Program-made: the position numbers and the translations under genes
Source: Vulcanimicrobiota bacterium
Lineage (GTDB): Bacteria; Pseudomonadota; Gammaproteobacteria; Xanthomonadales; Rhodanobacteraceae
Length of the DNA: 64,000 nucleotides
Reading direction: 5' to 3'
Assembly (NCBI GenBank): GCA_903970555.1
Contig: CAJCJD010000205.1
Span: forward strand, 1-64,000
The notes under the pieces: model-generated
What the model saw: the letters and a program-made list of their open reading frames with translations, nothing else
Database searches by the model: none
Told to the model about the DNA's origin: nothing
Shown here: in pieces, positions 1-64,000 of the stretch
Position numbering within the stretch: the stretch's first letter is position 1
How the letters are laid out: every line of letters starts with the position of its first letter

Positions 1-101
1 TCGGCCGTGATCAGCGCCTTGTAACGCTCGATCATCGCCGGAACCTGCTCGCTCTGGTCAGGGTGGACCAGAAACACTACTTCGTAATGACGCAAGGTCA
101 T
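1..101 (-). CDS. rpsF: 30S ribosomal protein S6, N-terminal part (cut by window edge)
   Basis: The first 33 codons of ribosomal protein S6 read leftward off the window edge. S6 binds S18 on the platform of the 30S subunit. The visible N-terminus contains [18 protein letters not shown], the typical first beta strand and helix of gammaproteobacterial S6. The ATG at 101-99 is preceded on the minus strand by AAGGAG at good spacing, which fixes the start. The rest of the gene, probably followed by rpsR and rplI, lies outside the window. Confidence 0.93.
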
Positions 102-207
102 TGGGGAAACTCCTTATGGATGCGACCCTTACGGGCCTCGCAGCCTCCCGCGGATGCGGTGAGGCAAGAGACTGCCCATGCCCTAAGTGGGTATGGACAG
201 AAGCGGA

Positions 208-237
208 ATTGTAAGCGGGATCAATCAGTCAGCGCAA
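208..237 (-). promoter_or_regulatory. Predicted sigma-70 promoter for rpsF
   Basis: Read on the minus strand there is TTGCGC (237-232), an 18-nt spacer and TACAAT (213-208). Transcription would start near 201, giving a leader of about 100 nt before rpsF. That leader is GC-rich and could fold. Leaders of rpsF operons in many bacteria carry an S6:S18-binding RNA, but I cannot confirm its conserved bulge by eye. The assignment rests on motif and position only. Confidence 0.45.
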
Positions 238-297
238 GTCGCTGAATTGACTGGAGATGGGCACGAGCGGCACGCGTGCCACCCGGTCAACGCAATC

Positions 298-325
298 CGT
301 CGTCCCAGCTTTCGCCGGGACGACG
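298..325. repeat. REP-like palindrome between erpA and rpsF
   Basis: CGTCGTCCC (298-306) and GGGACGACG (317-325) form a perfect 9-bp stem around a 10-nt loop. The 'cgtcgtccc...cgaaagc...gggacgacg' design resembles dispersed REP-like units of proteobacteria. It lies 39 nt downstream of the erpA-like gene and could help end its transcript, although no U-run follows. Confidence 0.5.
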
Positions 326-363
326 AGGGAATACGTGCGCTGCAGGGATCCGGGACGCGAGAT

Positions 364-690
364 TTACCCAACCGTAAAACTTTCCCCGCAACCACACTCC
401 CCCGTCGCATTGGGGTTGTGGAACACGAAGCTCGCGTTGAGCCCCTGGCGCTGGAAATCGATCACGGTGCCCTCGACCAGCGGCAGGCTTTTGGTATCCA
501 CGATCACCGGCACGCCGTCGATCTCAAAGGCCTGATCGTCGGTGCCCACGGTATCGGCCAGATCCACCACGTAGGCGAATCCGGAACAGCCGGTACGTTT
601 CACGCCAAAACGAACACCTGCGGCTGCAGGCGTCTGCGCCAGAAACTGGCGCATGCGTTGATTGGCGGAGGCGGTAATTGAAATAGTCAT
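364..690 (-). CDS. erpA: A-type iron-sulfur cluster carrier / insertion protein (ErpA/IscA family)
   Basis: This 108-residue protein of the HesB/IscA/SufA family passes 4Fe-4S or 2Fe-2S clusters to apo-enzymes in the cytoplasm. The three conserved cluster cysteines are visible: Cys35 in RTGCSGF and the C-terminal pair Cys99/Cys101 in GECGCGESF. The ATG at 690 is chosen over an upstream ATG at 711 because AGGAAG sits 9 nt before it; the longer start would run through that ribosome site. No isc or suf genes are adjacent, which suits a stand-alone ErpA-type carrier. Assignment within the A-type family (ErpA, IscA or SufA) is uncertain. Confidence 0.85.
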   Translation of the reverse strand: MTISITASANQRMRQFLAQTPAAAGVRFGVKRTGCSGFAYVVDLADTVGTDDQAFEIDGVPVIVDTKSLPLVEGTVIDFQRQGLNASFVFHNPNATGECGCGESFTVG

Positions 691-766
691 AAAGGTCAGC
701 ACTTCCTGCATGTCGCAGTGCAGGCAACGGCTACATTATCATGCCCGCTTGCCTTAACGCCCAAAA

Positions 767-997
767 GGGCGAGCTGACTAATTCTACGTAGACGGCATGC
801 TGTCCAGAAGGCTCGCAAGGTGTGTCGTGCGGCGCAGCTTGCGAGCCTTCTGGACACCACCCTTCGGGCCGGTCCTGTCTGTCCGCATGCCTTCGGTCCG
901 GCGGCTCGACAGACGGCCAGTCTGCCTTCGCCGACGCCCCTGTGGCCTGCGAACAGACAGGACCGGTGACGCCTACGTAGAATTAGTCAACTCGCCC
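767..997. mobile_element. 231-bp MITE-like element with 24-bp inverted-repeat ends and nested palindromes
   Basis: The ends (767-790 and 974-997) are 24-bp inverted repeats matching at 23 of 24 positions; their shared core is GACTAATTCTACGTA. Inside are a perfect 19-bp hairpin (801-819 pairing with 838-856, 18-nt loop) and a perfect 14-bp pair (869-882 with 953-966). No ORF of interest is present. Inverted ends, small size and no coding capacity are the marks of a miniature inverted-repeat element or a large structured repeat. No clear target-site duplication is visible. It occupies most of the 341-bp gap before asnS. Confidence 0.6.
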
Positions 998-1031
998 TAG
1001 ACATGGGCGCCTCTCCCAGGAGTTTCAATCC

Positions 1032-2432
1032 ATGACGGTGGTCAGCGTCAAACAGGCCCTTTCCGGCAAACTCGAAGCCGGCAGCAAAGTTACCGTGCGC
1101 GGCTGGGTGCGGACCCAGCGCGAATCCAAGGCTGGCCTGTCCTTCGTCAATGTGACTGACGGTTCATGCTTCGACCCGATCCAGGCCGTGGTGCCGGCCA
1201 CGCTGGCGAACTACGAAAGCGAGGTCAAGCACCTCACGACCGGCGCAGCCCTGATTGTCACCGGCACGCTGGTGCCGTCGCAGGGCAAGGGCCAGGCGTT
1301 CGAGTTGCAAGCCGAAAGCGTGCAGGTCACCGGCTTTGTCGATGATCCGAACACCTACCCCATCCAGCCCAAAGCGCACTCGATGGAATTTTTGCGCGAA
1401 GTCGCACATCTGCGTCCGCGCACGAACCTGTTCGGCGCTGTGACGCGCGTGCGCCACACGATGATGATGGCCATCCATCGTCATCTCACCGAGCAGGGTT
1501 TCTTCTGGATCAATACGCCCATCATCACGACCTCGGATGCCGAGGGCGCGGGTGACATGTTCCGTTTGTCCACGTTGGATCTTGCGAATCTGCCCCGCAA
1601 TGAACAAGGCAAGATCGATTTCCGCAAGGATTTCTTCGGCCGCGAAGCGTTTCTCACCGTGTCCGGCCAGCTCAACGTCGAAGCGTATGCATTGGCGATG
1701 AGCAAGGTGTACACCTTCGGCCCGACCTTCCGCGCGGAAAACTCCAACACGCCGCGCCATCTGGCCGAATTCTGGATGGTGGAGCCGGAAATTGCCTTCG
1801 CTGACCTCGCCGCCGATGCGGACTGCGCCGAAGCGTTTCTGAAGGCGATCTTCAAGGCGGTGCTCGACGAGCGCGCGGATGACATGGCGTTTTTCGCCGA
1901 ACGCGTGCAACCGGACGCCATCACTCGCCTGGAAAACTTCATCGCGCAGCCGTTCGAACGCATCGACTACACCGATGCCATCGAGATCCTGAAAAAATCG
2001 GGCCAGAAATTCGATTTCCCGGTCGCCTGGGGCGTCGATCTGCAAACCGAACACGAACGCTACCTGGCCGAGAAACACGTCGGCCGCCCGGTCGTGGTGA
2101 TGAACTACCCCGAGCAGATCAAGGCTTTCTACATGCGCCTGAACGACGACGAGAAAACCGTCGCCGCGATGGACGTGCTCGCCCCCGGCATTGGCGAAAT
2201 CATCGGCGGCAGCCAGCGCGAGGAACGCCTGGACTACCTCGACCGCCGCATGGCCAAGTTTGGTCTCGATACCGCCACTTACGGCTGGTATCGTGATCTG
2301 CGCCGATATGGCACCGTACCCCACGCAGGCTTTGGTCTCGGCTTCGAACGCTTGCTGGTGTACGTATGCGGGTTATCCAATATCCGCGATGCCATCCCCT
2401 ATCCCCGCGCGGCAGGGAGTGCCGAATTCTGA
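1032..2432 (+). CDS. asnS: Asparagine-tRNA ligase
   Basis: This class IIb aminoacyl-tRNA synthetase charges tRNA-Asn with asparagine in the cytoplasm. At 466 residues it equals the usual length of the bacterial enzyme. An OB-fold anticodon-binding domain (about residues 1-110, with [20 protein letters not shown]) precedes the catalytic core. Class II motif 2 ([20 protein letters not shown]) and motif 3 ([13 protein letters not shown]) are intact. AGGAG lies 8 nt before the ATG. A lipoprotein gene starts 3 nt after the stop and may be co-transcribed. The MITE-like element lies directly upstream, so the asnS promoter may lie in or beyond it. Confidence 0.97.
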
Positions 2433-2435
2433 TCA

Positions 2436-3245
2436 ATGTTGCTCATGCGCCTCAGACTGCTACTTACACTTACCGTCATCCTCCTGCTTGCCGCTTGCCA
2501 TAGCGTCAAGCTGCCGTCGATACCGCTGCCGACCAACATCCTGCCGCAAAGTCCGCCGACCAAATCGCTGGCCGACGCGAAAAAGCAGCTGGATCAGGCG
2601 ACGCCGTGCTGTACGAGCTTTGCGGATTTCTCATACCAAGCGCGCCTACCCTGGCGGCCACAGCAGTTCGTGCTGGGCAATGGCAGTCCGGTGGCGGCGA
2701 TCAACGGCGTGCGTAGCTATTTCTTGAGCTTCGTACTGCCGGTGGATGCCAAGCTGCCGTACAAGATCGCGCTGAAATCCGAGCTCAACGGACGCTCCGT
2801 CGGCAACTCCAGTTATCTGTTCGCCCCTAGCGTGGTTCAGCTCAACGACGCGTTCCAACCGATCGATTCGCAGGACGTAAAACTGTGCGAATACATGGGC
2901 TGGAGCAACAGCGACAGTGGCGCATTCGGCAGCGTGACCATCACCGACAAGCGCGCGCGCTATGTGGTGGTGTACAGCTCCGGCAAGCAGCAAACGGACA
3001 ACACCTATTGGGAACAGTCCGCCAGCACCTTCTCCACCTCCAGCAGCACCGCGCCGGCAGCCGTCAGCATGGGCGGCAGCTACAAGATCCAGCACGGTCC
3101 CGATGGCACGGTCTGGGTCGGCATGATGGACAAGTCCTATTCCGAAGCGGTGAACAAAGCCGTTTGTGGCAAGGCGCCGCAAGGTGACGGCGTGCTGCAT
3201 TCCCTGCGCACGGATTTGCCGCATGTGAGTTGGAGTAGCCTTTGA
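2436..3245 (+). CDS. MalM-like periplasmic lipoprotein
   Basis: A 269-residue exported lipoprotein. The N-terminus has a hydrophobic stretch ending in the lipobox LLAAC (Cys near residue 21). The middle, with a 'gSPVAAINGV...LKSELN...YLFAPSVVQLNDAFQPI' pattern, resembles the beta-rich MalM family, and the C-terminal YSEAVNKAV resembles the MalM terminal helix. MalM is a periplasmic protein of unclear role from the E. coli maltose operon. No maltose gene is nearby, so the functional link cannot be carried over. The similarity is recalled by eye. The gene follows asnS by 3 nt and overlaps the next gene by 4 nt. Confidence 0.65.
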   Translation: MLLMRLRLLLTLTVILLLAACHSVKLPSIPLPTNILPQSPPTKSLADAKKQLDQATPCCTSFADFSYQARLPWRPQQFVLGNGSPVAAINGVRSYFLSFVLPVDAKLPYKIALKSELNGRSVGNSSYLFAPSVVQLNDAFQPIDSQDVKLCEYMGWSNSDSGAFGSVTITDKRARYVVVYSSGKQQTDNTYWEQSASTFSTSSSTAPAAVSMGGSYKIQHGPDGTVWVGMMDKSYSEAVNKAVCGKAPQGDGVLHSLRTDLPHVSWSSL

Positions 3246-3568
3246 TCCAGTTCGTGGTTTATATCGGGTTGCTGCTGATCGGCCTTGCATGTTTCGCCAC
3301 GCATGCAGTTCTGCCCTTTCGTATTGCCAAGCATCTACGTCAGGATTACCCGCAACACTGGAAAGTGATCGTCGATACCGGCAGCGGTACGGCCGCACAT
3401 GGACCACAGCTGTGGCTGCGGATGCAGCACGTACTGCGATCGCCCGCTATTGCCGCCATCGACAACGCCAAGATCACGCGTTTATGGCGCATCTGGCGCT
3501 ACAGTCAGTGGGTGGCGTGGGGATGCTGGATCGCCGCGCTCGCCTTGCAATGGTTCAGCCGTTCCTGA
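3242..3568 (+). CDS. Small membrane protein of unknown function
   Basis: A 108-residue protein. It has one hydrophobic segment at residues 2-25 and another at the C-terminus (WVAWGCWIAALALQWF), with a charged, helix-rich middle between them, so it probably crosses the inner membrane twice. The start is TTG at 3242, overlapping the last codon of the MalM-like gene (TTGA), which implies translational coupling. I do not recognise the family. The asnS neighbourhood suggests only co-transcription. Confidence 0.6.
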   Translation: MIQFVVYIGLLLIGLACFATHAVLPFRIAKHLRQDYPQHWKVIVDTGSGTAAHGPQLWLRMQHVLRSPAIAAIDNAKITRLWRIWRYSQWVAWGCWIAALALQWFSRS

Positions 3569-3590
3569 ATTCGCGCGCCGAGGAGATCAC

Positions 3591-4382
3591 ATGGAGTTGA
3601 ACCTGAGCGGCCGTCACGCACTGGTGTGTGGCGCATCCCAAGGCATTGGCCGCGCAACAGCCATCGAGCTGGCCGAGCTGGGCGCCAATGTCACCTTGCT
3701 GGCACGTTCCGCCGATCAACTCAACGCTGTAGCCGAAGGCCTGCCGCGGAAACACCCGACGCAACGCCATGATTGGCGCAGCGTCGATATGCAGGACACC
3801 AGCAGCCTGCAAGCCATCGCCGAAGACATCGTTGCCGCTCAGCCCGTACACATCCTGATCAACAACACCGGCGGCCCGCCGGGCGGACCGGCCTTCAGCG
3901 CCGAGCCGGCCGCTTTCGAAAGCACCTTCCGGCAGCATTTGCTGGCGGGGCACGTGCTGCTGCAAGCCGTGTTGCCGGGTATGCGCGAGAGCGGTTACGG
4001 CCGTTTGGTCAACGTCATTTCCACCTCGGTGAAGGAACCGATTCCCGGGCTGGGCGTGTCCAATACCGTCCGCGCCGCCGTGGCGGCCTGGGCGAAAACG
4101 CTGGCAGGCGAACTTGCCGCCGACGGCATCACCGTCAACAACGTGCTGCCGGGCTATACCCGCACGGCACGGCTCGATGGCCTGCTCGGTGCGCAATCGA
4201 AGAAGACCGGCCGCAGCGAAGAAGCCCTGGCTGAAGAAATGGCTGCGGCCGTTCCGGCACGACGCTTCGGCGAGCCAGGCGAAGTGGCGGCCGTCATCGC
4301 GTTCCTGTGCACGCCGGCCGCCGCGTACGTCAATGGCGTCAGCATCGCAGTGGATGGCGGCCGCACGCGTGCGCTGAGCTGA
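3591..4382 (+). CDS. SDR-fold oxidoreductase-like protein with degenerate catalytic site
   Basis: A 263-residue Rossmann protein resembling 3-oxoacyl-ACP reductases. The dinucleotide motif GASQGIG (about residues 14-20) and the NNTGG strand are intact. Where SDRs carry the catalytic YxxxK, this protein reads SNTVRAAV, so Tyr is replaced by Ser and Lys by Arg. This matches my recollection of a known BKR-like SDR subgroup that lacks the canonical tetrad. The start ATG at 3591 follows GAGGAG at good spacing; upstream in-frame codons belong to another frame. It leads the aminomuconate operon, so a role in kynurenine or aromatic breakdown is inferred from context only. Confidence 0.85.
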   Translation: MELNLSGRHALVCGASQGIGRATAIELAELGANVTLLARSADQLNAVAEGLPRKHPTQRHDWRSVDMQDTSSLQAIAEDIVAAQPVHILINNTGGPPGGPAFSAEPAAFESTFRQHLLAGHVLLQAVLPGMRESGYGRLVNVISTSVKEPIPGLGVSNTVRAAVAAWAKTLAGELAADGITVNNVLPGYTRTARLDGLLGAQSKKTGRSEEALAEEMAAAVPARRFGEPGEVAAVIAFLCTPAAAYVNGVSIAVDGGRTRALS

Positions 4383-4441
4383 CCCCATACGTACGCACGC
4401 GTTCGGTGCAATCGGCGCGCTCACGTTTTAAGCTTGTGCAG

Positions 4442-5893
4442 ATGCCAAGCATACGCCTCGCCAATCTGATTGACGGTCGCCTGCAGGCGCCCCAGGACAA
4501 CCGCTGGCTCGACATCTACGAGCCCGCCACCGGCGCAGTGTTCGCAAGCTGCCCGGACTCCACCGCTGCCGATGTCGAAGCCGCCGTGCAGGCTGCACAA
4601 AAGGCCGCGCCGGGATGGGCGGCGATGCCTGCCGATGAACGTGCCCGCCTGCTCCATCGTCTCGCCGATCTGATCGACGCTCGCCTCGACGAATTTGCCG
4701 CGCTTGAATCGCGCGACAGCGGCAAGCCGGTGGCGCTCGCCAAACGTCTGGACATTCCGCGAGCCGTCTCCAATTTGCGCTTCTTTGCAGCAGCCATCGT
4801 GGCCTGGGATAGCGAATCGCACGCAATGGAAAGCGGCGCCATCAACTACACGTTGCGCCGTCCGCTCGGCGTGGTCGGCTGCATAAGTCCCTGGAATCTG
4901 CCGCTGTATCTCTTCACCTGGAAAATCGCGCCCGCCTTGGCCAGTGGCAATGCGGTAGTAGCCAAACCTTCTGAAATCACGCCGTGCACCGCTGCACTGC
5001 TCGGCGAACTGAGCATCGAAGCCGGATTTCCGCCTGGCGTGTTGAACATCGTGCAAGGACGCGGCCCGACCAGCGGGCAAGCCATCGTCGAGCATCCCGC
5101 CATCAAGGCGGTGTCCTTCACTGGCAGCACGCGTACCGGCGCCAGCATTGCCGCGGCGGCGGCTCCGCACTTCAAGAAAGTGTCGTTGGAACTGGGCGGC
5201 AAGAATCCCGCTATCGTTTTCGCGGATGCCGAGCTTTCCGACGAAAATCTCGACACCATTGTGCGCTCAGGCTTCGCCAATCAAGGCGAAATCTGCCTGT
5301 GCGGTTCGCGCTTGCTGGTGCAACGCTCGATCTACGACACGTTTCGCGAACGCTATCTGGCGAAGGTAAATGCCTTGCGCGTCGGCGACCCGCAGGACGC
5401 GAGCAGCGACCTAGGGGCACTGGTCTCGCGCGAACACTTCGACAAAGTGATGGGCTGCATCGAACAGGCACGCGAAGAAGGCGGCCGCATTCTTTCCGGC
5501 GGCGAAGCACTCACCGTCTCCGGTCGCTGCGCCGAAGGTTGGTTCGTTGCACCTACGGTGATCGACGGATTGCCGAATGATGCCGTCACCAACCAGCAGG
5601 AAATCTTTGGACCCGTCGTCACGCTGATCCCCTTCGACGACGAAGCCGATGCCTTGGCGATTGCCAATGGCACCACTTACGGTCTCGCCGCCTCGCTATG
5701 GACCACTGATCTTTCGCGCGCGCACCGCATGGCCGCACAACTGGAATTCGGCATCGTCTGGATCAACTGCTGGCTGCTGCGCGATTTGCGCACGCCATTC
5801 GGCGGCAGCAAGCAATCGGGCGTCGGTCGGGAAGGTGGCACGGAAGCGCTGCGCTTCTTCACCGAGCCACGCAATATTTGCATTCGTTACTGA
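4442..5893 (+). CDS. 2-aminomuconate-6-semialdehyde dehydrogenase (ALDH8-like)
   Basis: A 483-residue NAD-dependent aldehyde dehydrogenase. The catalytic glutamate is in LELGGKNP and the nucleophilic cysteine in FANQGEICLCGSR. The latter segment, together with the C-terminal WTTDLSRAHRM, WINCWLLRDL and PFGGSKQSGVGREGG, closely follows the ALDH8A1 / aminomuconic-semialdehyde dehydrogenase branch. That enzyme oxidises 2-aminomuconate semialdehyde in tryptophan breakdown through 3-hydroxyanthranilate. A 2-aminomuconate-deaminase-like gene lies two positions downstream and supports the assignment. The start at 4442 was chosen because the longer reading overlaps the SDR gene. Hydroxymuconic-semialdehyde dehydrogenase is the main alternative. 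Confidence 0.87.
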   Translation: MPSIRLANLIDGRLQAPQDNRWLDIYEPATGAVFASCPDSTAADVEAAVQAAQKAAPGWAAMPADERARLLHRLADLIDARLDEFAALESRDSGKPVALAKRLDIPRAVSNLRFFAAAIVAWDSESHAMESGAINYTLRRPLGVVGCISPWNLPLYLFTWKIAPALASGNAVVAKPSEITPCTAALLGELSIEAGFPPGVLNIVQGRGPTSGQAIVEHPAIKAVSFTGSTRTGASIAAAAAPHFKKVSLELGGKNPAIVFADAELSDENLDTIVRSGFANQGEICLCGSRLLVQRSIYDTFRERYLAKVNALRVGDPQDASSDLGALVSREHFDKVMGCIEQAREEGGRILSGGEALTVSGRCAEGWFVAPTVIDGLPNDAVTNQQEIFGPVVTLIPFDDEADALAIANGTTYGLAASLWTTDLSRAHRMAAQLEFGIVWINCWLLRDLRTPFGGSKQSGVGREGGTEALRFFTEPRNICIRY

Positions 5894-5903
5894 GGAATAC
5901 GCC

Positions 5904-6572
5904 TTGAGCAGCCCACTGCAGAATTTGATCGACAGCAACCGTCGCTGGTCGGCCGAGATGACTCGCACCGATCCGCAATTCTTCGAACGCCTGGCCAAGC
6001 AGCAATCGCCCAAGTATCTGTGGATCGGCTGCTCCGATTCGCGCGTACCCGCCACGCAAATCGTGGACTTGCCTCCCGGCGAGATCTTCGTGCAGCGCAA
6101 TGTCGCCAACGTGGTGTCGCACACGGATCTCAATTGCCTAAGCACAATCCAGTTCGCGGTAGATGTGCTGAAGGTGGAACACATCATCGTGGTCGGGCAT
6201 TACGGCTGCGGCGGTGTGCAGGCCGTACTCGATGAACGACGACTCGGCCTGGTCGACAACTGGCTGCGCCATGTGGGTGACGTGGCGCAAAAGCACACGG
6301 ATACGCTCACCTCGCTCAGCTCCATGCCTTTGCGCAATACGCGCTTGTGCGAGCTCAACGCGATCGAGCAAGTGGTCAACGTGTGTCAAACCACCATCGT
6401 GATGGAAGCATGGGAACGCGGACAGCCGCTCTCGGTGCATGCCTGGTGCTACAGCCTGGCCAATGGCCACATGCATGACCTTGGCATGCATGTCGATTCG
6501 CGCCAATCACTGCGCCCGACTTACGAACACGCGCTACATCAGCTGATGCAACACGTCGGAGAACCGCGATGA
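5904..6572 (+). CDS. can: Beta-class carbonic anhydrase
   Basis: This 222-residue enzyme interconverts CO2 and bicarbonate. The beta-class zinc ligands and Asp/Arg dyad are seen in WIGCSDSRVP and VVGHYGCGGV. The start is a TTG at 5904 preceded by GAGGAA; no in-frame ATG fits the conserved N-terminus (SSPLQNLIDSNRRW). The gene sits 10 nt after the dehydrogenase stop and overlaps the RidA-like gene by ATGA, so it belongs to the same operon. Its presence there is unusual. It may handle CO2 from upstream decarboxylation of aminocarboxymuconate semialdehyde, which is inference. Confidence 0.95.
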   Translation: MSSPLQNLIDSNRRWSAEMTRTDPQFFERLAKQQSPKYLWIGCSDSRVPATQIVDLPPGEIFVQRNVANVVSHTDLNCLSTIQFAVDVLKVEHIIVVGHYGCGGVQAVLDERRLGLVDNWLRHVGDVAQKHTDTLTSLSSMPLRNTRLCELNAIEQVVNVCQTTIVMEAWERGQPLSVHAWCYSLANGHMHDLGMHVDSRQSLRPTYEHALHQLMQHVGEPR

Positions 6573-6997
6573 GTGGGGTGGTGCGCACCGATACGGCCCC
6601 CGCGCCGGTCGGCGCGTACCCCCATGCGCGACGTGTTGGCGACCTGTTGTTCCTCTCCGGTGTTGGCCCACGCCAACCTTTCACGAACGCAATTCCAGGC
6701 AATGTCCACGATGCCGATGGCCGACTGGTCAGCTACGACATCGAACAACAATGCCGGCAGGTTTTCGCGAATGTGCGTGCGGTGTTGGAAGCCAGCGGCG
6801 CGCGCTTGGAACAACTAGTCGATGTCACGGTATTTCTGACCGACATGACGCGCGACTTCCCCGTCTACAACCGTCTTTACGCCGAGTACTTCAAAGGCGT
6901 CGATGCCTGCCGCACTACGCTGGGCATCACGGCATTACCCACGCCGATTGCGATCGAGCTGAAGTGCATTGCTGCGTTGCCGTTTTCGGCACGTTGA
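6569..6997 (+). CDS. RidA-family deaminase, probable 2-aminomuconate deaminase
   Basis: This 142-residue protein has the YjgF/YER057c/UK114 (RidA) trimeric fold. The N-terminal APVGAYPHARRVGDLLFLSG and the LVDVTVFLTDM and PIAIELKCIA segments fit the aminomuconate-deaminase branch better than the short generic RidA (about 125-130 residues). The expected reaction is hydrolytic removal of ammonia from 2-aminomuconate to give 4-oxalocrotonate. The ATG overlaps the carbonic anhydrase stop by 4 nt. It is the last gene of the operon and a terminator follows. A general imine deaminase cannot be excluded. Confidence 0.78.
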   Translation: MSGVVRTDTAPAPVGAYPHARRVGDLLFLSGVGPRQPFTNAIPGNVHDADGRLVSYDIEQQCRQVFANVRAVLEASGARLEQLVDVTVFLTDMTRDFPVYNRLYAEYFKGVDACRTTLGITALPTPIAIELKCIAALPFSAR

Positions 6998-7004
6998 CAT
7001 TAAA

Positions 7005-7033
7005 AACCCCGGCTGGCAGAGCCAACCGGGGTT
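7005..7033. terminator. Hairpin terminator between convergent genes
   Basis: AACCCCGG at 7005-7012 pairs with CCGGGGTT at 7026-7033, with further TGGC/GCCA pairing inside and a 4-nt loop (one mismatch in the stem). It lies 8 nt after the RidA-like stop. A-rich sequence on the left gives a U-tract for transcripts arriving from the minus-strand gene at 7065, so it may work in both directions. Confidence 0.7.
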
Positions 7034-7064
7034 ATCGGTATACCGAACCGTATTACAAAAACGA

Positions 7065-7286
7065 TTACTTCCCGCCGGCCGTGCTGCTGGAAGCCGGAGC
7101 GGAGCTGCTGGCTGCCTTCTTGTGCGACTTGGTCGACGTGCTCGACTTCGCCTTGTGATGCTTGGCGGGAGCCGACGAGCTCGACGCAGCAGCCGGAGCG
7201 GCCGACGAAGAGTCCTGGGCGAACACCGAACCGGAAAGAGCCACACCCGCCACAAGCAGAGAAGCGATCGCAAGTTTACGCATCAT
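7065..7286 (-). CDS. Small exported Ser/Ala/Lys-rich protein
   Basis: A 73-residue protein with a clear signal peptide (RKLAIASLLVAGVALSGSVFA, cleavage after VFAQ or just before). The mature part is a low-complexity chain of Ser and Ala with Lys/His clusters (PAKHHKAKSS, TKSHKKAASS). The composition resembles short acid-shock-like or histone-like exported proteins, but I do not recognise a family. The start at 7286 was chosen because GAGG lies 9 nt upstream and a signal peptide follows at once; longer readings run into unlikely sequence. Confidence 0.7.
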   Translation of the reverse strand: MMRKLAIASLLVAGVALSGSVFAQDSSSAAPAAASSSSAPAKHHKAKSSTSTKSHKKAASSSAPASSSTAGGK

Positions 7287-7464
7287 GATCATGAGCCTCG
7301 AGATTTTGATTGCCACGGACCCGGCCGGAACCCGGCAAACGCGGGCGGGTGGCGGCACAACAATGCATCGGTCTCGGCATACCGGAACTGAACGGCGGTC
7401 AGAAATCATGAGCAATTGCTGACAAATTGAACAAGACATCCGCAACTACCTTCAAATGCTGTTT

Positions 7465-8253
7465 TTAGCGCAATTCGCCTAGACATTTTTGTAACAACTG
7501 GCGGATCGTGCCCTGCACCAAAGGCGCCTTTGTCGCGTCCCAGGCGAAGCTTTCCTCGTTCATGTATTGACACTGCGAGAGCTCCAGCTGCACGGCATGA
7601 ACGCCCTCCCTGGGTTGCCCGTAATGCCTGGTGATGTAGCCACCCTTGAAGCGACCATTGAGCACGAAGTCGTAGCGGGACTGAGCCTCCATGACATGAG
7701 TGAGTCCCCATTGGAGGTCGGGACTGCAGCTGGCCCCATCGGCCGTACCTAAATTGAAATCCGGCAGCCGCCCTTCGAACAGCATGGGCACGTGGCTACG
7801 AATGGAATGACCATCCCACAGCACTACGCGCCCGTGTTGCGCTTTCAGTCGCGCAATCTCCTGCGCCAGCGCCTGGTGATACGGACGCCACCAGGTCTCG
7901 GTTCGCTGATGGATCTCATCGCTATCGGGTTCCTGGCCGTCCAGATAGAGCGGCTCACCGTCGAAACCGATGGTCGGCGCCAGACCGGTTTCGCGCCGCC
8001 CCGGATACAGGGCGTGCCCATCGGCCGGACGATTGAGATCGATCACGTAGCGCGACGCCACCGGCTTGAGCACGCTGGCGCCCAGCTCTTGCGCAAGCGG
8101 CTCGTAAAGCTGGGCCACATGCCAATCGGTATCAGGCGAACGGCGCGCTGACGGGCGCAGGCGCTTGGCCAGCTCGTCGGGAAGGTAGCTGCCGTTATGC
8201 GGCAGGCTGATCAGCAACGGGACATTGCCGCGGGTAAGGGTGAAAGTTTCCAT
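7465..8253 (-). CDS. hutG: N-formylglutamate deformylase
   Basis: This 262-residue amidohydrolase of the N-formylglutamate family splits N-formyl-L-glutamate into formate and glutamate, the last step of the five-step histidine-degradation route. Hallmarks are SLPHNGSYLP, SRYVIDLNR, LYPGRRETGL, WWRPYHQAL, LWDGHSIRSHVP and DFNLGTADGASC, with His and Asp residues that bind the metal. The start at 8253 begins at METFTLTRGN, the usual N-terminus. No other hut gene lies nearby. It is 25 nt downstream of gor on the same strand, and the two may share a transcript. Confidence 0.9.
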   Translation of the reverse strand: METFTLTRGNVPLLISLPHNGSYLPDELAKRLRPSARRSPDTDWHVAQLYEPLAQELGASVLKPVASRYVIDLNRPADGHALYPGRRETGLAPTIGFDGEPLYLDGQEPDSDEIHQRTETWWRPYHQALAQEIARLKAQHGRVVLWDGHSIRSHVPMLFEGRLPDFNLGTADGASCSPDLQWGLTHVMEAQSRYDFVLNGRFKGGYITRHYGQPREGVHAVQLELSQCQYMNEESFAWDATKAPLVQGTIRQLLQKCLGELR

Positions 8254-8278
8254 ACCCCGGAGTTTGTACTGTCCGCAC

Positions 8279-9625
8279 TCAATGCAGCAACAGGAGTTCC
8301 TCCGCCGCGGTGGGATGGATCGCAATGGCCGCTTTCAGGTCTCGCCAATACAAACCTTTTTGCATGGCGACCGCAAAACCTTGCAGCAACTCGTCGCTGC
8401 CAGGCCCCAGCACATGGATACCGACCACTTTGCGCTCGGCACCCACGCAAACTACTTTCACTACGCTTTGATCGGCCCGCCCCGCCACCATCCACTGCAG
8501 CGGTGTGTAGCGGCCACTGTGCGCGCTCACGGCATCGCCGTAGCGGGCGCGCGCTTGTTGCTCGGTCAGGCCGGCCATAGCCAGCGGCGGCTCGGCAAAG
8601 ACCACGCTGGGAATCACGCTGTCGTCGAGCTTGGCATCGGGATGCTCGCCGATCAGCCGTTCGGCCAGCGCTCGCCCAGCTGCAACAGCCACCGGCGTCA
8701 GTGCCCGGCTATCGGTAACATCGCCCACGGCACAGATGCCTGGCACATTGGTGTTCTGGTAGGCATCAACCAGCACGTGCCCGCGCTCATCACACGCTAC
8801 GCCGACGTTTTCCAATCCAATCCCGCTGCTGTTTGGAACACGACCGATCGCCCACAGCAACGCGTCATAGACGCCATGCTCAGTGCCGTCCGCGGTTTCC
8901 AGTGCGATGGCCCCCGGTTTGCCGCGCGCCGCGCTGACCCGCGCGTTGCGCACGACTCGGATACCGTGCGCCTGCATCTGCACCGACAACGCCTCGACCA
9001 GTTCGATATCGAAGCCAGCGAGCAGGCTTTCGCGAACCAACAGATCCACCTTGCAACCCAGCGCGTTCAAGACGCACGCAAATTCCACCGCCACGTAACC
9101 ACCACCCACGACAGCAATGTGCTGTGGCGGCGACTCAAGTTCGAAGATGTCATCGGAAAGCATGCCGAGTTCGAAGCCCGGGATGTCGACGCGGCGTGGG
9201 CGCGCGCCAGTGGCAATCACGATCTGCGGCGCACTCGCGCGCAGACCTGTCTGCGTCGTGACGGTATCGGCCGTGAGCAGATGCGCCGCTTCGGTCACCA
9301 CGTGGATGCCACCCGCCTGCAGACGTGTTTCATAGCGACGACGAATACCTGCAATGTATTGATCGCGCAGCCGACGGAAGCGTGCCCAGTCCAAACGCAT
9401 GGGTGTCGTTTCGAAACCGAAATCCGCGGCGAGTCGATGCAGGTCTGCCATCTGCGCGGCAAACCACATGGCCTTCTTCGGCACGCAACCCCGATTCACG
9501 CAGGTACCGCCGAGCGCGTCCGGATCGAACAGCGCCACTCGCGCGCCCAGTCGGGCGGCGTGTTGCGCAACACTTAATCCGCCGGAGCCTGCGCCCAGGA
9601 CGATCAGATCGAAGCGTTCGCTCAT
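8279..9625 (-). CDS. gor: Glutathione-disulfide reductase
   Basis: A 448-residue FAD flavoprotein of the pyridine-nucleotide disulfide reductase class 1. It has the FAD motif GAGSGGLSVA, the redox-active disulfide in GGTCVNRGCVPKK, the NADPH-binding GGGYVAVEFA and the C-terminal active-site HPTAAEE. It reduces glutathione disulfide with NADPH in the cytoplasm. The ATG at 9625 is preferred over the GTG directly before it because GGAGAAGG then has normal spacing. The dadA-like gene lies 38 nt upstream on the same strand. Confidence 0.93.
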   Translation of the reverse strand: MSERFDLIVLGAGSGGLSVAQHAARLGARVALFDPDALGGTCVNRGCVPKKAMWFAAQMADLHRLAADFGFETTPMRLDWARFRRLRDQYIAGIRRRYETRLQAGGIHVVTEAAHLLTADTVTTQTGLRASAPQIVIATGARPRRVDIPGFELGMLSDDIFELESPPQHIAVVGGGYVAVEFACVLNALGCKVDLLVRESLLAGFDIELVEALSVQMQAHGIRVVRNARVSAARGKPGAIALETADGTEHGVYDALLWAIGRVPNSSGIGLENVGVACDERGHVLVDAYQNTNVPGICAVGDVTDSRALTPVAVAAGRALAERLIGEHPDAKLDDSVIPSVVFAEPPLAMAGLTEQQARARYGDAVSAHSGRYTPLQWMVAGRADQSVVKVVCVGAERKVVGIHVLGPGSDELLQGFAVAMQKGLYWRDLKAAIAIHPTAAEELLLLH

Positions 9626-9663
9626 CACCCTTCTCCTTCGTGCGGGCGGTGTCCAGAACGTGA

Positions 9664-10926
9664 CTACAGACCGAAGCGGGCCGGCGCGTAAGGCGCAGGA
9701 TCGAATGCGGGTGTTTTACCACTAAGTTGCGCGGCGACCAGCTCACCCGTGGCCGCCGACATGCTTACGCCCAGCATGCCGTGCCCTGTCGCCAGATGCA
9801 GGTTTGACCAGCGCGTGCTTGGGCCGATGATCGGTACTTCGTCCACGCTCATCGGCCGCCAACCCCACCATTCTTCCTGCAACTGCGGACCTTCCGGCTC
9901 GCGCAGGCCCTCGGCCGCACCGCGTCGCAGCGCGTCGAGCCGGGTGCGATTGAGCCCTTCCGCGTAGCCGGAAAACTCCATGGTGCTGCCCAGGCGAAAA
10001 CCGCTTTCCCAGGTGGTGACGCATACGGCCGCCTCGCGCAGCACCAATGCGCGGCGCGGTACGCGTGTTGGCCTGGTGTAGGTAAGCGAATAGCCTTTGC
10101 CTGGTTGCATCGGCAGACGCAAACCGAGTCGTTGGCCGAGCAATGGCGACCAGGCACCCAGCGCCATCAGCACGCGATCGCCGGTGAAATCGCCACGCGT
10201 GGTGTTCACTTGGTCGATACGGTGCTCGTTGGTTTTGAAGCCTTCGACCCTGGCACCGATTTCGATCACGCCACCGCGCTCGCGCACCAAACGAGCCAGC
10301 TCGGCCACATAGCGGTCCGGGCGCAGGCGTGCATCCTCGGGGTGAAACAGTCCGCCTTTCACGCCCGGTTTGAGCGCTGGCTCCATCGCCTCGACTTGTT
10401 CACCGCTAAGGCGCTCCACCGGGACACCGAAGCGATCGAGCAGCTCTGCATGATGGCGCTCGTCATCGGCGAGTTTTGAAGTACTTCGGTATACGTAAAG
10501 AAGCCCGTCACTTTCGACAAACTCACAGTCCAGCTGCTCGTCGCGAATCAGATCGCCAAGCAAGCGACGGGAGCGCTGCAAGATCGCCGAGCGGGCCTGG
10601 GCGGCGTGCTGAAAATCCCGCCAGTTGCAATGCCGCGCGAAACCCAGCAGCCAGCGCAAGCGCGGGCCATCGAAACGCGGGTTGAGATACAGCGGGGCAT
10701 CGGCGCGCAGCATCGAACGCAGGGCGACACCCAGCATGCCCGGCATCGCCAGTGGCGCCGCGTGACTGGGAGTGATCGTGCCGCAGTTGCCGTGCGAGCT
10801 GCCGCAGCCAGGGGTGCCCTGCTCCAGCACGCGCACGCTGGCGCCGCCTTTAAGCAGGTGCAGCGCACAAGACAGCCCAACCACACCACCACCAAGAATC
10901 AATACATCGCTGTGGGAAGCATCCAT
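9664..10926 (-). CDS. FAD-dependent D-amino-acid dehydrogenase-like oxidoreductase
   Basis: A 420-residue DAO-fold flavoprotein. The N-terminal LILGGGVVGLSCALHLLKGG is the FAD-binding Rossmann motif. GSSHGNCGTITPSHAAPLAMPG and the C-terminal GWRPMSVDEVPIIGPS and ATGHGMLGVSMS follow DadA. Such enzymes oxidatively deaminate D-amino acids and deliver electrons to the respiratory chain at the inner face of the membrane. The start at 10926 matches the DadA N-terminus. No alanine racemase or hydroxyproline genes are adjacent, so substrate is open. Confidence 0.83.
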   Translation of the reverse strand: MDASHSDVLILGGGVVGLSCALHLLKGGASVRVLEQGTPGCGSSHGNCGTITPSHAAPLAMPGMLGVALRSMLRADAPLYLNPRFDGPRLRWLLGFARHCNWRDFQHAAQARSAILQRSRRLLGDLIRDEQLDCEFVESDGLLYVYRSTSKLADDERHHAELLDRFGVPVERLSGEQVEAMEPALKPGVKGGLFHPEDARLRPDRYVAELARLVRERGGVIEIGARVEGFKTNEHRIDQVNTTRGDFTGDRVLMALGAWSPLLGQRLGLRLPMQPGKGYSLTYTRPTRVPRRALVLREAAVCVTTWESGFRLGSTMEFSGYAEGLNRTRLDALRRGAAEGLREPEGPQLQEEWWGWRPMSVDEVPIIGPSTRWSNLHLATGHGMLGVSMSAATGELVAAQLSGKTPAFDPAPYAPARFGL

Positions 10927-11016
10927 CGACCCATTGTAGCGATCCTGCCGGATTGGTACTTGCGCAGATCCGGGCAACGTCGCAGGCTGGTGCCACGCAA
11001 CCCGGACATCGCCCCC

Positions 11017-12369
11017 ATGCCGATGCGTCTATTGTTCGTGATGTGCCTGTCCTGCACGACCGTGCTACTGGCATCAGCCCGTGTGCGCGCGCAGTCTGCT
11101 GGACCTTCCACCAGCGAGTTACTAACCCGATTCGGTAGCGCGCCGAATGGCCTGGCGCGATACAACTATCTCACCTTGGTGATGCCTAAGCTCAATAGCG
11201 ACAACAAAATGCTCGCACTGCAGCTGCTTGCCACCGTGGATAGTGAGCTGGGCCTGTACAACGAAGCTGTGATGGCCTTCCCGTTCGACAACCGCATCGC
11301 GCCCGCCAAATCGATGCCATTGCCACGCTCCGATACGTGGAGCAGCGTCGATGCCGCCGACGCCATCACCGCACTTGCCGCCCAACGGCATATCGTGATG
11401 GTCAACGAAGCGCACCACGATGCGCATACTCGCGAACTGACGCTGGCTCTGCTACCGCGCCTACGCGCGCTGGGTTTTCGCTATTTTGCCGCCGAGGCAC
11501 TCAGCGAGAAGGACGTCGACCTGATGCGTCGCGGCTATGCCACGGATGCATCGGGCAGCGAATACCTGCTTGAACCACTTTACGGAGAGATCGTACGTCA
11601 GGCTATCAAGCTCGGTTACATCATCGTGCCGTATGACTCCGATTCGGCATCCAATAACGATCGTGATACCGAACAAGCAAATGCCCTTTACGCAAAAGTG
11701 TTCGCGAAAGACCCGCAAGCCAAGCTTTTCATACATGCCGGCTACTCGCACATCGACAAGGCCGTGGGCAACCTGGGCGACGATACACAGCCGATGGCGA
11801 TGCAGCTCAAACGCCTGAGCGGCTACGACCCGCTTTGTGCGGACCAGATGCAATTTCGCGACGTTGCCGTCGGCGGCCTGGACTTTGGCTTTTACGCCAA
11901 AGTCGCGTTGATGTTCCACTCACCTGTTCCCGCCGTCCTGCGCAATCACGATGCCGGCAATGTGTGGAGCTCCGATCCAAAACAGCACGATGTCACCGTC
12001 ATTCTGCCCCCTGCAGTGGACGGTGACCTTGATACCACCGGCGTGACGCCTTCCGACGGTACGCGTCGCGTCTTCGAGCTGCCCCGACCGCCTTTTGATG
12101 TCAACGAACGGCCATCCTGGCTGAGCCTTGGCGGCAAACGCATCGCCTACGGAATCAGCACAAATCTTTGTACGGGAGAAATTCCCTGTGTCGTGGAGGC
12201 CTATTACCCCGGGGAGCCAAACACCGCCATCCCGGCCGATCGCTACACCTTCGCCCGTCAACACGCGCGCAACGTGCTGTATCTCTACCCCGGGCGCTAT
12301 CGCCTGCGTGCCTGGAACGCAGCGGGGGCAACCCTTGCAGAGCAAGAGATCGACGTCCCGGGGCATTGA
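11017..12369 (+). CDS. Secreted ChaN/EreA-like (Tiki superfamily) protein
   Basis: A 450-residue protein with a signal peptide (hydrophobic residues 4-19, ending SARVRAQ). Residues about 130-260 hold the pattern IVMVNEAHHDAHTRE, FRYFAAEAL, GYIIVPYDS and FIHAGYSHI. The conserved Glu-His and later His are those of haem-binding ChaN, EreA and TraB relatives. The C-terminal 150 residues look like a separate beta-rich part. Two ATGs (11017, 11023) are possible starts. It is divergent from the dadA-like gene with a 90-bp gap. Biochemical role unknown. Confidence 0.6.
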   Translation: MPMRLLFVMCLSCTTVLLASARVRAQSAGPSTSELLTRFGSAPNGLARYNYLTLVMPKLNSDNKMLALQLLATVDSELGLYNEAVMAFPFDNRIAPAKSMPLPRSDTWSSVDAADAITALAAQRHIVMVNEAHHDAHTRELTLALLPRLRALGFRYFAAEALSEKDVDLMRRGYATDASGSEYLLEPLYGEIVRQAIKLGYIIVPYDSDSASNNDRDTEQANALYAKVFAKDPQAKLFIHAGYSHIDKAVGNLGDDTQPMAMQLKRLSGYDPLCADQMQFRDVAVGGLDFGFYAKVALMFHSPVPAVLRNHDAGNVWSSDPKQHDVTVILPPAVDGDLDTTGVTPSDGTRRVFELPRPPFDVNERPSWLSLGGKRIAYGISTNLCTGEIPCVVEAYYPGEPNTAIPADRYTFARQHARNVLYLYPGRYRLRAWNAAGATLAEQEIDVPGH

Positions 12370-12397
12370 CCATTGCGCAGAGGCTTGCATCCTCTGG

Positions 12398-12436
12398 ATT
12401 ACGCGTGTAATTTAGTTCCAAGACTACACGTGTAAT
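12398..12436 (+). promoter_or_regulatory. Two BlaI-type operators upstream of blaI
   Basis: Two related dyads stand 26 nt apart: ATTACGCGTGTAAT at 12398-12411 and CTACACGTGTAAT at 12424-12436, the latter with a perfect TACACGTGTA core. BlaI/MecI repressors bind TACA-n-TGTA dyads, and these lie 18-56 nt before the blaI start. Autoregulation of the blaI-M56 operon is therefore likely. Confidence 0.7.
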
Positions 12437-12453
12437 CCAAAAGGGTTTACCTG

Positions 12454-12840
12454 ATGCCACAGTCCCCCATCTCCATCAGCGAAGCCGAGAGCCGCGTCAT
12501 GGAGGCGCTATGGGACGAGGCGCCCCTAACGTCCGAGCAGATCGTTGCCGCTGTGCAATCCAACAGCGATTGGCACGAGAAAACCGTCCGCACCCTGCTC
12601 AACCGCCTGCTAGGCAAAGGCGCCGTTGAAGCCACCCGCGACGGACGCCGTTATCTGTACGCCCCATTGCTAACTCGCACGCAATGGCAATCGCAAGAAA
12701 GCCACAGTCTGCTCGACCGTGTTTTCGGCGGACGCGTTGCTCCATTGCTCGCGCATTTCAATCAGCACGAAAAGCTGTCCGCCAAAGACATCGCCGAATT
12801 GCGCAAGCTGATCGACGCCATCGAACGCAAGGAGCGTTGA
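12454..12840 (+). CDS. BlaI/MecI/CopY-family transcriptional repressor
   Basis: A 128-residue winged-helix repressor. The N-terminal ISEAESRVMEALWDEAPLTS and the recognition helix area WHEKTVRTLLNRLLGKGAVE are the BlaI/MecI signature; a dimerisation helix region follows. In this family the repressor is inactivated by an M56 membrane protease, which here is the next gene, 1 nt downstream. Two candidate operators lie upstream. The target genes beyond this operon cannot be named from the sequence. Confidence 0.92.
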   Translation: MPQSPISISEAESRVMEALWDEAPLTSEQIVAAVQSNSDWHEKTVRTLLNRLLGKGAVEATRDGRRYLYAPLLTRTQWQSQESHSLLDRVFGGRVAPLLAHFNQHEKLSAKDIAELRKLIDAIERKER

Positions 12841-12841
12841 T

Positions 12842-14155
12842 ATGAATGCGATGCTGTTACGCATGTTGCTGACCACGACAGTGGGGTTGGCCATAGTGTT
12901 GCTGCTACGCAAGCCGATGCGTCGCGCATTCGGCGCCGGCCCCGCATTCACGCTATGGGTGTTGCCATTGCTGTTGGCAGCCACGCCATGGCTGCCGGCA
13001 CCGTTGCCCGCATTGTCGTTGCAGCCGGTTATGGCGATGCTGCCTATGCAAACATTCGTCGATACGCACGATGCATCAGTGAACACAAACGCGTGGCTTA
13101 TCGCAGTGTGGCTGTTTGGCATCGCCTACGGCATTGCTCGTTTGGCCATCCGTTACGCAACGCTGGCACGCGCTTGTCGTACGTTGCCAGACGCGATGCG
13201 GCAGCGATTGCTCGCCGAACATCCCGCATTGAGCAAGCATCTCTTGCGCCTGCACGCAGCAGGCCCGGCAGCGATGTGGGCACCTCGGGCGCGCCTGTTG
13301 CTGCCTGAAGATTTTCTGGAGCGTTACGACGCCGATGCGCGCGACATGATGTTGCGCCATGAGTGCACGCACCTGCGCCGTGGCGACGCATGGTGGAGCC
13401 TGTTGAGCGAATGCACGCTGATCGTGCTGTGGTTTCATCCCCTTGCATGGCTCGCACTACCGCGCTTCCAGCTGGACCAGGAACTTGCTTGCGACGAAAG
13501 CGTATTGCGCGCTTCGCCACAGCATGAACTGCGCTACGCCCAAGCCTTGATGCGCAGCACCGGCGTAGATGTGCACCCGGCCATGATCCCCTGGCTGGCC
13601 GAATCACAATTGAAGGAGCGTCTCACAATGATTAGCCGTCCATCCTGCAATCCTTGGCGTCGCCGACTCGGCTATATCGCCATGGGCGCGTTGTTCGTCA
13701 GCAGTGCGGTCATCGCGCAAACCGAATCCGCGCCCCCGACCGATGCGCCACCCGGCCAGGATCTGCATTACAACGCAGCGATGCCGCCGCCGTATCCGCC
13801 TGATGCCGTGAAAAACCGCGAGCAAGGTCTGGTGTTGCTCAAGGTGCTGGTCGGCACCGACGGTACGGCGCGCAAGATCGAGATTGATAACGAAAAGACC
13901 AAAGCATCCCCTGAGCTGACCAAAGCCGCCAGCGATGCCGCCATGAAGTGGCACTACAACCCCAAGACGGAAGGCGGCAAAGCTGTCGAGGCCTGGGTCA
14001 AGGTACCCGTGCTGTTCAGCCTGTCGCCCTTACCCCCCGGGCCGCCGGGAGCACCGATGGGCCCTGGCAACATGCCACCGCCTCCACCCGCCGGCCTCCC
14101 TCTGCCTCCACCGCCACCTCCCGCACCGCCGCCCCTCACCTCTTCCAGTTCCTGA
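12842..14155 (+). CDS. BlaR1-like M56 membrane metallopeptidase fused to a TonB domain
   Basis: A 437-residue protein. The N-terminal half has several membrane segments and the M56 zinc site RHECTHLRRGD (HExxH) with the downstream ELACDESVL. A further membrane segment (LGYIAMGALFVSSAVIA, about residue 280) leads to a periplasmic TonB_C-type domain (PPYPPDAVKNREQGLVLLKV ... WHYNPKTEGGK). A proline-rich tail of about 40 residues ends in Ser. In place of the penicillin-binding sensor of BlaR1 there is a TonB-like domain, so the signal is not a beta-lactam by default. Paired with BlaI 1 nt upstream. Confidence 0.87.
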   Translation: MNAMLLRMLLTTTVGLAIVLLLRKPMRRAFGAGPAFTLWVLPLLLAATPWLPAPLPALSLQPVMAMLPMQTFVDTHDASVNTNAWLIAVWLFGIAYGIARLAIRYATLARACRTLPDAMRQRLLAEHPALSKHLLRLHAAGPAAMWAPRARLLLPEDFLERYDADARDMMLRHECTHLRRGDAWWSLLSECTLIVLWFHPLAWLALPRFQLDQELACDESVLRASPQHELRYAQALMRSTGVDVHPAMIPWLAESQLKERLTMISRPSCNPWRRRLGYIAMGALFVSSAVIAQTESAPPTDAPPGQDLHYNAAMPPPYPPDAVKNREQGLVLLKVLVGTDGTARKIEIDNEKTKASPELTKAASDAAMKWHYNPKTEGGKAVEAWVKVPVLFSLSPLPPGPPGAPMGPGNMPPPPPAGLPLPPPPPPAPPPLTSSSS

Positions 14156-14185
14156 GAACTTCCACCCAAGCTATTGATTTGCTAT

Positions 14186-14217
14186 AACCTCGGCGCACAC
14201 CACGCCGAGGTTTTTTT
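14186..14217 (+). terminator. Hairpin plus T-tract abutting the NlpC/P60 start codon
   Basis: AACCTCGGCG (14186-14195) and CGCCGAGGTT (14203-14212) form a perfect 10-bp stem with a 7-nt loop, continued by Ts to 14217. It is a textbook intrinsic terminator for the M56 gene 30 nt before. It ends on the base before the next ATG at 14218, and its 3' arm carries GAGG, the only Shine-Dalgarno-like sequence for that gene. A TATAAC at 14183-14188 overlaps the left arm and might be a -10 element. Confidence 0.7.
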
Positions 14218-14787
14218 ATGGCGCTCGCCAGCAGCAGTGATACGGACAAACACCGATCGTTCGAACATGTGCTGCGATTGGCCGCACTGGCCGGCATTCT
14301 GTTGCTATTGGCGGCCTGCGCTGGCGCGCCCCGACGCGAAGCCACTTACAAGCCCTCGCATTCGGCTCTCGCCGACGAACCGGCACGGGCGCCTGAGAAT
14401 TCCATCGGTACCGCCAACGACGTGCTATTCCGCGCCATGGCCCTGGTCGGCACGCCTTATCACTATGGCGGCAACACACCCGAGGGCGGCTTCGATTGCA
14501 GCGGCCTGGTGGACTACATCTACCGCAACGCCGCCAACATGATGCTGCCGCATAGTTCGCGCGACATGGCATCGCTCAATGGGGTCAAGGTCCGAAGCAT
14601 GGACGACCTGATGAGTGGCGACCTGGTTTTCTTCAGCATCGGCGGTGGAATCAGCCATGTCGGCGTCTACGTCGGCAAAGGCCGCTTTGTGCATGCCCCA
14701 AACAGCGGCGGCACGGTGCGATTGGATGATATCGACGGCCCCTACTGGCGCGATCACTTCGCCTACGGCAAGCGACTGCTGGACTAA
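14218..14787 (+). CDS. NlpC/P60-family cell-wall hydrolase lipoprotein
   Basis: A 189-residue lipoprotein. The hydrophobic LAALAGILLLLAACAG carries the lipobox (Cys near residue 35). The C-terminal NlpC/P60 domain (about residues 65-189) shows catalytic Cys in FDCSGLVDY, His in ISHVGVYVGKG and a third polar residue in RFVHAPNSGG. Such enzymes cut gamma-D-Glu-diaminopimelate bonds in peptidoglycan. The N-terminus before the signal (17 residues) is longer than usual; a GTG at 14269 is an alternative start but lacks a ribosome site. Expression may be controlled by the hairpin just upstream. Confidence 0.88.
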   Translation: MALASSSDTDKHRSFEHVLRLAALAGILLLLAACAGAPRREATYKPSHSALADEPARAPENSIGTANDVLFRAMALVGTPYHYGGNTPEGGFDCSGLVDYIYRNAANMMLPHSSRDMASLNGVKVRSMDDLMSGDLVFFSIGGGISHVGVYVGKGRFVHAPNSGGTVRLDDIDGPYWRDHFAYGKRLLD

Positions 14788-14831
14788 CCCCTTCGTGAAG
14801 ATTCCAAACATGCCCTCTCCACAAAATATAT

Positions 14832-14861
14832 ATTGTGCACAATTAAATTTGATGCTATCGT
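14832..14861 (+). promoter_or_regulatory. OhrR operator overlapping the ohrR promoter
   Basis: ATTGTGCACAAT (14832-14843) is a perfect palindrome in an AT-rich island. It overlaps a -35-like TTGTGC (14833-14838); 17 nt later comes TATCGT (14856-14861) as -10. OhrR proteins bind AT-rich TACAATT/AATTGTA-type dyads over their own promoter, and this fits. Transcription would start at about 14868. Confidence 0.62.
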
Positions 14862-14868
14862 GTTTTTC

Positions 14869-15321
14869 ATGAAGTCTGACATCCAACCAACCCTGCTTCT
14901 CGACGAACAGCTCTGCTTCGCCCTGTACGCCGCATCCCGGCGCATGACGGCAATCTATCGCCCGCTGCTGGAGGCGCTAGGCCTGACCTACCCGCAATAT
15001 CTGGTGATGATGGTGTTGTGGGAGCGCGATGGCCTGACCGTTCGCGAACTGGGCGAACGTCTGCAGCTGGACTCGGGCACCCTCACCCCATTGCTGAAGC
15101 GGCTGGAACAAGCAGGGCTGCTGGGCCGCCGTCGCCGCCAAAGCGACGAACGCGAAGTAGAAATCACCCTGACCGATACCGGCCATAACCTGCGCACGCG
15201 CGCAGCCGAAGTACCGCGCTGTTTGGCCGAACGGCTTTGCCTGTCCGCTGACGCCTTCGAGCATCTGCGTCACGAACTGAAATCCCTTGCGGCTCAATTG
15301 GCCGCCCCCACCGACGAGTGA
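14869..15321 (+). CDS. ohrR: Organic-hydroperoxide-sensing MarR-family repressor
   Basis: A 150-residue MarR-fold regulator. The reactive cysteine of the OhrR class is Cys16 in [15 protein letters not shown]. The winged helix follows ([39 protein letters not shown]). Oxidation of this Cys by organic peroxide releases DNA and induces ohr, the next gene, 10 nt downstream. The ATG at 14869 gives the normal OhrR N-terminus. It sits about one base after the predicted transcription start and has no Shine-Dalgarno, so the mRNA may be leaderless. The longer reading from 14833 would start inside the operator. Confidence 0.9.
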
Positions 15322-15331
15322 GACTAAACCC

Positions 15332-15763
15332 ATGAGCAACCCGACCAAGATCCTCTACACCGCCACAGCCACCGCCAAGGGCGGCCGCGAAGGCCATATC
15401 CACAGCAGCGACAATGTGCTGGACTTCGACCTGAAGTTGCCGAAAGAACTCGGCGGCCCGGGCGGCCACGGCAGCAATCCGGAGCAGCTGTTTGCAGCCG
15501 GTTATGCGGCCTGCTTCGAAGGCGCGGTGCGCTTTGTGGCACGCGAGAAGAAAGTCACGCTGAAAGAGGCATCGGTCACCGCGCACGTCGGCATCGGTCC
15601 GCGCGAACCCACCGGCTTCGGTATCGCCGTGAAACTTGAAGTGAGCCTGCCGGGCATCGATCGGGCCGTAGCGCAGGAATTGATCGATACAGCCCACAGG
15701 GACATCTGCCCGTACTCGCACGCGACGCGCGGCAATGTGGATGTGCAGATCAGCCTGGTTTAA
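15332..15763 (+). CDS. ohr: Organic hydroperoxide resistance peroxiredoxin
   Basis: A 143-residue thiol peroxidase of the OsmC/Ohr family that reduces organic and fatty-acid hydroperoxides with lipoyl-dependent electrons. The peroxidatic cysteine lies in AACFEGAV and the resolving one in DICPYSHATRGN; the N-terminal ILYTATATAKGGREG is typical. It is directly downstream of ohrR (10 nt), the standard inducible pair. A perfect palindromic terminator follows. Confidence 0.96.
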   Translation: MSNPTKILYTATATAKGGREGHIHSSDNVLDFDLKLPKELGGPGGHGSNPEQLFAAGYAACFEGAVRFVAREKKVTLKEASVTAHVGIGPREPTGFGIAVKLEVSLPGIDRAVAQELIDTAHRDICPYSHATRGNVDVQISLV

Positions 15764-15787
15764 TGGGTTAATCGGCTTTAAAACAGC

Positions 15788-15809
15788 AACGGCGCCCTAG
15801 GGCGCCGTT
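15788..15809. terminator. Perfect 22-nt palindrome terminator after ohr
   Basis: AACGGCGCCCTAGGGCGCCGTT is self-complementary over its full 22 nt, 24 nt after the ohr stop, and is followed by TAGTTTCTTTTA. It is the expected end of the ohrR-ohr transcript. Confidence 0.75.
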
Positions 15810-15822
15810 AGTTTCTTTTAGC

Positions 15823-15847
15823 CCCTCACCCTGCTTACAGGGGAGGG
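15823..15847. repeat. Short palindromic unit of the CCCTC/GAGGG type
   Basis: CCCTC-a-CCCTG pairs with CAGGG-GAGGG around a CTTA loop. A closely similar hairpin stands after deaD at 22022-22043. It lies downstream of slyD on the minus strand and may end its transcript. The recurrence suggests a dispersed REP-like unit. Confidence 0.45.
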
Positions 15848-15864
15848 AGCAAGGCATGGCGCGC

Positions 15865-16350
15865 TCAATGCGCGTCCGCACCCGGCGGATGCGCATGGCC
15901 GTGCTGCAGCTCTTCTTCCGTGGGATCGCGCACTTCTTGCACGGTCACATCGAAATTCAGTGTCTTGCCGGCCATCGGATGATTGAGGTCGACGTCGACC
16001 GTGCTCATGCCCACCTTGTGCACCGTCACCGCGCGCTGCCCGCCTTCCTTGAGCGCGAGCACCGTCACCATGCCAGGCTTAAGGCGATTGCCTTGCTGGA
16101 AATATTTCTTCGGCACGCGCTGGATCTGACCTTCCTGGCGCTCGCCATAGCCCTCGGCAGGCGGGATCTCGACCTGCAGCGTATCGCCCGCGCCGTGTTC
16201 TTCCAGCGCCTTTTCCAGCCCCGGGATCAGCTGGCCATGGCCGAGCAGAATCCACAACGGCTGCCCGCCTTCGTGCGAGCTTTCCACCTTCTCGCCGTCC
16301 ACGGTAAGCGTGTAGTGGAACGCGATGACCTTGTCCTTGCCAGCCTTCAT
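15865..16350 (-). CDS. slyD: SlyD-type FKBP peptidyl-prolyl isomerase
   Basis: A 161-residue cytoplasmic FKBP of the SlyD class, a prolyl isomerase and chaperone. The FKBP core (VIAFHYTLTVDGEKVESS, GQLIPGLEKAL) is interrupted by the insert-in-flap domain (IPPAEGYGERQ ... VDLNHPMAGKTLNFDVTVQEV). The C-terminus is short with a few histidines (HGHAHPPGADAH), where E. coli SlyD has a long His/Cys nickel tail, so metal storage is probably weaker. The start at 16350 gives the usual N-terminus with GAGA upstream. Confidence 0.93.
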   Translation of the reverse strand: MKAGKDKVIAFHYTLTVDGEKVESSHEGGQPLWILLGHGQLIPGLEKALEEHGAGDTLQVEIPPAEGYGERQEGQIQRVPKKYFQQGNRLKPGMVTVLALKEGGQRAVTVHKVGMSTVDVDLNHPMAGKTLNFDVTVQEVRDPTEEELQHGHAHPPGADAH

Positions 16351-16387
16351 TGCCTGTCTCTCGGTGAAAACTAAAACGGGGATTCTA

Positions 16388-17620
16388 TCAGCTACGAGCC
16401 TTGCCGAAGCCGACTCCGCGCGCCTCCGGCCCCAACCACACCAGCAACGCCAGCACCACCGCAACGACGGCCATCCAAAGCGACATCACCTGCGGCAGCC
16501 CCATCCCGGGACGCGCGGCAAGCCACGATTGCGCTGTAGCCGTCCCGGCTGCGAGCAAGTTGCCCATCTGATAGGCGAAACCCGGCAAGGTGCCGCGCAC
16601 GGCGTCGGGCGACAACTCATTGAGATGGGTCGGCACCACGCCCCAGGCGCCCTGCACCATCACCTGGATCAGGAAAGCACCCAAACCCAACAACAACAGC
16701 GAGCCGCCATACGCCCACAGCGGTATCACCGGAATGGCCAGCAACGCAGCGATGATCATGGCGCGACGACGACCGATTTTCTCCGACCACGCACCGAAGA
16801 AAATGCCGCCGACCAACGCCCCGAGGTTGAGCAGCGCAACCAGCACAAACGCGGCACCCGAACCGGTAGGCAGATGCAGATTCACTTCTTCGAACGTGTG
16901 ATACATGTCCTGCGAGCCGTGGCTGAACATGTTGAACGCCGCCATCAGGCACATCAGATAGATCGCCAGTTTCCACTGACCGCGCATCGCGTCGAACAGG
17001 CTGCGTTTGCCATGCTCGGCCTGACTGGCCGCCCACGCCGGCGACTCCGGCACTTTGCGGCGGATATACAGCACCAGCAACGCCGGCAACGCACCGACCA
17101 CGAACAGGCCACGCCAGCCGATGTGATCCACCAGCAACCAGTTCACCAACGCACCGAGAAAGAAACCGCAGGGATAACCGCTTTGCAGCAGGCCCGACAC
17201 CAGGCCACGGGATTTCGGCGGAATGGATTCCATCACCAAGGACGCACCGATACCCCACTCGCCACCCATCGCCACGCCAAATAAAAACCGCATGGCAAGC
17301 AGAATGGTGATCGAGGGCGAAAACGCCGTCGCCAGCTCAAACACCGAAAACAGGATCACGTCGACCATCAACACAGGCCGGCGCCCGTAGCGATCGGCCA
17401 GGCGGCCAAACAGCAACGCACCCACGGGACGCGCCGCAAGTGTGAGGAACACGCCAAGCGTGACCTCGGTCCGATCGACCCCAAATTCGTGGGCGATAGC
17501 GACAATCACAAAAGTGAACATGAAATAATCGAACGCATCGAGCGTCCAACCCAGGAAACTCGCCAACACGGTATGCCTTTGCTCGTGGTTCAACTCACGC
17601 AAGGCGGACAGGATGAGCAT
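16388..17620 (-). CDS. MFS carboxylate transporter, SHS/lactate type
   Basis: A 410-residue, 12-segment major facilitator. The N-terminal SFLGWTLDAFDYFMFTFVI is typical of the SHS (sialate/lactate) and related metabolite:H+ symporter families. The loop 2-3 motif GRLADRYGRRPVLM and GGEWGIGASLVMESIPPKSRG are conserved. It probably imports a monocarboxylate with a proton across the inner membrane. AGGAG precedes the ATG at 17620. The neighbours give no substrate clue. Confidence 0.85.
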   Translation of the reverse strand: MLILSALRELNHEQRHTVLASFLGWTLDAFDYFMFTFVIVAIAHEFGVDRTEVTLGVFLTLAARPVGALLFGRLADRYGRRPVLMVDVILFSVFELATAFSPSITILLAMRFLFGVAMGGEWGIGASLVMESIPPKSRGLVSGLLQSGYPCGFFLGALVNWLLVDHIGWRGLFVVGALPALLVLYIRRKVPESPAWAASQAEHGKRSLFDAMRGQWKLAIYLMCLMAAFNMFSHGSQDMYHTFEEVNLHLPTGSGAAFVLVALLNLGALVGGIFFGAWSEKIGRRRAMIIAALLAIPVIPLWAYGGSLLLLGLGAFLIQVMVQGAWGVVPTHLNELSPDAVRGTLPGFAYQMGNLLAAGTATAQSWLAARPGMGLPQVMSLWMAVVAVVLALLVWLGPEARGVGFGKARS

Positions 17621-17802
17621 GCGAAGCTCCTGGTTTGAGACCGCAGGAGGCTAGCACGATGAACGGCCCCGACAACGGGCCACCCAATATTCATGTATAC
17701 TTGGCGCTTGGGTGCCGCCCGTTCGGGCGATACGTTTCCCAACACCCCCCATAAAGCAACGCGGTTCTGCATGAACGCTCCGGGTTGCATCAGGAGTATT
17801 TC

Positions 17803-19140
17803 ATGTCATTCGAATCGCTGGGCCTAGCCCCTGCGTTGCTGCGCGCGCTTGCCGACCAAGGCTACACGCAACCTACCCCCATTCAGGCCGGCGCCATTCC
17901 GGTGGTATTGGAAGGTCACGACCTTCTAGCTGCCGCGCAAACCGGCACCGGCAAGACGGCCGCCTTCGCGCTGCCGTTGCTGCAACACTTGTCCACGGCC
18001 GGACAAACCATGACCCGTCGTCCGCGTGCATTGATCCTGACGCCGACGCGCGAACTGGCCGCACAGATCTACGACAACCTGCGCGACTACGGCAAACATC
18101 TACGCATCAGCTGCGCCACGATCTTTGGCGGCGTCAGCATGGGGCCGCAGATCCAGGCACTGCGTCGCGGCGTTGATATCGTCATTGCCACGCCGGGCCG
18201 CCTGGTCGACCACATGCAGCAGCGCACGCTGGATCTCAGCGGTGTTGAAGTGCTGGTGCTGGACGAAGCCGACCGCATGCTCGACATGGGCTTTCTGCCG
18301 CCGTTGAAGCGCATCATCAGCGCGTTGCCGAAGCAGCGCCAAACGCTTCTTTTCTCGGCCACTTTCGCACCTGAGATCAAGTCGCTGGCCATGCAGTTCA
18401 TGCACGCGCCGCGCGAAGTCTCGGTGACGCCTGCCAACAGCGTCGCCACCACGGTCAGTCACGAAGTGCATCCGGTGGATGCTTCGCGCAAGCGCGACCT
18501 GCTGTTGCACGTGCTGAGCAAAGACAGCCGTCGCCAGACGCTGGTGTTCAGCCGTACCAAGCATGGCGCCGACAAGCTGGTGAAGTATCTGGAGCAATCC
18601 GGTTTGCGCGCCGCGGCCATTCATGGCAACAAGAGCCAGAACGCTCGCACCCGCGCGCTCAGCGATTTCAAGAGCGGTCGCGTCACCGTGCTTGTGGCGA
18701 CCGATATCGCCGCACGCGGTATCGACATCGACCAGCTGCCCATCGTGATCAACTTCGATCTGCCGATGGTGGCCGAAGATTACGTACATCGCATTGGCCG
18801 TACCGGCCGTGCCGGTGCCGACGGCCTGGCACTATCGCTGGTCAGCCATGATGAATCGGGCTTGCTGCGCGATATCCGCAAGCTGCTTGCGCAGGACATC
18901 GCGATCAACGAAGTGCCCGGTTTCGAGCTTTCCTCACCGCTGCGTCTGGATGCCAGTGCACCGCGTCCCAAGCAGGGGCAGCGTCAGCCTCAGGCACGTT
19001 CGCAACGCCAGGGCGGTCAACGCCAAGGTGGTTCGTCGCATCGTCCGCATGCTCACGTGCAGGGCGGTGGTGGCGGCGAACACGCCATGGGTAACCGCAA
19101 GCGTCGTCCGCGCGGCAGCCGGCCGGCTGCCAAGGCTTAA
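17803..19140 (+). CDS. rhlE: DEAD-box ATP-dependent RNA helicase RhlE
   Basis: A 445-residue DEAD-box helicase. Motifs in order: Q motif ([14 protein letters not shown]), Walker [29 protein letters not shown] in [36 protein letters not shown] and [10 protein letters not shown]. The C-terminal tail is Gln/Arg/Gly-rich and basic, as in RhlE. It unwinds short RNA duplexes in ribosome assembly and RNA decay. AGGAG lies before the ATG. The leader holds a CGCCCGTTCGGGCG hairpin (17716-17729). A second helicase gene, deaD, lies 1 kb downstream. Confidence 0.94.
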
Positions 19141-19153
19141 TCGCGGCAGCGAT

Positions 19154-19699
19154 TCAACCGCCCGGACAAATCCGGGCGGTCAGCACATGGTCTTCCCACA
19201 CGCCGGCAATCTGTAGATAACGTCTGGCGTAGCCTTCGCGCTCGAAACCAAGTTGCGCAAGCAACTTCGCGCTACGTTCATTACGCGGTAAGTAATTGGC
19301 CATCACGCGATGCAGGCCCAATTCGCCGAATGCCCAGGCGATGCCCGGCTCCAGCACTTCTCGCATCAGGCCCTGACCTTGCGCATGCGCCGCAATGCCA
19401 TAACCAAGATGACACGCCTGAAAAGCACCGCGCACGATGTTGGCGAAGGTGAACGTGGCAAGGATCTTCTGCTCATCGATGTCGAAGACGATCAAGGGAT
19501 AACCCCGATCGAGTCGTGCGTGCTCGCGCCCATCTGCAATCGAATGCATGCAATGCAATAGCGTGTAGTACTCGGCACCGCGCAGCGGCTCCCACGGTGC
19601 GAGGTGCTCGCGATTTTCCGTGCGATATCGCAACAGTTTCGGCGCATCCGCTTCATCGGCCAGACGAATATGCGTACGAGGTGTTCGCAAATACGGCAT
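19154..19699 (-). CDS. RimJ/RimL-family GNAT acetyltransferase
   Basis: A 181-residue GNAT enzyme with the layout of protein N-alpha-acetyltransferases RimJ/RimL. The N-terminal PRTHIRLADEADAPKLLRYR, the acetyl-CoA site GIAAHAQGQGLMREVL and LGLHRVMANYLPRNERSAKLLAQLGFEREG are typical. RimJ acetylates ribosomal protein S5 in E. coli; the substrate here is unproven. The start is ATG 19699, or the GTG just before it, which has better spacing to GGAGA. It lies between two RNA helicase genes, convergent with rhlE. Confidence 0.85.
   Translation of the reverse strand: MPYLRTPRTHIRLADEADAPKLLRYRTENREHLAPWEPLRGAEYYTLLHCMHSIADGREHARLDRGYPLIVFDIDEQKILATFTFANIVRGAFQACHLGYGIAAHAQGQGLMREVLEPGIAWAFGELGLHRVMANYLPRNERSAKLLAQLGFEREGYARRYLQIAGVWEDHVLTARICPGG
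19157..19180. terminator. Hairpin after rhlE embedded in the 3' end of the RimJ-like gene
   Basis: ACCGCCCGGA (19157-19166) and TCCGGGCGGT (19171-19180) give a perfect 10-bp stem with a CAAA loop, 16 nt after the rhlE stop. The same bases encode the last residues of the convergent acetyltransferase. There is no clear T-run on either side, so termination strength is uncertain. Confidence 0.45.
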
Positions 19700-20141
19700 C
19701 ACGATTGCACGTTCTCCAGCATCCCAGCGATAACACGAACGGTTGTTGCGTGGTTGGAATGATACGGGAACGCGCATTGGTGCTCGGCGTTCCTGATGTG
19801 CCGGCTGCGGCAACGCCTGGTTGATGCACATATGGTCTGGCCGCATGACGCTAACGCGCGTCGGCTTCTTTCACGATGCGTTGAGCTTTCGTTCGCCAGA
19901 TCATCGACCCGCACCCTTGGCTCGGCCCCCAGCCTGGCCGGGGGCCAAAGCCGTAGCCTATCCGCTGCCTGAGGGATACCCATACCCAGCCAGACCCGGT
20001 CTTTCAAGCGGTTTTACGCCGGAATTTCCTGATGACAAGGTGACTGGCGAGCCTCGGAATAAGGGTATGGCGGCTGTAGGCTGTTACAATAGTGACCATT
20101 CTCCCGCATGCCCTCGTGCATGCCACGTCGAGGTCTCCCCC

Positions 20142-22007
20142 ATGTCGTCCCCGTCTCCTGACACTACTCCGGCTTCCGCTGGCTTCTCTGCGCTTGCGCT
20201 CTCGCCGGAAGTACTGCGGGCACTGACCGATGTTGGCTACGAATCGCCTTCGCCGATCCAGGCCGCGACGATTCCTTCTTTGCTCCAGGGCCGCGATGTT
20301 TTGGGCCAGGCGCAGACCGGCACCGGCAAGACCGCCGCCTTCGCGTTGCCGATCCTGTCGCGGCTCGAAGCGCGCGCCGGCAAGCCGCAAGCATTGGTGC
20401 TGGCACCCACGCGCGAATTGGCCATCCAAGTGGCTGAAGCGTTCCAGCGCTACGCCACGCATATCCCTGGCTTCCAAGTGCTACCCATCTACGGCGGCCA
20501 GAGCTATGGCCCGCAGTTGCACGCATTGCGCCGTGGCGTGCACGTGGTTGTTGGCACGCCTGGCCGCGTGATCGATCACTTGGATCGCAAGACGCTCGAT
20601 CTTTCCGAACTGCGTTTCATCGTGCTCGACGAAGCCGATGAAATGCTGCGCATGGGCTTTATCGACGACGTCGAAAAAGTGCTGCAAGCCACGCCGCCGG
20701 AGCGTCAGGTGGCGTTGTTCTCCGCCACGATGCCGCCGCCGATTCGCAAGATCGCCCAGCACCATCTGAAAGACCCTGTTGAAGTCACCATCAAGGCCGC
20801 CACTACCACAGCCGCGAACATCCGCCAGCGCTATTGGTGGGTGAGCGGCATGCACAAATTGGATGCGATGACGCGCATCCTCGAAGCCGAACCGTTCGAC
20901 GCGATGATCATCTTCGCGCGTACCAAGCAGGCCACCGAAGAACTCGCCGAAAAGCTGCAAGCGCGCGGCCTCGCCGCCGCGGCGATCAATGGCGATATCG
21001 CGCAGCCGCAGCGCGAACGCGTAATTCAGCAACTCAAGGAAGGCAAGCTCGATATTCTCGTAGCGACCGACGTCGCCGCACGTGGTCTTGATGTGGATCG
21101 CATCAGCCACGTGATGAACTACGACATCCCCTACGACACCGAAAGCTATGTGCATCGCATCGGCCGTACCGGTCGTGCGGGACGTAGCGGCGAAGCGATT
21201 CTGTTCGTCACGCCCCGCGAAAAAGGCATGCTGCGCGCAATCGAACGCGCTACGCGCCAGCCGATCGAGGAGATGAAACTCCCAACGGTCGAAGCCGTGA
21301 ACGATCGCCGTATCACGCGCTTCAAGCAAAGCATCAGCGACACGCTCGCTGTCGGCGGCCTGGAACAATTCCAGCAGCTGATCGAGCAGTTCGAACAGGA
21401 ACACAACATTCCGGCAATCGAAATCGCCGCAGCGTTGGCGCGTCTTGTCCAGGGCGATCGCCCGCTGCTGCTGGAGCCACCGGCAAAACGCGAATATGCA
21501 CGCGAGACGCGCGAGCGCGACACTCGCCCTGCGCACGGACATGGCCACGACGGCGAGACGCGCCGTCCCGCGCGGGAATCGCGTCATCGTGACGATGCTC
21601 CCCGTGATGCCTCGCCGCGTCAGGCTCGTCCGCACGCCACCGAGGCAGGCAAGCGTACTTATCGCATCGAAGTAGGCCACGAACACGGTGTGAAGCCCGG
21701 CAACATCATCGGCGCCATCGCCAACGAGGCCGGCTTGGAAAGCCAATACATCGGACGACTGAGCATTCGTGGCGATTACAGCCTGATCGACCTGCCAGAC
21801 GGCATGCCGCCGGAAATCTTCCAGCACCTGAAAAAGGTGTGGGTGAACCAGCAGATGCTGCGCATCTGCGAGTGGAACGGCACCGAAGAGCAACCCGCCG
21901 AACATGCACCACGCAAGCCCGGATTCAAGCCGGCCCATGCGCGTGGCCATAGCGGCAAGCCGCGTCCGCAAGGACAGGGCGGCGGGAAGCCGCCGCGCCG
22001 CAAATAA
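20142..22007 (+). CDS. deaD: DEAD-box RNA helicase DeaD/CsdA with C-terminal RNA-binding domain
   Basis: A 621-residue cold-shock-type helicase. The helicase core (residues about 15-370) carries [28 protein letters not shown] with EMLRMGF, SAT, ATDVAARGLDV and [11 protein letters not shown] charged Arg/His/Asp linker (about 450-510) leads to a DbpA-type RNA-binding fold (YRIEVGHEHGVKPGNIIGAI ... IGRLSIRGDYSLIDLP). The tail is basic and Gly-rich. The start is ATG 20142 with GAGG 9 nt upstream; earlier in-frame sequence is leader. The leader contains a strong hairpin (GGCCCCC at 19924-19930 with GGGGGCC at 19940-19946). Confidence 0.93.
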   Translation: MSSPSPDTTPASAGFSALALSPEVLRALTDVGYESPSPIQAATIPSLLQGRDVLGQAQTGTGKTAAFALPILSRLEARAGKPQALVLAPTRELAIQVAEAFQRYATHIPGFQVLPIYGGQSYGPQLHALRRGVHVVVGTPGRVIDHLDRKTLDLSELRFIVLDEADEMLRMGFIDDVEKVLQATPPERQVALFSATMPPPIRKIAQHHLKDPVEVTIKAATTTAANIRQRYWWVSGMHKLDAMTRILEAEPFDAMIIFARTKQATEELAEKLQARGLAAAAINGDIAQPQRERVIQQLKEGKLDILVATDVAARGLDVDRISHVMNYDIPYDTESYVHRIGRTGRAGRSGEAILFVTPREKGMLRAIERATRQPIEEMKLPTVEAVNDRRITRFKQSISDTLAVGGLEQFQQLIEQFEQEHNIPAIEIAAALARLVQGDRPLLLEPPAKREYARETRERDTRPAHGHGHDGETRRPARESRHRDDAPRDASPRQARPHATEAGKRTYRIEVGHEHGVKPGNIIGAIANEAGLESQYIGRLSIRGDYSLIDLPDGMPPEIFQHLKKVWVNQQMLRICEWNGTEEQPAEHAPRKPGFKPAHARGHSGKPRPQGQGGGKPPRRK

Positions 22008-22021
22008 CGCGATGATGTGCC

Positions 22022-22043
22022 CTCCCCCTGTTTGCAGGGGGAG
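22022..22043 (+). terminator. Terminator-like palindrome after deaD
   Basis: CTCCCCCTG (22022-22030) pairs perfectly with CAGGGGGAG (22035-22043) around a TTTG loop, 14 nt after the deaD stop. It is related in sequence to the unit at 15823-15847. No U-run follows. Confidence 0.5.
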
Positions 22044-22179
22044 TATGTAGCTCGCGTCGCTACTCGCATATCGCTGTACACCGTTCCCAAAAAGCGACAC
22101 TGCGTTCCACTTTTCCCACCGTTGCGAACTCTCTTCTCGGCCCACACGTCTTCAGCATTAGCCCGCGGAAGTTGTCGCC

Positions 22180-22989
22180 ATGAGTGCACTGCCCAGTCTC
22201 TACATTTCGCACGGCTCGCCGATGACCGCGCTGAATCCTGGTCAGGTCGGCGTGCGCCTGGCCGAGCTGGCCGCGACGCTGCCGCGCCCGAAAGCCATCG
22301 TTGTCGCGACAGCCCACTGGCTGGCACACAACCCGACGGTAGGCGGCGCAGCGCATCCGGAAACCATCCACGATTTCTACGGTTTTCCGCGCGAACTGTT
22401 CGAAATCCACTATCCCGCCCCAGGCGCACCAGCTGTCGCCGCACAGGCGAAGCGCTTACTCGAACAAGCAGGTCTCGCACCCACGCTCGATGCCGCTCAT
22501 GGCCTCGACCATGGCGCGTGGGTGCCGTTGCGTATGCTCTATCCGCATGCCGATATTCCCGTCGTGCCGATATCGATCCAGCCGAACCTTGGGCCCGCGC
22601 ACCAATACGCCGTCGGGCAGGCGTTGGCTCCGCTGCGCGAAGAAGGCGTCTTGATCATCGGCTCGGGCAGCATCACGCACAATCTGCACGACTTCCGCGC
22701 CGGCTACAGCGAGGAGCGCGAAGCGCCTTATGTTCGGCCATTCATCGAGTGGATCGAGCAGAAGCTTGTCGCCGGCGATGTCCCAGCCCTACTCGACTAC
22801 CGCCGACAGGCACCATTCGCCGAGCGCGCGCACCCTACCGACGAACACTTTCTGCCGCTTTACGTGGCTCTCGGTGCCGCCGGCGAGCATGCCACCGCAC
22901 AACGCATCGACGCAGGCATAGATCTCGGCTTCCTTGCCATGGACATCTACCGCTTCAACAGCCAGCAATCCTCCATCACTGCACGATGA
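22180..22989 (+). CDS. ygiD: Extradiol ring-cleavage dioxygenase of the DODA/YgiD type
   Basis: A 269-residue LigB-superfamily protein, the length of 4,5-DOPA dioxygenase extradiol (YgiD). Metal ligands appear in LYISHGSP, TAHW, LDHGAWVPL and GSGSITHNL. E. coli YgiD cleaves L-DOPA to betalamic-type products and binds zinc or iron; the natural substrate here is unknown. The gene stands alone on the plus strand, and its 3' end overlaps the convergent cupredoxin gene by 14 bp, leaving no room for a separate terminator. Confidence 0.9.
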   Translation: MSALPSLYISHGSPMTALNPGQVGVRLAELAATLPRPKAIVVATAHWLAHNPTVGGAAHPETIHDFYGFPRELFEIHYPAPGAPAVAAQAKRLLEQAGLAPTLDAAHGLDHGAWVPLRMLYPHADIPVVPISIQPNLGPAHQYAVGQALAPLREEGVLIIGSGSITHNLHDFRAGYSEEREAPYVRPFIEWIEQKLVAGDVPALLDYRRQAPFAERAHPTDEHFLPLYVALGAAGEHATAQRIDAGIDLGFLAMDIYRFNSQQSSITAR

Positions 22990-23335
22990 TGGTGCCAACC
23001 ATCATCGGATGGATCGAGCAGTAATAGGTATACGTGCCCTGTTTGGAAAACGTCACACCGTAGGAGTCGCTGGTGTCCAACGCCTTCGACGACGTAAATT
23101 GCGCACCTGCGCTGGTGACGACGTGCGGCTCCTCGTCGCGATTGGTCCAGACTACGCGCGCGCCCGCTGGCACGGTGATCGTTTTGGGCGCAAAGGCGAA
23201 GTTACGTATATCGATCTGAAAAACCTTTGCGCCCTCCGCCGAGGAAGCATCAGCGGCGACGGCGCTGCGATCCACACCGCATAACGCCACCATCATCAAC
23301 ACGCACCCCAATCGAAGCGTTGCAGCGACAGTCAT
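22976..23335 (-). CDS. Exported plastocyanin-like cupredoxin
   Basis: A 119-residue protein with a signal peptide (residues 1-28, ending AVAA) and a cupredoxin domain. The type-1 copper ligands are in order: His in EEPHVV, then Cys, His and Met in YYCSIHPMM. The fold matches amicyanin/plastocyanin-like domains, so it is a periplasmic one-electron carrier or copper binder. Its ATG overlaps the metallophosphoesterase stop (ATGA), which implies coupled translation. Both genes lie behind an ECF-type promoter at 24322-24350. Confidence 0.9.
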   Translation of the reverse strand: MTVAATLRLGCVLMMVALCGVDRSAVAADASSAEGAKVFQIDIRNFAFAPKTITVPAGARVVWTNRDEEPHVVTSAGAQFTSSKALDTSDSYGVTFSKQGTYTYYCSIHPMMVGTIIVQ

Positions 23336-24273
23336 GACAGCACCTCTTCGGTGACCGCCAATGCGTCGGCGCCGCGCACATGACGCACGTCACGGATGCC
23401 CAAGTAGCGATGCAAGGCATCCGCCGTCACGCTTTGCAAAGGCCCAGGTCCTGGACCGACACCTGGGGCCGGTTGTGGATAGGCTGTCGATCGCGCCGTG
23501 TAGAACGTGATGGTTCCTTCCACCTTCTGCTGGATCTGGTGGATATGGCCGTTCAACACACTTACCGAGCCAAAACGCCGTAAATACGACAGCGCCTCGG
23601 CACTGTCGTCAGTACCCCAGCCCCATGCTGGATACAGCGGCCAGAGCGGCATATGCGCGAACACCACCAACGGCGTATCCGATGACAGACCCGCCAGATC
23701 GTTCTTAAGCCATACCAGTTGATCCGCCCCCAACGAACCCAAGCCGCCGGCGCGAAGGTTGAGCACGTTGATCAGGCCGACGAAATGCACGCCACCTTGA
23801 TCGAAGCTGTACCACCCGCCTGCCTGCTGCCGTTCGCCGAAGCGACGAAAAAATTCGGCGCCGTTGTCGCCGATCACATCGTGCTCGCCCGGTACGTAAA
23901 AAGTATGGCCGACGTGCGCTTCCTGCATCAGCCCCGCCAGGGTATCGAACTCGTCTGGCCGGGAAAGGTGTGTGAGATCGCCCGTATGCAGCAAAAAGGC
24001 CGGGCGATTCGCCTGGGCGTTAATCAACGCCAGCGACTGGCGAAGCGTGGCCGCCACATCCATGTTCGGCGCCTTGTGGAAGCCAATATGCGAATCGCTG
24101 ATCTGCACGAAGCTGAAACTGGCGTCTTTGGCGGCAGCCGCCGTGCCATCGCCAAGCGGCTGGGCGTGCAGCACACCGCTCTTCATCAGCCACAGGGTGC
24201 CGGCCCCGGCCCAGGCCATGCACTTCAGAAACTGACGCCGGCCCTCGGTTGGGTTGTCATGAACGTCTTGCAT
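23332..24273 (-). CDS. Tat-exported calcineurin-like metallophosphoesterase
   Basis: A 313-residue protein with a twin-arginine signal (GRRQFLKCMAWAGAGTLWLM). The dinuclear metal motifs follow in order: ISDSHIGF, LLHTGDLTH, VPGEHD, VFAHMPLW and NGHIHQ. Tat export suggests cofactor loading before transport. It probably hydrolyses a phosphomonoester or diester in the periplasm; the substrate is unknown. GGAG lies 9 nt before the ATG. It is co-transcribed with the cupredoxin and divergent from an ECF sigma gene whose promoter has the same motif. Confidence 0.9.
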   Translation of the reverse strand: MQDVHDNPTEGRRQFLKCMAWAGAGTLWLMKSGVLHAQPLGDGTAAAAKDASFSFVQISDSHIGFHKAPNMDVAATLRQSLALINAQANRPAFLLHTGDLTHLSRPDEFDTLAGLMQEAHVGHTFYVPGEHDVIGDNGAEFFRRFGERQQAGGWYSFDQGGVHFVGLINVLNLRAGGLGSLGADQLVWLKNDLAGLSSDTPLVVFAHMPLWPLYPAWGWGTDDSAEALSYLRRFGSVSVLNGHIHQIQQKVEGTITFYTARSTAYPQPAPGVGPGPGPLQSVTADALHRYLGIRDVRHVRGADALAVTEEVLS

Positions 24274-24321
24274 GATCGGTTACTCCACTCGGATAAAGCG
24301 GCCGCGCCGCTCTCCCCAAGC

Positions 24322-24350
24322 AATACCGGTCTTTCCATCGGCCTATTCCC
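24322..24350 (-). promoter_or_regulatory. ECF-type promoter of the metallophosphoesterase-cupredoxin operon
   Basis: On the minus strand GGGAATA (24350-24344), 16 nt, then GGTATT (24327-24322). The same GGGAATA-N16-GGTA pattern occurs on the plus strand before the ECF sigma gene. The two copies lie back to back, 13 nt apart. The predicted transcript starts about 40 nt before the ATG at 24273. Confidence 0.65.
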
Positions 24351-24363
24351 GCTTTTCCGCCAA

Positions 24364-24392
24364 GGGAATAAAGTCGCTGAAACAGCGGTAAT
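24364..24392 (+). promoter_or_regulatory. ECF-type autoregulatory promoter of the sigma/anti-sigma operon
   Basis: GGGAATA at 24364-24370, exactly 16 nt, then GGTAAT at 24387-24392. It shares both elements and spacing with the divergent promoter at 24322-24350. The predicted start of transcription coincides with the A of the sigma ATG at 24400, so the message may be leaderless. Confidence 0.65.
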
Positions 24393-24399
24393 ACCTTTT

Positions 24400-24972
24400 A
24401 TGCCAGCTGACTTTCACAACCTCGGGCACGATCCGCGCGCAGCCGGGAGCACCAGCTTCGATGTGTGCGTGCTGCCGCATTTGGACGCGGCGTACAACCT
24501 TGCCCGCTGGCTGTCCCGCGATGACATGGATGCGCAGGATGTCGTGCAGGAAGCGATGCTGCGCGCGTTTCGCTACTTCAATAGTTTCCACGGCGGCGAT
24601 GCGCGCGTCTGGCTACTCGCCATTGTGCGCAATACGTATTACTCGCTGCGCACAAAGGCGCCGCCGGATGGCATGCACGAAGCATTTGACGATGACGTGC
24701 ACACGATGAGCGACGAGCAACCCACGCCCGAAGCGCGCGCCATACTCGCCTTGGATGTGGGATCACTGCAGGTTGCGCTGGAAAACCTGCCTCATTCGTT
24801 GCGCGAAGTGATAGTGCTGCGCGAACTCGAAGAGTGCTCGTACAAACAAATTGCCGCGATCACCGGACAGAAGATCGGAACGGTCATGTCGCGACTTGCC
24901 CGCGCGCGCGAACGACTAAGAGCCGAGCTGACCCGCCATTCCACGGAGGCACGCCGTCATGATGTGCAATGA
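24400..24972 (+). CDS. ECF-family RNA polymerase sigma factor
   Basis: A 190-residue sigma factor with region 2 (DAAYNLARWLSRDDMDAQDVVQEAMLRAFRYF, split here by the variable linker after WLLAIVRNTYYS) and region 4 (ENLPHSLREVIVLRELEECSYKQIAAI, GTVMSRLARARERLRAEL). The GTVMSRLARAR helix contacts the -35 element. The start at 24400 is the last ATG before region 2 and has no Shine-Dalgarno, in keeping with a leaderless message from the promoter ending at 24392. The anti-sigma gene overlaps its 3' end by 14 nt. Confidence 0.9.
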   Translation: MPADFHNLGHDPRAAGSTSFDVCVLPHLDAAYNLARWLSRDDMDAQDVVQEAMLRAFRYFNSFHGGDARVWLLAIVRNTYYSLRTKAPPDGMHEAFDDDVHTMSDEQPTPEARAILALDVGSLQVALENLPHSLREVIVLRELEECSYKQIAAITGQKIGTVMSRLARARERLRAELTRHSTEARRHDVQ

Positions 24973-25741
24973 CGCCAGGCTGCTTCTGCACGCCTACCTC
25001 GACGACGAACTGGACGCTGCGCAGAGCGTTGCCATCACCCGGCATATGCAAGGTTGCGTCAACTGTGCGATGCAATACGCAGACTATGCTCAGCTGCATA
25101 AGGCTTTGGCGCAGCCGTCGCTTTATCGGCGCGCGCCCCATGCATTGCGCGAACAATGGCAGGCTCTTAAGCCCGCAACGGAAGCTCCCGCGCGTGTCGC
25201 AAGATTACGCCGTCCACCGGTCGCCCTCGCTATGGCAGCAGGGTTTGGAGTCGCCTTGTTACTCATCGCGCCGATGTGGATCTATACGTCCTCACAACGC
25301 GGCGGCGACACGAGCCAGCTCATTGGTGACGCCGTCTCCAGTCACATTCGATCGATGCAGCCCGAACACCTGATGGATATCGTTTCGACCGATCAACACA
25401 CGGTAAAACCGTGGTTCGATGGCAAGCTCGATTTTTCACCGCGCGTGAAGGATCTGGCCGGCGAAGGCTTTCCGCTTGTAGGCGGTCGGCTCGATGCGCT
25501 GGATGGACACAGCGTCGCAGCCCTGATCTACAAGCGGCGGCTGCATGTGATCAATCTGTATCAGTGGCCGGTGTCATCCAGTGATTCGTCACTGGAGACA
25601 TCCCAATGGCGTGGGTACGCGGTGATCCGCTGGACCACCGGCGACATGCGCTATATCGCCGTTTCCGATGTCAACGAGGCTGACTTGCGACAGTTCGTAC
25701 TCGCCTTCCAGGATGACGCGACCACACCGCCAATGCGTTGA
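24959..25741 (+). CDS. Zinc-finger membrane anti-sigma factor
   Basis: A 260-residue anti-sigma factor. The N-terminal cytoplasmic domain carries the zinc motif HMQGCVNC (HxxxCxxC) of zf-HC2 anti-sigmas and LLLHAYLDDELD. One membrane segment follows (VALAMAAGFGVALLLIAPMWIY, about residues 88-109), then a periplasmic domain of about 150 residues with HSVAALIYKRRLHVINLYQW. It overlaps the sigma gene by 14 nt. Thiol-zinc or periplasmic stress could release the sigma factor; the cupredoxin in the regulon hints at copper or redox, which is inference. Confidence 0.88.
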   Translation: MMCNDARLLLHAYLDDELDAAQSVAITRHMQGCVNCAMQYADYAQLHKALAQPSLYRRAPHALREQWQALKPATEAPARVARLRRPPVALAMAAGFGVALLLIAPMWIYTSSQRGGDTSQLIGDAVSSHIRSMQPEHLMDIVSTDQHTVKPWFDGKLDFSPRVKDLAGEGFPLVGGRLDALDGHSVAALIYKRRLHVINLYQWPVSSSDSSLETSQWRGYAVIRWTTGDMRYIAVSDVNEADLRQFVLAFQDDATTPPMR

Positions 25742-25759
25742 CGACAGCTCAAGGATGGG

Positions 25760-26113
25760 TCACGCAGAATCGGGCCAATCCCGCGGCGTCAATGGCGGCA
25801 TCCCATGCGCAATCCGCGCTTTGTCGCATTGCGGATTTTGAACGCCCGACTCCCATGACGGCTGCACGTCACGACACACCGAAGGGCGTTGCGCATAGAT
25901 ACGGCAATGCACGTCGTTACCGACTGCACCTTCCAGCGCGATGCATCGGGGATGCAAGGCTTGCGTACCACGCATGACCACGCGATGCGGGTCGAGTTTT
26001 TCGATGAGGGCCGGCGGCACCTCACCGCTCAATGATATGTCGGCCTCCGACCAGTGGAAGGCGACACGGAAGTGGGCGCAACAAGCGCCACAGCGCAGGC
26101 ATGGATGAGTCAT
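25760..26113 (-). CDS. YkgJ-family cysteine-cluster protein
   Basis: A 117-residue protein with the PF03692 metal-binding cluster: CLRCGACC at the N-terminus, then single cysteines in HPRCIAL, VHCRIYAQRPSVCRDV and NPQCDKA. The family is thought to bind iron or zinc; its role is not established. The start at 26113 places the CxxCxxCC motif near residue 5, as in relatives, but no good Shine-Dalgarno is visible. It converges on the anti-sigma gene with a 18-nt gap. Confidence 0.83.
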   Translation of the reverse strand: MTHPCLRCGACCAHFRVAFHWSEADISLSGEVPPALIEKLDPHRVVMRGTQALHPRCIALEGAVGNDVHCRIYAQRPSVCRDVQPSWESGVQNPQCDKARIAHGMPPLTPRDWPDSA

Positions 26114-26222
26114 GGCAAAGGAGTAGCCGCGCCCCAGGCGCGCACCACCGATTTTAGCAAGGGCTGGTTCGTTTGCAGCCCAGCCCTCTCTTGGAGAGGG
26201 GTGGCCTCCGAGCGGCGCTGGT

Positions 26223-27083
26223 TCAGAGCGAACCGCTAAACGTATTGCACTGCTGAATATCGCCACTCTGCAGCCCCGTGTTGAACCACTTCACGCGCTG
26301 CGCCGACGTACCGTGCGTAAACGAATCGGGTACCACCGTACCGCGCGCCTCGCGCTGCAAAGTGTCGTCGCCGATCTGACTGGCCGCGTTGAGCGCCGAT
26401 TCGACATCGCCGGGCTGCAGCCACTGCAAACGCTGTTGCGTGCGGTTAGCCCACACGCCGGCGAAACAATCGGCTTGCAATTCTTGCCGCACCGACAAAC
26501 CATCGGCACCTTGCATCGGCACGCCCTGCTTCTGCAGTTGGCTCACTTTGTCGAAGATGCCAAGTTGTTCCTGTACGTGATGCCCTACCTCATGCGCGAT
26601 GACGTAGGCACGCGCGAAATCGCCGCTAGCATGGAAACGCGCATCAAGCTCGCGGAAAAAATCCAGATCCAGATAAACCTTCTGGTCGCCCGGGCAATAG
26701 AATGGTCCGACCGCCGTGGATGCTGCGCCACAAGCGGTGTTTACGCCGCCGCTGAAAAGCTCCAGCTTGGGGTCCACGTACGTACGCCCCATACCGTTGA
26801 AAATGTCGCCCCAGGTTTTTTCGGTCGAGCCGAGAATCTTCTCGACAAACAACTTCTGTTCGGGGTCCACCTGCGCCGGTTGGCTGTTGGGCGAATACGC
26901 ACCCGGCTGACTGCCGCCTTGATCGAGCAATGCCATCGGATTCTTGAAGAAGATCCAACCCAGCAACGCCAGGATGATCAGGCCGCCGATACCCATGCGA
27001 CCGCCACCGCCGAAACCTCGGCCGCCACCGCCGCCGCTATCGACCTCGACATTCTGACTCTGTTCGCCCTTCTGCCAGTCCAT
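26223..27083 (-). CDS. ypfJ: YpfJ-type neutral zinc metallopeptidase
   Basis: A 286-residue membrane-anchored protein. A cytoplasmic Gly-rich stretch (about 15-30) precedes one membrane segment (IGGLIILALLGWIFF) and a large extracytoplasmic domain. The zinc site is AYVIAHEVGHHVQEQLG with a downstream QELQADCFAGVWA. The family (PF04228) has the zincin fold; the substrate is unknown. GGGGG lies 5 nt before the ATG. It is divergent from the MAPEG gene. Confidence 0.92.
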   Translation of the reverse strand: MDWQKGEQSQNVEVDSGGGGGRGFGGGGRMGIGGLIILALLGWIFFKNPMALLDQGGSQPGAYSPNSQPAQVDPEQKLFVEKILGSTEKTWGDIFNGMGRTYVDPKLELFSGGVNTACGAASTAVGPFYCPGDQKVYLDLDFFRELDARFHASGDFARAYVIAHEVGHHVQEQLGIFDKVSQLQKQGVPMQGADGLSVRQELQADCFAGVWANRTQQRLQWLQPGDVESALNAASQIGDDTLQREARGTVVPDSFTHGTSAQRVKWFNTGLQSGDIQQCNTFSGSL

Positions 27084-27181
27084 ATATCCCCCGACTTAAG
27101 CGTGATCGACGTGTCAGCCGGCCCCTCCGGCCATGCCCCACAGCATGGCACCAAACGGCTAGAGTGGCATCACCCTAATGC

Positions 27182-27589
27182 ATGAGTGCCGTCATGATTC
27201 AGAACCTGCCCGCCCTGGTTACCCTGCTGACCGTCTTGCTGCAGTTCGGCACCATGTGGGCCGTCGGCCGCGCACGAGGGAAGTACGGCATCGAAGCCCC
27301 GGCGATCAGCGGACACCCGGCCTTCGAGCGCGCTTACCGCGTGCAAATGAACACGGTGGAAAGCACGTTGATGTTTCTGCCGCTGCTGTGGCTGGCGGCG
27401 CATTACGGCTATGTGTTGTGGGCAGGTGTTGCGGGCCTGGTGTGGATTGTCGGCCGGGTCTGGTACGCGCTGGCCTATCTGCGCGATGCCCACAAGCGGA
27501 GCGCTGGATATATGACCGCTTTGATTGGCTGGGTTGCGTTGTTGGTCATGGCCATCATGGGGCTCGGCCGCGCGATATTGGCAGGCTGA
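27182..27589 (+). CDS. MAPEG-family membrane protein
   Basis: A 135-residue integral membrane protein with four hydrophobic segments. RVQMNTVESTLMFLPLLWLAA is the MAPEG signature (glutathione S-transferase and eicosanoid-metabolism membrane proteins), followed by GRVWYALAYL. It may conjugate glutathione to lipophilic compounds, but bacterial members are little studied. The start at 27182 is followed by a second possible ATG (27194). The CPBP protease gene begins 14 nt after its stop. Confidence 0.85.
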   Translation: MSAVMIQNLPALVTLLTVLLQFGTMWAVGRARGKYGIEAPAISGHPAFERAYRVQMNTVESTLMFLPLLWLAAHYGYVLWAGVAGLVWIVGRVWYALAYLRDAHKRSAGYMTALIGWVALLVMAIMGLGRAILAG

Positions 27590-27603
27590 AGCGATATCGC
27601 GTC

Positions 27604-28419
27604 ATGGCTGTTTCGCCGACCAAGCCAGAGGACCCGGTTTCACCACTGCCTTCGGCGGTTGCCGTGCACGCGCCCGGCGTGCTGCATGCGCTCGCGCTGA
27701 TCCTGCTTTATTTTCTTTTGCAAATCGCCGCCGGAACGCTGGTCAGTTTCGTGGCCAGCATTCTCGAAGGGTTTCATCATCCCGATCTCTCCCATGCTCA
27801 AGTGCACCAGCATGTGATGACGTTGTTGCAGCAGCCCGACAGCAATGCGTTGTTGGTGATCCTGGCGTTGCCGTTGATCGCATTGATCATGCTTGTGCTG
27901 GTGCGTCGCAGTTGGCCGACGCTGTGGGCACTCCCGCAGCCGCCCGGTTTTGGTCTGACTGCACCCATCGCTGCGAGTTGGTATGCACTGGCCGTTTTGG
28001 TTGGACTGGTGATGCCACCATTAGGCGGCGTGCTGACCCAGTGGCTGGCGCATGGTCATGAAGTCACGCAAAACGTGGAGGAGATCAGCCGTCATGCCAG
28101 CGGCAACCTGCGCCTGCCGCTGGCCATCGTGGCGGTTAGCGTCGGCCCCTTGATCGAAGAATTGATGTTCCGGGGCGTGCTACTGTCGGCACTCATGCGT
28201 CGGCTATCGACGGGTTTATCGGTAACGATTTGCGCCGTGCTGTTTGGCGTGGTGCATCTGGGTGGCCTGCACTTTGAATGGTACGCGCTGCCGAACCTCA
28301 TCCTGCTCGCTGCCGCGCTATGCTGGTTGCGGTTGAAATCCACATCGTTGTGGCCGGCGGTCCTCGCACACTGCATCTACAACCTGTTTGCACTTATCGC
28401 TTTGTTTGCCACGACCTGA
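27604..28419 (+). CDS. CPBP-family intramembrane glutamic protease
   Basis: A 271-residue membrane protein with about eight hydrophobic segments. The CPBP (Abi/Rce1) motifs are intact: EELMFRG (catalytic Glu pair and Arg), the VLFGVVHL His and the C-terminal HCIYN. Rce1-type enzymes cut within the membrane; bacterial members act in immunity to bacteriocins or protein maturation, but nothing nearby indicates the substrate. It is 14 nt after the MAPEG gene and convergent with maf (4-nt gap). Confidence 0.88.
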   Translation: MAVSPTKPEDPVSPLPSAVAVHAPGVLHALALILLYFLLQIAAGTLVSFVASILEGFHHPDLSHAQVHQHVMTLLQQPDSNALLVILALPLIALIMLVLVRRSWPTLWALPQPPGFGLTAPIAASWYALAVLVGLVMPPLGGVLTQWLAHGHEVTQNVEEISRHASGNLRLPLAIVAVSVGPLIEELMFRGVLLSALMRRLSTGLSVTICAVLFGVVHLGGLHFEWYALPNLILLAAALCWLRLKSTSLWPAVLAHCIYNLFALIALFATT

Positions 28420-28423
28420 GACG

Positions 28424-29002
28424 TTAGAGCAACTCGATACCCACGTTCTTCAGCAAACCTGCCGTCTCGAACAAGGGCAGCCCCATCACGCCGGAATAGC
28501 TGCCTTCCAAGTGTTCAATCAACGTAGCGCCGCGCCCTTGGATCGCATACGCACCCGCCTTGCCGAATGGCTCGCCGCTGGCGACATAGGCGGCAATGGA
28601 CGCTTCGTCAAGCTTGGCAAAACGCACACGCGAGATGCAGGCATCGCCTAGCTCACGTTCGGCGCCGGCCAACCAAACCGACGAAATAACCTCATGTGTA
28701 CGCCCGGAAAGGCGCCGCAACATTGCTATCGCATCGTCCACATCGGCAGGTTTGCCGAAGACATCCCCGTCCAGCACCACTTCGGTATCCGCCCCAATGA
28801 CGATGGCTTCGTCGCGATCGTTCGCGCCAAGCAACGCGAGGCCAGCCTGCGCTTTATCGCGCGCAACGCGATGAACATAGTCCTTAGGCGATTCGCTTGC
28901 AGCTCTGTACTCCGGCACCTGCACATCAAGCACAGAAAATGTTGCCGCAAGTTGCTCAAGAAGCTCGCGTCGACGCGGTGACTGCGAGGCCAAATAAAGC
29001 AT
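28424..29002 (-). CDS. maf: Maf-like dTTP/UTP nucleotide pyrophosphatase
   Basis: A 192-residue house-cleaning pyrophosphatase. The N-terminal [17 protein letters not shown] and the [35 protein letters not shown] and [13 protein letters not shown] segments place it in the YhdE-type branch, which hydrolyses dTTP, UTP and modified pyrimidine nucleotides to monophosphates. Its ATG at 29002 lies in an intergenic gap shared with the upstream diguanylate cyclase gene (138 nt). Confidence 0.9.
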
Positions 29003-29140
29003 GGCGCGTTCTCGTGAATGGAAAGGTTACAAGCATAGCGGCTGGCAGCTACAACGATGCCATTCTCCCCCTTTATGCCACGCGCCGAGCTATCGGCATC
29101 CCTTCGGTGCAAACTTGCCTCCAGATGCTGGGTCGAAAAC

Positions 29141-32100
29141 TCAAGCAGCGGTGACCGAGCGATTCCTTCCGCCATGCTTAGCTTCATACAGCGCCTTGTC
29201 CGCGCGCGACAACCATTGCTCGATGGGCTCATCTTCGCGTAGCACTGCGACACCAACGCTGACAGTTACCGAGAGCGAACGCCCATCATGAGTCATGACC
29301 GTACTGGCCAGGAGTTTGCGAATGCGTTCGACGGTGTCATGCGCACCTTGCAGGCTGGTGTCGGGCAGACACATGACGAATTCTTCGCCGCCGTAACGCC
29401 CCACCAAATCGCCTTGTCGGCAATGCTGTTTGATGATTTCGACGGCTCCGCAAATAACGGCGTCGCCGGCCTGGTGCCCGTAGTTATCATTTATTTGCTT
29501 AAAGTGGTCCAGATCGAAGATCGCCATGCAGATCGAATGTTGTCGCGCCTGCCTACGCTCCTCTCCCACCAGCTCCATAAAACGACGGCGATTGTAGATG
29601 CCCGTTAGCGCATCATTGCTGGCCAACACATCGAGACGTTGATTGGCGATACGCAGATCATGCGTGCGCTCGTCGATTTGCCGTTGTAGTTGTGTGGCCT
29701 GCCGCTTCAGATAGCGCGTGCGCAGCTGGACCAGTTCAACGAAAAGCACGATCACCGCGAGAACTGCGATGATCCGCGCCAGTGCTGTCTCGTACCAATG
29801 GGGCTTGACCACCACATTCAAGTCGGTCTCGACCGTGTTCGGCTGCATACCAAGCGTGGTAACGCGCAGCCTTAATTTATATTTGCCGTGCGGCAGATTG
29901 GTGTAAATAGCGCTAGGCATGCCACCTTTCGGAATATCCACCCAGGCATCGTCAAGACCATCGATGCGATAGCTGTACTCTGCCTCCATCGGTGCTTGGT
30001 AATCGAGCAGCGAGTAGTCAACGCGCAGATTGTGCCCGTGGCGATCCAGCGTGATCGCTCCGCCATTACCGGGAAGCCTGCCGAACGGCACCATGCCGCC
30101 GTTGAGCATGGCATCCGTGATCACCAGCGGCGCAACCACTGCCGGCGATTGCACGTAGGGGCGAACCACGGTCAATCCACCAAGGCCGCCGAACAAAAGT
30201 TCACCGCCAGGTGCGCGCGCTGCGGCAACACTGATGTAGCTATCGATATGCAAACCATCGCGCGTGCCCAGGTTGTAAACCTCGTGCGTGTTCGCATCGA
30301 TCTTCGCTACGCCGTTTGCCATGCTGGCCCACACATAGCCACGATCATCGGCCAGCACGGCGCTGACCCGATCGCTCTTCAAGCCTTGCACAGCATCGAT
30401 CGTCTGGAAGCGGAAGGGGCCGCCGCGCGTATAACGATCGAGCACGCCAAGGCCGCCGAATGTGCTGACCCAAATTCGTCCTTTGGAATCCTTGGCAATC
30501 GAGCCAATGTAATCCTGCGGCAAGCTGGCCGGATCATCGTGAAGATGCCTTAGATTTTCGAAACCGCTATGGCTTGCCGCGTCGTGAGCGATGCTGACGC
30601 CGCGTGCGGTGCTGAACCACCAGTCGCCGTCGATGTTCGCAATCTGCTGCACGGTATCGTTGGCGAGGCTGGTCGGATCGCTCGCGACGTGACGGGCGTG
30701 ATCCAAGGTTTGCGTTCGCGTGTCGTAACGGTAGACACCTTCATAGGTTCCGATCAGGAGTTGCGTGCCGTCCGATTGCAGGCTTAGTACCGGTTTGTCA
30801 TTCAAAGCCGGCAGCGCCGCATTCCGGATGGCCAACGTATCGGGATCGATGGATGCCACTCCTTCGGCACCGACCCATAGCGTGCCATCCGCTGTCTCGG
30901 CGAAGGACTGTACATCGCGTAGCGCCTGGCCACCGCCCAGTTGCAAATGCAGCATGTTGCCCGCTTTGAGGTCGATCACATCGATGAGGCCTTCACCCAG
31001 GCCCAGCCAGATACGGCCGCGTGTATCGACGTAGATGGCGTGCACGCTGTTATTGGCAAGCATGTTCTTACGCGACGGCGATGGCAGCAGCGAGAAAGCG
31101 GCACGCGCATTCGGATTGGTGTGGGCAACGCCCAAGTCCGTCGCTACCCAAATATTTCCTTCGTGATCTTGCAGCAACGCACGAACTGAATCGCCAGGTA
31201 GTGATGAAGGTACGGCGGGATCGTTGTCGATCGCCCGCACGTGATCGCTGCCCGGGACGTATTCGATCACGCCCGTGCCATCGGTGGCGATCCACATCGC
31301 ACCGGACGCGACCTCAAGAAAATCACGCACCGTGGGCTGCGCCACACCGGCCTGACCGCCGCTTGAACTCGGCACGCTTCGCCACTGACCGTCAGTATCG
31401 CGATAAGCCGCGCCGGCCTGCCCGCTACCGACCCACAGCCGACCTTCTCGATCTTCCTGAATCGCCCAGATCTGATTCGCCAACACCGCCGCTGCAGCGC
31501 CCACGGCACCATTCGGTCGTACGAAGTTCGACGACCCTGCCGAACGAACGAACAACCCGTTGTTATTGCCGATCCACAGATTGCCGGCGCGATCTTGCAA
31601 TACGCTGAAATTACGCTGCGCCATTTCGGAGCCGGTTTTAAGATGGCTGATGGTGTTAGTGGCGAGATCGAGATGATCTAGCCCACGATCATTGGCTATC
31701 CAGACGCCGTTTGCATGATCCCCAGCAAGGCCATAAATCTTCGAATCCGATGTGCCGTTTGCATCGACGGGGTAGACGTGGAACGTGCCAGTTGCAGGGT
31801 CGAATCTGGCCAAACCACCGTCACTGGTGCCGACCAGCATGCCACCGTTAGGCAATGGCAGCAGGCTGCGCACATAGGTGTCCGGCAGGCCCACCACATC
31901 CCCGCGCGCCATCTCGAACACCACCATGCGGTATCCGTCGTAACGAACCAGTCCGCCTTTGGTGCCAATCCAGATCAGGCCACGACTGTCCTGCGCGATG
32001 GCGGTCGTTATGGAATGCGGCAAACCTTCGGATACGCCAAGCTTGTCGAACCATGGCGTTTCGAAGGGTGCCCACGGGTCCGTCGACGCGTGGGCAGCGC

Positions 32101-32179
32101 CGCAGCGAAGAATCATCAACAAAAGCAGCCCGGCGAGGGCAGAAAAGAAGCGAATCAGATGGCGGTAGTGGACGCTCAT
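29141..32179 (-). CDS. Periplasmic two-component-propeller sensor diguanylate cyclase
   Basis: A 1012-residue membrane receptor. A signal peptide (FFSALAGLLLLMILRCGAAHA) leads to about 600 residues of beta-propeller repeats of the Reg_prop type (IWIGTKGGLVRYDG, LWIGNNNGLFV, IWVATDLGVAHTN and others). A Y_Y_Y domain (about 690-780, ending PHGKYKLRLRVTT) follows, then one membrane segment and a short coiled coil. The C-terminal GGDEF domain has RYGGEEFVM and the inhibitory site RQGD five residues before GGEEF. It should make c-di-GMP in response to a periplasmic ligand, with product feedback. Confidence 0.9.
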   Translation of the reverse strand: MSVHYRHLIRFFSALAGLLLLMILRCGAAHASTDPWAPFETPWFDKLGVSEGLPHSITTAIAQDSRGLIWIGTKGGLVRYDGYRMVVFEMARGDVVGLPDTYVRSLLPLPNGGMLVGTSDGGLARFDPATGTFHVYPVDANGTSDSKIYGLAGDHANGVWIANDRGLDHLDLATNTISHLKTGSEMAQRNFSVLQDRAGNLWIGNNNGLFVRSAGSSNFVRPNGAVGAAAAVLANQIWAIQEDREGRLWVGSGQAGAAYRDTDGQWRSVPSSSGGQAGVAQPTVRDFLEVASGAMWIATDGTGVIEYVPGSDHVRAIDNDPAVPSSLPGDSVRALLQDHEGNIWVATDLGVAHTNPNARAAFSLLPSPSRKNMLANNSVHAIYVDTRGRIWLGLGEGLIDVIDLKAGNMLHLQLGGGQALRDVQSFAETADGTLWVGAEGVASIDPDTLAIRNAALPALNDKPVLSLQSDGTQLLIGTYEGVYRYDTRTQTLDHARHVASDPTSLANDTVQQIANIDGDWWFSTARGVSIAHDAASHSGFENLRHLHDDPASLPQDYIGSIAKDSKGRIWVSTFGGLGVLDRYTRGGPFRFQTIDAVQGLKSDRVSAVLADDRGYVWASMANGVAKIDANTHEVYNLGTRDGLHIDSYISVAAARAPGGELLFGGLGGLTVVRPYVQSPAVVAPLVITDAMLNGGMVPFGRLPGNGGAITLDRHGHNLRVDYSLLDYQAPMEAEYSYRIDGLDDAWVDIPKGGMPSAIYTNLPHGKYKLRLRVTTLGMQPNTVETDLNVVVKPHWYETALARIIAVLAVIVLFVELVQLRTRYLKRQATQLQRQIDERTHDLRIANQRLDVLASNDALTGIYNRRRFMELVGEERRQARQHSICMAIFDLDHFKQINDNYGHQAGDAVICGAVEIIKQHCRQGDLVGRYGGEEFVMCLPDTSLQGAHDTVERIRKLLASTVMTHDGRSLSVTVSVGVAVLREDEPIEQWLSRADKALYEAKHGGRNRSVTAA

Positions 32180-32382
32180 AGCGAGCACAAAACACGAGGT
32201 CTACACGTATAGGCAATACCTACCGCGGCAGTCATCCATGGAGCATGGACTTGCGTATTCGCCTTCACTGCATCCAACGCCTGTAGGTCAACGGGAGACC
32301 AGGGCTGCAACCCGGATATATCATACTTGTATCGCACGCGGATACTCGGTGCCGCGCAGCTGCCTGGACACATGCAAAGCCG

Positions 32383-32835
32383 CTAAGCCAGCGTCAAACC
32401 GTATTCGCAAAACCCCTGCTCACGCTGCCAGCCAAGCGACTCATAGAGAGCCTGTGCAGCGGTGTTATCCAGCGCAGTCGCCAGCGACATGCTCGCCGCT
32501 CCCAACGCACGTGCTTGGTCGGCGGCCCCTATCAACAATGCTTTGGCTACACCGTGCCGACGCGCCTGGGCGACAACGAAGAGGTCGTTGAGCAAGTAGC
32601 TCCGCACCGTGCGCACCGACGAGAACATCGGATAGAGCTGGGTGAAACCAAGGCCAGCACCATGATCGTCGCTAGCCAGCAGAATCAGCGATTCGTGATG
32701 TGCAAAACGCTCGGCGAGAAAGCGCCGCGCGCGCGCCGGGTCGGACGACTGCTTGTAGAACTGTCGATAGCCATCGAACAACGGCACCAGCACGTCGAGG
32801 TCGTGAACGCTGGCCTGGCGAATCTGGAAGCTCAT
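32383..32835 (-). CDS. GNAT-family N-acetyltransferase
   Basis: A 150-residue GNAT protein. The acetyl-CoA loop is in VVAQARRHGVAKALLIGAADQARALGA (R-x-x-G-x-A variant), followed by AQALYESLGWQREQGF. The N-terminal IRQASVHDLDVLVPLFDGYRQFYKQ is typical of small-molecule or peptide acetylases. The substrate is unknown. CGGAG lies 6 nt before the ATG. It is downstream of rlmH on the same strand with a 61-nt gap. Confidence 0.87.
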   Translation of the reverse strand: MSFQIRQASVHDLDVLVPLFDGYRQFYKQSSDPARARRFLAERFAHHESLILLASDDHGAGLGFTQLYPMFSSVRTVRSYLLNDLFVVAQARRHGVAKALLIGAADQARALGAASMSLATALDNTAAQALYESLGWQREQGFCEYGLTLA

Positions 32836-32896
32836 GACGACTCCGGTGACGATGCAGTGATCCAGATTCGCCCAACCGCCTTTCGCTTACCTGCCG

Positions 32897-33367
32897 TCAA
32901 GCTCGGTGATAAGGATGGCCGGCAAGCAACGTGGTAGCGCGATAAAGCTGTTCGGCCAGCACCAACCTAACCAGCATGTGCGGCAAGGTAAGCGGGCCTA
33001 ACGACCATTTTTGATCGGCACGTGCCAGCACTTCCGGTGCATGCCCATCCGGGCCGCCGATGAGAAACGCAAGGTCGCGTCCGGCCATGCGCCACTTGGC
33101 GAGCTGTTCGGCGAGCTCTTCGCTCGACCAACTCTTGCCGCGGCCGTCGAGTGCGATCACGTGAATATCGCGCGGCAATGCGGTGAGTATGGCCGCACCT
33201 TCATCCTGTATCGCGCGCGCATCGTCGCGCCCTTTGCCGCGCGTGCCGGGCTTCAGTTCGACCAAATCGAGAGGCAAATCGTGTGAGAGCCGTTTACGGT
33301 ATTCGGCAAACCCTTCTGCAACCCATGTGGGCATGCGTTCGCCAATGGCGATCAGGCGAGCACGCAT
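32897..33367 (-). CDS. rlmH: 23S rRNA (pseudouridine1915-N3)-methyltransferase
   Basis: A 156-residue SPOUT methyltransferase that methylates pseudouridine 1915 in helix 69 of 23S rRNA on the assembled 70S ribosome. The SAM-binding trefoil knot is visible in FLIGGPDGHAPEV and the C-terminal LTLPHMLVRLVLAEQLYRA, ending GHPYHRA. Length equals the family norm. It follows rsfS by 11 nt, the usual gene pair. Confidence 0.96.
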   Translation of the reverse strand: MRARLIAIGERMPTWVAEGFAEYRKRLSHDLPLDLVELKPGTRGKGRDDARAIQDEGAAILTALPRDIHVIALDGRGKSWSSEELAEQLAKWRMAGRDLAFLIGGPDGHAPEVLARADQKWSLGPLTLPHMLVRLVLAEQLYRATTLLAGHPYHRA

Positions 33368-33378
33368 GCCGGAATTTA

Positions 33379-33765
33379 TCAGCCGGCTAAAGCGGCTTCG
33401 CCCTGGACATCGCGGTCGCTAACCGACCACAGGCGCTCCAGGCCGTAGAACTCGCGGATGCGCGGCAGCATCACGTGCACGATGACGTCACCCAGATCCA
33501 CCAGCACCCACTCCGCTTCCTGTTCGCCTTCGACACCCAGCGGCATCACGCCCGCCTTTTTGGCGAACCTGACCACTTCGTCGGCAATGGATTTGACGTG
33601 GCGTGCCGAGGTGCCGGAAGCAATCACGAGCAGGTCGGCGATAGAGGTTTTGCCGCGGACATCGATTTCGCGGATGTCTTTGGCCTTGAGGTCTTCAAGT
33701 GCGTCGATAACGGACTTGCGCAGGGTGGCCGTGGTCACGGCCTTGTTATGGCGGGTAGTGGTCAA
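33379..33765 (-). CDS. rsfS: Ribosomal silencing factor RsfS
   Basis: A 128-residue protein of the RsfS/Iojap family that binds L14 on the 50S subunit and blocks subunit joining in starvation. Hallmarks are [50 protein letters not shown] and [10 protein letters not shown]. The start is TTG at 33765 with GAGG 9 nt upstream; the first ATG-like alternatives are too far in. nadD, its usual upstream partner, is displaced 4.1 kb away by the inserted ECF/DipZ module, so rsfS must now use another promoter (a TATACT at 33818-33813 is one candidate). Confidence 0.95.
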
Positions 33766-34023
33766 GAGTTGGGGCCTCGCGGCGTATCGGCTGCGCGGGA
33801 TGGCGCAGGTGAAGTATATCCGCCCGACCGTAATGGCACGTCAAGCGACAAATTGATGACGAGCTGGCTAGTGTTGGTCTGTGGGCACCCGGGCCAGGAT
33901 CTGGGCGGGTACCAGGCGCCCGGTGAGGGCCGGCTAGGTCGTGTTTCGACCCTTCCGCCGCCAAGACCCGAAGGCAGGCCGAACCGGCCGGCGACCGCGC
34001 CCCATGCAAAACAGGGCAAACCC

Positions 34024-34674
34024 TCAGGCTCGGGATAGCAATTTCCCACCCATGATCGCGTTGAGGGCCACCACGATGGCCACAGCGACCGCATGCATCA
34101 GCAAGTCCGTCGCGGCGGCATCGAAGTTGTGGCAGATCTCCAGCAGGCTTGCCGACGCCGAGGCGCTGGCAAGGCCGACGATGACCGCCGTAAGCACGGG
34201 ATGCAGCGGACAGGCGCGCCGCAGCAGCCAGATCAGCAGGCCAGACAGCGGAATCGAAAAGCTGATGATGAAGATAAAACAATCGTTGGCACCATGCAGA
34301 TCCAACACCGGCATGCCCGGAATGTGGGCGCGTAGACAACCCATGCCGCTGGCACCGATCCACAGCAAGGCGCTGGGCACCGGCACCCACGCCCAGCGGA
34401 TGGAGCGCCCGGGCACGGCGAGCGCAAACGCCGCCAGCGCCGCCGTGATCGCCGTAATCGCCCCACCGAAGGCCGCCCAGCCCAGATCGGGCGCCGCGTT
34501 CCAGCGGTGCACCATGGTGCTAGCCCCAAAATGCATGAACATCACCACGGCAATGACGGCCACCATCGACAACCAGCCGAGCGTACGCAGCCACGGCGGC
34601 GGCAGACGCCGTACTGGCGTCAGCTCCGCGCCGAGCACGTCGATCAGGGCTTCGTGGCGTGGTGCATCAGACAT
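34024..34674 (-). CDS. nrsF: NrsF-type (DUF1109) membrane anti-sigma factor
   Basis: A 216-residue integral membrane protein with six hydrophobic segments after a short cytoplasmic head (MSDAPRHEALIDVLGAELTPVRRL). It has the DUF1109 layout, including a loop cysteine in ASGMGCLRAHIPGMP and another in LLEICHNF, both facing the periplasm by prediction. NrsF proteins hold SigF-type ECF factors at the membrane and release them on oxidative or hypochlorite stress in other proteobacteria. It starts 5 nt after the sigma stop. Confidence 0.88.
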   Translation of the reverse strand: MSDAPRHEALIDVLGAELTPVRRLPPPWLRTLGWLSMVAVIAVVMFMHFGASTMVHRWNAAPDLGWAAFGGAITAITAALAAFALAVPGRSIRWAWVPVPSALLWIGASGMGCLRAHIPGMPVLDLHGANDCFIFIISFSIPLSGLLIWLLRRACPLHPVLTAVIVGLASASASASLLEICHNFDAAATDLLMHAVAVAIVVALNAIMGGKLLSRA

Positions 34675-34679
34675 TGGGA

Positions 34680-35204
34680 TCAGGAACCTCCATGCAGTCG
34701 ATCGCGCAGCGACTTCAGCGCGCGATGCAAATTCACTTTCAGCGCTCCGGTATTGCGACCGGTAACGTCCGCCGCCTCGGCTAGCGAGCGCTCTTTCAAG
34801 CCAAGCTGCTCGACGGCCTCACGCTGGCCCGGCGGCAAGGTTTCGATGGCCTCGCGCAAACGCCGCGCCTCTTGCTCGCGTTCGGCACCGGCGCTGGCGT
34901 CGTCGCGTTCGGGGTGACTGTCGAGCGCGAATTCATCGTGCACCTCGCGCCGGTCGCGGCGCCCCTGGCTGCGCAAGATATCGATGGCGCGGCGGCTGGC
35001 GATGGCCGATAGCCACGCATCGTAAGAACGCGATGGATCGAATGTGTGCCGCACCCGATGCACGGTGAGCAGCGTTTCTTGCACCACGTCATCCAACGCA
35101 TCCATCGCTACGCCTTGCCGCCTTGCCACGGCGCGGATCAGCCCGACCGAGTCGGTCAACAAGCGCGCATACGCACGCTGGTCGCCCGCTTGCGCGGCGG
35201 CCAT
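34680..35204 (-). CDS. SigF-type ECF RNA polymerase sigma factor
   Basis: A sigma factor of about 174 residues from ATG 35204. Region 2 runs LIRAVARRQGVAMDALDDVVQETLLTVHRVRHTFDPSRSYDAWLSAIASRRAID with the linker after it; region 4 holds LPPGQREAVEQLGLKERSLAEAADVTG and GALKVNLHRALKSL. The reading frame stays open to 35357, but a promoter-like GTAACC-N16-CGAA spans 35275-35250, inside any longer version, so the start must lie downstream of it. It is followed after 5 nt by nrsF. The pair resembles Caulobacter SigF-NrsF. Confidence 0.87.
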   Translation of the reverse strand: MAAAQAGDQRAYARLLTDSVGLIRAVARRQGVAMDALDDVVQETLLTVHRVRHTFDPSRSYDAWLSAIASRRAIDILRSQGRRDRREVHDEFALDSHPERDDASAGAEREQEARRLREAIETLPPGQREAVEQLGLKERSLAEAADVTGRNTGALKVNLHRALKSLRDRLHGGS

Positions 35205-35249
35205 CCAGGCCGCCCGCTGCTGGTCAGCCTGCTCGCTGGTGCTGGTGGA

Positions 35250-35275
35250 TTCGATCGGCACAGCCTTATGGTTAC
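35250..35275 (-). promoter_or_regulatory. SigF-type promoter for the sigma-nrsF operon
   Basis: On the minus strand GTAACC (35275-35270), exactly 16 nt, then CGAA (35253-35250). This equals the SigF-dependent consensus I recall from Caulobacter (GTAACC-N16-CGAA). The same sequence and spacing stand before dipZ on the other strand. Predicted transcription starts about 7 nt after CGAA, some 40 nt before ATG 35204. Confidence 0.75.
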
Positions 35276-35319
35276 CTGTAGCCCTACGCAATGGCTGGCG
35301 TAGTAGTACGCACGGGCCA

Positions 35320-35347
35320 CTAAAGGTCAAGGTGCTAAAGGTCAAGG
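35320..35347. repeat. Tandem CTAAAGGTCAAGG direct repeat
   Basis: CTAAAGGTCAAGG occurs at 35320-35332 and again at 35335-35347, a 15-nt period, between the two divergent SigF-type promoters. It may be a binding site for a second regulator. The octamer AAAGGTCA also occurs twice (inverted orientation) at 55304-55338. Confidence 0.6.
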
Positions 35348-35439
35348 ATGGCAACACAGTCGATCCGCCGCAGCGTCTATAGGGGTGAATTCGCTGCGTC
35401 CGGGGTGCGGGTTACTTCGTACACACTGTCAAACTGCAA

Positions 35440-35465
35440 GTAACCACAACGCAGTCCGCTGCGAA
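35440..35465 (+). promoter_or_regulatory. SigF-type promoter for dipZ-msrB
   Basis: GTAACC at 35440-35445, 16 nt, CGAA at 35462-35465, identical in elements and spacing to the promoter of the sigma gene. It predicts transcription from about 35472, 25 nt before the dipZ ATG. The -35 region lies in one arm of GTTACTT/AAGTAAC (35411-35417 with 35438-35444). Confidence 0.75.
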
Positions 35466-35496
35466 TAGCCATCAGAACCCGTTAACGAGCCGACTC

Positions 35497-37221
35497 ATGA
35501 TCCTGTTGATCCTCGCCTTCCTCGGCGGCGTGCTGACGATTCTCAGCCCGTGCATCCTGCCCGTTTTGCCATTCGTGTTCGCACGTGCGGATCGACCTTT
35601 TGCGCGCAATGGCCTGCCGATGCTGATTGGCATGGCGCTGACCTTCGCGCTGGTGGCGACGCTGGCTGCGGTGGGCGGTGGCTGGGCGGTGCGTGCAAAC
35701 CAGTATGGGCGCTATATCGCATTGGTCGTGCTGGCCGTTCTCGGTATCACGCTACTTTCTTCGCACTTTGCCGAATGGATCAGCCGCCCATTTGTGAAGC
35801 TTGGCAATCGCCTGTCCGCGCATTCCGATGCACAAGCCGATTCGCCCTGGTCAGCGGCAGGTTTGGGCGTTGCGACAGGTTTGCTGTGGGCGCCTTGCGC
35901 AGGACCGATTCTCGGCCTGTTGCTGACCGGTGCTGCACTCAAAGGCGCGAGCGTGCAAACCACGCTGCTGTTGCTTACCTATGCCGGTGGCGCGGCGGTC
36001 TCGCTTGCGCTTGCACTGCTGGTCGGAGGCCGGGTGTTTTCCGTGATGAAGCGTTCGCTCGGCGCTGGCGAATGGGTACGACGCGTACTGGGTGTGTTGG
36101 TGCTGTGCGGTGTAGTCGCCATTGCGTTGGGTGCGGACACCGGTTTGTTGACGCGCGTATCGCTGGCCAGCACCAGCAGCGTGGAGCAGAAGCTGATCGA
36201 TGCCATACGCCCCGCAACCGCGTCCACTGCACCGGCTCCGAAAGCTGGCGCCACATTGCCGATCGAAGGTGAACTGCCCGCGCTGAGCGGCGCCACGCAG
36301 TGGTTCAACAGTTCGCCACTGACGCCCGAATCGCTACGCGGCAAAGTGGTGGTTGTCGATTTCTGGACTTATTCCTGCATCAACTGCATCCGCACGCTGC
36401 CCTATGTGAAGGCATGGGCAGAGAAATACCGTGATCACGGCCTGGTCGTAATAGGCGTGCATTCGCCTGAGTTCGCGTTCGAGAAAGATCCTGACAACGT
36501 CGCCAAGGCGATCAAGGATTTCGGCATCACCTATCCGGTGGCGGTGGATGACAACTACGCCATCTGGCAAGCCTTCAACAACGAATACTGGCCGGCGCAC
36601 TACTTCATCGACGCAAAAGGCCAGATTCGCTCTCACCACTTCGGCGAAGGCGACTATGCCGGCAGCGAAGACATGATCCGCCGCTTGCTGACCGATGCCG
36701 GCTACAAGGATCTACCGGGCGGTTACGTGCAACCGGGTGCATCGGGTGCGGAAGCTGCCGTCTCCAGCGATACGAATCGCTCGCCGGAAACCTACGTGGG
36801 TTATGCGCGCGGAGAGAATTTCGCAGGTGGCCAGATTGCGCACGACGACAGCTTTGACTATCACGCACCGGATGCGCTGCAGGCCAACCAATGGGCCTTC
36901 AACGGTCGCTGGACCGTACATGGCGAGAACGCTTCTCTCGACAAGCCCGGCGGCAGCATCGTCTATCGCTTCCGTGGTCGCGATCTGCATCTGGTGTTGG
37001 GCCCTGGCATGGATGGTAAGCCGGTACGTTTCCGCATCACTCTCGATGGCAAACCACCTGGCGCGGACCACGGTGCAGATACCGATGCAGACGGCAACGG
37101 CGTCGTCACCGAACAGCGTCTTTACCAACTGGTGCGCCAGACACACGGTACGGGTGAACGCGTTTTTGAAATCACTTTCCTTGATCCGGACGTGCGCGCC
37201 TACGCCTTCACCTTTGGTTGA
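35497..37221 (+). CDS. dipZ: DipZ: CcdA-type membrane domain, thioredoxin domain and C-terminal beta domain
   Basis: A 574-residue fusion. Residues 1-215 form a six-segment CcdA/DsbD-beta-like electron carrier with cysteines in LSPCILPVLPF and WAPCAGPILG. Residues about 265-410 are a periplasmic TlpA-like thioredoxin domain with the active site SCINC (Cys294, Cys297) and NNEYWPAHYFID. The rest (about 430-574) is a beta-rich domain like that of mycobacterial DipZ. It should carry reducing power from cytoplasmic thioredoxin to periplasmic clients. msrB follows by 35 nt and is the obvious client. It has its own SigF-type promoter. Confidence 0.92.
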   Translation: MILLILAFLGGVLTILSPCILPVLPFVFARADRPFARNGLPMLIGMALTFALVATLAAVGGGWAVRANQYGRYIALVVLAVLGITLLSSHFAEWISRPFVKLGNRLSAHSDAQADSPWSAAGLGVATGLLWAPCAGPILGLLLTGAALKGASVQTTLLLLTYAGGAAVSLALALLVGGRVFSVMKRSLGAGEWVRRVLGVLVLCGVVAIALGADTGLLTRVSLASTSSVEQKLIDAIRPATASTAPAPKAGATLPIEGELPALSGATQWFNSSPLTPESLRGKVVVVDFWTYSCINCIRTLPYVKAWAEKYRDHGLVVIGVHSPEFAFEKDPDNVAKAIKDFGITYPVAVDDNYAIWQAFNNEYWPAHYFIDAKGQIRSHHFGEGDYAGSEDMIRRLLTDAGYKDLPGGYVQPGASGAEAAVSSDTNRSPETYVGYARGENFAGGQIAHDDSFDYHAPDALQANQWAFNGRWTVHGENASLDKPGGSIVYRFRGRDLHLVLGPGMDGKPVRFRITLDGKPPGADHGADTDADGNGVVTEQRLYQLVRQTHGTGERVFEITFLDPDVRAYAFTFG

Positions 37222-37256
37222 GCGCCAAAGCACGACACGCATAGCGGGAGATTTAT

Positions 37257-37883
37257 ATGACATCCGTAACGCATGACAAGACGATGGATCGCCGCCGATT
37301 CCTGTTCGCGGCACTCGGTGGCGGCGCAGCGCTGGCAATCGGTGGTGTATCGGCTGCGCGCTTGTTTGGCGCGAACGGCGGTGGCGCCATGGCGGCGACA
37401 GCTGCGACAACAAGCACGGCCCCGCAGTTGCTGCTGGAATGTTTCGCTGACGATGACGGCCATAATCTGGGGCCGTGCTACGTCCGCAAGCTGCTATTGA
37501 CCGATGCGCAATGGCACGCGCGTCTTTCTGATGCGGCCTTCAGTGTCATGCGCCGCGCCGGCACGGAGATCGCTTTCAGCGGCCCTCACGAAAAGCCCAA
37601 CAGCAAGGGGATGTATCGATGCGCCGGCTGCGACACGGCCTTGTTCGATGCGGCGACGCAATTCGACTCCGGCACGGGTTGGCCGAGTTTCTGGAAACCA
37701 ATCGCCAAGCAGAACGTGATCGAAATAAACGACACCAGTTTCGGCATGACCCGCACAGCAATCAGCTGCGCCGGCTGCGATAGCCATCTGGGACACGTAT
37801 TCGATGACGGTCCACAACCAACTGGCTTGCGCTATTGCATGAACTCCGTGGCGATGCGCTTCGTCGCGTTCCGCACGAGCTGA
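37257..37883 (+). CDS. msrB: Tat-exported peptide-methionine (R)-S-oxide reductase
   Basis: A 208-residue MsrB with a twin-arginine signal (MDRRRFLFAALGGGAALAIGG), so it acts in the periplasm, not in the cytoplasm like common MsrB. The catalytic Cys is in LRYCMNSVAMRF. The structural zinc is held by two CAGC pairs (YRCAGCDTAL and ISCAGCDSHLGHVFDDGP). GTGWPSFWKP is the usual substrate loop. It reduces methionine-R-sulfoxide in proteins. It is cotranscribed with dipZ, which can supply electrons, and convergent with nadD (8-nt gap). Confidence 0.95.
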   Translation: MTSVTHDKTMDRRRFLFAALGGGAALAIGGVSAARLFGANGGGAMAATAATTSTAPQLLLECFADDDGHNLGPCYVRKLLLTDAQWHARLSDAAFSVMRRAGTEIAFSGPHEKPNSKGMYRCAGCDTALFDAATQFDSGTGWPSFWKPIAKQNVIEINDTSFGMTRTAISCAGCDSHLGHVFDDGPQPTGLRYCMNSVAMRFVAFRTS

Positions 37884-37891
37884 ACATCAGC

Positions 37892-38536
37892 TCACGCTGA
37901 TGGCATTGCGCGATACGGTGCAAGCAGCGCTGGATCATCAAACAGACCCGCTGGCAGCAGATAACGCGGATCGCGCCCTTCTGCCAGCAGGTCGCGGATG
38001 CGTGTAGCTGAAACCTCCAGCGGTGTCACCGCCAGCTCGATCACACGGCCGGCTGGTCGCGAGCGAATCACTGCGGGATCGTCGGTGCGGCGCGAAGCAA
38101 CGGCGCGCTCCAGCTCCACCGGTATGCATGCGTCGACGCCGGGACGATTGAGCATGCCGATGTGGGTGACATCGAACAATTCGCGCCAGCGATGCCAGCT
38201 GCGAAGACCCGCAAACGCATCGGCACCAAGCAATAGCACCAGCGGGCGATCACCAAATTCCCGACGCAGTTCGTGCAAGGTATCGATGGTGTAGGAAGGG
38301 CCGCTGCGATCTAGCTCACGCGTATCCAGCATCAGTCTCGATTGCCCGCGCAAGGCGGCACGCAGCATCTCTACGCGCTGCTCGGCGCTGGCGGTCGGCG
38401 ACGAACGATGCGGCGGCACGCTGGCCGGCATCAGCCGCACTTCGGCATCCAGCAGCTCGGCTGCTTCCCAGGCAACACTGAGATGGCCGATATGGATCGG
38501 ATCGAAGGTGCCGCCGAATATCGCGAGCGGTTTCAT
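37892..38536 (-). CDS. nadD: Nicotinate-nucleotide adenylyltransferase
   Basis: A 214-residue nucleotidyltransferase that adenylates nicotinate mononucleotide in NAD synthesis. The N-terminal FGGTFDPIHIGHL (HxGH) and C-terminal EVSATRIRDLLAEGRD are the two signature motifs. AGGAAG lies 8 nt before the ATG. It ends the leuS-lptE-holA-nadD run; in most relatives rsfS follows at once, but here msrB converges on it. Confidence 0.95.
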   Translation of the reverse strand: MKPLAIFGGTFDPIHIGHLSVAWEAAELLDAEVRLMPASVPPHRSSPTASAEQRVEMLRAALRGQSRLMLDTRELDRSGPSYTIDTLHELRREFGDRPLVLLLGADAFAGLRSWHRWRELFDVTHIGMLNRPGVDACIPVELERAVASRRTDDPAVIRSRPAGRVIELAVTPLEVSATRIRDLLAEGRDPRYLLPAGLFDDPALLAPYRAMPSA

Positions 38537-38611
38537 GCGAAAGCTTCCTGCATTACCTCTTCGCCAAAAGAGCGAAGGGTGCGTGTGTCTCATGAGAATA
38601 CTGCGGACGCG

Positions 38612-38890
38612 TCATACGAGTGCCTGCGCGGCTCTCGGCTCGGCGATGGCTGCAATCAGGCGTTGCGTCTCCAGCCAGGCGTCGCCACCCTCGCGTCCCT
38701 TGGCGATGCGATCGATGCGCGCCGCGCGTGCCAGGCATTGCATCCAGTGCTCGCGCGGTGCGCGACGCAATGCTTTGCGAAACAGCTGTTCGCGTGCGGG
38801 CCACAAGCGCTCCGCACGCGCCTGCGCGCCGAAGTCGTGCGCATTGGCCAGGCGCATCGCCAGTTGCAGCTGATTGACGAGCCAGCCCAT
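38612..38890 (-). CDS. holA: C-terminal part of DNA polymerase III delta subunit, after an in-frame TAG
   Basis: 92 codons continuing the holA frame right after its TAG stop (TAG ATG). The text MGWLVNQLQLAMRLANAHDF ... LFRKALRRAPREHW ... ARIDRIAKGREGGDAWLETQRLI fits the helical C-terminal collar domain of delta, which joins the clamp-loader ring. The 243 upstream residues plus this part make about 336 residues, the normal HolA length. It could be made by re-initiation at the ATG next to the stop, by readthrough, or not at all. A sequencing error is a real alternative. Confidence 0.7.
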   Translation of the reverse strand: MGWLVNQLQLAMRLANAHDFGAQARAERLWPAREQLFRKALRRAPREHWMQCLARAARIDRIAKGREGGDAWLETQRLIAAIAEPRAAQALV

Positions 38891-39622
38891 CTAGGCGATC
38901 AGTTCATCGCCTTCGGCGTGCAGCCCATCGAGAATGCGCAGTGCCCTCGCCCCGTCGCCACCCAGCGCGGCATCGGTGAGTTTGAATGCGTCGTACCGGG
39001 CGCTGTCGGCGACCAGGTGTTCCATCTCGGCCGCATCGATCTTGCCCTGCCCGTGCAACACCGCCAGCTTGTCGATTTCCTGCGCTGCAGCCAGCAGATT
39101 GCCTTCCACGCGCTCCGCCAGCAACGCGACCGCTTCAGGGACCGCAGTAAGCCCCCGCGAGGCAAGCCGCGCGCCGATCCACGCTTCCCACTCATTCGGC
39201 CGTGGCGCGTTGAAGATCACCACGGTGCCGGCGCTGTCGACCTGCCGGGTCCACGCGCCTTCGTGTTTGTTGCTCCACTCCACCGCGCTGATCATCAAGG
39301 TGACATCGGGCGGTGGATTGGCACAGAACTCGGTGATCGCCTTGGCGCCCTCGGTACCCGGACGCCCGGTAGGAAGGCGCAGATCGAGCACGCGGCGGCT
39401 GGCGAACAACGACATGCCGGCGGCAGCGCGAGCCAGTTCATCCCAATCGAAATGCGCACCGACATCCAACACATCGCGCTCGGTGTAACCGAGCCTGCGT
39501 GCTTGCGCGCGTAACGCGTCGGCGGCTTCGAGCACCAGCAACTCTTCGCCAGCCAACAGATAGACAGGACTCAGGCTGTCCGCGGCCAGCGCCTTTTGCC
39601 ACTGCGCATTGTTGAGGGGCAT
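38891..39622 (-). CDS. holA: DNA polymerase III delta subunit, interrupted by TAG (N-terminal 243 residues)
   Basis: The clamp-loader delta subunit opens the beta clamp. This reading gives 243 residues, against about 340 for the family: N-terminal QWQKALAADSLSPVYLLAGEEL, then LRLPTGRPGTEGAKAI, ISAVEWSNKHEGAW, ALLAERVEGNLLAAAQEIDKLA and the SARYDAFKLTDAALGGD linker are present. A TAG at 38893-38891 then cuts off the collar domain, which continues in the same frame. The subunit is essential in E. coli, so the stop is unexpected. It starts 5 nt after lptE. Confidence 0.85.
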   Translation of the reverse strand: MPLNNAQWQKALAADSLSPVYLLAGEELLVLEAADALRAQARRLGYTERDVLDVGAHFDWDELARAAAGMSLFASRRVLDLRLPTGRPGTEGAKAITEFCANPPPDVTLMISAVEWSNKHEGAWTRQVDSAGTVVIFNAPRPNEWEAWIGARLASRGLTAVPEAVALLAERVEGNLLAAAQEIDKLAVLHGQGKIDAAEMEHLVADSARYDAFKLTDAALGGDGARALRILDGLHAEGDELIA

Positions 39623-39627
39623 ACGAC

Positions 39628-40215
39628 TCAGTTAACGGGTGACGGTGAGTACTGCGGCGGTTCCTGAGTGGTGCTTGCCGTGGCAGGCAACGTGCCCGTT
39701 GCCTTCGACGCAGCCGCCTCGCCATGTTTGGCGACAGCCTGCAGACGGAACAGCACGGCCTGCACGGAGTCGTCGATCAAGCTTCCCTGGATCTGCTCAA
39801 CCTGGGACTGATTGCCCACGGGCTGGCCCGCTTCGTAACTGTATTCGCGCTGCAAGTCGATGGCCTGCGTGGCCACGAGCGTTTTGCCGTTCGCATCCGT
39901 GGCCGTAAACACGACGTGATAGTGCACAGCGAATTCGGTCACCTGGGCAGAGCCGTTGACCGTAAGGATCTGCAAGGTGAAGTTCTGCGCCGGCACATGC
40001 AGTTCGGCAATGCCGGGGCCGCTCTTTTCCTCAAGAACGACGTTGGAAGCTAGCAATGCGCGCGCCAGCTTGCGCTGAAAGTCGCCGCCACCGCTGACCG
40101 TGATATGCACGCGCTCCATGCCTGGGGGCAACGCGGCGCTTCCGCGCAGATGGAAACCGCATGCCGCGAGTACGAGTACGGGCAGCAGCGAGACAATTTT
40201 CAGCATGCGGTTCAT
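39628..40215 (-). CDS. lptE: LPS-assembly lipoprotein LptE
   Basis: A 195-residue outer-membrane lipoprotein that plugs LptD during lipopolysaccharide export. The signal ends in the lipobox VLAAC, followed by GFHLRG, the standard LptE start. The ALLASNVVLEEKSGPGIAEL and ATQAIDLQREYSYEAGQPVGNQSQVEQI segments are typical. The Ala/Thr/Pro-rich tail of about 35 residues is longer than in E. coli. It lies 4 nt after leuS and 5 nt before holA, the usual order. Confidence 0.94.
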   Translation of the reverse strand: MNRMLKIVSLLPVLVLAACGFHLRGSAALPPGMERVHITVSGGGDFQRKLARALLASNVVLEEKSGPGIAELHVPAQNFTLQILTVNGSAQVTEFAVHYHVVFTATDANGKTLVATQAIDLQREYSYEAGQPVGNQSQVEQIQGSLIDDSVQAVLFRLQAVAKHGEAAASKATGTLPATASTTQEPPQYSPSPVN

Positions 40216-40219
40216 GGAA

Positions 40220-42937
<2,718 letters not shown>

Positions 42938-42960
42938 CTATGGCTTGGGCCGCAACCGCG

Positions 42961-43572
42961 TCACCGAACCGGGCACGCCGGCACAGTCCCCGCGGCCAGG
43001 GCCGGGACCACGCTGGCGATCTGCTCCGCCAGTTCGCCCAATGCCTGCTGATGACCGGCCACCAGGCCTTCGTACCCCTGCCCGACGTTCTCGTTGATCC
43101 GGCTGCTGCAGGTCAACACGGCTTCGCCCTTCAGCGGGCGGACGGTCCAGGTTGCGTCGATCAGCGCATAACTGCCGGGGGAGGAATCGAAGCGGCGCAG
43201 ATCGACCTTGATGCGCAACACCGGCTTGCCGTCGACCGGCAGCCCACTACTGATGTCCTGCGCGTTGAGCCGGCGCGACAAATCCACTGATAGCGCGCCG
43301 CGCACCTCGTCCGCCAACGGTGCAATCCAACGCTCGCTGTTGAGCAGGTCTACGGCCTGGCCGCCCTGGCGCACCACCAACTGCGGCACATCGTCTTGCG
43401 CGGGAATACCGACCGGCAGTAATTCGAACTGGAAGCTCGCCGCTGAGGGTGCCGCATCGACCGGCGCGCTGTCCGGCGCAGGAAGCAGCGTGTAGTAGTG
43501 CATCGGCGCCGATGCGCACGCTGCGAGCCAGACCGTGCCGAATGCCGCCATCAGATGTCTTACGCGAATCAT
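42961..43572 (-). CDS. pqiC: PqiC-type intermembrane-transport lipoprotein
   Basis: A 203-residue outer-membrane lipoprotein (signal ending WLAACASAP) of the DUF330/PqiC family. The YYTLLPAPD and LRIKVDLRRFDSSPGSYALIDATWTV segments are typical. PqiC caps the PqiB tube at the outer membrane. Its ATG overlaps the pqiB stop (ATGA). Confidence 0.9.
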   Translation of the reverse strand: MIRVRHLMAAFGTVWLAACASAPMHYYTLLPAPDSAPVDAAPSAASFQFELLPVGIPAQDDVPQLVVRQGGQAVDLLNSERWIAPLADEVRGALSVDLSRRLNAQDISSGLPVDGKPVLRIKVDLRRFDSSPGSYALIDATWTVRPLKGEAVLTCSSRINENVGQGYEGLVAGHQQALGELAEQIASVVPALAAGTVPACPVR

Positions 43573-45260
43573 GGCTTGCTCCCTGGCTGCGGCTTGGCGG
43601 CGGGTGGTGCGTTGGATGAATCGGTCTTCGGCGGCGGCGTATCTGCACCGCGACCACGCACCAGCGCGCTGGGTTGAGCACTGAGGTAATCGGTGAGCGC
43701 GCGCAACGAGCGGGCCATGCGCTGCAATTCCTCAAGCGTGCTACTGAGGTTCTGCTGCAACGGCGAGTCTGCCGACAGCGCATTGTTCGCCGTACCGAAG
43801 GTCTGATTGGCGCCCTTCAAGGTGTTCTGGAATGCCGGCAGCACCTGGCCATTAACCTGCTTGAGCGTCTTGTCGAGATCGGCCAGCGAGCTGTTGAGAT
43901 TGTTGCCGATGCTGTCGAACGGGATCTTTTGAATCTTGTCGACGATCTCCGCCAGCTGCTCTTGCAATTTGTCGAAATTGCCCGGAGCCGTGGGAATTTC
44001 CAGCGGCCGCGCATTCGGATCGTAGGAAGCCTTCGGCGCTTTCTTCAGGAAGTCGAGCGAAATGAACAACTGGCCGGTAAGCAAGTTGCCGACCTTCGCC
44101 TGCGCGCGCAGCCCATGCTCCACAAGCGTACCCATCATGTGAGATAGATCGTCGTTGTCGCCCTTGGATTTGGCCAGCGCGACCAACTTTTCATGCGCGC
44201 GACCAAGGCGATCCGGATACACCACCGCACCCACGTAGATGGGGAAGTTTCCGGTCTTCTCGTCGTAGTCCATGCGAATGGACACGACGTTGCCGATATT
44301 CACGCCCAGGAACTCGACCGGCGCATTGACGGCCAGGCCACGCAGAGGCTGATCGAAGCGCATGCGGATGTAATGGGGCTCGCCATCCGGCGGCGCCATG
44401 GCATTGGCCTGCGTATCGAACAGGGTAAAGGTGGCGTTCTCGGAGGCGGGTGTCGTGCTTGGGTGCGGGCCTGGCGCGTCAAGGAACGACACGCCACCGG
44501 CAAGCACCGTTGCCAACGATTGCGTATTGAGTTTGAGACCGTCAGCACCCAGTGACACATCCACGCCACTGGCATTCCAGAAGCGCGAATCGGTGGTCAC
44601 GAATTTGTCGTACGGGCTCTCGACGAAGATCTGCACCGTTACGCCCTTGCCGTCGTCGTTGAGCTTGTACGACGCCACGCGACCGACCTGGAGGCGTCGG
44701 AAATAAATCGGCGAACCGATATCGAGCGAACCCAAATCGCCCGAATGCAGGATGAAGCTCTTGCCTTGTGCATCGTGGGTGACAGAAGGCGGGTTTTCCA
44801 GGCCGGTGAAATCGAACTGCGGCTGCTTGGAGTCGCCAACATCCACGCCAATGAAAGAGCCCGACAGCAACGTGTCGATACCCGAAACGCCGCCCAAGCC
44901 GATACGCGGGCGCACGACCCAGAAGCGCGTATCGGAGACGGCGATATCCGACACGCTCTTTTCCAGATCCACCTTGACGATCACCCGGTGGTGATCCGGC
45001 GCCAGGCGAATGGTGGTGACCTTGCCAATGACCACATCCTTGTACTTCACCACCGTCTTGCCCGGCTCAAGGCCCTCGGCCGTCTGGAAGCTGATGGTGA
45101 TGTCGGGGCCGCGCTGCATCCACGCATTGATCACCAGCGACAGGCCAACCAGCGCCGCAATCACCGGCACCAGCCAGATCAACGATGCGTTGACGCGACG
45201 ACGCCGCACCACCGGTTCGGGCAGGTCATCCCCAATACTTGGTTTGGTTTCGTCACTCAT
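43569..45260 (-). CDS. pqiB: PqiB-type MCE protein of the intermembrane lipid bridge
   Basis: A 563-residue protein with one N-terminal membrane anchor (ASLIWLVPVIAALVGLSLVINAW) and three MCE repeats (starting near GPDITISFQTAEGLEPGKT, GSPIYFRRLQVG and PVEFLGVNIGNV). A long coiled-coil needle (about 430-530) and a Pro-rich tail follow. PqiB forms a stacked hexamer tube that carries phospholipids between membranes. It overlaps pqiA-2 by 8 nt and pqiC by 4 nt. Confidence 0.93.
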   Translation of the reverse strand: MSDETKPSIGDDLPEPVVRRRRVNASLIWLVPVIAALVGLSLVINAWMQRGPDITISFQTAEGLEPGKTVVKYKDVVIGKVTTIRLAPDHHRVIVKVDLEKSVSDIAVSDTRFWVVRPRIGLGGVSGIDTLLSGSFIGVDVGDSKQPQFDFTGLENPPSVTHDAQGKSFILHSGDLGSLDIGSPIYFRRLQVGRVASYKLNDDGKGVTVQIFVESPYDKFVTTDSRFWNASGVDVSLGADGLKLNTQSLATVLAGGVSFLDAPGPHPSTTPASENATFTLFDTQANAMAPPDGEPHYIRMRFDQPLRGLAVNAPVEFLGVNIGNVVSIRMDYDEKTGNFPIYVGAVVYPDRLGRAHEKLVALAKSKGDNDDLSHMMGTLVEHGLRAQAKVGNLLTGQLFISLDFLKKAPKASYDPNARPLEIPTAPGNFDKLQEQLAEIVDKIQKIPFDSIGNNLNSSLADLDKTLKQVNGQVLPAFQNTLKGANQTFGTANNALSADSPLQQNLSSTLEELQRMARSLRALTDYLSAQPSALVRGRGADTPPPKTDSSNAPPAAKPQPGSKP

Positions 45261-45876
45261 CTTCGTCCTTGCAGTCCCAGATCATGCGGGGATCAAAACT
45301 CATCGAAGCCAGCATCGTAAGCACCACGGTGAGGCCGAAGTACACCACGCCAGGCAACGGTTCCACCTGGCTGAAGAAACCGAACTGCACCAACGCGGTG
45401 AGCAGCGATACCACGAAAACATCCAGCATCGACCAATAACCGATGAACTCTACCAGCCGGTACAGCTTGGCCCGCTGCGTGCGCGCCCAGTTGGTGCCGC
45501 GATGCACGCTCAGGAGCAACGTGCCCAGCACCAGGAATTTCATCATGGGCACGACGATGCTGGCCGTGAAGACGATAACGGCAAGATCCGGCGAACCTTT
45601 CACCCACAATTCGATCACACCCGTGAGGATCGTATTGTCGTCGACATCTCCCAAGCTCACCGTGCGCATGATCGGCAGCACGTTGGCCGGAAGGTACAGC
45701 AGAAACGCGGCTATCAGCAGCGCCCAGGTGCGCGCAATACTGCCCGGCTTGCGTCGATGCAGCGTGCCACCGCAGCGCGGGCACGCGGCGTCCTCGACGT
45801 GCGTATCGCGGCAAACGAGACCGCATATATGGCAGCCGATCAAACCCAGGTCATGGGCGCGCGGCAGCGCACTCAC
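45253..45876 (-). CDS. pqiA: PqiA domain protein, second half
   Basis: A 207-residue PqiA unit from a GTG at 45876, which overlaps the stop of the first unit (GTGA). The zinc-ribbon pair GCHICGLVC and CPRCGGTL stands at the N-terminus, followed by four membrane segments including LLIAAFLLYLPANVLPIM and WSMLDVFVVSLLTALVQF. E. coli PqiA joins two such units in one chain; here each is a separate gene. It is the inner-membrane partner of PqiB. Confidence 0.87.
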   Translation of the reverse strand: MSALPRAHDLGLIGCHICGLVCRDTHVEDAACPRCGGTLHRRKPGSIARTWALLIAAFLLYLPANVLPIMRTVSLGDVDDNTILTGVIELWVKGSPDLAVIVFTASIVVPMMKFLVLGTLLLSVHRGTNWARTQRAKLYRLVEFIGYWSMLDVFVVSLLTALVQFGFFSQVEPLPGVVYFGLTVVLTMLASMSFDPRMIWDCKDEDE

Positions 45877-46520
45877 GGCGCAACCTCCGGAATCTTGTCC
45901 CACAACTGACGCAGGTCGATACCGGAAAAGACCGTGATCAACAGCGCAAGCACGGCATAAGCAAACGCGCCCGCATCCGGCGTTACATCGAAATACAGAT
46001 GCGCCTTCACGATCGACACCAACACGCCAAGCACGAACACCTCGCTCATCGTCCACGGAGCGATGTAGTGCAAGATCACCATCCACCGCTCGAAGCCTGG
46101 CGCGCGGCGACCGAGTCGGCCGTAAGCGAGCAACCAACCCAGCAATAACATCTTGCAAAGTGGAAAGAAGAACAGCGTACCGGCCGCCAGCACCGCCACC
46201 ACTTGCGAGTGCTCCTGCCACATCATCATGATGATGCCCCACAGCGTGGTGTGGATCTGTTTGCCGTTGAAGCCCAGCGTGATGATCGGCCAGACATTCG
46301 CCTGCACGAACACCACCATCACCGTCAGCACCAGCGCAAACATCGTGTTGAGGCCAATGCGTTGGTGCCGTTCCAGCACCGCATGACAGCGCAGGCAACG
46401 TGCCACATCGCCACGCGCCAAAGGCCGGCGACGATAGACCGTATCGCACTGCTCGCAGATCATCAGCGTCGAGGTCATCGTTTTCGGTGCGTGCTCGATG
46501 CTGGAGGGCGATGGATTCAT
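45873..46520 (-). CDS. pqiA: PqiA domain protein, first half
   Basis: A 215-residue PqiA unit. The zinc-ribbon reads MICEQCDTVYRR and ARCLRCHAVLE, followed by four membrane segments (TMFALVLTVMVVFVQANVWPII, LAAGTLFFFPLCKMLLLGWLLAY, TMSEVFVLGVLVSIVKAHLYF and a last one). It heads the pqiA-pqiA-pqiB-pqiC operon. The start MNPSPSSIEH at 46520 gives the usual short N-terminus. The cnoX-like gene is divergent, 97 nt away. Confidence 0.88.
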   Translation of the reverse strand: MNPSPSSIEHAPKTMTSTLMICEQCDTVYRRRPLARGDVARCLRCHAVLERHQRIGLNTMFALVLTVMVVFVQANVWPIITLGFNGKQIHTTLWGIIMMMWQEHSQVVAVLAAGTLFFFPLCKMLLLGWLLAYGRLGRRAPGFERWMVILHYIAPWTMSEVFVLGVLVSIVKAHLYFDVTPDAGAFAYAVLALLITVFSGIDLRQLWDKIPEVAP

Positions 46521-46617
46521 GTCGGCGATTCTCGCAAATCCGCGGCAATCGTGCCTGCACTTGATATGCTCCGTCGCGCCCCGACCTGTGTGGGGATAAT
46601 CCGTAGGGAGCCCGTTT

Positions 46618-47481
46618 GTGAACGCCACCATCACCCCGCACATTTTCAATGTCGATCAGGACAACTTTGAGACGGAGGTGCTGCAGGCTTCGCTCAAGAC
46701 CCCGGTGCTGGTCGATTTCTGGGCAACCTGGTGTGAGCCCTGCAAATCACTGGGCCCCGTGCTGGAAAAGCTGGCCGTCGAATACAGCGGCGCCTTTCGC
46801 CTGGGCAAGGTGGACGTGGACAAAAACCAGGAACTGGCAGGCGTCTTCGGTATTCGCAGCATTCCTACGGTGATGCTGGTGAAGGACGGGCAGATTCTGG
46901 ATGGCTTCGCCGGCGCCCTTCCCGAAGGGCAATTGCGCGAATTCCTCTCTCGTCACATTCAGCCGCTGGACGGTGATGTGCAGGAAACGTCGGAAGAAGT
47001 CGCGCCCGAGTCCCCCGAACAAGCCATCAACCGGTTGCAACAGGCGATCGCCGCCGAGCCGGATCGCTCCGAGCTCAAGCTCGATCTCGCGCTTGCATTG
47101 GCGCAAGCCGGCCATGCCTCCGCCGCGGAAGCCGAACTCAACGCCCTGCCCGCCAATCTGGCGATCGATGCGCGCGCTGTTCGCTTGCGCAATCAGCTCG
47201 ATCTGTCTCGCTCGCTTGAAGGCGCTCCCGCACTAGATACGCTGCAGCAGCGCGTGCAAGCCAATCCGCAAGATTGGGAAGCTCACGATCTGCTGGGCGT
47301 GCGGCTGCTGCTAGGTGACGATCAGGCCGCCGGTCTGGACCAGTGGCTTCTGCTACTGGAGTGTGCGCGCGATTGGAACGATGGCCAGGCCAAGAAGCGC
47401 CTGTTGGCTGCGTTCAATACGCTCGACGACGCCGAGCTGGTCGCCCGTTATCGTCGGCGGATGGCCTCGCTGCTGTTCTAA
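46618..47481 (+). CDS. cnoX: CnoX-like thioredoxin-TPR co-chaperone
   Basis: A 287-residue protein: an N-terminal thioredoxin domain (1-115) joined to TPR-like helices (about 130-287, PEQAINRLQQAIAAEPDRSELKLDLALALAQAG and onward). This is the layout of YbbN/CnoX, which protects unfolded proteins during hypochlorite stress and passes them to GroEL or DnaK. The active site reads WCEPC, a redox-competent CxxC, unlike the SxxC of E. coli CnoX. The start is GTG 46618 with GGGAG 7 nt upstream. Confidence 0.9.
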   Translation: MNATITPHIFNVDQDNFETEVLQASLKTPVLVDFWATWCEPCKSLGPVLEKLAVEYSGAFRLGKVDVDKNQELAGVFGIRSIPTVMLVKDGQILDGFAGALPEGQLREFLSRHIQPLDGDVQETSEEVAPESPEQAINRLQQAIAAEPDRSELKLDLALALAQAGHASAAEAELNALPANLAIDARAVRLRNQLDLSRSLEGAPALDTLQQRVQANPQDWEAHDLLGVRLLLGDDQAAGLDQWLLLLECARDWNDGQAKKRLLAAFNTLDDAELVARYRRRMASLLF

Positions 47482-47488
47482 ACGCCTT

Positions 47489-47530
47489 ATCCCTTCCGAA
47501 TGGGAGGGATATCCATACGCATGAGTATGG
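47489..47530 (+). terminator. Two adjacent hairpins after the cnoX-like gene
   Basis: ATCCCTTCC (47489-47497) pairs with GGGAGGGAT (47502-47510), one G-U pair; CCATAC (47513-47518) pairs with GTATGG (47525-47530). They fill the space between the cnoX-like stop and the DUF4442 gene and may end the former or shape the leader of the latter. Confidence 0.45.
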
Positions 47531-47563
47531 TAGCCTTTGCGCATCCCTCCGCGAGAGTTTCCG

Positions 47564-48016
47564 ATGCGCGCCTCCACCTTTCGTCGCCTGTTGAACCTGT
47601 GGCCACCGTTCCTGTTCAACAGCATTCGCTTGCTTAGCCTGGATGACGGTTACACCGAGGCGCGCGTGGTGCTCCGGCTACGCCCGTGGAATCGCAATTA
47701 CGTGCGCACGCAATTCGGCGGCAATCTATTCGCGATGGCCGATCCGTTCTGGATGCTGCTGATCATCCAGCACCTGGGCAAAGATCATTACGTGTGGGAC
47801 AAGGCCGGCACGATCGATTTCGTCGCGCCGGGCCGGGCCGATGTCTACGCGCACTTCAAACTGGAACCGGGCGTACTGGATGAACTGCGTTCCGCTGCCG
47901 CAAACGGCGAGAAGGTATTGCGCTGGTTTGAAGTGCCATTGAAGACTGCCCAAGGCGAAGTGGTCGCCATCGTGCGCAAACAAATCTACGTGCGGCTGAA
48001 ACCCAGGGAGCGTTAG
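47564..48016 (+). CDS. DUF4442 hotdog-fold protein
   Basis: A 150-residue protein of the DUF4442 group, related to hotdog-fold acyl-CoA thioesterases. The pattern [41 protein letters not shown], then DPFWMLLI and TIDFVAPG, is characteristic. Function is not established; thioesterase activity on acyl-CoA is plausible. GAGAG precedes the ATG at 47564. Its end overlaps the convergent SDR gene by 4 nt. Confidence 0.85.
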
Positions 48017-48819
48017 CCCTCCATCGCCGGCATGGCCGCCGAGCCGGCAAGAATGCCGCCGTCGATGTTGAGTTCGGTACCCGTCATATAAGCCGCCTCG
48101 TCGGAAGCCAACAGCAACGCCAGCGCAGCGACTTCCTCCGGCGTGCCGAAGCGACGCATCGGCGTGTCGTGTATGCAGGCACGCATATTCGCCTCGCGTT
48201 CGGGGCCACGCCCAAGCATCGGCTCCCACATCGGCGTGAGGATGGCTGCCGGATGGATGGAGTTGCAGCGAATCGCAAGCCCTTGCTCCGCGCAATACAG
48301 CGCGACCGATTTGGTGTGATTGCGCACGGCTGCCTTGGACGAGGCATAAGCCGCCGCCGCTGGAATGCCAACCAAACCGGAGCGCGAAGAAATATTGATG
48401 ATCGAACCGCTGCCGTTTTCGCGCATCGCGCGAATCGCCTGCCGGCAACCTAGAAAAACACCATCCAGATTGGTGCGATGGACCGCGTGCCAGTCTTCCA
48501 GGGTAGCGTGCTCCGGATCGTGCAGGCGCATGCCATCTTCGAAACCGGTCACGCCTGCATTGTTGACCAGCACATCCAGCCGGCCGTGATCGAGCAGGAT
48601 CTGCACCATCACGCGCTTCCAATCCAATTCGACGCGGACATCGAGGTGGTAGTAGGAGGCATTCGGACCGATCGCCTTCGCCGCCGCCTGCCCTTCCGCA
48701 TCGCGGATATCGCTGAGCATGACGTGCGCACCCTCATGGGCGAAAACACGTGCAATCGCTTCGCCAATCCCGCGCGCAGCCCCCGTGACCAATGCCACCT
48801 TGCCTTCAAGACGACGCAT
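48013..48819 (-). CDS. SDR-family NAD(P)-dependent oxidoreductase
   Basis: A 268-residue classical SDR. The cofactor motif [12 protein letters not shown] in [10 protein letters not shown], catalytic Ser in [11 protein letters not shown] and the AYASSKAAV active site are all intact, unlike the SDR at 3591-4382. The C-terminal DGGILAGSA is typical. It probably acts on a hydroxysteroid- or cyclohexanol-like alcohol; the substrate is unknown and no pathway neighbours help. Confidence 0.9.
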
Positions 48820-48995
48820 GCGCTTCCCCTGTTAGCGCTTTGGACAGCCATTCTTGTTCCGAACCGTCGAACGGCTCAAGTACAAGCAGCGTTTTTTGCT
48901 AACTGCGACCCGCGAAATTATTTTCCGGGCCGCGCCGAGCCGCCTTGCGACTCGCCTACAATGAGCGACCCCATCTTTTCCGTCGGATACCCCCC

Positions 48996-49700
48996 ATGCC
49001 GCGGCTGCGCATCCAACGCTACCTCATCACCGGTTTGCTGACCTTCATACCATTGTGGGTCACTTGGCTGGTCTTCAAGTTTGTTTTCGATTTGCTGGCC
49101 GGCATGGGCGCGCCGCTAGTTTCCGCGTTCATGAGCGCATTGAACTTGTGGTCGCCGCACACGGCCGAATCGTTCAACCAAAGCTGGCTGATTTACACCC
49201 TTGCATTGGTGCTGACTCTGATCGCGCTGTACCTGATCGGCTTCCTTGCCAATCGCGTGATCGGGCAGCGCATATTGCACGCTTTTGACACGCTATTGCA
49301 GCGTATTCCGCTGGTGCAGACGATCTATGGCGGCACCAAGAAACTCATGGCCGTGCTGCAAAACAAGCCCAGCGGCCTGCAGCGTGTCGTGCTGGTGGAT
49401 TTTCCACGCAAGGGCATGAAGGTGGTCGGTTTTGTCACGCGCGTGATGATCGAGGATGGCACCGGCCGCGAAATGGCAGCCGTCTATATCCCCACCACGC
49501 CCAACCCGACTGGCGGCTATCTGGAGGTGGTGCCGGTCAGCGAACTCACGCCCACGGATTGGACCATGGACCAAGCCATGGCTTTCATCATTTCCGGCGG
49601 CGCCGTAGCTCCCGATACACTGCCTGCTTCACCGGCTGCCCTGCCATCCGATACATCCGATACATCCGATACATCCGATACATCCGAGGATCGTGCATGA
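48996..49700 (+). CDS. DUF502 inner-membrane protein
   Basis: A 234-residue protein with two membrane segments (ITGLLTFIPLWVTWLVFKFVF and LIYTLALVLTLIALYLIGFLA) and a cytoplasmic DUF502 domain (IPLVQTIYGGTKKLMAVL, FPRKGMKVVGFVTR, YIPTTPNPTGGYLEVVP, WTMDQAMAFIISGG). The role is unknown. The tail is Ser-Asp-Thr tandem repeats from a 9-bp DNA repeat. The start at 48996 is chosen at the usual N-terminus. The M14 peptidase ATG overlaps its stop. Confidence 0.9.
   Translation: MPRLRIQRYLITGLLTFIPLWVTWLVFKFVFDLLAGMGAPLVSAFMSALNLWSPHTAESFNQSWLIYTLALVLTLIALYLIGFLANRVIGQRILHAFDTLLQRIPLVQTIYGGTKKLMAVLQNKPSGLQRVVLVDFPRKGMKVVGFVTRVMIEDGTGREMAAVYIPTTPNPTGGYLEVVPVSELTPTDWTMDQAMAFIISGGAVAPDTLPASPAALPSDTSDTSDTSDTSEDRA
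49645..49687 (+). repeat. 9-bp tandem repeat (CATCCGATA, 4.8 copies)
   Basis: Four perfect copies of CATCCGATA (49645-49680) and a partial fifth (to 49687) lie at the 3' end of the DUF502 gene, coding for (SDT)n. Being a multiple of three, changes in copy number keep the frame. The ribosome site of the next gene (GAGGA, 49686-49690) begins on the last repeat bases. Confidence 0.9.
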
Positions 49701-51505
49701 CCAAGCGTCACGTGTTGTTGTCCGTTCTGTTGGGAGTTTTCGCTATGAGTACGCATGCCGCTGGCCCGCACGATACTGACTGGACCACACCCGCAGAAAG
49801 CGCACATTTCCGCACTACCCCAAGCTATGCGCAAACGCTGGCCTATCTGCAGCAACTGCAGCAAGCCGCACCCGGCAAGATAAAACTGGAAACATTTGGC
49901 GTTACGCCCGAAGGGCGTCCGATGACCGTGGTGATCGCCAGCGGCGACGGCACATTCACGCCCGAGGCCGCGCGCGCTGCCCACAAACCGGTGATATTGC
50001 TGCAGGCAGGCATCCATCCCGGTGAGATCGAGGGTAAGGATGCGGGCTTGATGTTGTTGCGCGACATTGCCGTCACCAAGAAGTATCCGCACCTACTCGA
50101 TCATGTGGTGCTGGTCTATATACCGGTCTTCAGTGTCGACGGGCATGAACACAGCTCGCCTTACAATCGCATCAACCAGAACGGCCCAGAAAGCATGGGC
50201 TTTCGCGGGCAGTCGCAGTATCTGAATCTCAATCGCGACTACATCAAGGCGGACGCGCCGGAAATGCTGGCGTGGTTGAAGTTGTGGCAAACGTGGTTGC
50301 CGGATTTTCTAGTTGATGTTCACACCACCGACGGCGCCGACTATCAATACGACCTGACCTGGTACACCGAAGATCCGCACAAGCTCGATCCGGCGGTGGC
50401 CGCGTGGCAGCACAAGACCATCGTGGACCAGGCGATGCCGGCTTATGAAAAGCATGGACATCTCGCCTCGATCTATCTGGAGTTCAAGGACGGCCGCGAT
50501 CCGCGCAAGGGCATCGAGAATTTCGGATCCGGGCCGCGCTTCTCCACCGGCTACGCTGCGCTACAAAATCGTCCGGCGCTGTTGCTCGAAACGCATATGC
50601 TCAAGTCGTATGCCGTGCGCGTCTACGCGATCTACGACTTGTTGCATGTGTTGCTCGATGACATCAATCGCGACCCCGCAGCACTGCTGGCCGCTACGAG
50701 CAAAGCCGATGCCGACACCATCGCGCGCGCGCAGGATGCCAACGCGCAGGTGCCGCTGACCTTCAAGCCCGACCCCACGTCCACGCCGTTTGAATTGAAG
50801 GGCTACGCCTTCACCCAAACCCCCAGCGACATCTCCAACGACACGTGGATTCAATACGATCCGACCAAGCCGCAGACGTATCGCATCGACAACTGGAATG
50901 GTCTGCTGCCGGATCTATCGATCGATCCACCTGCCGCCTATGTCGTGCCCGCGCAATGGAAGACGATCATCGACAAGCTGGACGCGCACGGCATTGCGTA
51001 CATGCGCATTGGGCATCCCATGAAAGAGGTGGATGCGCAGGCCTATCAGCTTGATCAGCCGCACTGGGCAAGCGAACCGTTTGAAGGGCACCTGATGCTG
51101 CGCAGTTTTACGCTACGAACCGTGCCAACGGAAGTTACCCTGCCTGCGGGTTCGATTGTGGTCCCGATGAACCAGCGCGCCGCCAACGTAGCCATGCAGC
51201 TACTGGAGCCACAAGCGCCGGATTCATTGCTGCATTGGGGCTATCTCAATGCCATCTTCGAGGCCAAGGAATACGGCGAACCGCGCGTGCTTGAGAAACT
51301 TGCGCGCGACATGATGGCGAAAGATCCCAAGTTGAAGGCTGAATTCGATCAGAAGCTGCACGATGACCCGGCCTTTGCTGCGAGCAGTCGCGCGCGGCTG
51401 GAGTTCTTCTTCGAGCGTTCCCCGTGGTACAGCGTACAGGCCGTTGGCGCTTACCCTGTGCTGCGCCTCAACGCGGCGCAGCTGGCCATCCTTGGCACCA
51501 AGTAA
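49697..51505 (+). CDS. Exported M14-family zinc carboxypeptidase
   Basis: A 602-residue secreted metallopeptidase. The signal peptide (HVLLSVLLGVFAMSTHAAG) is followed by the M14 catalytic domain. Zinc ligands are His and Glu in AGIHPGEIEGKD and His in VDVHTTDG; the LNLNRDY arginine and a C-terminal catalytic Glu in LLLETHML fit. The last 250 residues are an extra domain. It removes C-terminal residues from peptides in the periplasm or outside; specificity is unknown. Its ATG overlaps the DUF502 stop (ATGA). Confidence 0.9.
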   Translation: MTKRHVLLSVLLGVFAMSTHAAGPHDTDWTTPAESAHFRTTPSYAQTLAYLQQLQQAAPGKIKLETFGVTPEGRPMTVVIASGDGTFTPEAARAAHKPVILLQAGIHPGEIEGKDAGLMLLRDIAVTKKYPHLLDHVVLVYIPVFSVDGHEHSSPYNRINQNGPESMGFRGQSQYLNLNRDYIKADAPEMLAWLKLWQTWLPDFLVDVHTTDGADYQYDLTWYTEDPHKLDPAVAAWQHKTIVDQAMPAYEKHGHLASIYLEFKDGRDPRKGIENFGSGPRFSTGYAALQNRPALLLETHMLKSYAVRVYAIYDLLHVLLDDINRDPAALLAATSKADADTIARAQDANAQVPLTFKPDPTSTPFELKGYAFTQTPSDISNDTWIQYDPTKPQTYRIDNWNGLLPDLSIDPPAAYVVPAQWKTIIDKLDAHGIAYMRIGHPMKEVDAQAYQLDQPHWASEPFEGHLMLRSFTLRTVPTEVTLPAGSIVVPMNQRAANVAMQLLEPQAPDSLLHWGYLNAIFEAKEYGEPRVLEKLARDMMAKDPKLKAEFDQKLHDDPAFAASSRARLEFFFERSPWYSVQAVGAYPVLRLNAAQLAILGTK

Positions 51506-51576
51506 ACAGGAGCAACATCACGTTGCTCGTATCGGCATGCTGACCCGTCCTGGCGATCGTCGCCTGGCGTGTCCCT

Positions 51577-53025
51577 CTAACGCTGTGGATTTAAGTGTGC
51601 CGGCATGAGCCCTGCCCGCATGGAAGCGGGCCGGTAGCCGTCGTCCAGTGTATGGAGGAAGGTGATGATGTCTCGGATATCTTGAGCGGTGAGCGGCGGC
51701 GGATCGCCAACGTGACGGTCGAAGGGCGCGTCGGTGGTATCAACATTGCCCTGATAAGCAGCGGGTATATCGTTGTATAGCTCCAGCTTGCCGTTTGCAT
51801 CGTGCGGATAGATCTTTTCGGGCGCGACGCTGCGCAAATTGTAGAAATCCAGTACCTGCTTCAACGTACGGTAGGCGCCGTTGTGAAAAAACACCGCGCG
51901 CCTGTCTACGTTGCGCAGCGTGGGGGTGAGGAACATGCCGCAGTATTGCGTCTGGTGTGCGAGATCTTTGCGGAACGGACCGCAGATACCGAGATCGTAG
52001 TAATGCGGATCCCTGTTGAGCACTAGGGTGGTGTTGCGAGGTACGCCCAATGCTTCGTATTGGGTGTCGGTGAACAGCGGAGGCAAGCCATCGCGACTCG
52101 GCTGGCTGAGGTGGCAGCCGGCACAATTGCCTTTCTTCGGATCGTTGAAAACGCGCAACCCGCGCAGTTCCGCTGGTGTCAGTCGTGCCTGTCCTTGCAA
52201 CCATGCGTCGTACTTGCTGGTGAACGGATGAAAAGACGGGTCTTCGATCTGAAAACGGCCGATGGCAAACATGGCCTCGGAAACCAGCTGCTCCGGATCG
52301 TTCACAATGCCAGGTCCGAACAACAGGGTGAACGATTGGCGATAGCGGCTGTTCACCAGTTTGTGTGCCACTTCATCGATGCTGCTGTTCGCCATTTCCA
52401 CGGGATTGAGCAGAGGCAAATAGGCCTGCCGTTGCAGTGAATCGGCACGGCCATCCCAGAACAACCCGCCTTGCGCCACCATGGCAGGCGCAGCAGGCGC
52501 CACGCCAGCTTGCTTCGTTGCGCGCGAATCGCCGCGCACGGATGAGGCGATTGCATTGAGGTCGGGCGCCACGTCGTTGTCGGCTGCATCCGGCCCAATG
52601 CTGAAAGGCGGTTGCCGATACAAATACGCCAGCGAGAGCGGCGGCCGATACCCGGCCTGATGCAGATCCTTTCCACCCTTTTGCACGGTCAGTGCGTTGG
52701 GCGGGTTGTAGCCGTGTGCGGGGCTATGGCAAGAGGAACACGACTGCTGTCCGGAACCCGACATTATCGGATCGAAGAATAGCGATTTGCCCAGTTGCGC
52801 AACCGCGCTCAACGGGTTCGCCTGCGGCAATTTCAGATCGATCGGATGCGGATTGATGCCGCTGTTATCGGCAGCGTCGCTTTGTAGCTTCGCGGCTTGG
52901 TTGATAAACGCGTAGCTCGTGAAGCAGCTGCATACGCAAGCCACGCCAAGCAGGACTTTGAACAGCCGAAATGGCTTACGTGGTGCTTGCGTGCGCGATG
53001 TCGGGGAATCCGAAGTCAAAGGCAT
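51577..53025 (-). CDS. MauG/CcpA-like dihaem cytochrome c peroxidase
   Basis: A 482-residue protein with an N-terminal membrane anchor or signal (LFKVLLGVACVCSCFTSYAF) and two c-haem sites, CSSCH (with LFFDPIMSGSGQQS before it) and CAGCH. A methionine in GMFLTPTLRNV could be a distal ligand. This is the MauG/bacterial dihaem peroxidase superfamily, which reduces H2O2 or carries out protein oxidation in the periplasm. The ATG at 53025 is preferred over the TTG at 53031. It lies downstream of the phosphatase gene on the same strand beyond a terminator-like palindrome. Confidence 0.88.
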   Translation of the reverse strand: MPLTSDSPTSRTQAPRKPFRLFKVLLGVACVCSCFTSYAFINQAAKLQSDAADNSGINPHPIDLKLPQANPLSAVAQLGKSLFFDPIMSGSGQQSCSSCHSPAHGYNPPNALTVQKGGKDLHQAGYRPPLSLAYLYRQPPFSIGPDAADNDVAPDLNAIASSVRGDSRATKQAGVAPAAPAMVAQGGLFWDGRADSLQRQAYLPLLNPVEMANSSIDEVAHKLVNSRYRQSFTLLFGPGIVNDPEQLVSEAMFAIGRFQIEDPSFHPFTSKYDAWLQGQARLTPAELRGLRVFNDPKKGNCAGCHLSQPSRDGLPPLFTDTQYEALGVPRNTTLVLNRDPHYYDLGICGPFRKDLAHQTQYCGMFLTPTLRNVDRRAVFFHNGAYRTLKQVLDFYNLRSVAPEKIYPHDANGKLELYNDIPAAYQGNVDTTDAPFDRHVGDPPPLTAQDIRDIITFLHTLDDGYRPASMRAGLMPAHLNPQR

Positions 53026-53068
53026 GTCCAAGGCAGTAGCGTGATGGAATGCGATGCGGCCCAGAAAA

Positions 53069-53104
53069 CATCCCTGCTGCGCGACATGTCGCGCAGCAGG
53101 GATG
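53069..53104 (-). terminator. 36-bp perfect palindrome, terminator of the phosphatase gene
   Basis: The 36 nt from 53069 to 53104 are fully self-complementary (centre GACATGTC). On the minus strand the hairpin is followed by TTTTC, 60 nt after the phosphatase stop, giving a strong intrinsic terminator before the dihaem peroxidase gene. Confidence 0.8.
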
Positions 53105-53163
53105 GGCTTTATTCGCCACGTGCAAGGCCCGGATCAGGCAATGATCCGGCCCGGAGCCTGCGA

Positions 53164-54906
53164 TCAAGAACGCCAAGGATAACGTTTGTCGATGATCGGC
53201 GTGCCCTGGTTAGGATCAAGGAACAACGGCGGCGCCAGGTCGAAGCCGCGACGATTGAAGTCGAACATACCCATGATGCTGCCCGTGGTGGCATCGCCCG
53301 AACCTTGGCCGATGCGCTCGCCGTGCAGCCAGTTGTCTTCGATGAAGCGCACCACCGAAGCCTGCGTGATCTGCGTGCTATCGACATAGTTGGTGCGCGC
53401 ATAAGGCGAGATCACCAGGAACGGTGTACGCGTGCCGGGGCCGCAGCGGCCGTTGACGGTGCCACCATTCACGCCCACGCCCTGCTTCGCACCCTTGGCG
53501 TTGCAGACGCCCGGAGCATTGAGCTGGTCGGCGCCGGTAACTGATCCTTCCGTAGAGGTTGAATCGAAGGACGATGTGGTCGGCGAGGCATAGCGATGGT
53601 CGTACCAGCCATCTGAGTCATCGTAGGTGATGATGACGGCGGTGCTGTCCCAATCAGGCTGCTTCTGCAGGAAGTTGATCACCTTCACCACAAACGATTG
53701 CTCATCCAGTGGATCGGAGTTGCCTGGATGCGCATCATCCACTGCGGGCGGCTTGATATAGCTGACCGACGGGAAATTGCCCGACGATACAGCGTTGAAG
53801 AAATCGTTCACGTCGTATTCGTGGTGAACAGGCGTGGACGTGCTGTCCTTGTCGTCCGTATAGCCGACCTCGTCCGTCGAGGTGGGACGTGTGTGTGCCG
53901 GGTTCGAGGTGGTGGCGTAATACTGGAACCAGTTGTGGTGCGGCGTGTAGTCGGTCTCGGTGGCAGCCAGCACACTCGAATAGGTGCTGCGCTTGCAACC
54001 GGTGGTGCCGTTTTCGTTCACGGCCGTCAGGTCGAAGCCACCCATGAAACCGCCCCAGGTGATGTGATGGGCATTGAGCAGGTCGCCGATGTTCTTCGAC
54101 GTCATCGACACCGTGCTGCTGGTCGAGGAGCACGCGTCATAGGCCGGATCGGTATCGCCGATCAAGGTCAGGCCACCCTGAGTGTCGGGGATGGTCGAGG
54201 CCGAGCCGAGCACCACCTTGGCGCCGTTGTTGGTGCCCGATACCACGGCGATCGCGCCCGGTGTCGAGGGACCGTAGGTGTCGGTATAAGCGTTGTCGTC
54301 CATGGCGAAGTGCTGCGCATAGTTCCACATCGCTGTGACGGTGTTGCCGTCGAAGTAACCCATCACAAGACCATGCGTGCCGAACGCGCCGGTGGTGGTC
54401 ACCGTGTTGTTACCCGTGTAGGCGGGGAAACGATCGGCGGCGCCGTTGTCGTACGCGAGCTGCTCTGGCGTGTAGCTGTGGTTCTGGCCCTCGGTGTTGG
54501 CCTGGGTGCGATCAAGGCGGAAAGGGTTCACCGCATTGGCGCCATTGATGGGATTGAGCTTGTTCGGGTTGTCGTTCAACAGCGCCGGCGAGAGGCCGTC
54601 AACCTGGGGCGTGAAGGGCTTGGCCTTGAACGCCGGTTCGCCCGGAGGATTCGCCGCCACGGGATAGGTGCCGAAGTAGTGATCGAACGAACGGTTTTCA
54701 TCGAAGATCACCACAAGATGCTTGATCGGCGTCGCCGTGGGGAGCTGATCTTGCGGCGAGCGGCCACCGCCGTGCCACGGAGAATGCGCAGAAAAATCGG
54801 CGTTCTGATTCGAGCTCGGATCGACCTGCGCATAAGCGAGCGTGAATCCCATCAAGGCGATTGACGCAGGCAAGATTGTCTTGCGGAATATACGAAGACT
54901 GGACAT
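53164..54906 (-). CDS. Exported PF04185 phosphoesterase (acid phosphatase / phospholipase C family)
   Basis: A 580-residue secreted enzyme. A signal peptide (TILPASIALMGFTLAYAQ) precedes the alkaline-phosphatase-like core: IKHLVVIFDENRSFDHYFGTYP (metal Glu-Asn), then TEGQNHSYTPEQ, VSYIKPPAVDDAHPGNSDPLDEQ and IITYDDSDGWYDH. The NRSFDHYFG block is the family signature of AcpA acid phosphatases and PLCs. AGGAG lies before ATG 54906. It ends at a strong terminator, with a MauG-like gene beyond. Confidence 0.92.
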   Translation of the reverse strand: MSSLRIFRKTILPASIALMGFTLAYAQVDPSSNQNADFSAHSPWHGGGRSPQDQLPTATPIKHLVVIFDENRSFDHYFGTYPVAANPPGEPAFKAKPFTPQVDGLSPALLNDNPNKLNPINGANAVNPFRLDRTQANTEGQNHSYTPEQLAYDNGAADRFPAYTGNNTVTTTGAFGTHGLVMGYFDGNTVTAMWNYAQHFAMDDNAYTDTYGPSTPGAIAVVSGTNNGAKVVLGSASTIPDTQGGLTLIGDTDPAYDACSSTSSTVSMTSKNIGDLLNAHHITWGGFMGGFDLTAVNENGTTGCKRSTYSSVLAATETDYTPHHNWFQYYATTSNPAHTRPTSTDEVGYTDDKDSTSTPVHHEYDVNDFFNAVSSGNFPSVSYIKPPAVDDAHPGNSDPLDEQSFVVKVINFLQKQPDWDSTAVIITYDDSDGWYDHRYASPTTSSFDSTSTEGSVTGADQLNAPGVCNAKGAKQGVGVNGGTVNGRCGPGTRTPFLVISPYARTNYVDSTQITQASVVRFIEDNWLHGERIGQGSGDATTGSIMGMFDFNRRGFDLAPPLFLDPNQGTPIIDKRYPWRS

Positions 54907-55444
54907 ATGAAAACTCCTGGAGTGGGTACGACGACACAGGGTTGGTACAGCACCCATTTCTGCGGATTCCCCCTTACAACAGGCCACGGGCCGCACGGAT
55001 AGCGCAGTCCTTGGCATGCTCCGAATTGAACCATTTGGATATGAAGGTTCCGGGACAGCCGGACGCACCCGCACACATCGCCGGGACTCCGCCTCACTTT
55101 TCGTTTTGATTCCGGCACTTGCTGCCGAGATGCGCACGCATCCTCGATGTGCGTTCAACTAGGCGTTCAAAAGAGGTAAGGGCTTTGGAGTTCTGTGCAG
55201 CAGCGGAGATGACAGCGTCATAACAGCCAGGCGACGACCGCCGCCCTCGTCAACATTTAGGCACCCACGCACAAACGAGCGTTTTGGCCGCCTACACCAC
55301 CCCTGACCTTTGACACTGTGGCGTCCATGACCTTTGACCTAGCGTGGGGGGTCATGGCCGGGAAGCGGGGAGAGTCCACAGGAACGGCCAGCACGACAGC
55401 CAACGCCTGCGGGCGATTTATTGAAACCATGTAGAGGGATATCC
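54907..55444. other. 538-bp divergent regulatory gap between phosphatase and M13 peptidase genes
   Basis: No convincing gene. It must hold the promoters of both divergent genes. The one clear structure is a direct repeat TGACCTTTGAC at 55304-55314 and 55328-55338 (24-nt period), 107-141 nt before the M13 start. I cannot assign -35/-10 elements with confidence. Confidence 0.5.
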
Positions 55445-57574
55445 ATGACATATAAGCATTTGAAGCCACTGCTGCTCGCCGCGAGCGTCACCCTGGCCCT
55501 GGCCGCCTGCGGCAAGCAGGAAGAGTCCGCGCCAGCCCCGGCCCCGGCCAAGTCCGCCAGCGCCCCTGCCGCCGCGGCAACCACCGCCAGTGCCGCCAAG
55601 CCAGTCAACATTTTTGACGTGAGCGAGCTCGACAGCAGCATCAACGCCTGTCAGGACTTCAACGGCTTCGTCAATGCCAAGTGGATTGCCGCAAACCCGA
55701 TTCCGTCGGATCACACCAGCTGGGGCGCCTTCAACCAGCTCGCCGAGCAAAGCCTGAACACGCAGCACGACATCGTCGACGCCGCGGCCAAGAACGCCGC
55801 GCAGGCCAAGTCGGGCTCGATCGAGCAGAAGATTGGCTGGCTGTACCAGGCCGGCATGGATCAGGACGCCGTCAACAAGGCGGGTTTCGATCCGATCAAG
55901 CCGAAGCTGGACAAGATCGCTGCGCTGAAGAGCCCGACTGACGTTGTCGCCTACATCGACGACAGCTTTGCCCAGGGCGACCAGCAGGTGTTCAACTTCG
56001 GCTCTGGCGCCGACTTCAAGGACGCCAAGATCCAGATCGGCTTCGCCAACCAGTCCGGCCTGGGCTTGCCCACGCCCGATTACTACACCGATCCGAAACA
56101 GGCCGATCTGCGCGACGCTTATAAGGCGTACATCGCCAAATCGCTCGCTCTTACCGGCGTGTCGGACGCCGATGCGAAGAAGCAAGCCGATGATGTACTA
56201 GCCTTCGAAACCGAATTGGCCAAGTCGTCGCTAACGCCCACGCAATTGCGCGATCTGGACAACGAATATCATTTCGTGAGCGTGCCGCAGGCCGACAAAG
56301 TCACCCCGCATTTCAACTGGGAGAAATTCTTCTCCGCCCAGGGCCTGACCATCGACAAGGGCTTCTCGCTGTCGCAGCCGAAGTTCTTCGCCGAGTTCGA
56401 CAAGCTGCTGGCCAAGGCACCGGTGTCGCAGTGGCAGGCTTACCTGCGCTTCCACGCTATCGACGATGCGGCGCCGTTCCTCAGCACCGCCTTCCAGGAC
56501 AACCGCTTCGACTTCTACGGCAAAACCCTCTCCGGCCAGCCGGAACAGAAGCCGCAGTGGAAACGCGTACTGGATACCGTCAACTCGTCGATGGGTGAAG
56601 CCCTCGGCCAGCTGTACGTCGCCAAGGAATTCACGCCCGAAGCCAAGCAGCGCGCGGAAGAACTCGTCACCAATGTGCGCGAGGCGCTTAAAGAGCACAT
56701 CCAGAATTCCGACTGGATGAGCGACGCCACCAAGCAGAAGGCGCTCGACAAGTGGAACAAGTTCCTGCCCAAGATCGGCTACCCCGATCATTGGCGCAGT
56801 TGGGACGGCCTTGATATCAAGCAGGGCGACTACTACGGCGACGTGATGGCCGCCGCCAAGTTCAACTACGACTACGACATTGGCCACATCGGCAAGCCGA
56901 CCGACCGCACCGAGTGGGGTATGACCCCGCAGACGGTCAACGCCTACTACGACCCGAGCACCAACACGATCAACTTCCCGGCCGCGATCCTGCAGCCGCC
57001 GTTCTTCTATGCCAACGGTGACGATGCGATCAACTACGGCGGCATCGGCGCAGTGATCGGTCACGAATCCAGTCACGGCTTCGATGACCAGGGCAGCCAG
57101 TTCGACGGCGACGGCAACAAGGCCGATTGGTGGACGGCGCAGGACAAGACGCAGTTCAAGGCACGCACCGCCAAACTGGTCGACCAGTTCAACCAGTACG
57201 CACCGCTGAAAGACAAGCCGGATGTACACGTTAATGGCCAGCTGACCCTGGGTGAGAACATCGCCGATCTGGGTGGCCTCAACGTGGCGTACGACGCGCT
57301 GCAAAACGCACTGAAGAAGAATCCGGACGAAGCGCAGCAGAAGATCGACGGCTACACCCAGGATCAGCGCTACTTCCTGAGCTGGGCGCGTGTATGGCGC
57401 AACAGCACGCGTGAGAAGCAGGCATTGCTGCGTCTGAACATCGATCCGCACGCCCCCGCTTCGCTGCGCGCCATCGGTGCGCCGTCGAACATGACGGCTT
57501 TCTCCGATGCGTTCCAGTGCAAGCCGGCCGATCCGATGGTCCGCTCCGGCGATAAGCAAGTGAAGATCTGGTAA
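55445..57574 (+). CDS. M13 (neprilysin/PepO) zinc endopeptidase lipoprotein
   Basis: A 709-residue lipoprotein (signal ending LALAACGKQ) with an Ala/Pro-rich spacer and a full M13 peptidase. CQDFNGFVNAKWIA is the usual start. The zinc site is VIGHESSHGFDDQG (HExxH) with ENIADLGG giving the third ligand; the NAYYDPSTNTINFPAAILQPPFF substrate site is intact and the chain ends with the typical CKPADPMV. It cuts small peptides in the cell envelope. GAGGGA precedes ATG 55445. A strong terminator follows. Confidence 0.95.
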   Translation: MTYKHLKPLLLAASVTLALAACGKQEESAPAPAPAKSASAPAAAATTASAAKPVNIFDVSELDSSINACQDFNGFVNAKWIAANPIPSDHTSWGAFNQLAEQSLNTQHDIVDAAAKNAAQAKSGSIEQKIGWLYQAGMDQDAVNKAGFDPIKPKLDKIAALKSPTDVVAYIDDSFAQGDQQVFNFGSGADFKDAKIQIGFANQSGLGLPTPDYYTDPKQADLRDAYKAYIAKSLALTGVSDADAKKQADDVLAFETELAKSSLTPTQLRDLDNEYHFVSVPQADKVTPHFNWEKFFSAQGLTIDKGFSLSQPKFFAEFDKLLAKAPVSQWQAYLRFHAIDDAAPFLSTAFQDNRFDFYGKTLSGQPEQKPQWKRVLDTVNSSMGEALGQLYVAKEFTPEAKQRAEELVTNVREALKEHIQNSDWMSDATKQKALDKWNKFLPKIGYPDHWRSWDGLDIKQGDYYGDVMAAAKFNYDYDIGHIGKPTDRTEWGMTPQTVNAYYDPSTNTINFPAAILQPPFFYANGDDAINYGGIGAVIGHESSHGFDDQGSQFDGDGNKADWWTAQDKTQFKARTAKLVDQFNQYAPLKDKPDVHVNGQLTLGENIADLGGLNVAYDALQNALKKNPDEAQQKIDGYTQDQRYFLSWARVWRNSTREKQALLRLNIDPHAPASLRAIGAPSNMTAFSDAFQCKPADPMVRSGDKQVKIW

Positions 57575-57617
57575 GTCGCCGTACCCGCCGCGGCTTGATT
57601 GCCGCGGTTCAATCAGC

Positions 57618-57650
57618 AAAGGCCCTGCATGCGAATGCGGGGCCTTTTCT
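57618..57650 (+). terminator. Intrinsic terminator of the M13 peptidase gene
   Basis: AAAGGCCC-t-GCAT (57618-57630) pairs with ATGC-g-GGGCCTTT (57635-57647) around a GCGA loop and runs into TTTTCTTTTTC, 43 nt after the stop. Confidence 0.88.
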
Positions 57651-57756
57651 TTTTCAGACCTATCCGGCAACTGGCCGCCGCCCTGCGAAGGCAGCGGCAA
57701 CGAGTGCGACCTATCTCGCCATTCACCCGCTTCACAACTTCATAACAGCGTGTGAT

Positions 57757-57775
57757 AATAAAAACGATTCGCATT
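57757..57775 (+). promoter_or_regulatory. Fur-box-like site upstream of the siderophore receptor
   Basis: AATAAAAACGATTCGCATT is a 19-nt AT-rich imperfect dyad resembling the Fur box (AATGATAATCATTCTCATT type), 123 nt before the receptor ATG. Iron-responsive repression of the receptor and piuC is expected. The 324-bp gap 57575-57898 holds only this and the terminator before it. Confidence 0.6.
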
Positions 57776-57898
57776 TACTGGATCATTGATGGGGTAGCCA
57801 GCGGGATTGCGGCAGGTCGTGGAGGGCAACTCCAACGACCGGCCCAAGCGAGCCAACCACTTTGTTCGAGTCCCTTTCAACTCACCGACTTCCTAACT

Positions 57899-60079
57899 AT
57901 GCCCGCTAATTTCCGCGCTTCCCCCTTGCAAACCGCCCTGCTGCTCGCCCTCGCGCTTCCCGCGGTGACGCACGCGCAGACGGCGCCCACCTCCAACGAC
58001 ACCCCCAACACGCAACAGAACCCGAATAAGCCGAAAACGCTGGGCTCGGTGCATGTGACGGGCAGCGTCGTCGGCAATGACTACGATGCCGACACGTCTA
58101 CCGTGGGTGCCAAAGTGCCAACCTCGCTGCGCGACATTCCGCAAACGGTGGTGGTGGTCAATCGCGATCTGATGGAAGCCCAGGGCGCGACATCGCTGCA
58201 AGACGCGCTGCGCAACGTGCCAGGCATCACCATCGGTGGCGCGGAAGGCGGCCAGATCGGCAACAACATCAACCTGCGCGGCTTCACTGCACGCACCGAT
58301 ATCTATCTGGACGGCTTCCGCGATCCAGGCCAGTACTATCGCGACACTTTCGATCTGGACGCGATCGAAGTGCTGAAGGGCCCCTCCTCCATGCTGTTCG
58401 GCCGCGGCTCCACCGGCGGCGTGATTAACCAGGTCACGAAGGAGCCGGAACTCAAGGCGTTTGGCGAAGTAACCGCAAGCGCAGGCACCAGCGATCGCTA
58501 TCGCACGACGGCGGATTTCAACCAGCCGTTGTCGGACACCGCCGCGGTACGTGTGAACGTCTACGGACAGGACATGCATTCCACCCGCGACGTACTGAAG
58601 AACCAGGATTCGGGCATCGCACCATCCGTGCGTTTCGGCATTGGCACGCCCACGGAAATCACGCTGTCTGCGCTGATCCAGCGCAACCACGACATGCCCG
58701 ACTATGGCCTGCCGCCGATCAACGGTCGCCCAGCCGACGTAAGCTTCAAAAACTGGTACGGGCTCACCGACGACCGCACCAATCAAAGCGTCAACGAATT
58801 CAATGCACGCCTTGAGCACACGTTCTCGGACAACGTAAGCCTGCGCTCGCAGCTGCAATACAGCGACTACACCACCAATGCACGCGAGACCGCTGCCAAC
58901 AGCGTCGTGACCGCCGGTGGCGTGACGCTCAACAAAACGCTGGGCAATCCCACCGATCTGCCACTGCAGGATCTCTACGTGCAGTTGGCCAGTCATGACC
59001 GCGTGATTCACGACAAGGTGCTGGACAGCCAGACCGACCTTGTCACCAAATTCGACACCGGCAGCCTGCAGCACACCCTGATTACGGGCGTGGAGCTGGC
59101 GCGCGAAACATACAACAACCAGAGCTACACGCGTAACGGATTGCCGTTGCTTTCGCTGTTGGATCCGGTGCAGGAATCGACGCCATCCAACGTCACCACC
59201 ACGGTCGGCAACTACGCGCAATCCGTCGGCAAAACGGCTGCGGTCTACGCCAACGATACGATCCGACTCAACGATCAATGGATGGTGGTCGGCGGCGTGC
59301 GTCGCGACGAGTTCGATGCGCACATCAGCAACACCGTGTCCCTGCCCGCCTATGCGCAGCAGACAGTGTACTTCACAAGCGTACGCGGCGGCGTGATCTA
59401 TCAGCCTAGTGAAAAGCAGTCGTACTACGTGTCCTACGGCACCTCGTTCGACCCATCACTGGAGCAACTTACGCTCACCAATGGAACGCAGGACCTGGCG
59501 CCAGAGAAGAATCGCTCCTACGAAATCGGCGGCAAGTGGAACCTGCTGGACGACACGCTCTCGATCAACTCCGCGCTGTACAACCTGGAACAGACCAACG
59601 CACGCAGCGAAACCTCCTCCGGCGAATACACACTGGACGGAAACATTCGCGTGCGTGGTGCCGAATTAGGTGCCACCGGCCACATCACGAAGAACTGGCA
59701 AATCTTTTCTGGCTACAGCTACATGGACGGCAGGATCGTCAAAGCGGTAGATGGCACGCAAGGCAACGTGCCGGCCAACACGCCGCGCAATACCTTCACT
59801 ACGTGGACGACCTACACCTTCGCCGAACATTGGGAAGCGGGCGGCGGCCCGACCTACATGTCGCAACGCTATGCAGCCAATACCGATCTGGTCAGCGTCG
59901 GCGGCTATACACGCTGGGATGCCACCCTGGCGTACCATCAGCCGAGCTACGACATTCGCCTCAACGTGACCAACCTGACCGACAAGCATTATTTCGATGC
60001 GTTGATCCAGTCGGACGGCGGACGCTCAGTGCCTGCCCTCGGTCGCACGGAAATGGTGACGTTCACATACAAGTTCTGA
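57899..60079 (+). CDS. TonB-dependent catecholate-siderophore receptor (Fiu-like)
   Basis: A 726-residue outer-membrane receptor. Signal peptide (LLLALALPAVTHAQ), a plug domain (about 55-165: VPTSLRDIPQTVVVVNRDLMEAQGATSLQDALRNVPGI, DAIEVLKGPSSMLFGRGSTGGVINQVTK) and a 22-strand beta barrel ending in TYKF. It fits the Fiu/PiuA branch, which takes up Fe-catecholates and related compounds. It is followed 14 nt later by piuC, its usual partner, and preceded by a Fur-like box. The start at 57899 opens the signal peptide. Confidence 0.92.
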   Translation: MPANFRASPLQTALLLALALPAVTHAQTAPTSNDTPNTQQNPNKPKTLGSVHVTGSVVGNDYDADTSTVGAKVPTSLRDIPQTVVVVNRDLMEAQGATSLQDALRNVPGITIGGAEGGQIGNNINLRGFTARTDIYLDGFRDPGQYYRDTFDLDAIEVLKGPSSMLFGRGSTGGVINQVTKEPELKAFGEVTASAGTSDRYRTTADFNQPLSDTAAVRVNVYGQDMHSTRDVLKNQDSGIAPSVRFGIGTPTEITLSALIQRNHDMPDYGLPPINGRPADVSFKNWYGLTDDRTNQSVNEFNARLEHTFSDNVSLRSQLQYSDYTTNARETAANSVVTAGGVTLNKTLGNPTDLPLQDLYVQLASHDRVIHDKVLDSQTDLVTKFDTGSLQHTLITGVELARETYNNQSYTRNGLPLLSLLDPVQESTPSNVTTTVGNYAQSVGKTAAVYANDTIRLNDQWMVVGGVRRDEFDAHISNTVSLPAYAQQTVYFTSVRGGVIYQPSEKQSYYVSYGTSFDPSLEQLTLTNGTQDLAPEKNRSYEIGGKWNLLDDTLSINSALYNLEQTNARSETSSGEYTLDGNIRVRGAELGATGHITKNWQIFSGYSYMDGRIVKAVDGTQGNVPANTPRNTFTTWTTYTFAEHWEAGGGPTYMSQRYAANTDLVSVGGYTRWDATLAYHQPSYDIRLNVTNLTDKHYFDALIQSDGGRSVPALGRTEMVTFTYKF

Positions 60080-60093
60080 TGGAGAACAGCTAA

Positions 60094-60780
60094 ATGCTGG
60101 TACACGTACCCGCTCTACTCAACAGCGAACAGCTGGCGCATTTCCATCGGCAACTCGACGCCGACAACGCGCCATGGGTAGACGGACGTGTCACCGCAGG
60201 CCACCAAGGCATACACGTCAAACAGAACCAGCAGATCGCCGAGGGCTCCGCCCTCGCGATCGAGCTGGGTAACGTGGTGCTCACCGCGCTGGAGCGGCAT
60301 CCACTGTTCATCAGCGCGGCGTTGCCCAACCGCGTCTATCCGCCCATGTTCAATCGCTATCAGGGCGGCATGCACTTCGGCAGCCACGTCGATGGATCGG
60401 TGAGGCTGCTACCCGGTACTGGCGAGAAGATCCGCACCGATCTTTCCGCCACCCTGTTTCTCGCACCACCGGATAGTTATGACGGCGGCGAGCTGTTGAT
60501 CGAAGACACCTACGGCACGCAAACCGTAAAGCTCGCTGCGGGCGACATGATCCTGTATCCCGCCAGCAGCCTGCATCGCGTCAACCCTGTCACGCGCGGC
60601 ACTCGCTTGGCTTGTTTCTTCTGGGTGCAAAGCATGGTGCGTGACGATGGGCAGCGCACGCTACTGTTTGATCTGGACAATGCCATCCAGCGGCTCACAT
60701 CCACGGATGCTGATGAGGCGGCCCGTATACGGCTTGCCGGCTGCTATCACAATCTGCTGAGAATGTGGTCGGATCTGTGA
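60094..60780 (+). CDS. piuC: PKHD-type Fe(II)/2-oxoglutarate dioxygenase PiuC
   Basis: A 228-residue dioxygenase. The Fe(II) ligands are His and Asp in FGSHVDGSVR and the distal His in SSLHRVNPVTRGTR, with the 2-oxoglutarate Arg just after. PiuC/YbiX proteins accompany Fiu/PiuA-type receptors; the substrate is unknown. It belongs to the receptor operon (14-nt gap) and should be iron-regulated. Confidence 0.93.
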   Translation: MLVHVPALLNSEQLAHFHRQLDADNAPWVDGRVTAGHQGIHVKQNQQIAEGSALAIELGNVVLTALERHPLFISAALPNRVYPPMFNRYQGGMHFGSHVDGSVRLLPGTGEKIRTDLSATLFLAPPDSYDGGELLIEDTYGTQTVKLAAGDMILYPASSLHRVNPVTRGTRLACFFWVQSMVRDDGQRTLLFDLDNAIQRLTSTDADEAARIRLAGCYHNLLRMWSDL

Positions 60781-61145
60781 GCTGACGCATCTGCGTCCAG
60801 AAAAGCCTCTATCGAGAAAAACATCAGGCCAAGTCGAAGCCTGGCTCGCGAAAGTGACCGGAAGTCGAAATCTTGATGCTCTTCAAGATTTAACTGACGA
60901 GCGGTCGACTATTGCCGACAAGCGGCGTACCCACCGGGCGTCAGACAATTCTAGAATTACCCATGCGTCCGTAGGCTTGGGACGATAGTTATGTAGGCCT
61001 AGCTGCAAGACGAAGCCATCCAAGAGAGTATTGGCGGCGGCTTGTTGGTCAGACCTACGTTTGGGGAATCAAAGCGGTTCATTTAAGCGGCGCGGGTAAA
61101 TAAAGACGGGCCGTCGGTGATCTGCACCATCTGGGGGAAAGATCC
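60781..61145. other. 365-bp intergenic region before the pilin operon
   Basis: No ORF I would support. AAATCTTGA (60868-60876) pairs with TCAAGATTT (60883-60891), a 9-bp hairpin that may end the piuC transcript, though no U-run follows. The last 100 nt are AT-richer and must hold the pilin promoter; no sigma-54 -24/-12 pair with correct spacing is visible. Confidence 0.5.
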
Positions 61146-61634
61146 ATGCAAAGAGTGCGCGCACATCGCACGTCGGCCGCCGGCTTCACGTTGCTGGAAT
61201 TGATGATCGTCGTTGCGATCGTCGCCATCCTTGCCGCGATCGCTGGCCCGATCTACTCCGACTACCTCACTCGCAGCAAGCTTACCGAGGCCTACAACAA
61301 CCTCGCCGCCTATCGGGTGAGCATGGAGCAGTATTATCAGGACAATCGCAATTATGGTGCCACGGGTGGTGGGGCATGCGGGGTCAATCCCGCAACGGCA
61401 AGCAGTAACCTAAAATATTTCGTAATAGGCTGCGCGCCCGCCGTTGACGCAACCGTCGGCGCGGGATATCAAAGCTATGTCGCCTCGGCGACCGGCAATG
61501 CCGGAACTCCCGTGGCAGGCTTCGTATTCACTATCAATAACAACAATCAGCAGCAAACAACGGGAGAACCAGCGGGATGGGGAACCGGGACCATCAACTG
61601 CTGGGTTGTTCGTAAGGGTGGGGCCTGCCAATGA
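61146..61634 (+). CDS. pilE: Type IV pilin / PilE-like minor pilin
   Basis: A 162-residue prepilin. The leader peptide ends at Gly13 (TSAAG|FTLLELMIVVAIVAILAAIA), with Glu at +5 for assembly. The helix continues IYSDYLTRSKLTEAYNNLAAYRVSMEQYY, as in PilE. The C-terminus has two Cys (ATINCWV-like loop, GGACQ) that can form the D-region disulfide. It heads a run of minor pilin genes, so it is more likely a PilE-type minor pilin than the major subunit. It overlaps fimT by 4 nt. Confidence 0.88.
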   Translation: MQRVRAHRTSAAGFTLLELMIVVAIVAILAAIAGPIYSDYLTRSKLTEAYNNLAAYRVSMEQYYQDNRNYGATGGGACGVNPATASSNLKYFVIGCAPAVDATVGAGYQSYVASATGNAGTPVAGFVFTINNNNQQQTTGEPAGWGTGTINCWVVRKGGACQ

Positions 61635-62227
61635 AGCGGCCTGGCATGTCAGGTTTCACCATTATCGAGCTGATGGTGAGCATCTCTGTCATCGGCCTGC
61701 TGTTGGTACTGGGAATCCCAACCTACGAGCAGTGGACGCAAAACACACGTATCCGCACGGCGACGGAGTCTATCCAGAACGGCTTGCGTCTCGCCCGCAA
61801 TGCAGCAGCTCAACAGGCAACTAACGTTCGATTTCAATTCACCAGTGCTGCAGGTGGTTGGGAGATCTGTTCACTAGCCACGGGCGAGGCGGCTTGCCCG
61901 GCGGCCGGCTCCAGCATTCTTGAGCAATACACGGGCGATAACGGTTCGGACGGCCTGGAGATTACGACCAGCACCGCGGTCGCCACGGTCACTGGAAACG
62001 GTTGGTACACAGCGACCGTCGCAGGTGCAGCCGTCGGTAGCGGCGTGACATTTTCATCGCTCGCTCGCCCATCGAACTACGGCGGCACCGATGTACTTCG
62101 TATTGATGCCTCCGCCACACAGGCAGGCGCCAGGCGCCTGGTCACCACCATCTCAGCAGGTGGCATGGTCAACATGTGTGACCCCCAAATCACGTTCAGC
62201 GCAACCAGCACACAGGGATGCGAATGA
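61631..62227 (+). CDS. fimT: Minor pilin FimT/GspH-type
   Basis: A 198-residue prepilin with cleavage at Gly8 (RPGMSG|FTIIELMVSISVIGLLLVLG) and the FimT/GspH pattern NTRIRTATESIQNGLRLARNAAAQQATNVRF. The C-terminal Cys near the end (STQGCE) and another in MCDPQ may pair. FimT helps prime pilus assembly and, in some species, binds DNA for uptake. Its ATG overlaps pilE and its stop overlaps pilV. Confidence 0.9.
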   Translation: MKRPGMSGFTIIELMVSISVIGLLLVLGIPTYEQWTQNTRIRTATESIQNGLRLARNAAAQQATNVRFQFTSAAGGWEICSLATGEAACPAAGSSILEQYTGDNGSDGLEITTSTAVATVTGNGWYTATVAGAAVGSGVTFSSLARPSNYGGTDVLRIDASATQAGARRLVTTISAGGMVNMCDPQITFSATSTQGCE

Positions 62228-62706
62228 AAACCTTTTATCTGAAATGTGGCGCGCCCACGCAACAACCAGCATCAAAGGGTTTCGTACTGCTTGATGCCAT
62301 GGTGGCTGTTTTGATTTTCTCGTTCGGCATACTCGGTATGGTCGCCTTACAGTCTTCGGCGGTCCAGCTCACCGGCAACGCGAACTACCGCATGAACGCA
62401 GCAATGCTCGCCGACCAGGTCATTGCCCAGATGTGGACGGACCCGACCAATCTGGCAGGTTACGCAACGGGCGGTGCGCAATACACGACGTGGAGCCAGA
62501 CGCTCAGTTGCTCATCTGCCACCGCATCCACAAGCTGCCTTCCCGGTGTGACCGCCAATCCCCCAACTATCGTGATAGGGCCTGCCGTTACCTACAACGG
62601 CGTCAATCCAAACTACTTAGTGACAGTCACTATTAACTGGCAAGCGCCTAACGACGCGACTGCACATAGCTATGTATCCATCACTCAGATCCAGGTAGGT
62701 CCATAA
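62224..62706 (+). CDS. pilV: Minor pilin PilV
   Basis: A 160-residue prepilin. After an 18-residue leader the cleavage site reads SKG|FVLLDAMVAVLIFSFGILGM, with Asp in place of the usual Glu at +5. LQSSAVQLTGNANYRMNAAMLADQVIAQMW is the PilV pattern. AGGGA lies before ATG 62224, which overlaps the fimT stop (ATGA). It acts in the minor-pilin initiation complex. Confidence 0.9.
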   Translation: MKTFYLKCGAPTQQPASKGFVLLDAMVAVLIFSFGILGMVALQSSAVQLTGNANYRMNAAMLADQVIAQMWTDPTNLAGYATGGAQYTTWSQTLSCSSATASTSCLPGVTANPPTIVIGPAVTYNGVNPNYLVTVTINWQAPNDATAHSYVSITQIQVGP

Positions 62707-62707
62707 G

Positions 62708-63865
62708 ATGGACGTTTTGACATGCCCCAGTGACTTCGCCACGGTCGCTCACGCGACTCCGGCGCGTGAGCGAGGTTTCTCGCTGGTCGAGTTGATGGTT
62801 GGCATTCTGGTAAGTGTGATTTGCACACTCGCCATCATGACGGCGTTCGCTGTCTACGAAGGTCACAAACGCACCACTACCAGCAGCAACGACGCCCAAC
62901 AGAACGGCAGCTATTCCGTGTATCAGCTGGAGCGCCAGATTCGCTCGGCTGGCTCAGGTATCGTGCAAGGCGACAACTACAGCGTATGGGGTTGTCCCAT
63001 TACCGCATTCACAAGTAACGCCCAGGTTCTACCAGCTACCAAGGCATTACCAGCACCATTCGCTAACTGGCCAGTTAGCATGTTGGCCATGCCGGTGGTG
63101 ATTTCCTACGGGGGCGCCGGTGCCACGCCAGACACTATCGCCGTGATTGGCGGCAACCCGGCCTACCAGGTCTTCAAGGTCGGCGTTACGAGCACGCCTG
63201 CCGTCAATACCGTCGTGGTGGGCAACGCATTTGGCATTCAGGCAAATGACTATTTGTTGGGTGTCCTTCCTGGTGGGGATTGCGCGGTCGCTCAGGCAAC
63301 AACGATTACCGCCAACACCAACATCACCTTGGCAACTGCCAACAGTCCTACCACGGGCCTGGTCAATGCAGTCAATGTGTTCGACCTCGGCGCACAGCCC
63401 AACTTCACGCTTTTCGGCGTCGACACGACTAGCAACACCCTGGTTTCTTATGACTTGTTGCAGCGGCCCATCGACGCGAATGCGCCCTCAGTCATACCCG
63501 TTTCCGAAGGCGTCATCACGTTGAAAACGCTCTATGGCGTACACACCAGCGGAGCGGCCGAACCGGCCGATGAAATCGATGCATGGGTGCAGCCCACTGG
63601 GGCCTGGGCCATAGCCGCACTCACCGCGAACACAGCAGCGGCTGCAACGGCGGTAAGCGAAATCAAGGCCATTCGCGTGGCGGTGGTGGCACAAAGCAGA
63701 CTGCCTGAGCGAGCCTCCGACTACGTAGGGCCCGCCAACGTGAAGCTATTCACTGACCAGCCTGCTGCAGATCAATACGTCATTCCGCTTCAAACGCAAT
63801 ACCGCTACAAGGTTTACGACACCACGATCCCGCTTCGCAACTCGCTCATTACCACCTATTTCTGA
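62708..63865 (+). CDS. pilW: Minor pilin PilW
   Basis: A 385-residue prepilin with a long leader cut at RERG|FSLVELMVGILVSVICTLAIMTAF and the PilW-typical NDAQQNGSYSVYQLERQIRSAGSGI. The large globular part contains Cys in WGCPIT and GGDCAVAQ. It starts 1 nt after pilV. PilW joins the tip initiation complex with PilV, PilX and PilY1. Confidence 0.9.
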   Translation: MDVLTCPSDFATVAHATPARERGFSLVELMVGILVSVICTLAIMTAFAVYEGHKRTTTSSNDAQQNGSYSVYQLERQIRSAGSGIVQGDNYSVWGCPITAFTSNAQVLPATKALPAPFANWPVSMLAMPVVISYGGAGATPDTIAVIGGNPAYQVFKVGVTSTPAVNTVVVGNAFGIQANDYLLGVLPGGDCAVAQATTITANTNITLATANSPTTGLVNAVNVFDLGAQPNFTLFGVDTTSNTLVSYDLLQRPIDANAPSVIPVSEGVITLKTLYGVHTSGAAEPADEIDAWVQPTGAWAIAALTANTAAAATAVSEIKAIRVAVVAQSRLPERASDYVGPANVKLFTDQPAADQYVIPLQTQYRYKVYDTTIPLRNSLITTYF

Positions 63866-63876
63866 GTCGGATCGAC

Positions 63877-64000
63877 ATGAAGACAAAACGCACGGTCATT
63901 AAAAAGCACGGCAGCCTCCGTCGGCAAAAAGGCATGGTGTCCACGTTGATCGCCATCATCGTGCTGGTGGTGTCGTTGTTTGCTGCTGTGGCCTTGATGA
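63877..64000 (+). CDS. pilX: PilX-like minor pilin assembly protein (cut by window edge)
   Basis: The first 41 codons of the next gene in the operon. A basic N-terminus (KTKRTVIKKHGSLRRQKG) leads into a hydrophobic helix (MVSTLIAIIVLVVSLFAAVALM). Position after pilW and this layout fit PilX. The helix lacks the F-x-x-x-E of true prepilins, as is common for PilX. The remainder, and the expected pilY1, lie outside the window. Confidence 0.75.
   Translation, partial: MKTKRTVIKKHGSLRRQKGMVSTLIAIIVLVVSLFAAVALM

What the first reader, a model, noticed from the sequence alone, without database searches (positions are those of the whole stretch)
34024..37883. Self-contained ECF/NrsF - DipZ - MsrB module with two identical GTAACC-N16-CGAA promoters
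Seen: an ECF sigma gene and DUF1109/NrsF gene are divergent from dipZ and a Tat-exported msrB. Both transcripts start behind GTAACC, exactly 16 nt, CGAA (35275-35250 on minus; 35440-35465 on plus). No other correctly spaced copy was noticed in intergenic sequence of the window. Known, from memory: Caulobacter SigF uses this consensus and is restrained by NrsF; in another proteobacterium SigF-NrsF answers hypochlorite and drives a periplasmic methionine-sulfoxide reductase (YedY/MsrP type). Inference: this is a one-locus periplasmic protein-repair response in which DipZ supplies the electrons directly to an exported MsrB, replacing the MsrP route.
Basis: partly seen in the sequence, partly recalled or inferred. 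Interest (0 to 1): 0.82.

Follow-up and report, generated by a model that had tools for sequence, protein, structure and literature searches.

The report
Envelope methionine-repair regulon in Dyella
A bacterial stress switch (a sigma factor and its membrane inhibitor) seems to control, from one shared type of promoter, a small scattered set of genes that repair oxidised methionine outside the inner membrane; the kind of system is known, but this version with its DipZ branch and regulon appears undescribed.

Summary
The genes are as described: a SigF-like ECF sigma factor, an NrsF-type anti-sigma, and divergently DipZ (CcdA-like membrane domain plus thioredoxin domain) and a Tat-type MsrB. That copy has a counterpart upstream of the ECF gene in 39 of 39 loci, window included. 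The motif is not enriched genome-wide (181 vs 194 reversed in 16 genomes); conserved position is the evidence.

'One-locus' is wrong. The same promoter type precedes an exported MsrA, a divergent CcdA / exported thioredoxin pair and a catalase-like protein in the same genome. The msrA site is in 28 of 28 module-bearing and 0 of 13 module-less genomes examined. 'Replacing MsrP' is plausible: 13 of 16 genus genomes showed no PF00174 protein. 'DipZ directly to MsrB' is untested and has a co-regulated rival. Bradyrhizobium EcfF-OsrA already controls Msr enzymes plus a CcdA/Trx-like pair, so this is a new variant of a known kind. Nothing here measures expression, inducer or electron flow.

The parts
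34024..34674 (-). nrsF: NrsF/DUF1109-type anti-sigma factor, divergent subtype
   Evidence: PF06532 E 1.7e-20, 74.2 bits; NCBIfam NrsF equivalog only 19.5 of 300 bits; C113 and C132 in 39 of 40 rows, the 40th presumably the fragment L087 that ends near residue 96
34680..35261 (-). SigF-like ECF sigma factor gene; GTG start at 35261-35259
   Evidence: Sigma70_r2 and Sigma70_r4_2; GTG, TTG or ATG at this exact place in 32 of 39 loci
   Evidence: counterpart in 3 of 39 loci
35300..35345 (-). possible housekeeping (sigma70-like) promoter TTGACC in the ECF leader, partly duplicated in this window (approximate bounds)
   Evidence: TTGAC in 37 of 39 leaders against a mean of 3.0 in 500 shuffles, maximum 8; function inferred
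35390..35415 (-).
   Evidence: exact match; counterpart in 39 of 39 family loci and 79 of 80 named loci, the other cut by a contig end
35440..35465 (+). GTAACC-N16-CGAA promoter of dipZ-msrB
   Evidence: exact match; divergent counterpart within 260 nt in 32 of 39 loci, within 480 nt in 71 of 80 named loci
35497..37221 (+). dipZ: CcdA-like membrane domain, thioredoxin domain (CINC) and C-terminal domain
   Evidence: DsbD_TM, Redoxin, Thioredoxin_10; PDB entries 5cyy and 2hyx named DipZ match residues 242-520; C19, C134, C294, C297 in 35 of 35
37257..37883 (+). msrB: Tat-type exported methionine-R-sulfoxide reductase
   Evidence: SelR E 5.6e-46; TIGR00357 above cut-off; C194 and the four CxxC cysteines in 38 of 38

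Best explanation
The ECF-NrsF pair is a SigF/ECF16-type switch for an extracytoplasmic oxidant response of Rhodanobacteraceae. Shown by sequence: one promoter type stands before ecf-nrsF, dipZ-msrB, an exported (lipobox) msrA, ccdA, an exported thioredoxin gene and a catalase-like protein with an N-terminal hydrophobic stretch. Inferred: an oxidant alters NrsF (probably at the Cys113/Cys132 loop), the sigma factor is freed, MsrA and MsrB repair S- and R-Met-sulfoxide in the envelope, and electrons cross the membrane through DipZ and/or CcdA plus thioredoxin. A basal sigma70-like promoter in the ECF leader would keep some sigma and NrsF present beforehand (inferred).
For: Subtype module in 38 of 99 relatives searched, all in the same family, found with the NrsF model; msrB seen in 37 of 38 (the other contig ends inside dipZ), dipZ in 34 of 38. 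80 named loci (at least 25 are the same contigs): ECF 80, msrB 74, dipZ 71, ECF promoter 79, divergent promoter 71 of 80. ECF promoter 39 of 39, reversed control 0. msrA promoter 28 of 30, reversed control 0 of 30; with 11 further loci, 28 of 28 module-bearing and 0 of 13 module-less genomes examined. trx promoter 12 of 16 with N16 plus 3 with N15; ccdA promoter 16 of 16. Catalase-like gene 14 of 16 loci, reversed control 0. Methylobacterium plasmid NZ_CP099614 has MXKDX-ECF-NrsF-MsrB-MsrA-b561-molybdoenzyme in one run, with the exact motif before the MXKDX and the msrB gene. Bradyrhizobium precedent (PMC3420878, passages).
Against: No expression data. The motif alone is not enriched genome-wide. 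Three of 39 loci (L040, L044, L063) showed no divergent site. Both copies of the catalase-like gene in G007 lack the site and G003 showed no such gene. One of 16 genus thioredoxin loci (L132) and one of five CcdA/thioredoxin loci outside the genus (L241) lack it. Two genus genomes also carry canonical NrsF copies with the same motif nearby, so another sigma factor could read these promoters. Inducer and electron route are unknown.
Confidence: 0.78

Rival explanations
1. One reading: a one-locus response in which DipZ alone passes electrons directly to MsrB.
For: dipZ and msrB lie together in 34 of 38 relatives (in L073 the contig ends before msrB); MsrB has Thr, not Cys, at the usual resolving position (recalled) in 73 of 74 named loci, so direct reduction by a thioredoxin domain is conceivable.
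Against: Apparently co-regulated ccdA/trx and msrA at other loci. Four relatives keep msrB divergent from the sigma gene without dipZ there; of these G038 has no DipZ match at E<=1e-40, the other three only partial ones.
Confidence: 0.15
2. The regulon answers mainly to metals or thiol stress (as Caulobacter SigF to chromate and cadmium); Msr repair is one output of a general thiol-redox response.
For: Caulobacter SigF is activated by dichromate and cadmium, and NrsF cysteines matter (PMC3511200, passages and one section); one relative has a DUF2282/DUF692-like pair after nrsF (L061, read by eye).
Against: The recurrent targets found are two Msr enzymes, their likely reductants and a catalase-like protein, not metal export.
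Confidence: 0.25
3. The motif copies are chance matches in GC-rich DNA.
For: About 11 exact hits per genome, no more than for the reversed pattern; of 40 other genus hits looked at, 29 fall inside an open frame by a crude ORF call.
Against: Position kept in 39 of 39, 28 of 28 and 16 of 16 orthologous upstream regions with diverged spacers; reversed control 0 in the ECF, msrA and trx regions; 138 vs 2 hits in the 80 named loci.
Confidence: 0.02

Closest known systems
Bradyrhizobium japonicum EcfF-OsrA regulon (ECF16; PMC3420878, abstract and passages)
   Same: ECF with DUF1109 anti-sigma, autoregulated GTAAC...CG promoter; controls three Met-sulfoxide reductases plus Bll1027/Bll1026 (DsbD-core protein and membrane-anchored periplasmic thioredoxin), which its authors propose as the electron route
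   Different: No DipZ in the passages I read; msr genes not at the sigma locus; spacer N14-15; canonical cysteines C129/C179
Azospira SigF-NrsF with YedYZ and MrpX (seen through passages of PMC4623255); Brucella BcrS-AbcS with BcrXQP (PMC8315932, passages)
   Same: NrsF-family switch, exported Met-sulfoxide repair, and in Brucella a GTAAC...CGAA promoter; a Met-rich ORF also follows nrsF in 19 of 80 relatives here
   Different: Here thiol enzymes MsrA and MsrB with DipZ and CcdA/Trx; no MsrP at the locus; I saw no Met-rich gene after nrsF in the window
Caulobacter SigF-NrsF (PMC3511200, passages and one section)
   Same: Promoter GTAACC-N16-CGAA; sigma gene with nrsF as second gene
   Different: Targets are DUF2282/DUF692/DUF2063 operons and a YedY gene; its microarrays saw no change of msrA homologues
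Haemophilus influenzae RpoE2-controlled msrAB with CcdA and thioredoxin (PMC9404787, passages)
   Same: ECF-controlled periplasmic thiol Msr, hypochlorite-induced, with CcdA and an exported thioredoxin in the operon
   Different: Other sigma factor; fused MsrAB; one operon; no DipZ in the passages read
Mycobacterium tuberculosis DipZ (5cyy, 2hyx; organism recalled)
   Same: Sequence match over the thioredoxin part and beyond, residues 242-520
   Different: I saw nothing that links it to MsrB

Membership tests
ECF16 / SigF-NrsF systems | ECF sigma with regions 2 and 4 | tested here: met
ECF16 / SigF-NrsF systems | cognate NrsF/DUF1109 anti-sigma gene directly downstream | tested here: met
   PF06532 74.2 bits vs 26.8; 5-nt gap after the sigma gene. 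That it binds this sigma factor is not tested
ECF16 / SigF-NrsF systems | autoregulated promoter (t)GTAACc-N16-CGAA | tested here: met
   sequence and conservation only; consensus as quoted in PMC3420878
ECF16 / SigF-NrsF systems | two conserved NrsF cysteines equivalent to Caulobacter C131 and C181 | tested here: inconclusive
   C132 aligns with the first conserved cysteine of canonical copies and is invariant; C181 is in 31 of 40 rows and sits one column off the canonical second one; C113 is invariant here and has no cysteine at that place in the four canonical copies aligned
NCBIfam NF042994 NrsF equivalog | score above 300 bits | tested here: not met
   19.5 bits
SigF-MsrP/Q-MrpX (Azospira/Brucella) system | msrP (PF00174) under the sigma factor | tested here: not met
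   none at the locus; PF00174 in 3 of 16 genus genomes; own-genome copy on contig C95, probably foreign
Thiol Msr fed by CcdA/thioredoxin across the membrane | exported Msr plus membrane and exported thiol carriers under one regulator | tested here: met
   by sequence and promoter only; export signals read by eye
Thiol Msr fed by CcdA/thioredoxin across the membrane | electron transfer to Msr | not testable with these tools
   needs biochemistry
DipZ | DsbD_TM, thioredoxin and C-terminal domain with two cysteine pairs | tested here: met

The most novel reading that the evidence does not exclude
A family-wide, multi-locus SigF-type regulon that splits Met-sulfoxide repair into separately encoded exported MsrA and MsrB, feeds them by two parallel co-regulated thiol relays (fused DipZ; CcdA plus thioredoxin), adds a catalase-like peroxidase, dispenses with MsrP, and senses through a relocated cysteine pair (Cys113/Cys132, one periplasmic loop) in a divergent NrsF subtype.
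Probability: 0.4. Interest if true: 0.62.

Novelty: new variant of a known kind. Interest (0 to 1): 0.5.

Why it matters
It gives soil Dyella and Rhodanobacter a concrete, testable envelope-repair regulon, suggests that NrsF-type switches pair with thiol Msr enzymes in a whole family and not only with molybdenum MsrP, and offers natural variants (with and without dipZ, with and without Met-rich proteins) to ask which electron route feeds which reductase.

Tried and rejected
Genome-wide motif counting as proof: rejected, the reversed pattern is as frequent. The Met-rich/b561/YedY-like operon on contig C95 (motif at 1888) as evidence that this genome also has the MsrP route: rejected as unsafe; its b561 has no match at E<=1e-20 in 60 relatives and its best plasmid match is 87% identical, in Paraburkholderia, so contamination or recent transfer. 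MsrB N-terminal Cys62/Cys74 pair as the contact to DipZ: not supported; present in 34 of 38 of the first set but by pattern in 39 of 74 named loci, with no association with dipZ in the locus (Fisher p 0.41). A second msrA (contig C9) has the motif about 240 nt upstream; not tested in relatives, left open. The ten paper searches listed no report of DipZ with MsrB under an NrsF-type switch; the only paper holding both 'DipZ' and 'methionine sulfoxide' (PMC8396259) was seen as a listing only. The library lacks most subscription papers and the original Azospira paper. No structure prediction was run.
Full report
What is there. The window carries nrsF (34024-34674, -), an ECF sigma gene (34680-35261, -), and divergently dipZ (35497-37221, +) and msrB (37257-37883, +). 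Pfam supports all four. The window is the first 64 kb of a 79-kb contig in a 247-contig draft, 91.7% complete, 3.4% contaminated.

The motif. GTAACC-N16-CGAA occurs three times in the window, all here: 35275-35250 (-), 35415-35390 (-), 35440-35465 (+). The first spans the GTG start codon of the ECF gene. Across 39 loci (window plus 38 relatives), a GTAAC-N17-CGAA site starts 101-156 nt upstream of the ECF start in all 39 (32 strict GTAACC), with none for the reversed pattern; the start-overlapping site is in 3. A divergent site within 260 nt is in 32 of 39; L050, L068, L070 and L075 have it further out; L040, L044 and L063 show none (L044 was looked at beyond 260 nt only for strict GTAACC). 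So the real pair is most likely 35415-35390 and 35440-35465, back to back.

Is it more than chance? Not by counting alone: 9 exact hits against 12 reversed in the own genome, 181 against 194 in 16 genus genomes (my sums). By position it is: the spacers diverge while the place is kept. In the 80 named loci (817 kb) there are 138 exact hits against 2 reversed.

Survey. PF06532 hits 47 of 100 genomes, the own one included. I fetched regions around the hits except two weak ones and compared them with the four window proteins. The window's subtype is in 38 of 99 relatives, all in the same family, including 15 of 15 genus mates searched; msrB is seen in 37 of 38 (L073 ends inside dipZ), dipZ in 34 of 38 (absent in L061, L064, L066, L067, where msrB itself is divergent from the sigma gene). 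A scan of named genomes kept the best 80 of 152 loci, titled Dyella, Rhodanobacter, Frateuria, Fulvimonas or broader names such as Lysobacterales; ECF 80, msrB 74, dipZ 71, ECF promoter 79, divergent promoter 71, Met-rich ORF after nrsF 19 (18 with a motif copy) of 80. L203 and L209 have the sigma pair without dipZ or msrB; L182, L208, L216, L220 and L222 are cut near contig ends.

The regulon is not one locus. Among the own-genome hits, one starts 61 nt before a lipobox MsrA (C158:17758; PF01625). In relatives this site is in 28 of 30 MsrA loci. The two misses, G025 and G026, lack the module; 11 more MsrA loci from module-less genomes also lack it, so 28 of 28 against 0 of 13 examined. The module-less copies are more distant (38-67% identity) and 10 of 23 such genomes were not examined, so orthology there is less sure. 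Another hit starts 59 nt before an exported thioredoxin gene (C161:4844-4819, -; WCPTC; PF00085 40.7 bits). Divergent from it is a CcdA-like gene (C161:4951-5676, +; DsbD_TM) with GTAACT-N16-CGAA at 4860-4885. In the 16 genus loci the thioredoxin site is N16 in 12, N15 in 3, absent in 1; the ccdA site is in 16 of 16. Outside the genus, 5 of 35 genomes searched, each module-bearing, had a CcdA/thioredoxin pair; 4 of these 5 carry the motif (rough query, see Tried and rejected). Reading around 40 other hits from seven genus genomes pointed to a catalase-like protein (PF00199) with an N-terminal hydrophobic stretch: site in 14 of 16 loci of 15 genomes, including the own genome with GTAACG (C143:6637-6612, -), reversed control 0.

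MsrP. PF00174 proteins were found in 3 of 16 genus genomes. The own-genome one is on contig C95 (3,793 bases) with a Met-rich gene, a b561 and the same motif. Its b561 has no match in 60 relatives and is 87% identical to one in Paraburkholderia, so I do not count it as resident.

How it probably works. Shown: gene content, promoter positions, conserved cysteines. DipZ has both cysteine pairs in 35 of 35. Inferred: membrane thiol relays feed MsrA and MsrB. Two relays appear co-regulated, so the electron route to MsrB is open. NrsF keeps Cys132 (the place of the first conserved cysteine of canonical copies) but has a second invariant Cys113 in what I take to be the same periplasmic loop, while Cys181 is variable. 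The Methylobacterium homologue keeps the 113/132-type pair without a Cys at the third place (by eye). That the sensor pair has moved is a hypothesis; the side of the loop is inferred from the six-helix topology reported for relatives (passages).

A second promoter. The ECF leader has TTGAC 57-81 nt before the ECF start in 37 of 39 loci (shuffles: mean 3.0, maximum 8); in 31 of 39 a box I allowed as -10-like (such as CTAGAT or CTACTA) follows at sigma70-like distance. I read it as a basal housekeeping promoter; the Brucella authors also suggest that another sigma factor drives basal bcrS (PMC8315932, passage).

Known work. Caulobacter promoter and NrsF cysteines: PMC3511200 (passages and one section). 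Bradyrhizobium EcfF-OsrA: PMC3420878 (abstract and passages); this is the closest precedent and lowers the novelty. Brucella BcrS-AbcS: PMC8315932 (abstract lines and passages). Azospira through PMC4623255 (passages), which also mentions msrA and msrB predicted to be exported in two perchlorate islands. H. influenzae: PMC9404787 (passages). S. meliloti RpoE7: PMC6180224 (passages). Streptococcal MsrAB with CcdA and thioredoxin-fold lipoproteins: search listing only. Methylobacterium plasmid with MXKDX, sigma, NrsF, MsrB, MsrA, b561 and a molybdoenzyme in one run: with exact motifs before the MXKDX and msrB genes.

Verdict. Ordinary in kind, well supported in extent, new in combination as far as my searches reach.

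Noticed in passing
window 35300-35345 (-): TTGAC element in the ECF leader, kept in 37 of 39 loci; in this window it is partly duplicated (CCTTGACCTTTAG twice).
   Followed up: partly
L171, L173, L218, L219 and 15 other named loci, just after nrsF: Exported Met-rich repeat proteins (MKHDS/MKKDA type); 18 of 19 have a GTAAC-N17-CGAA copy in the stretch after nrsF.
   Followed up: partly
L061, about 6652-7905: A DUF2282/DUF692-like (bufferin-type, recognised by eye) pair follows nrsF behind a motif copy.
   Followed up: no
L334-L344; L335 and L336 lie on the contigs of canonical nrsF copies: Exported 349-aa beta-propeller-like protein with a motif copy roughly 85-121 nt upstream: N16 in 4 of 11 loci, N15-17 in 10 of 11; no match in the own genome at E<=1e-60.
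   Followed up: partly
L082, L083 (G011, G007): Two genus genomes carry three canonical nrsF copies each besides the window's subtype, with the same motif nearby: possible cross-talk.
   Followed up: no
L088 (contig C95): Met-rich gene, b561 and contig-end YedY-like gene behind the motif; probable contaminant or recent transfer.
   Followed up: partly
L278, about 1299-2027: DUF1223 exported protein behind a motif copy in one genus genome.
   Followed up: no
L001 (contig C9): A second, apparently cytoplasmic msrA has the exact motif about 240 nt upstream.
   Followed up: no
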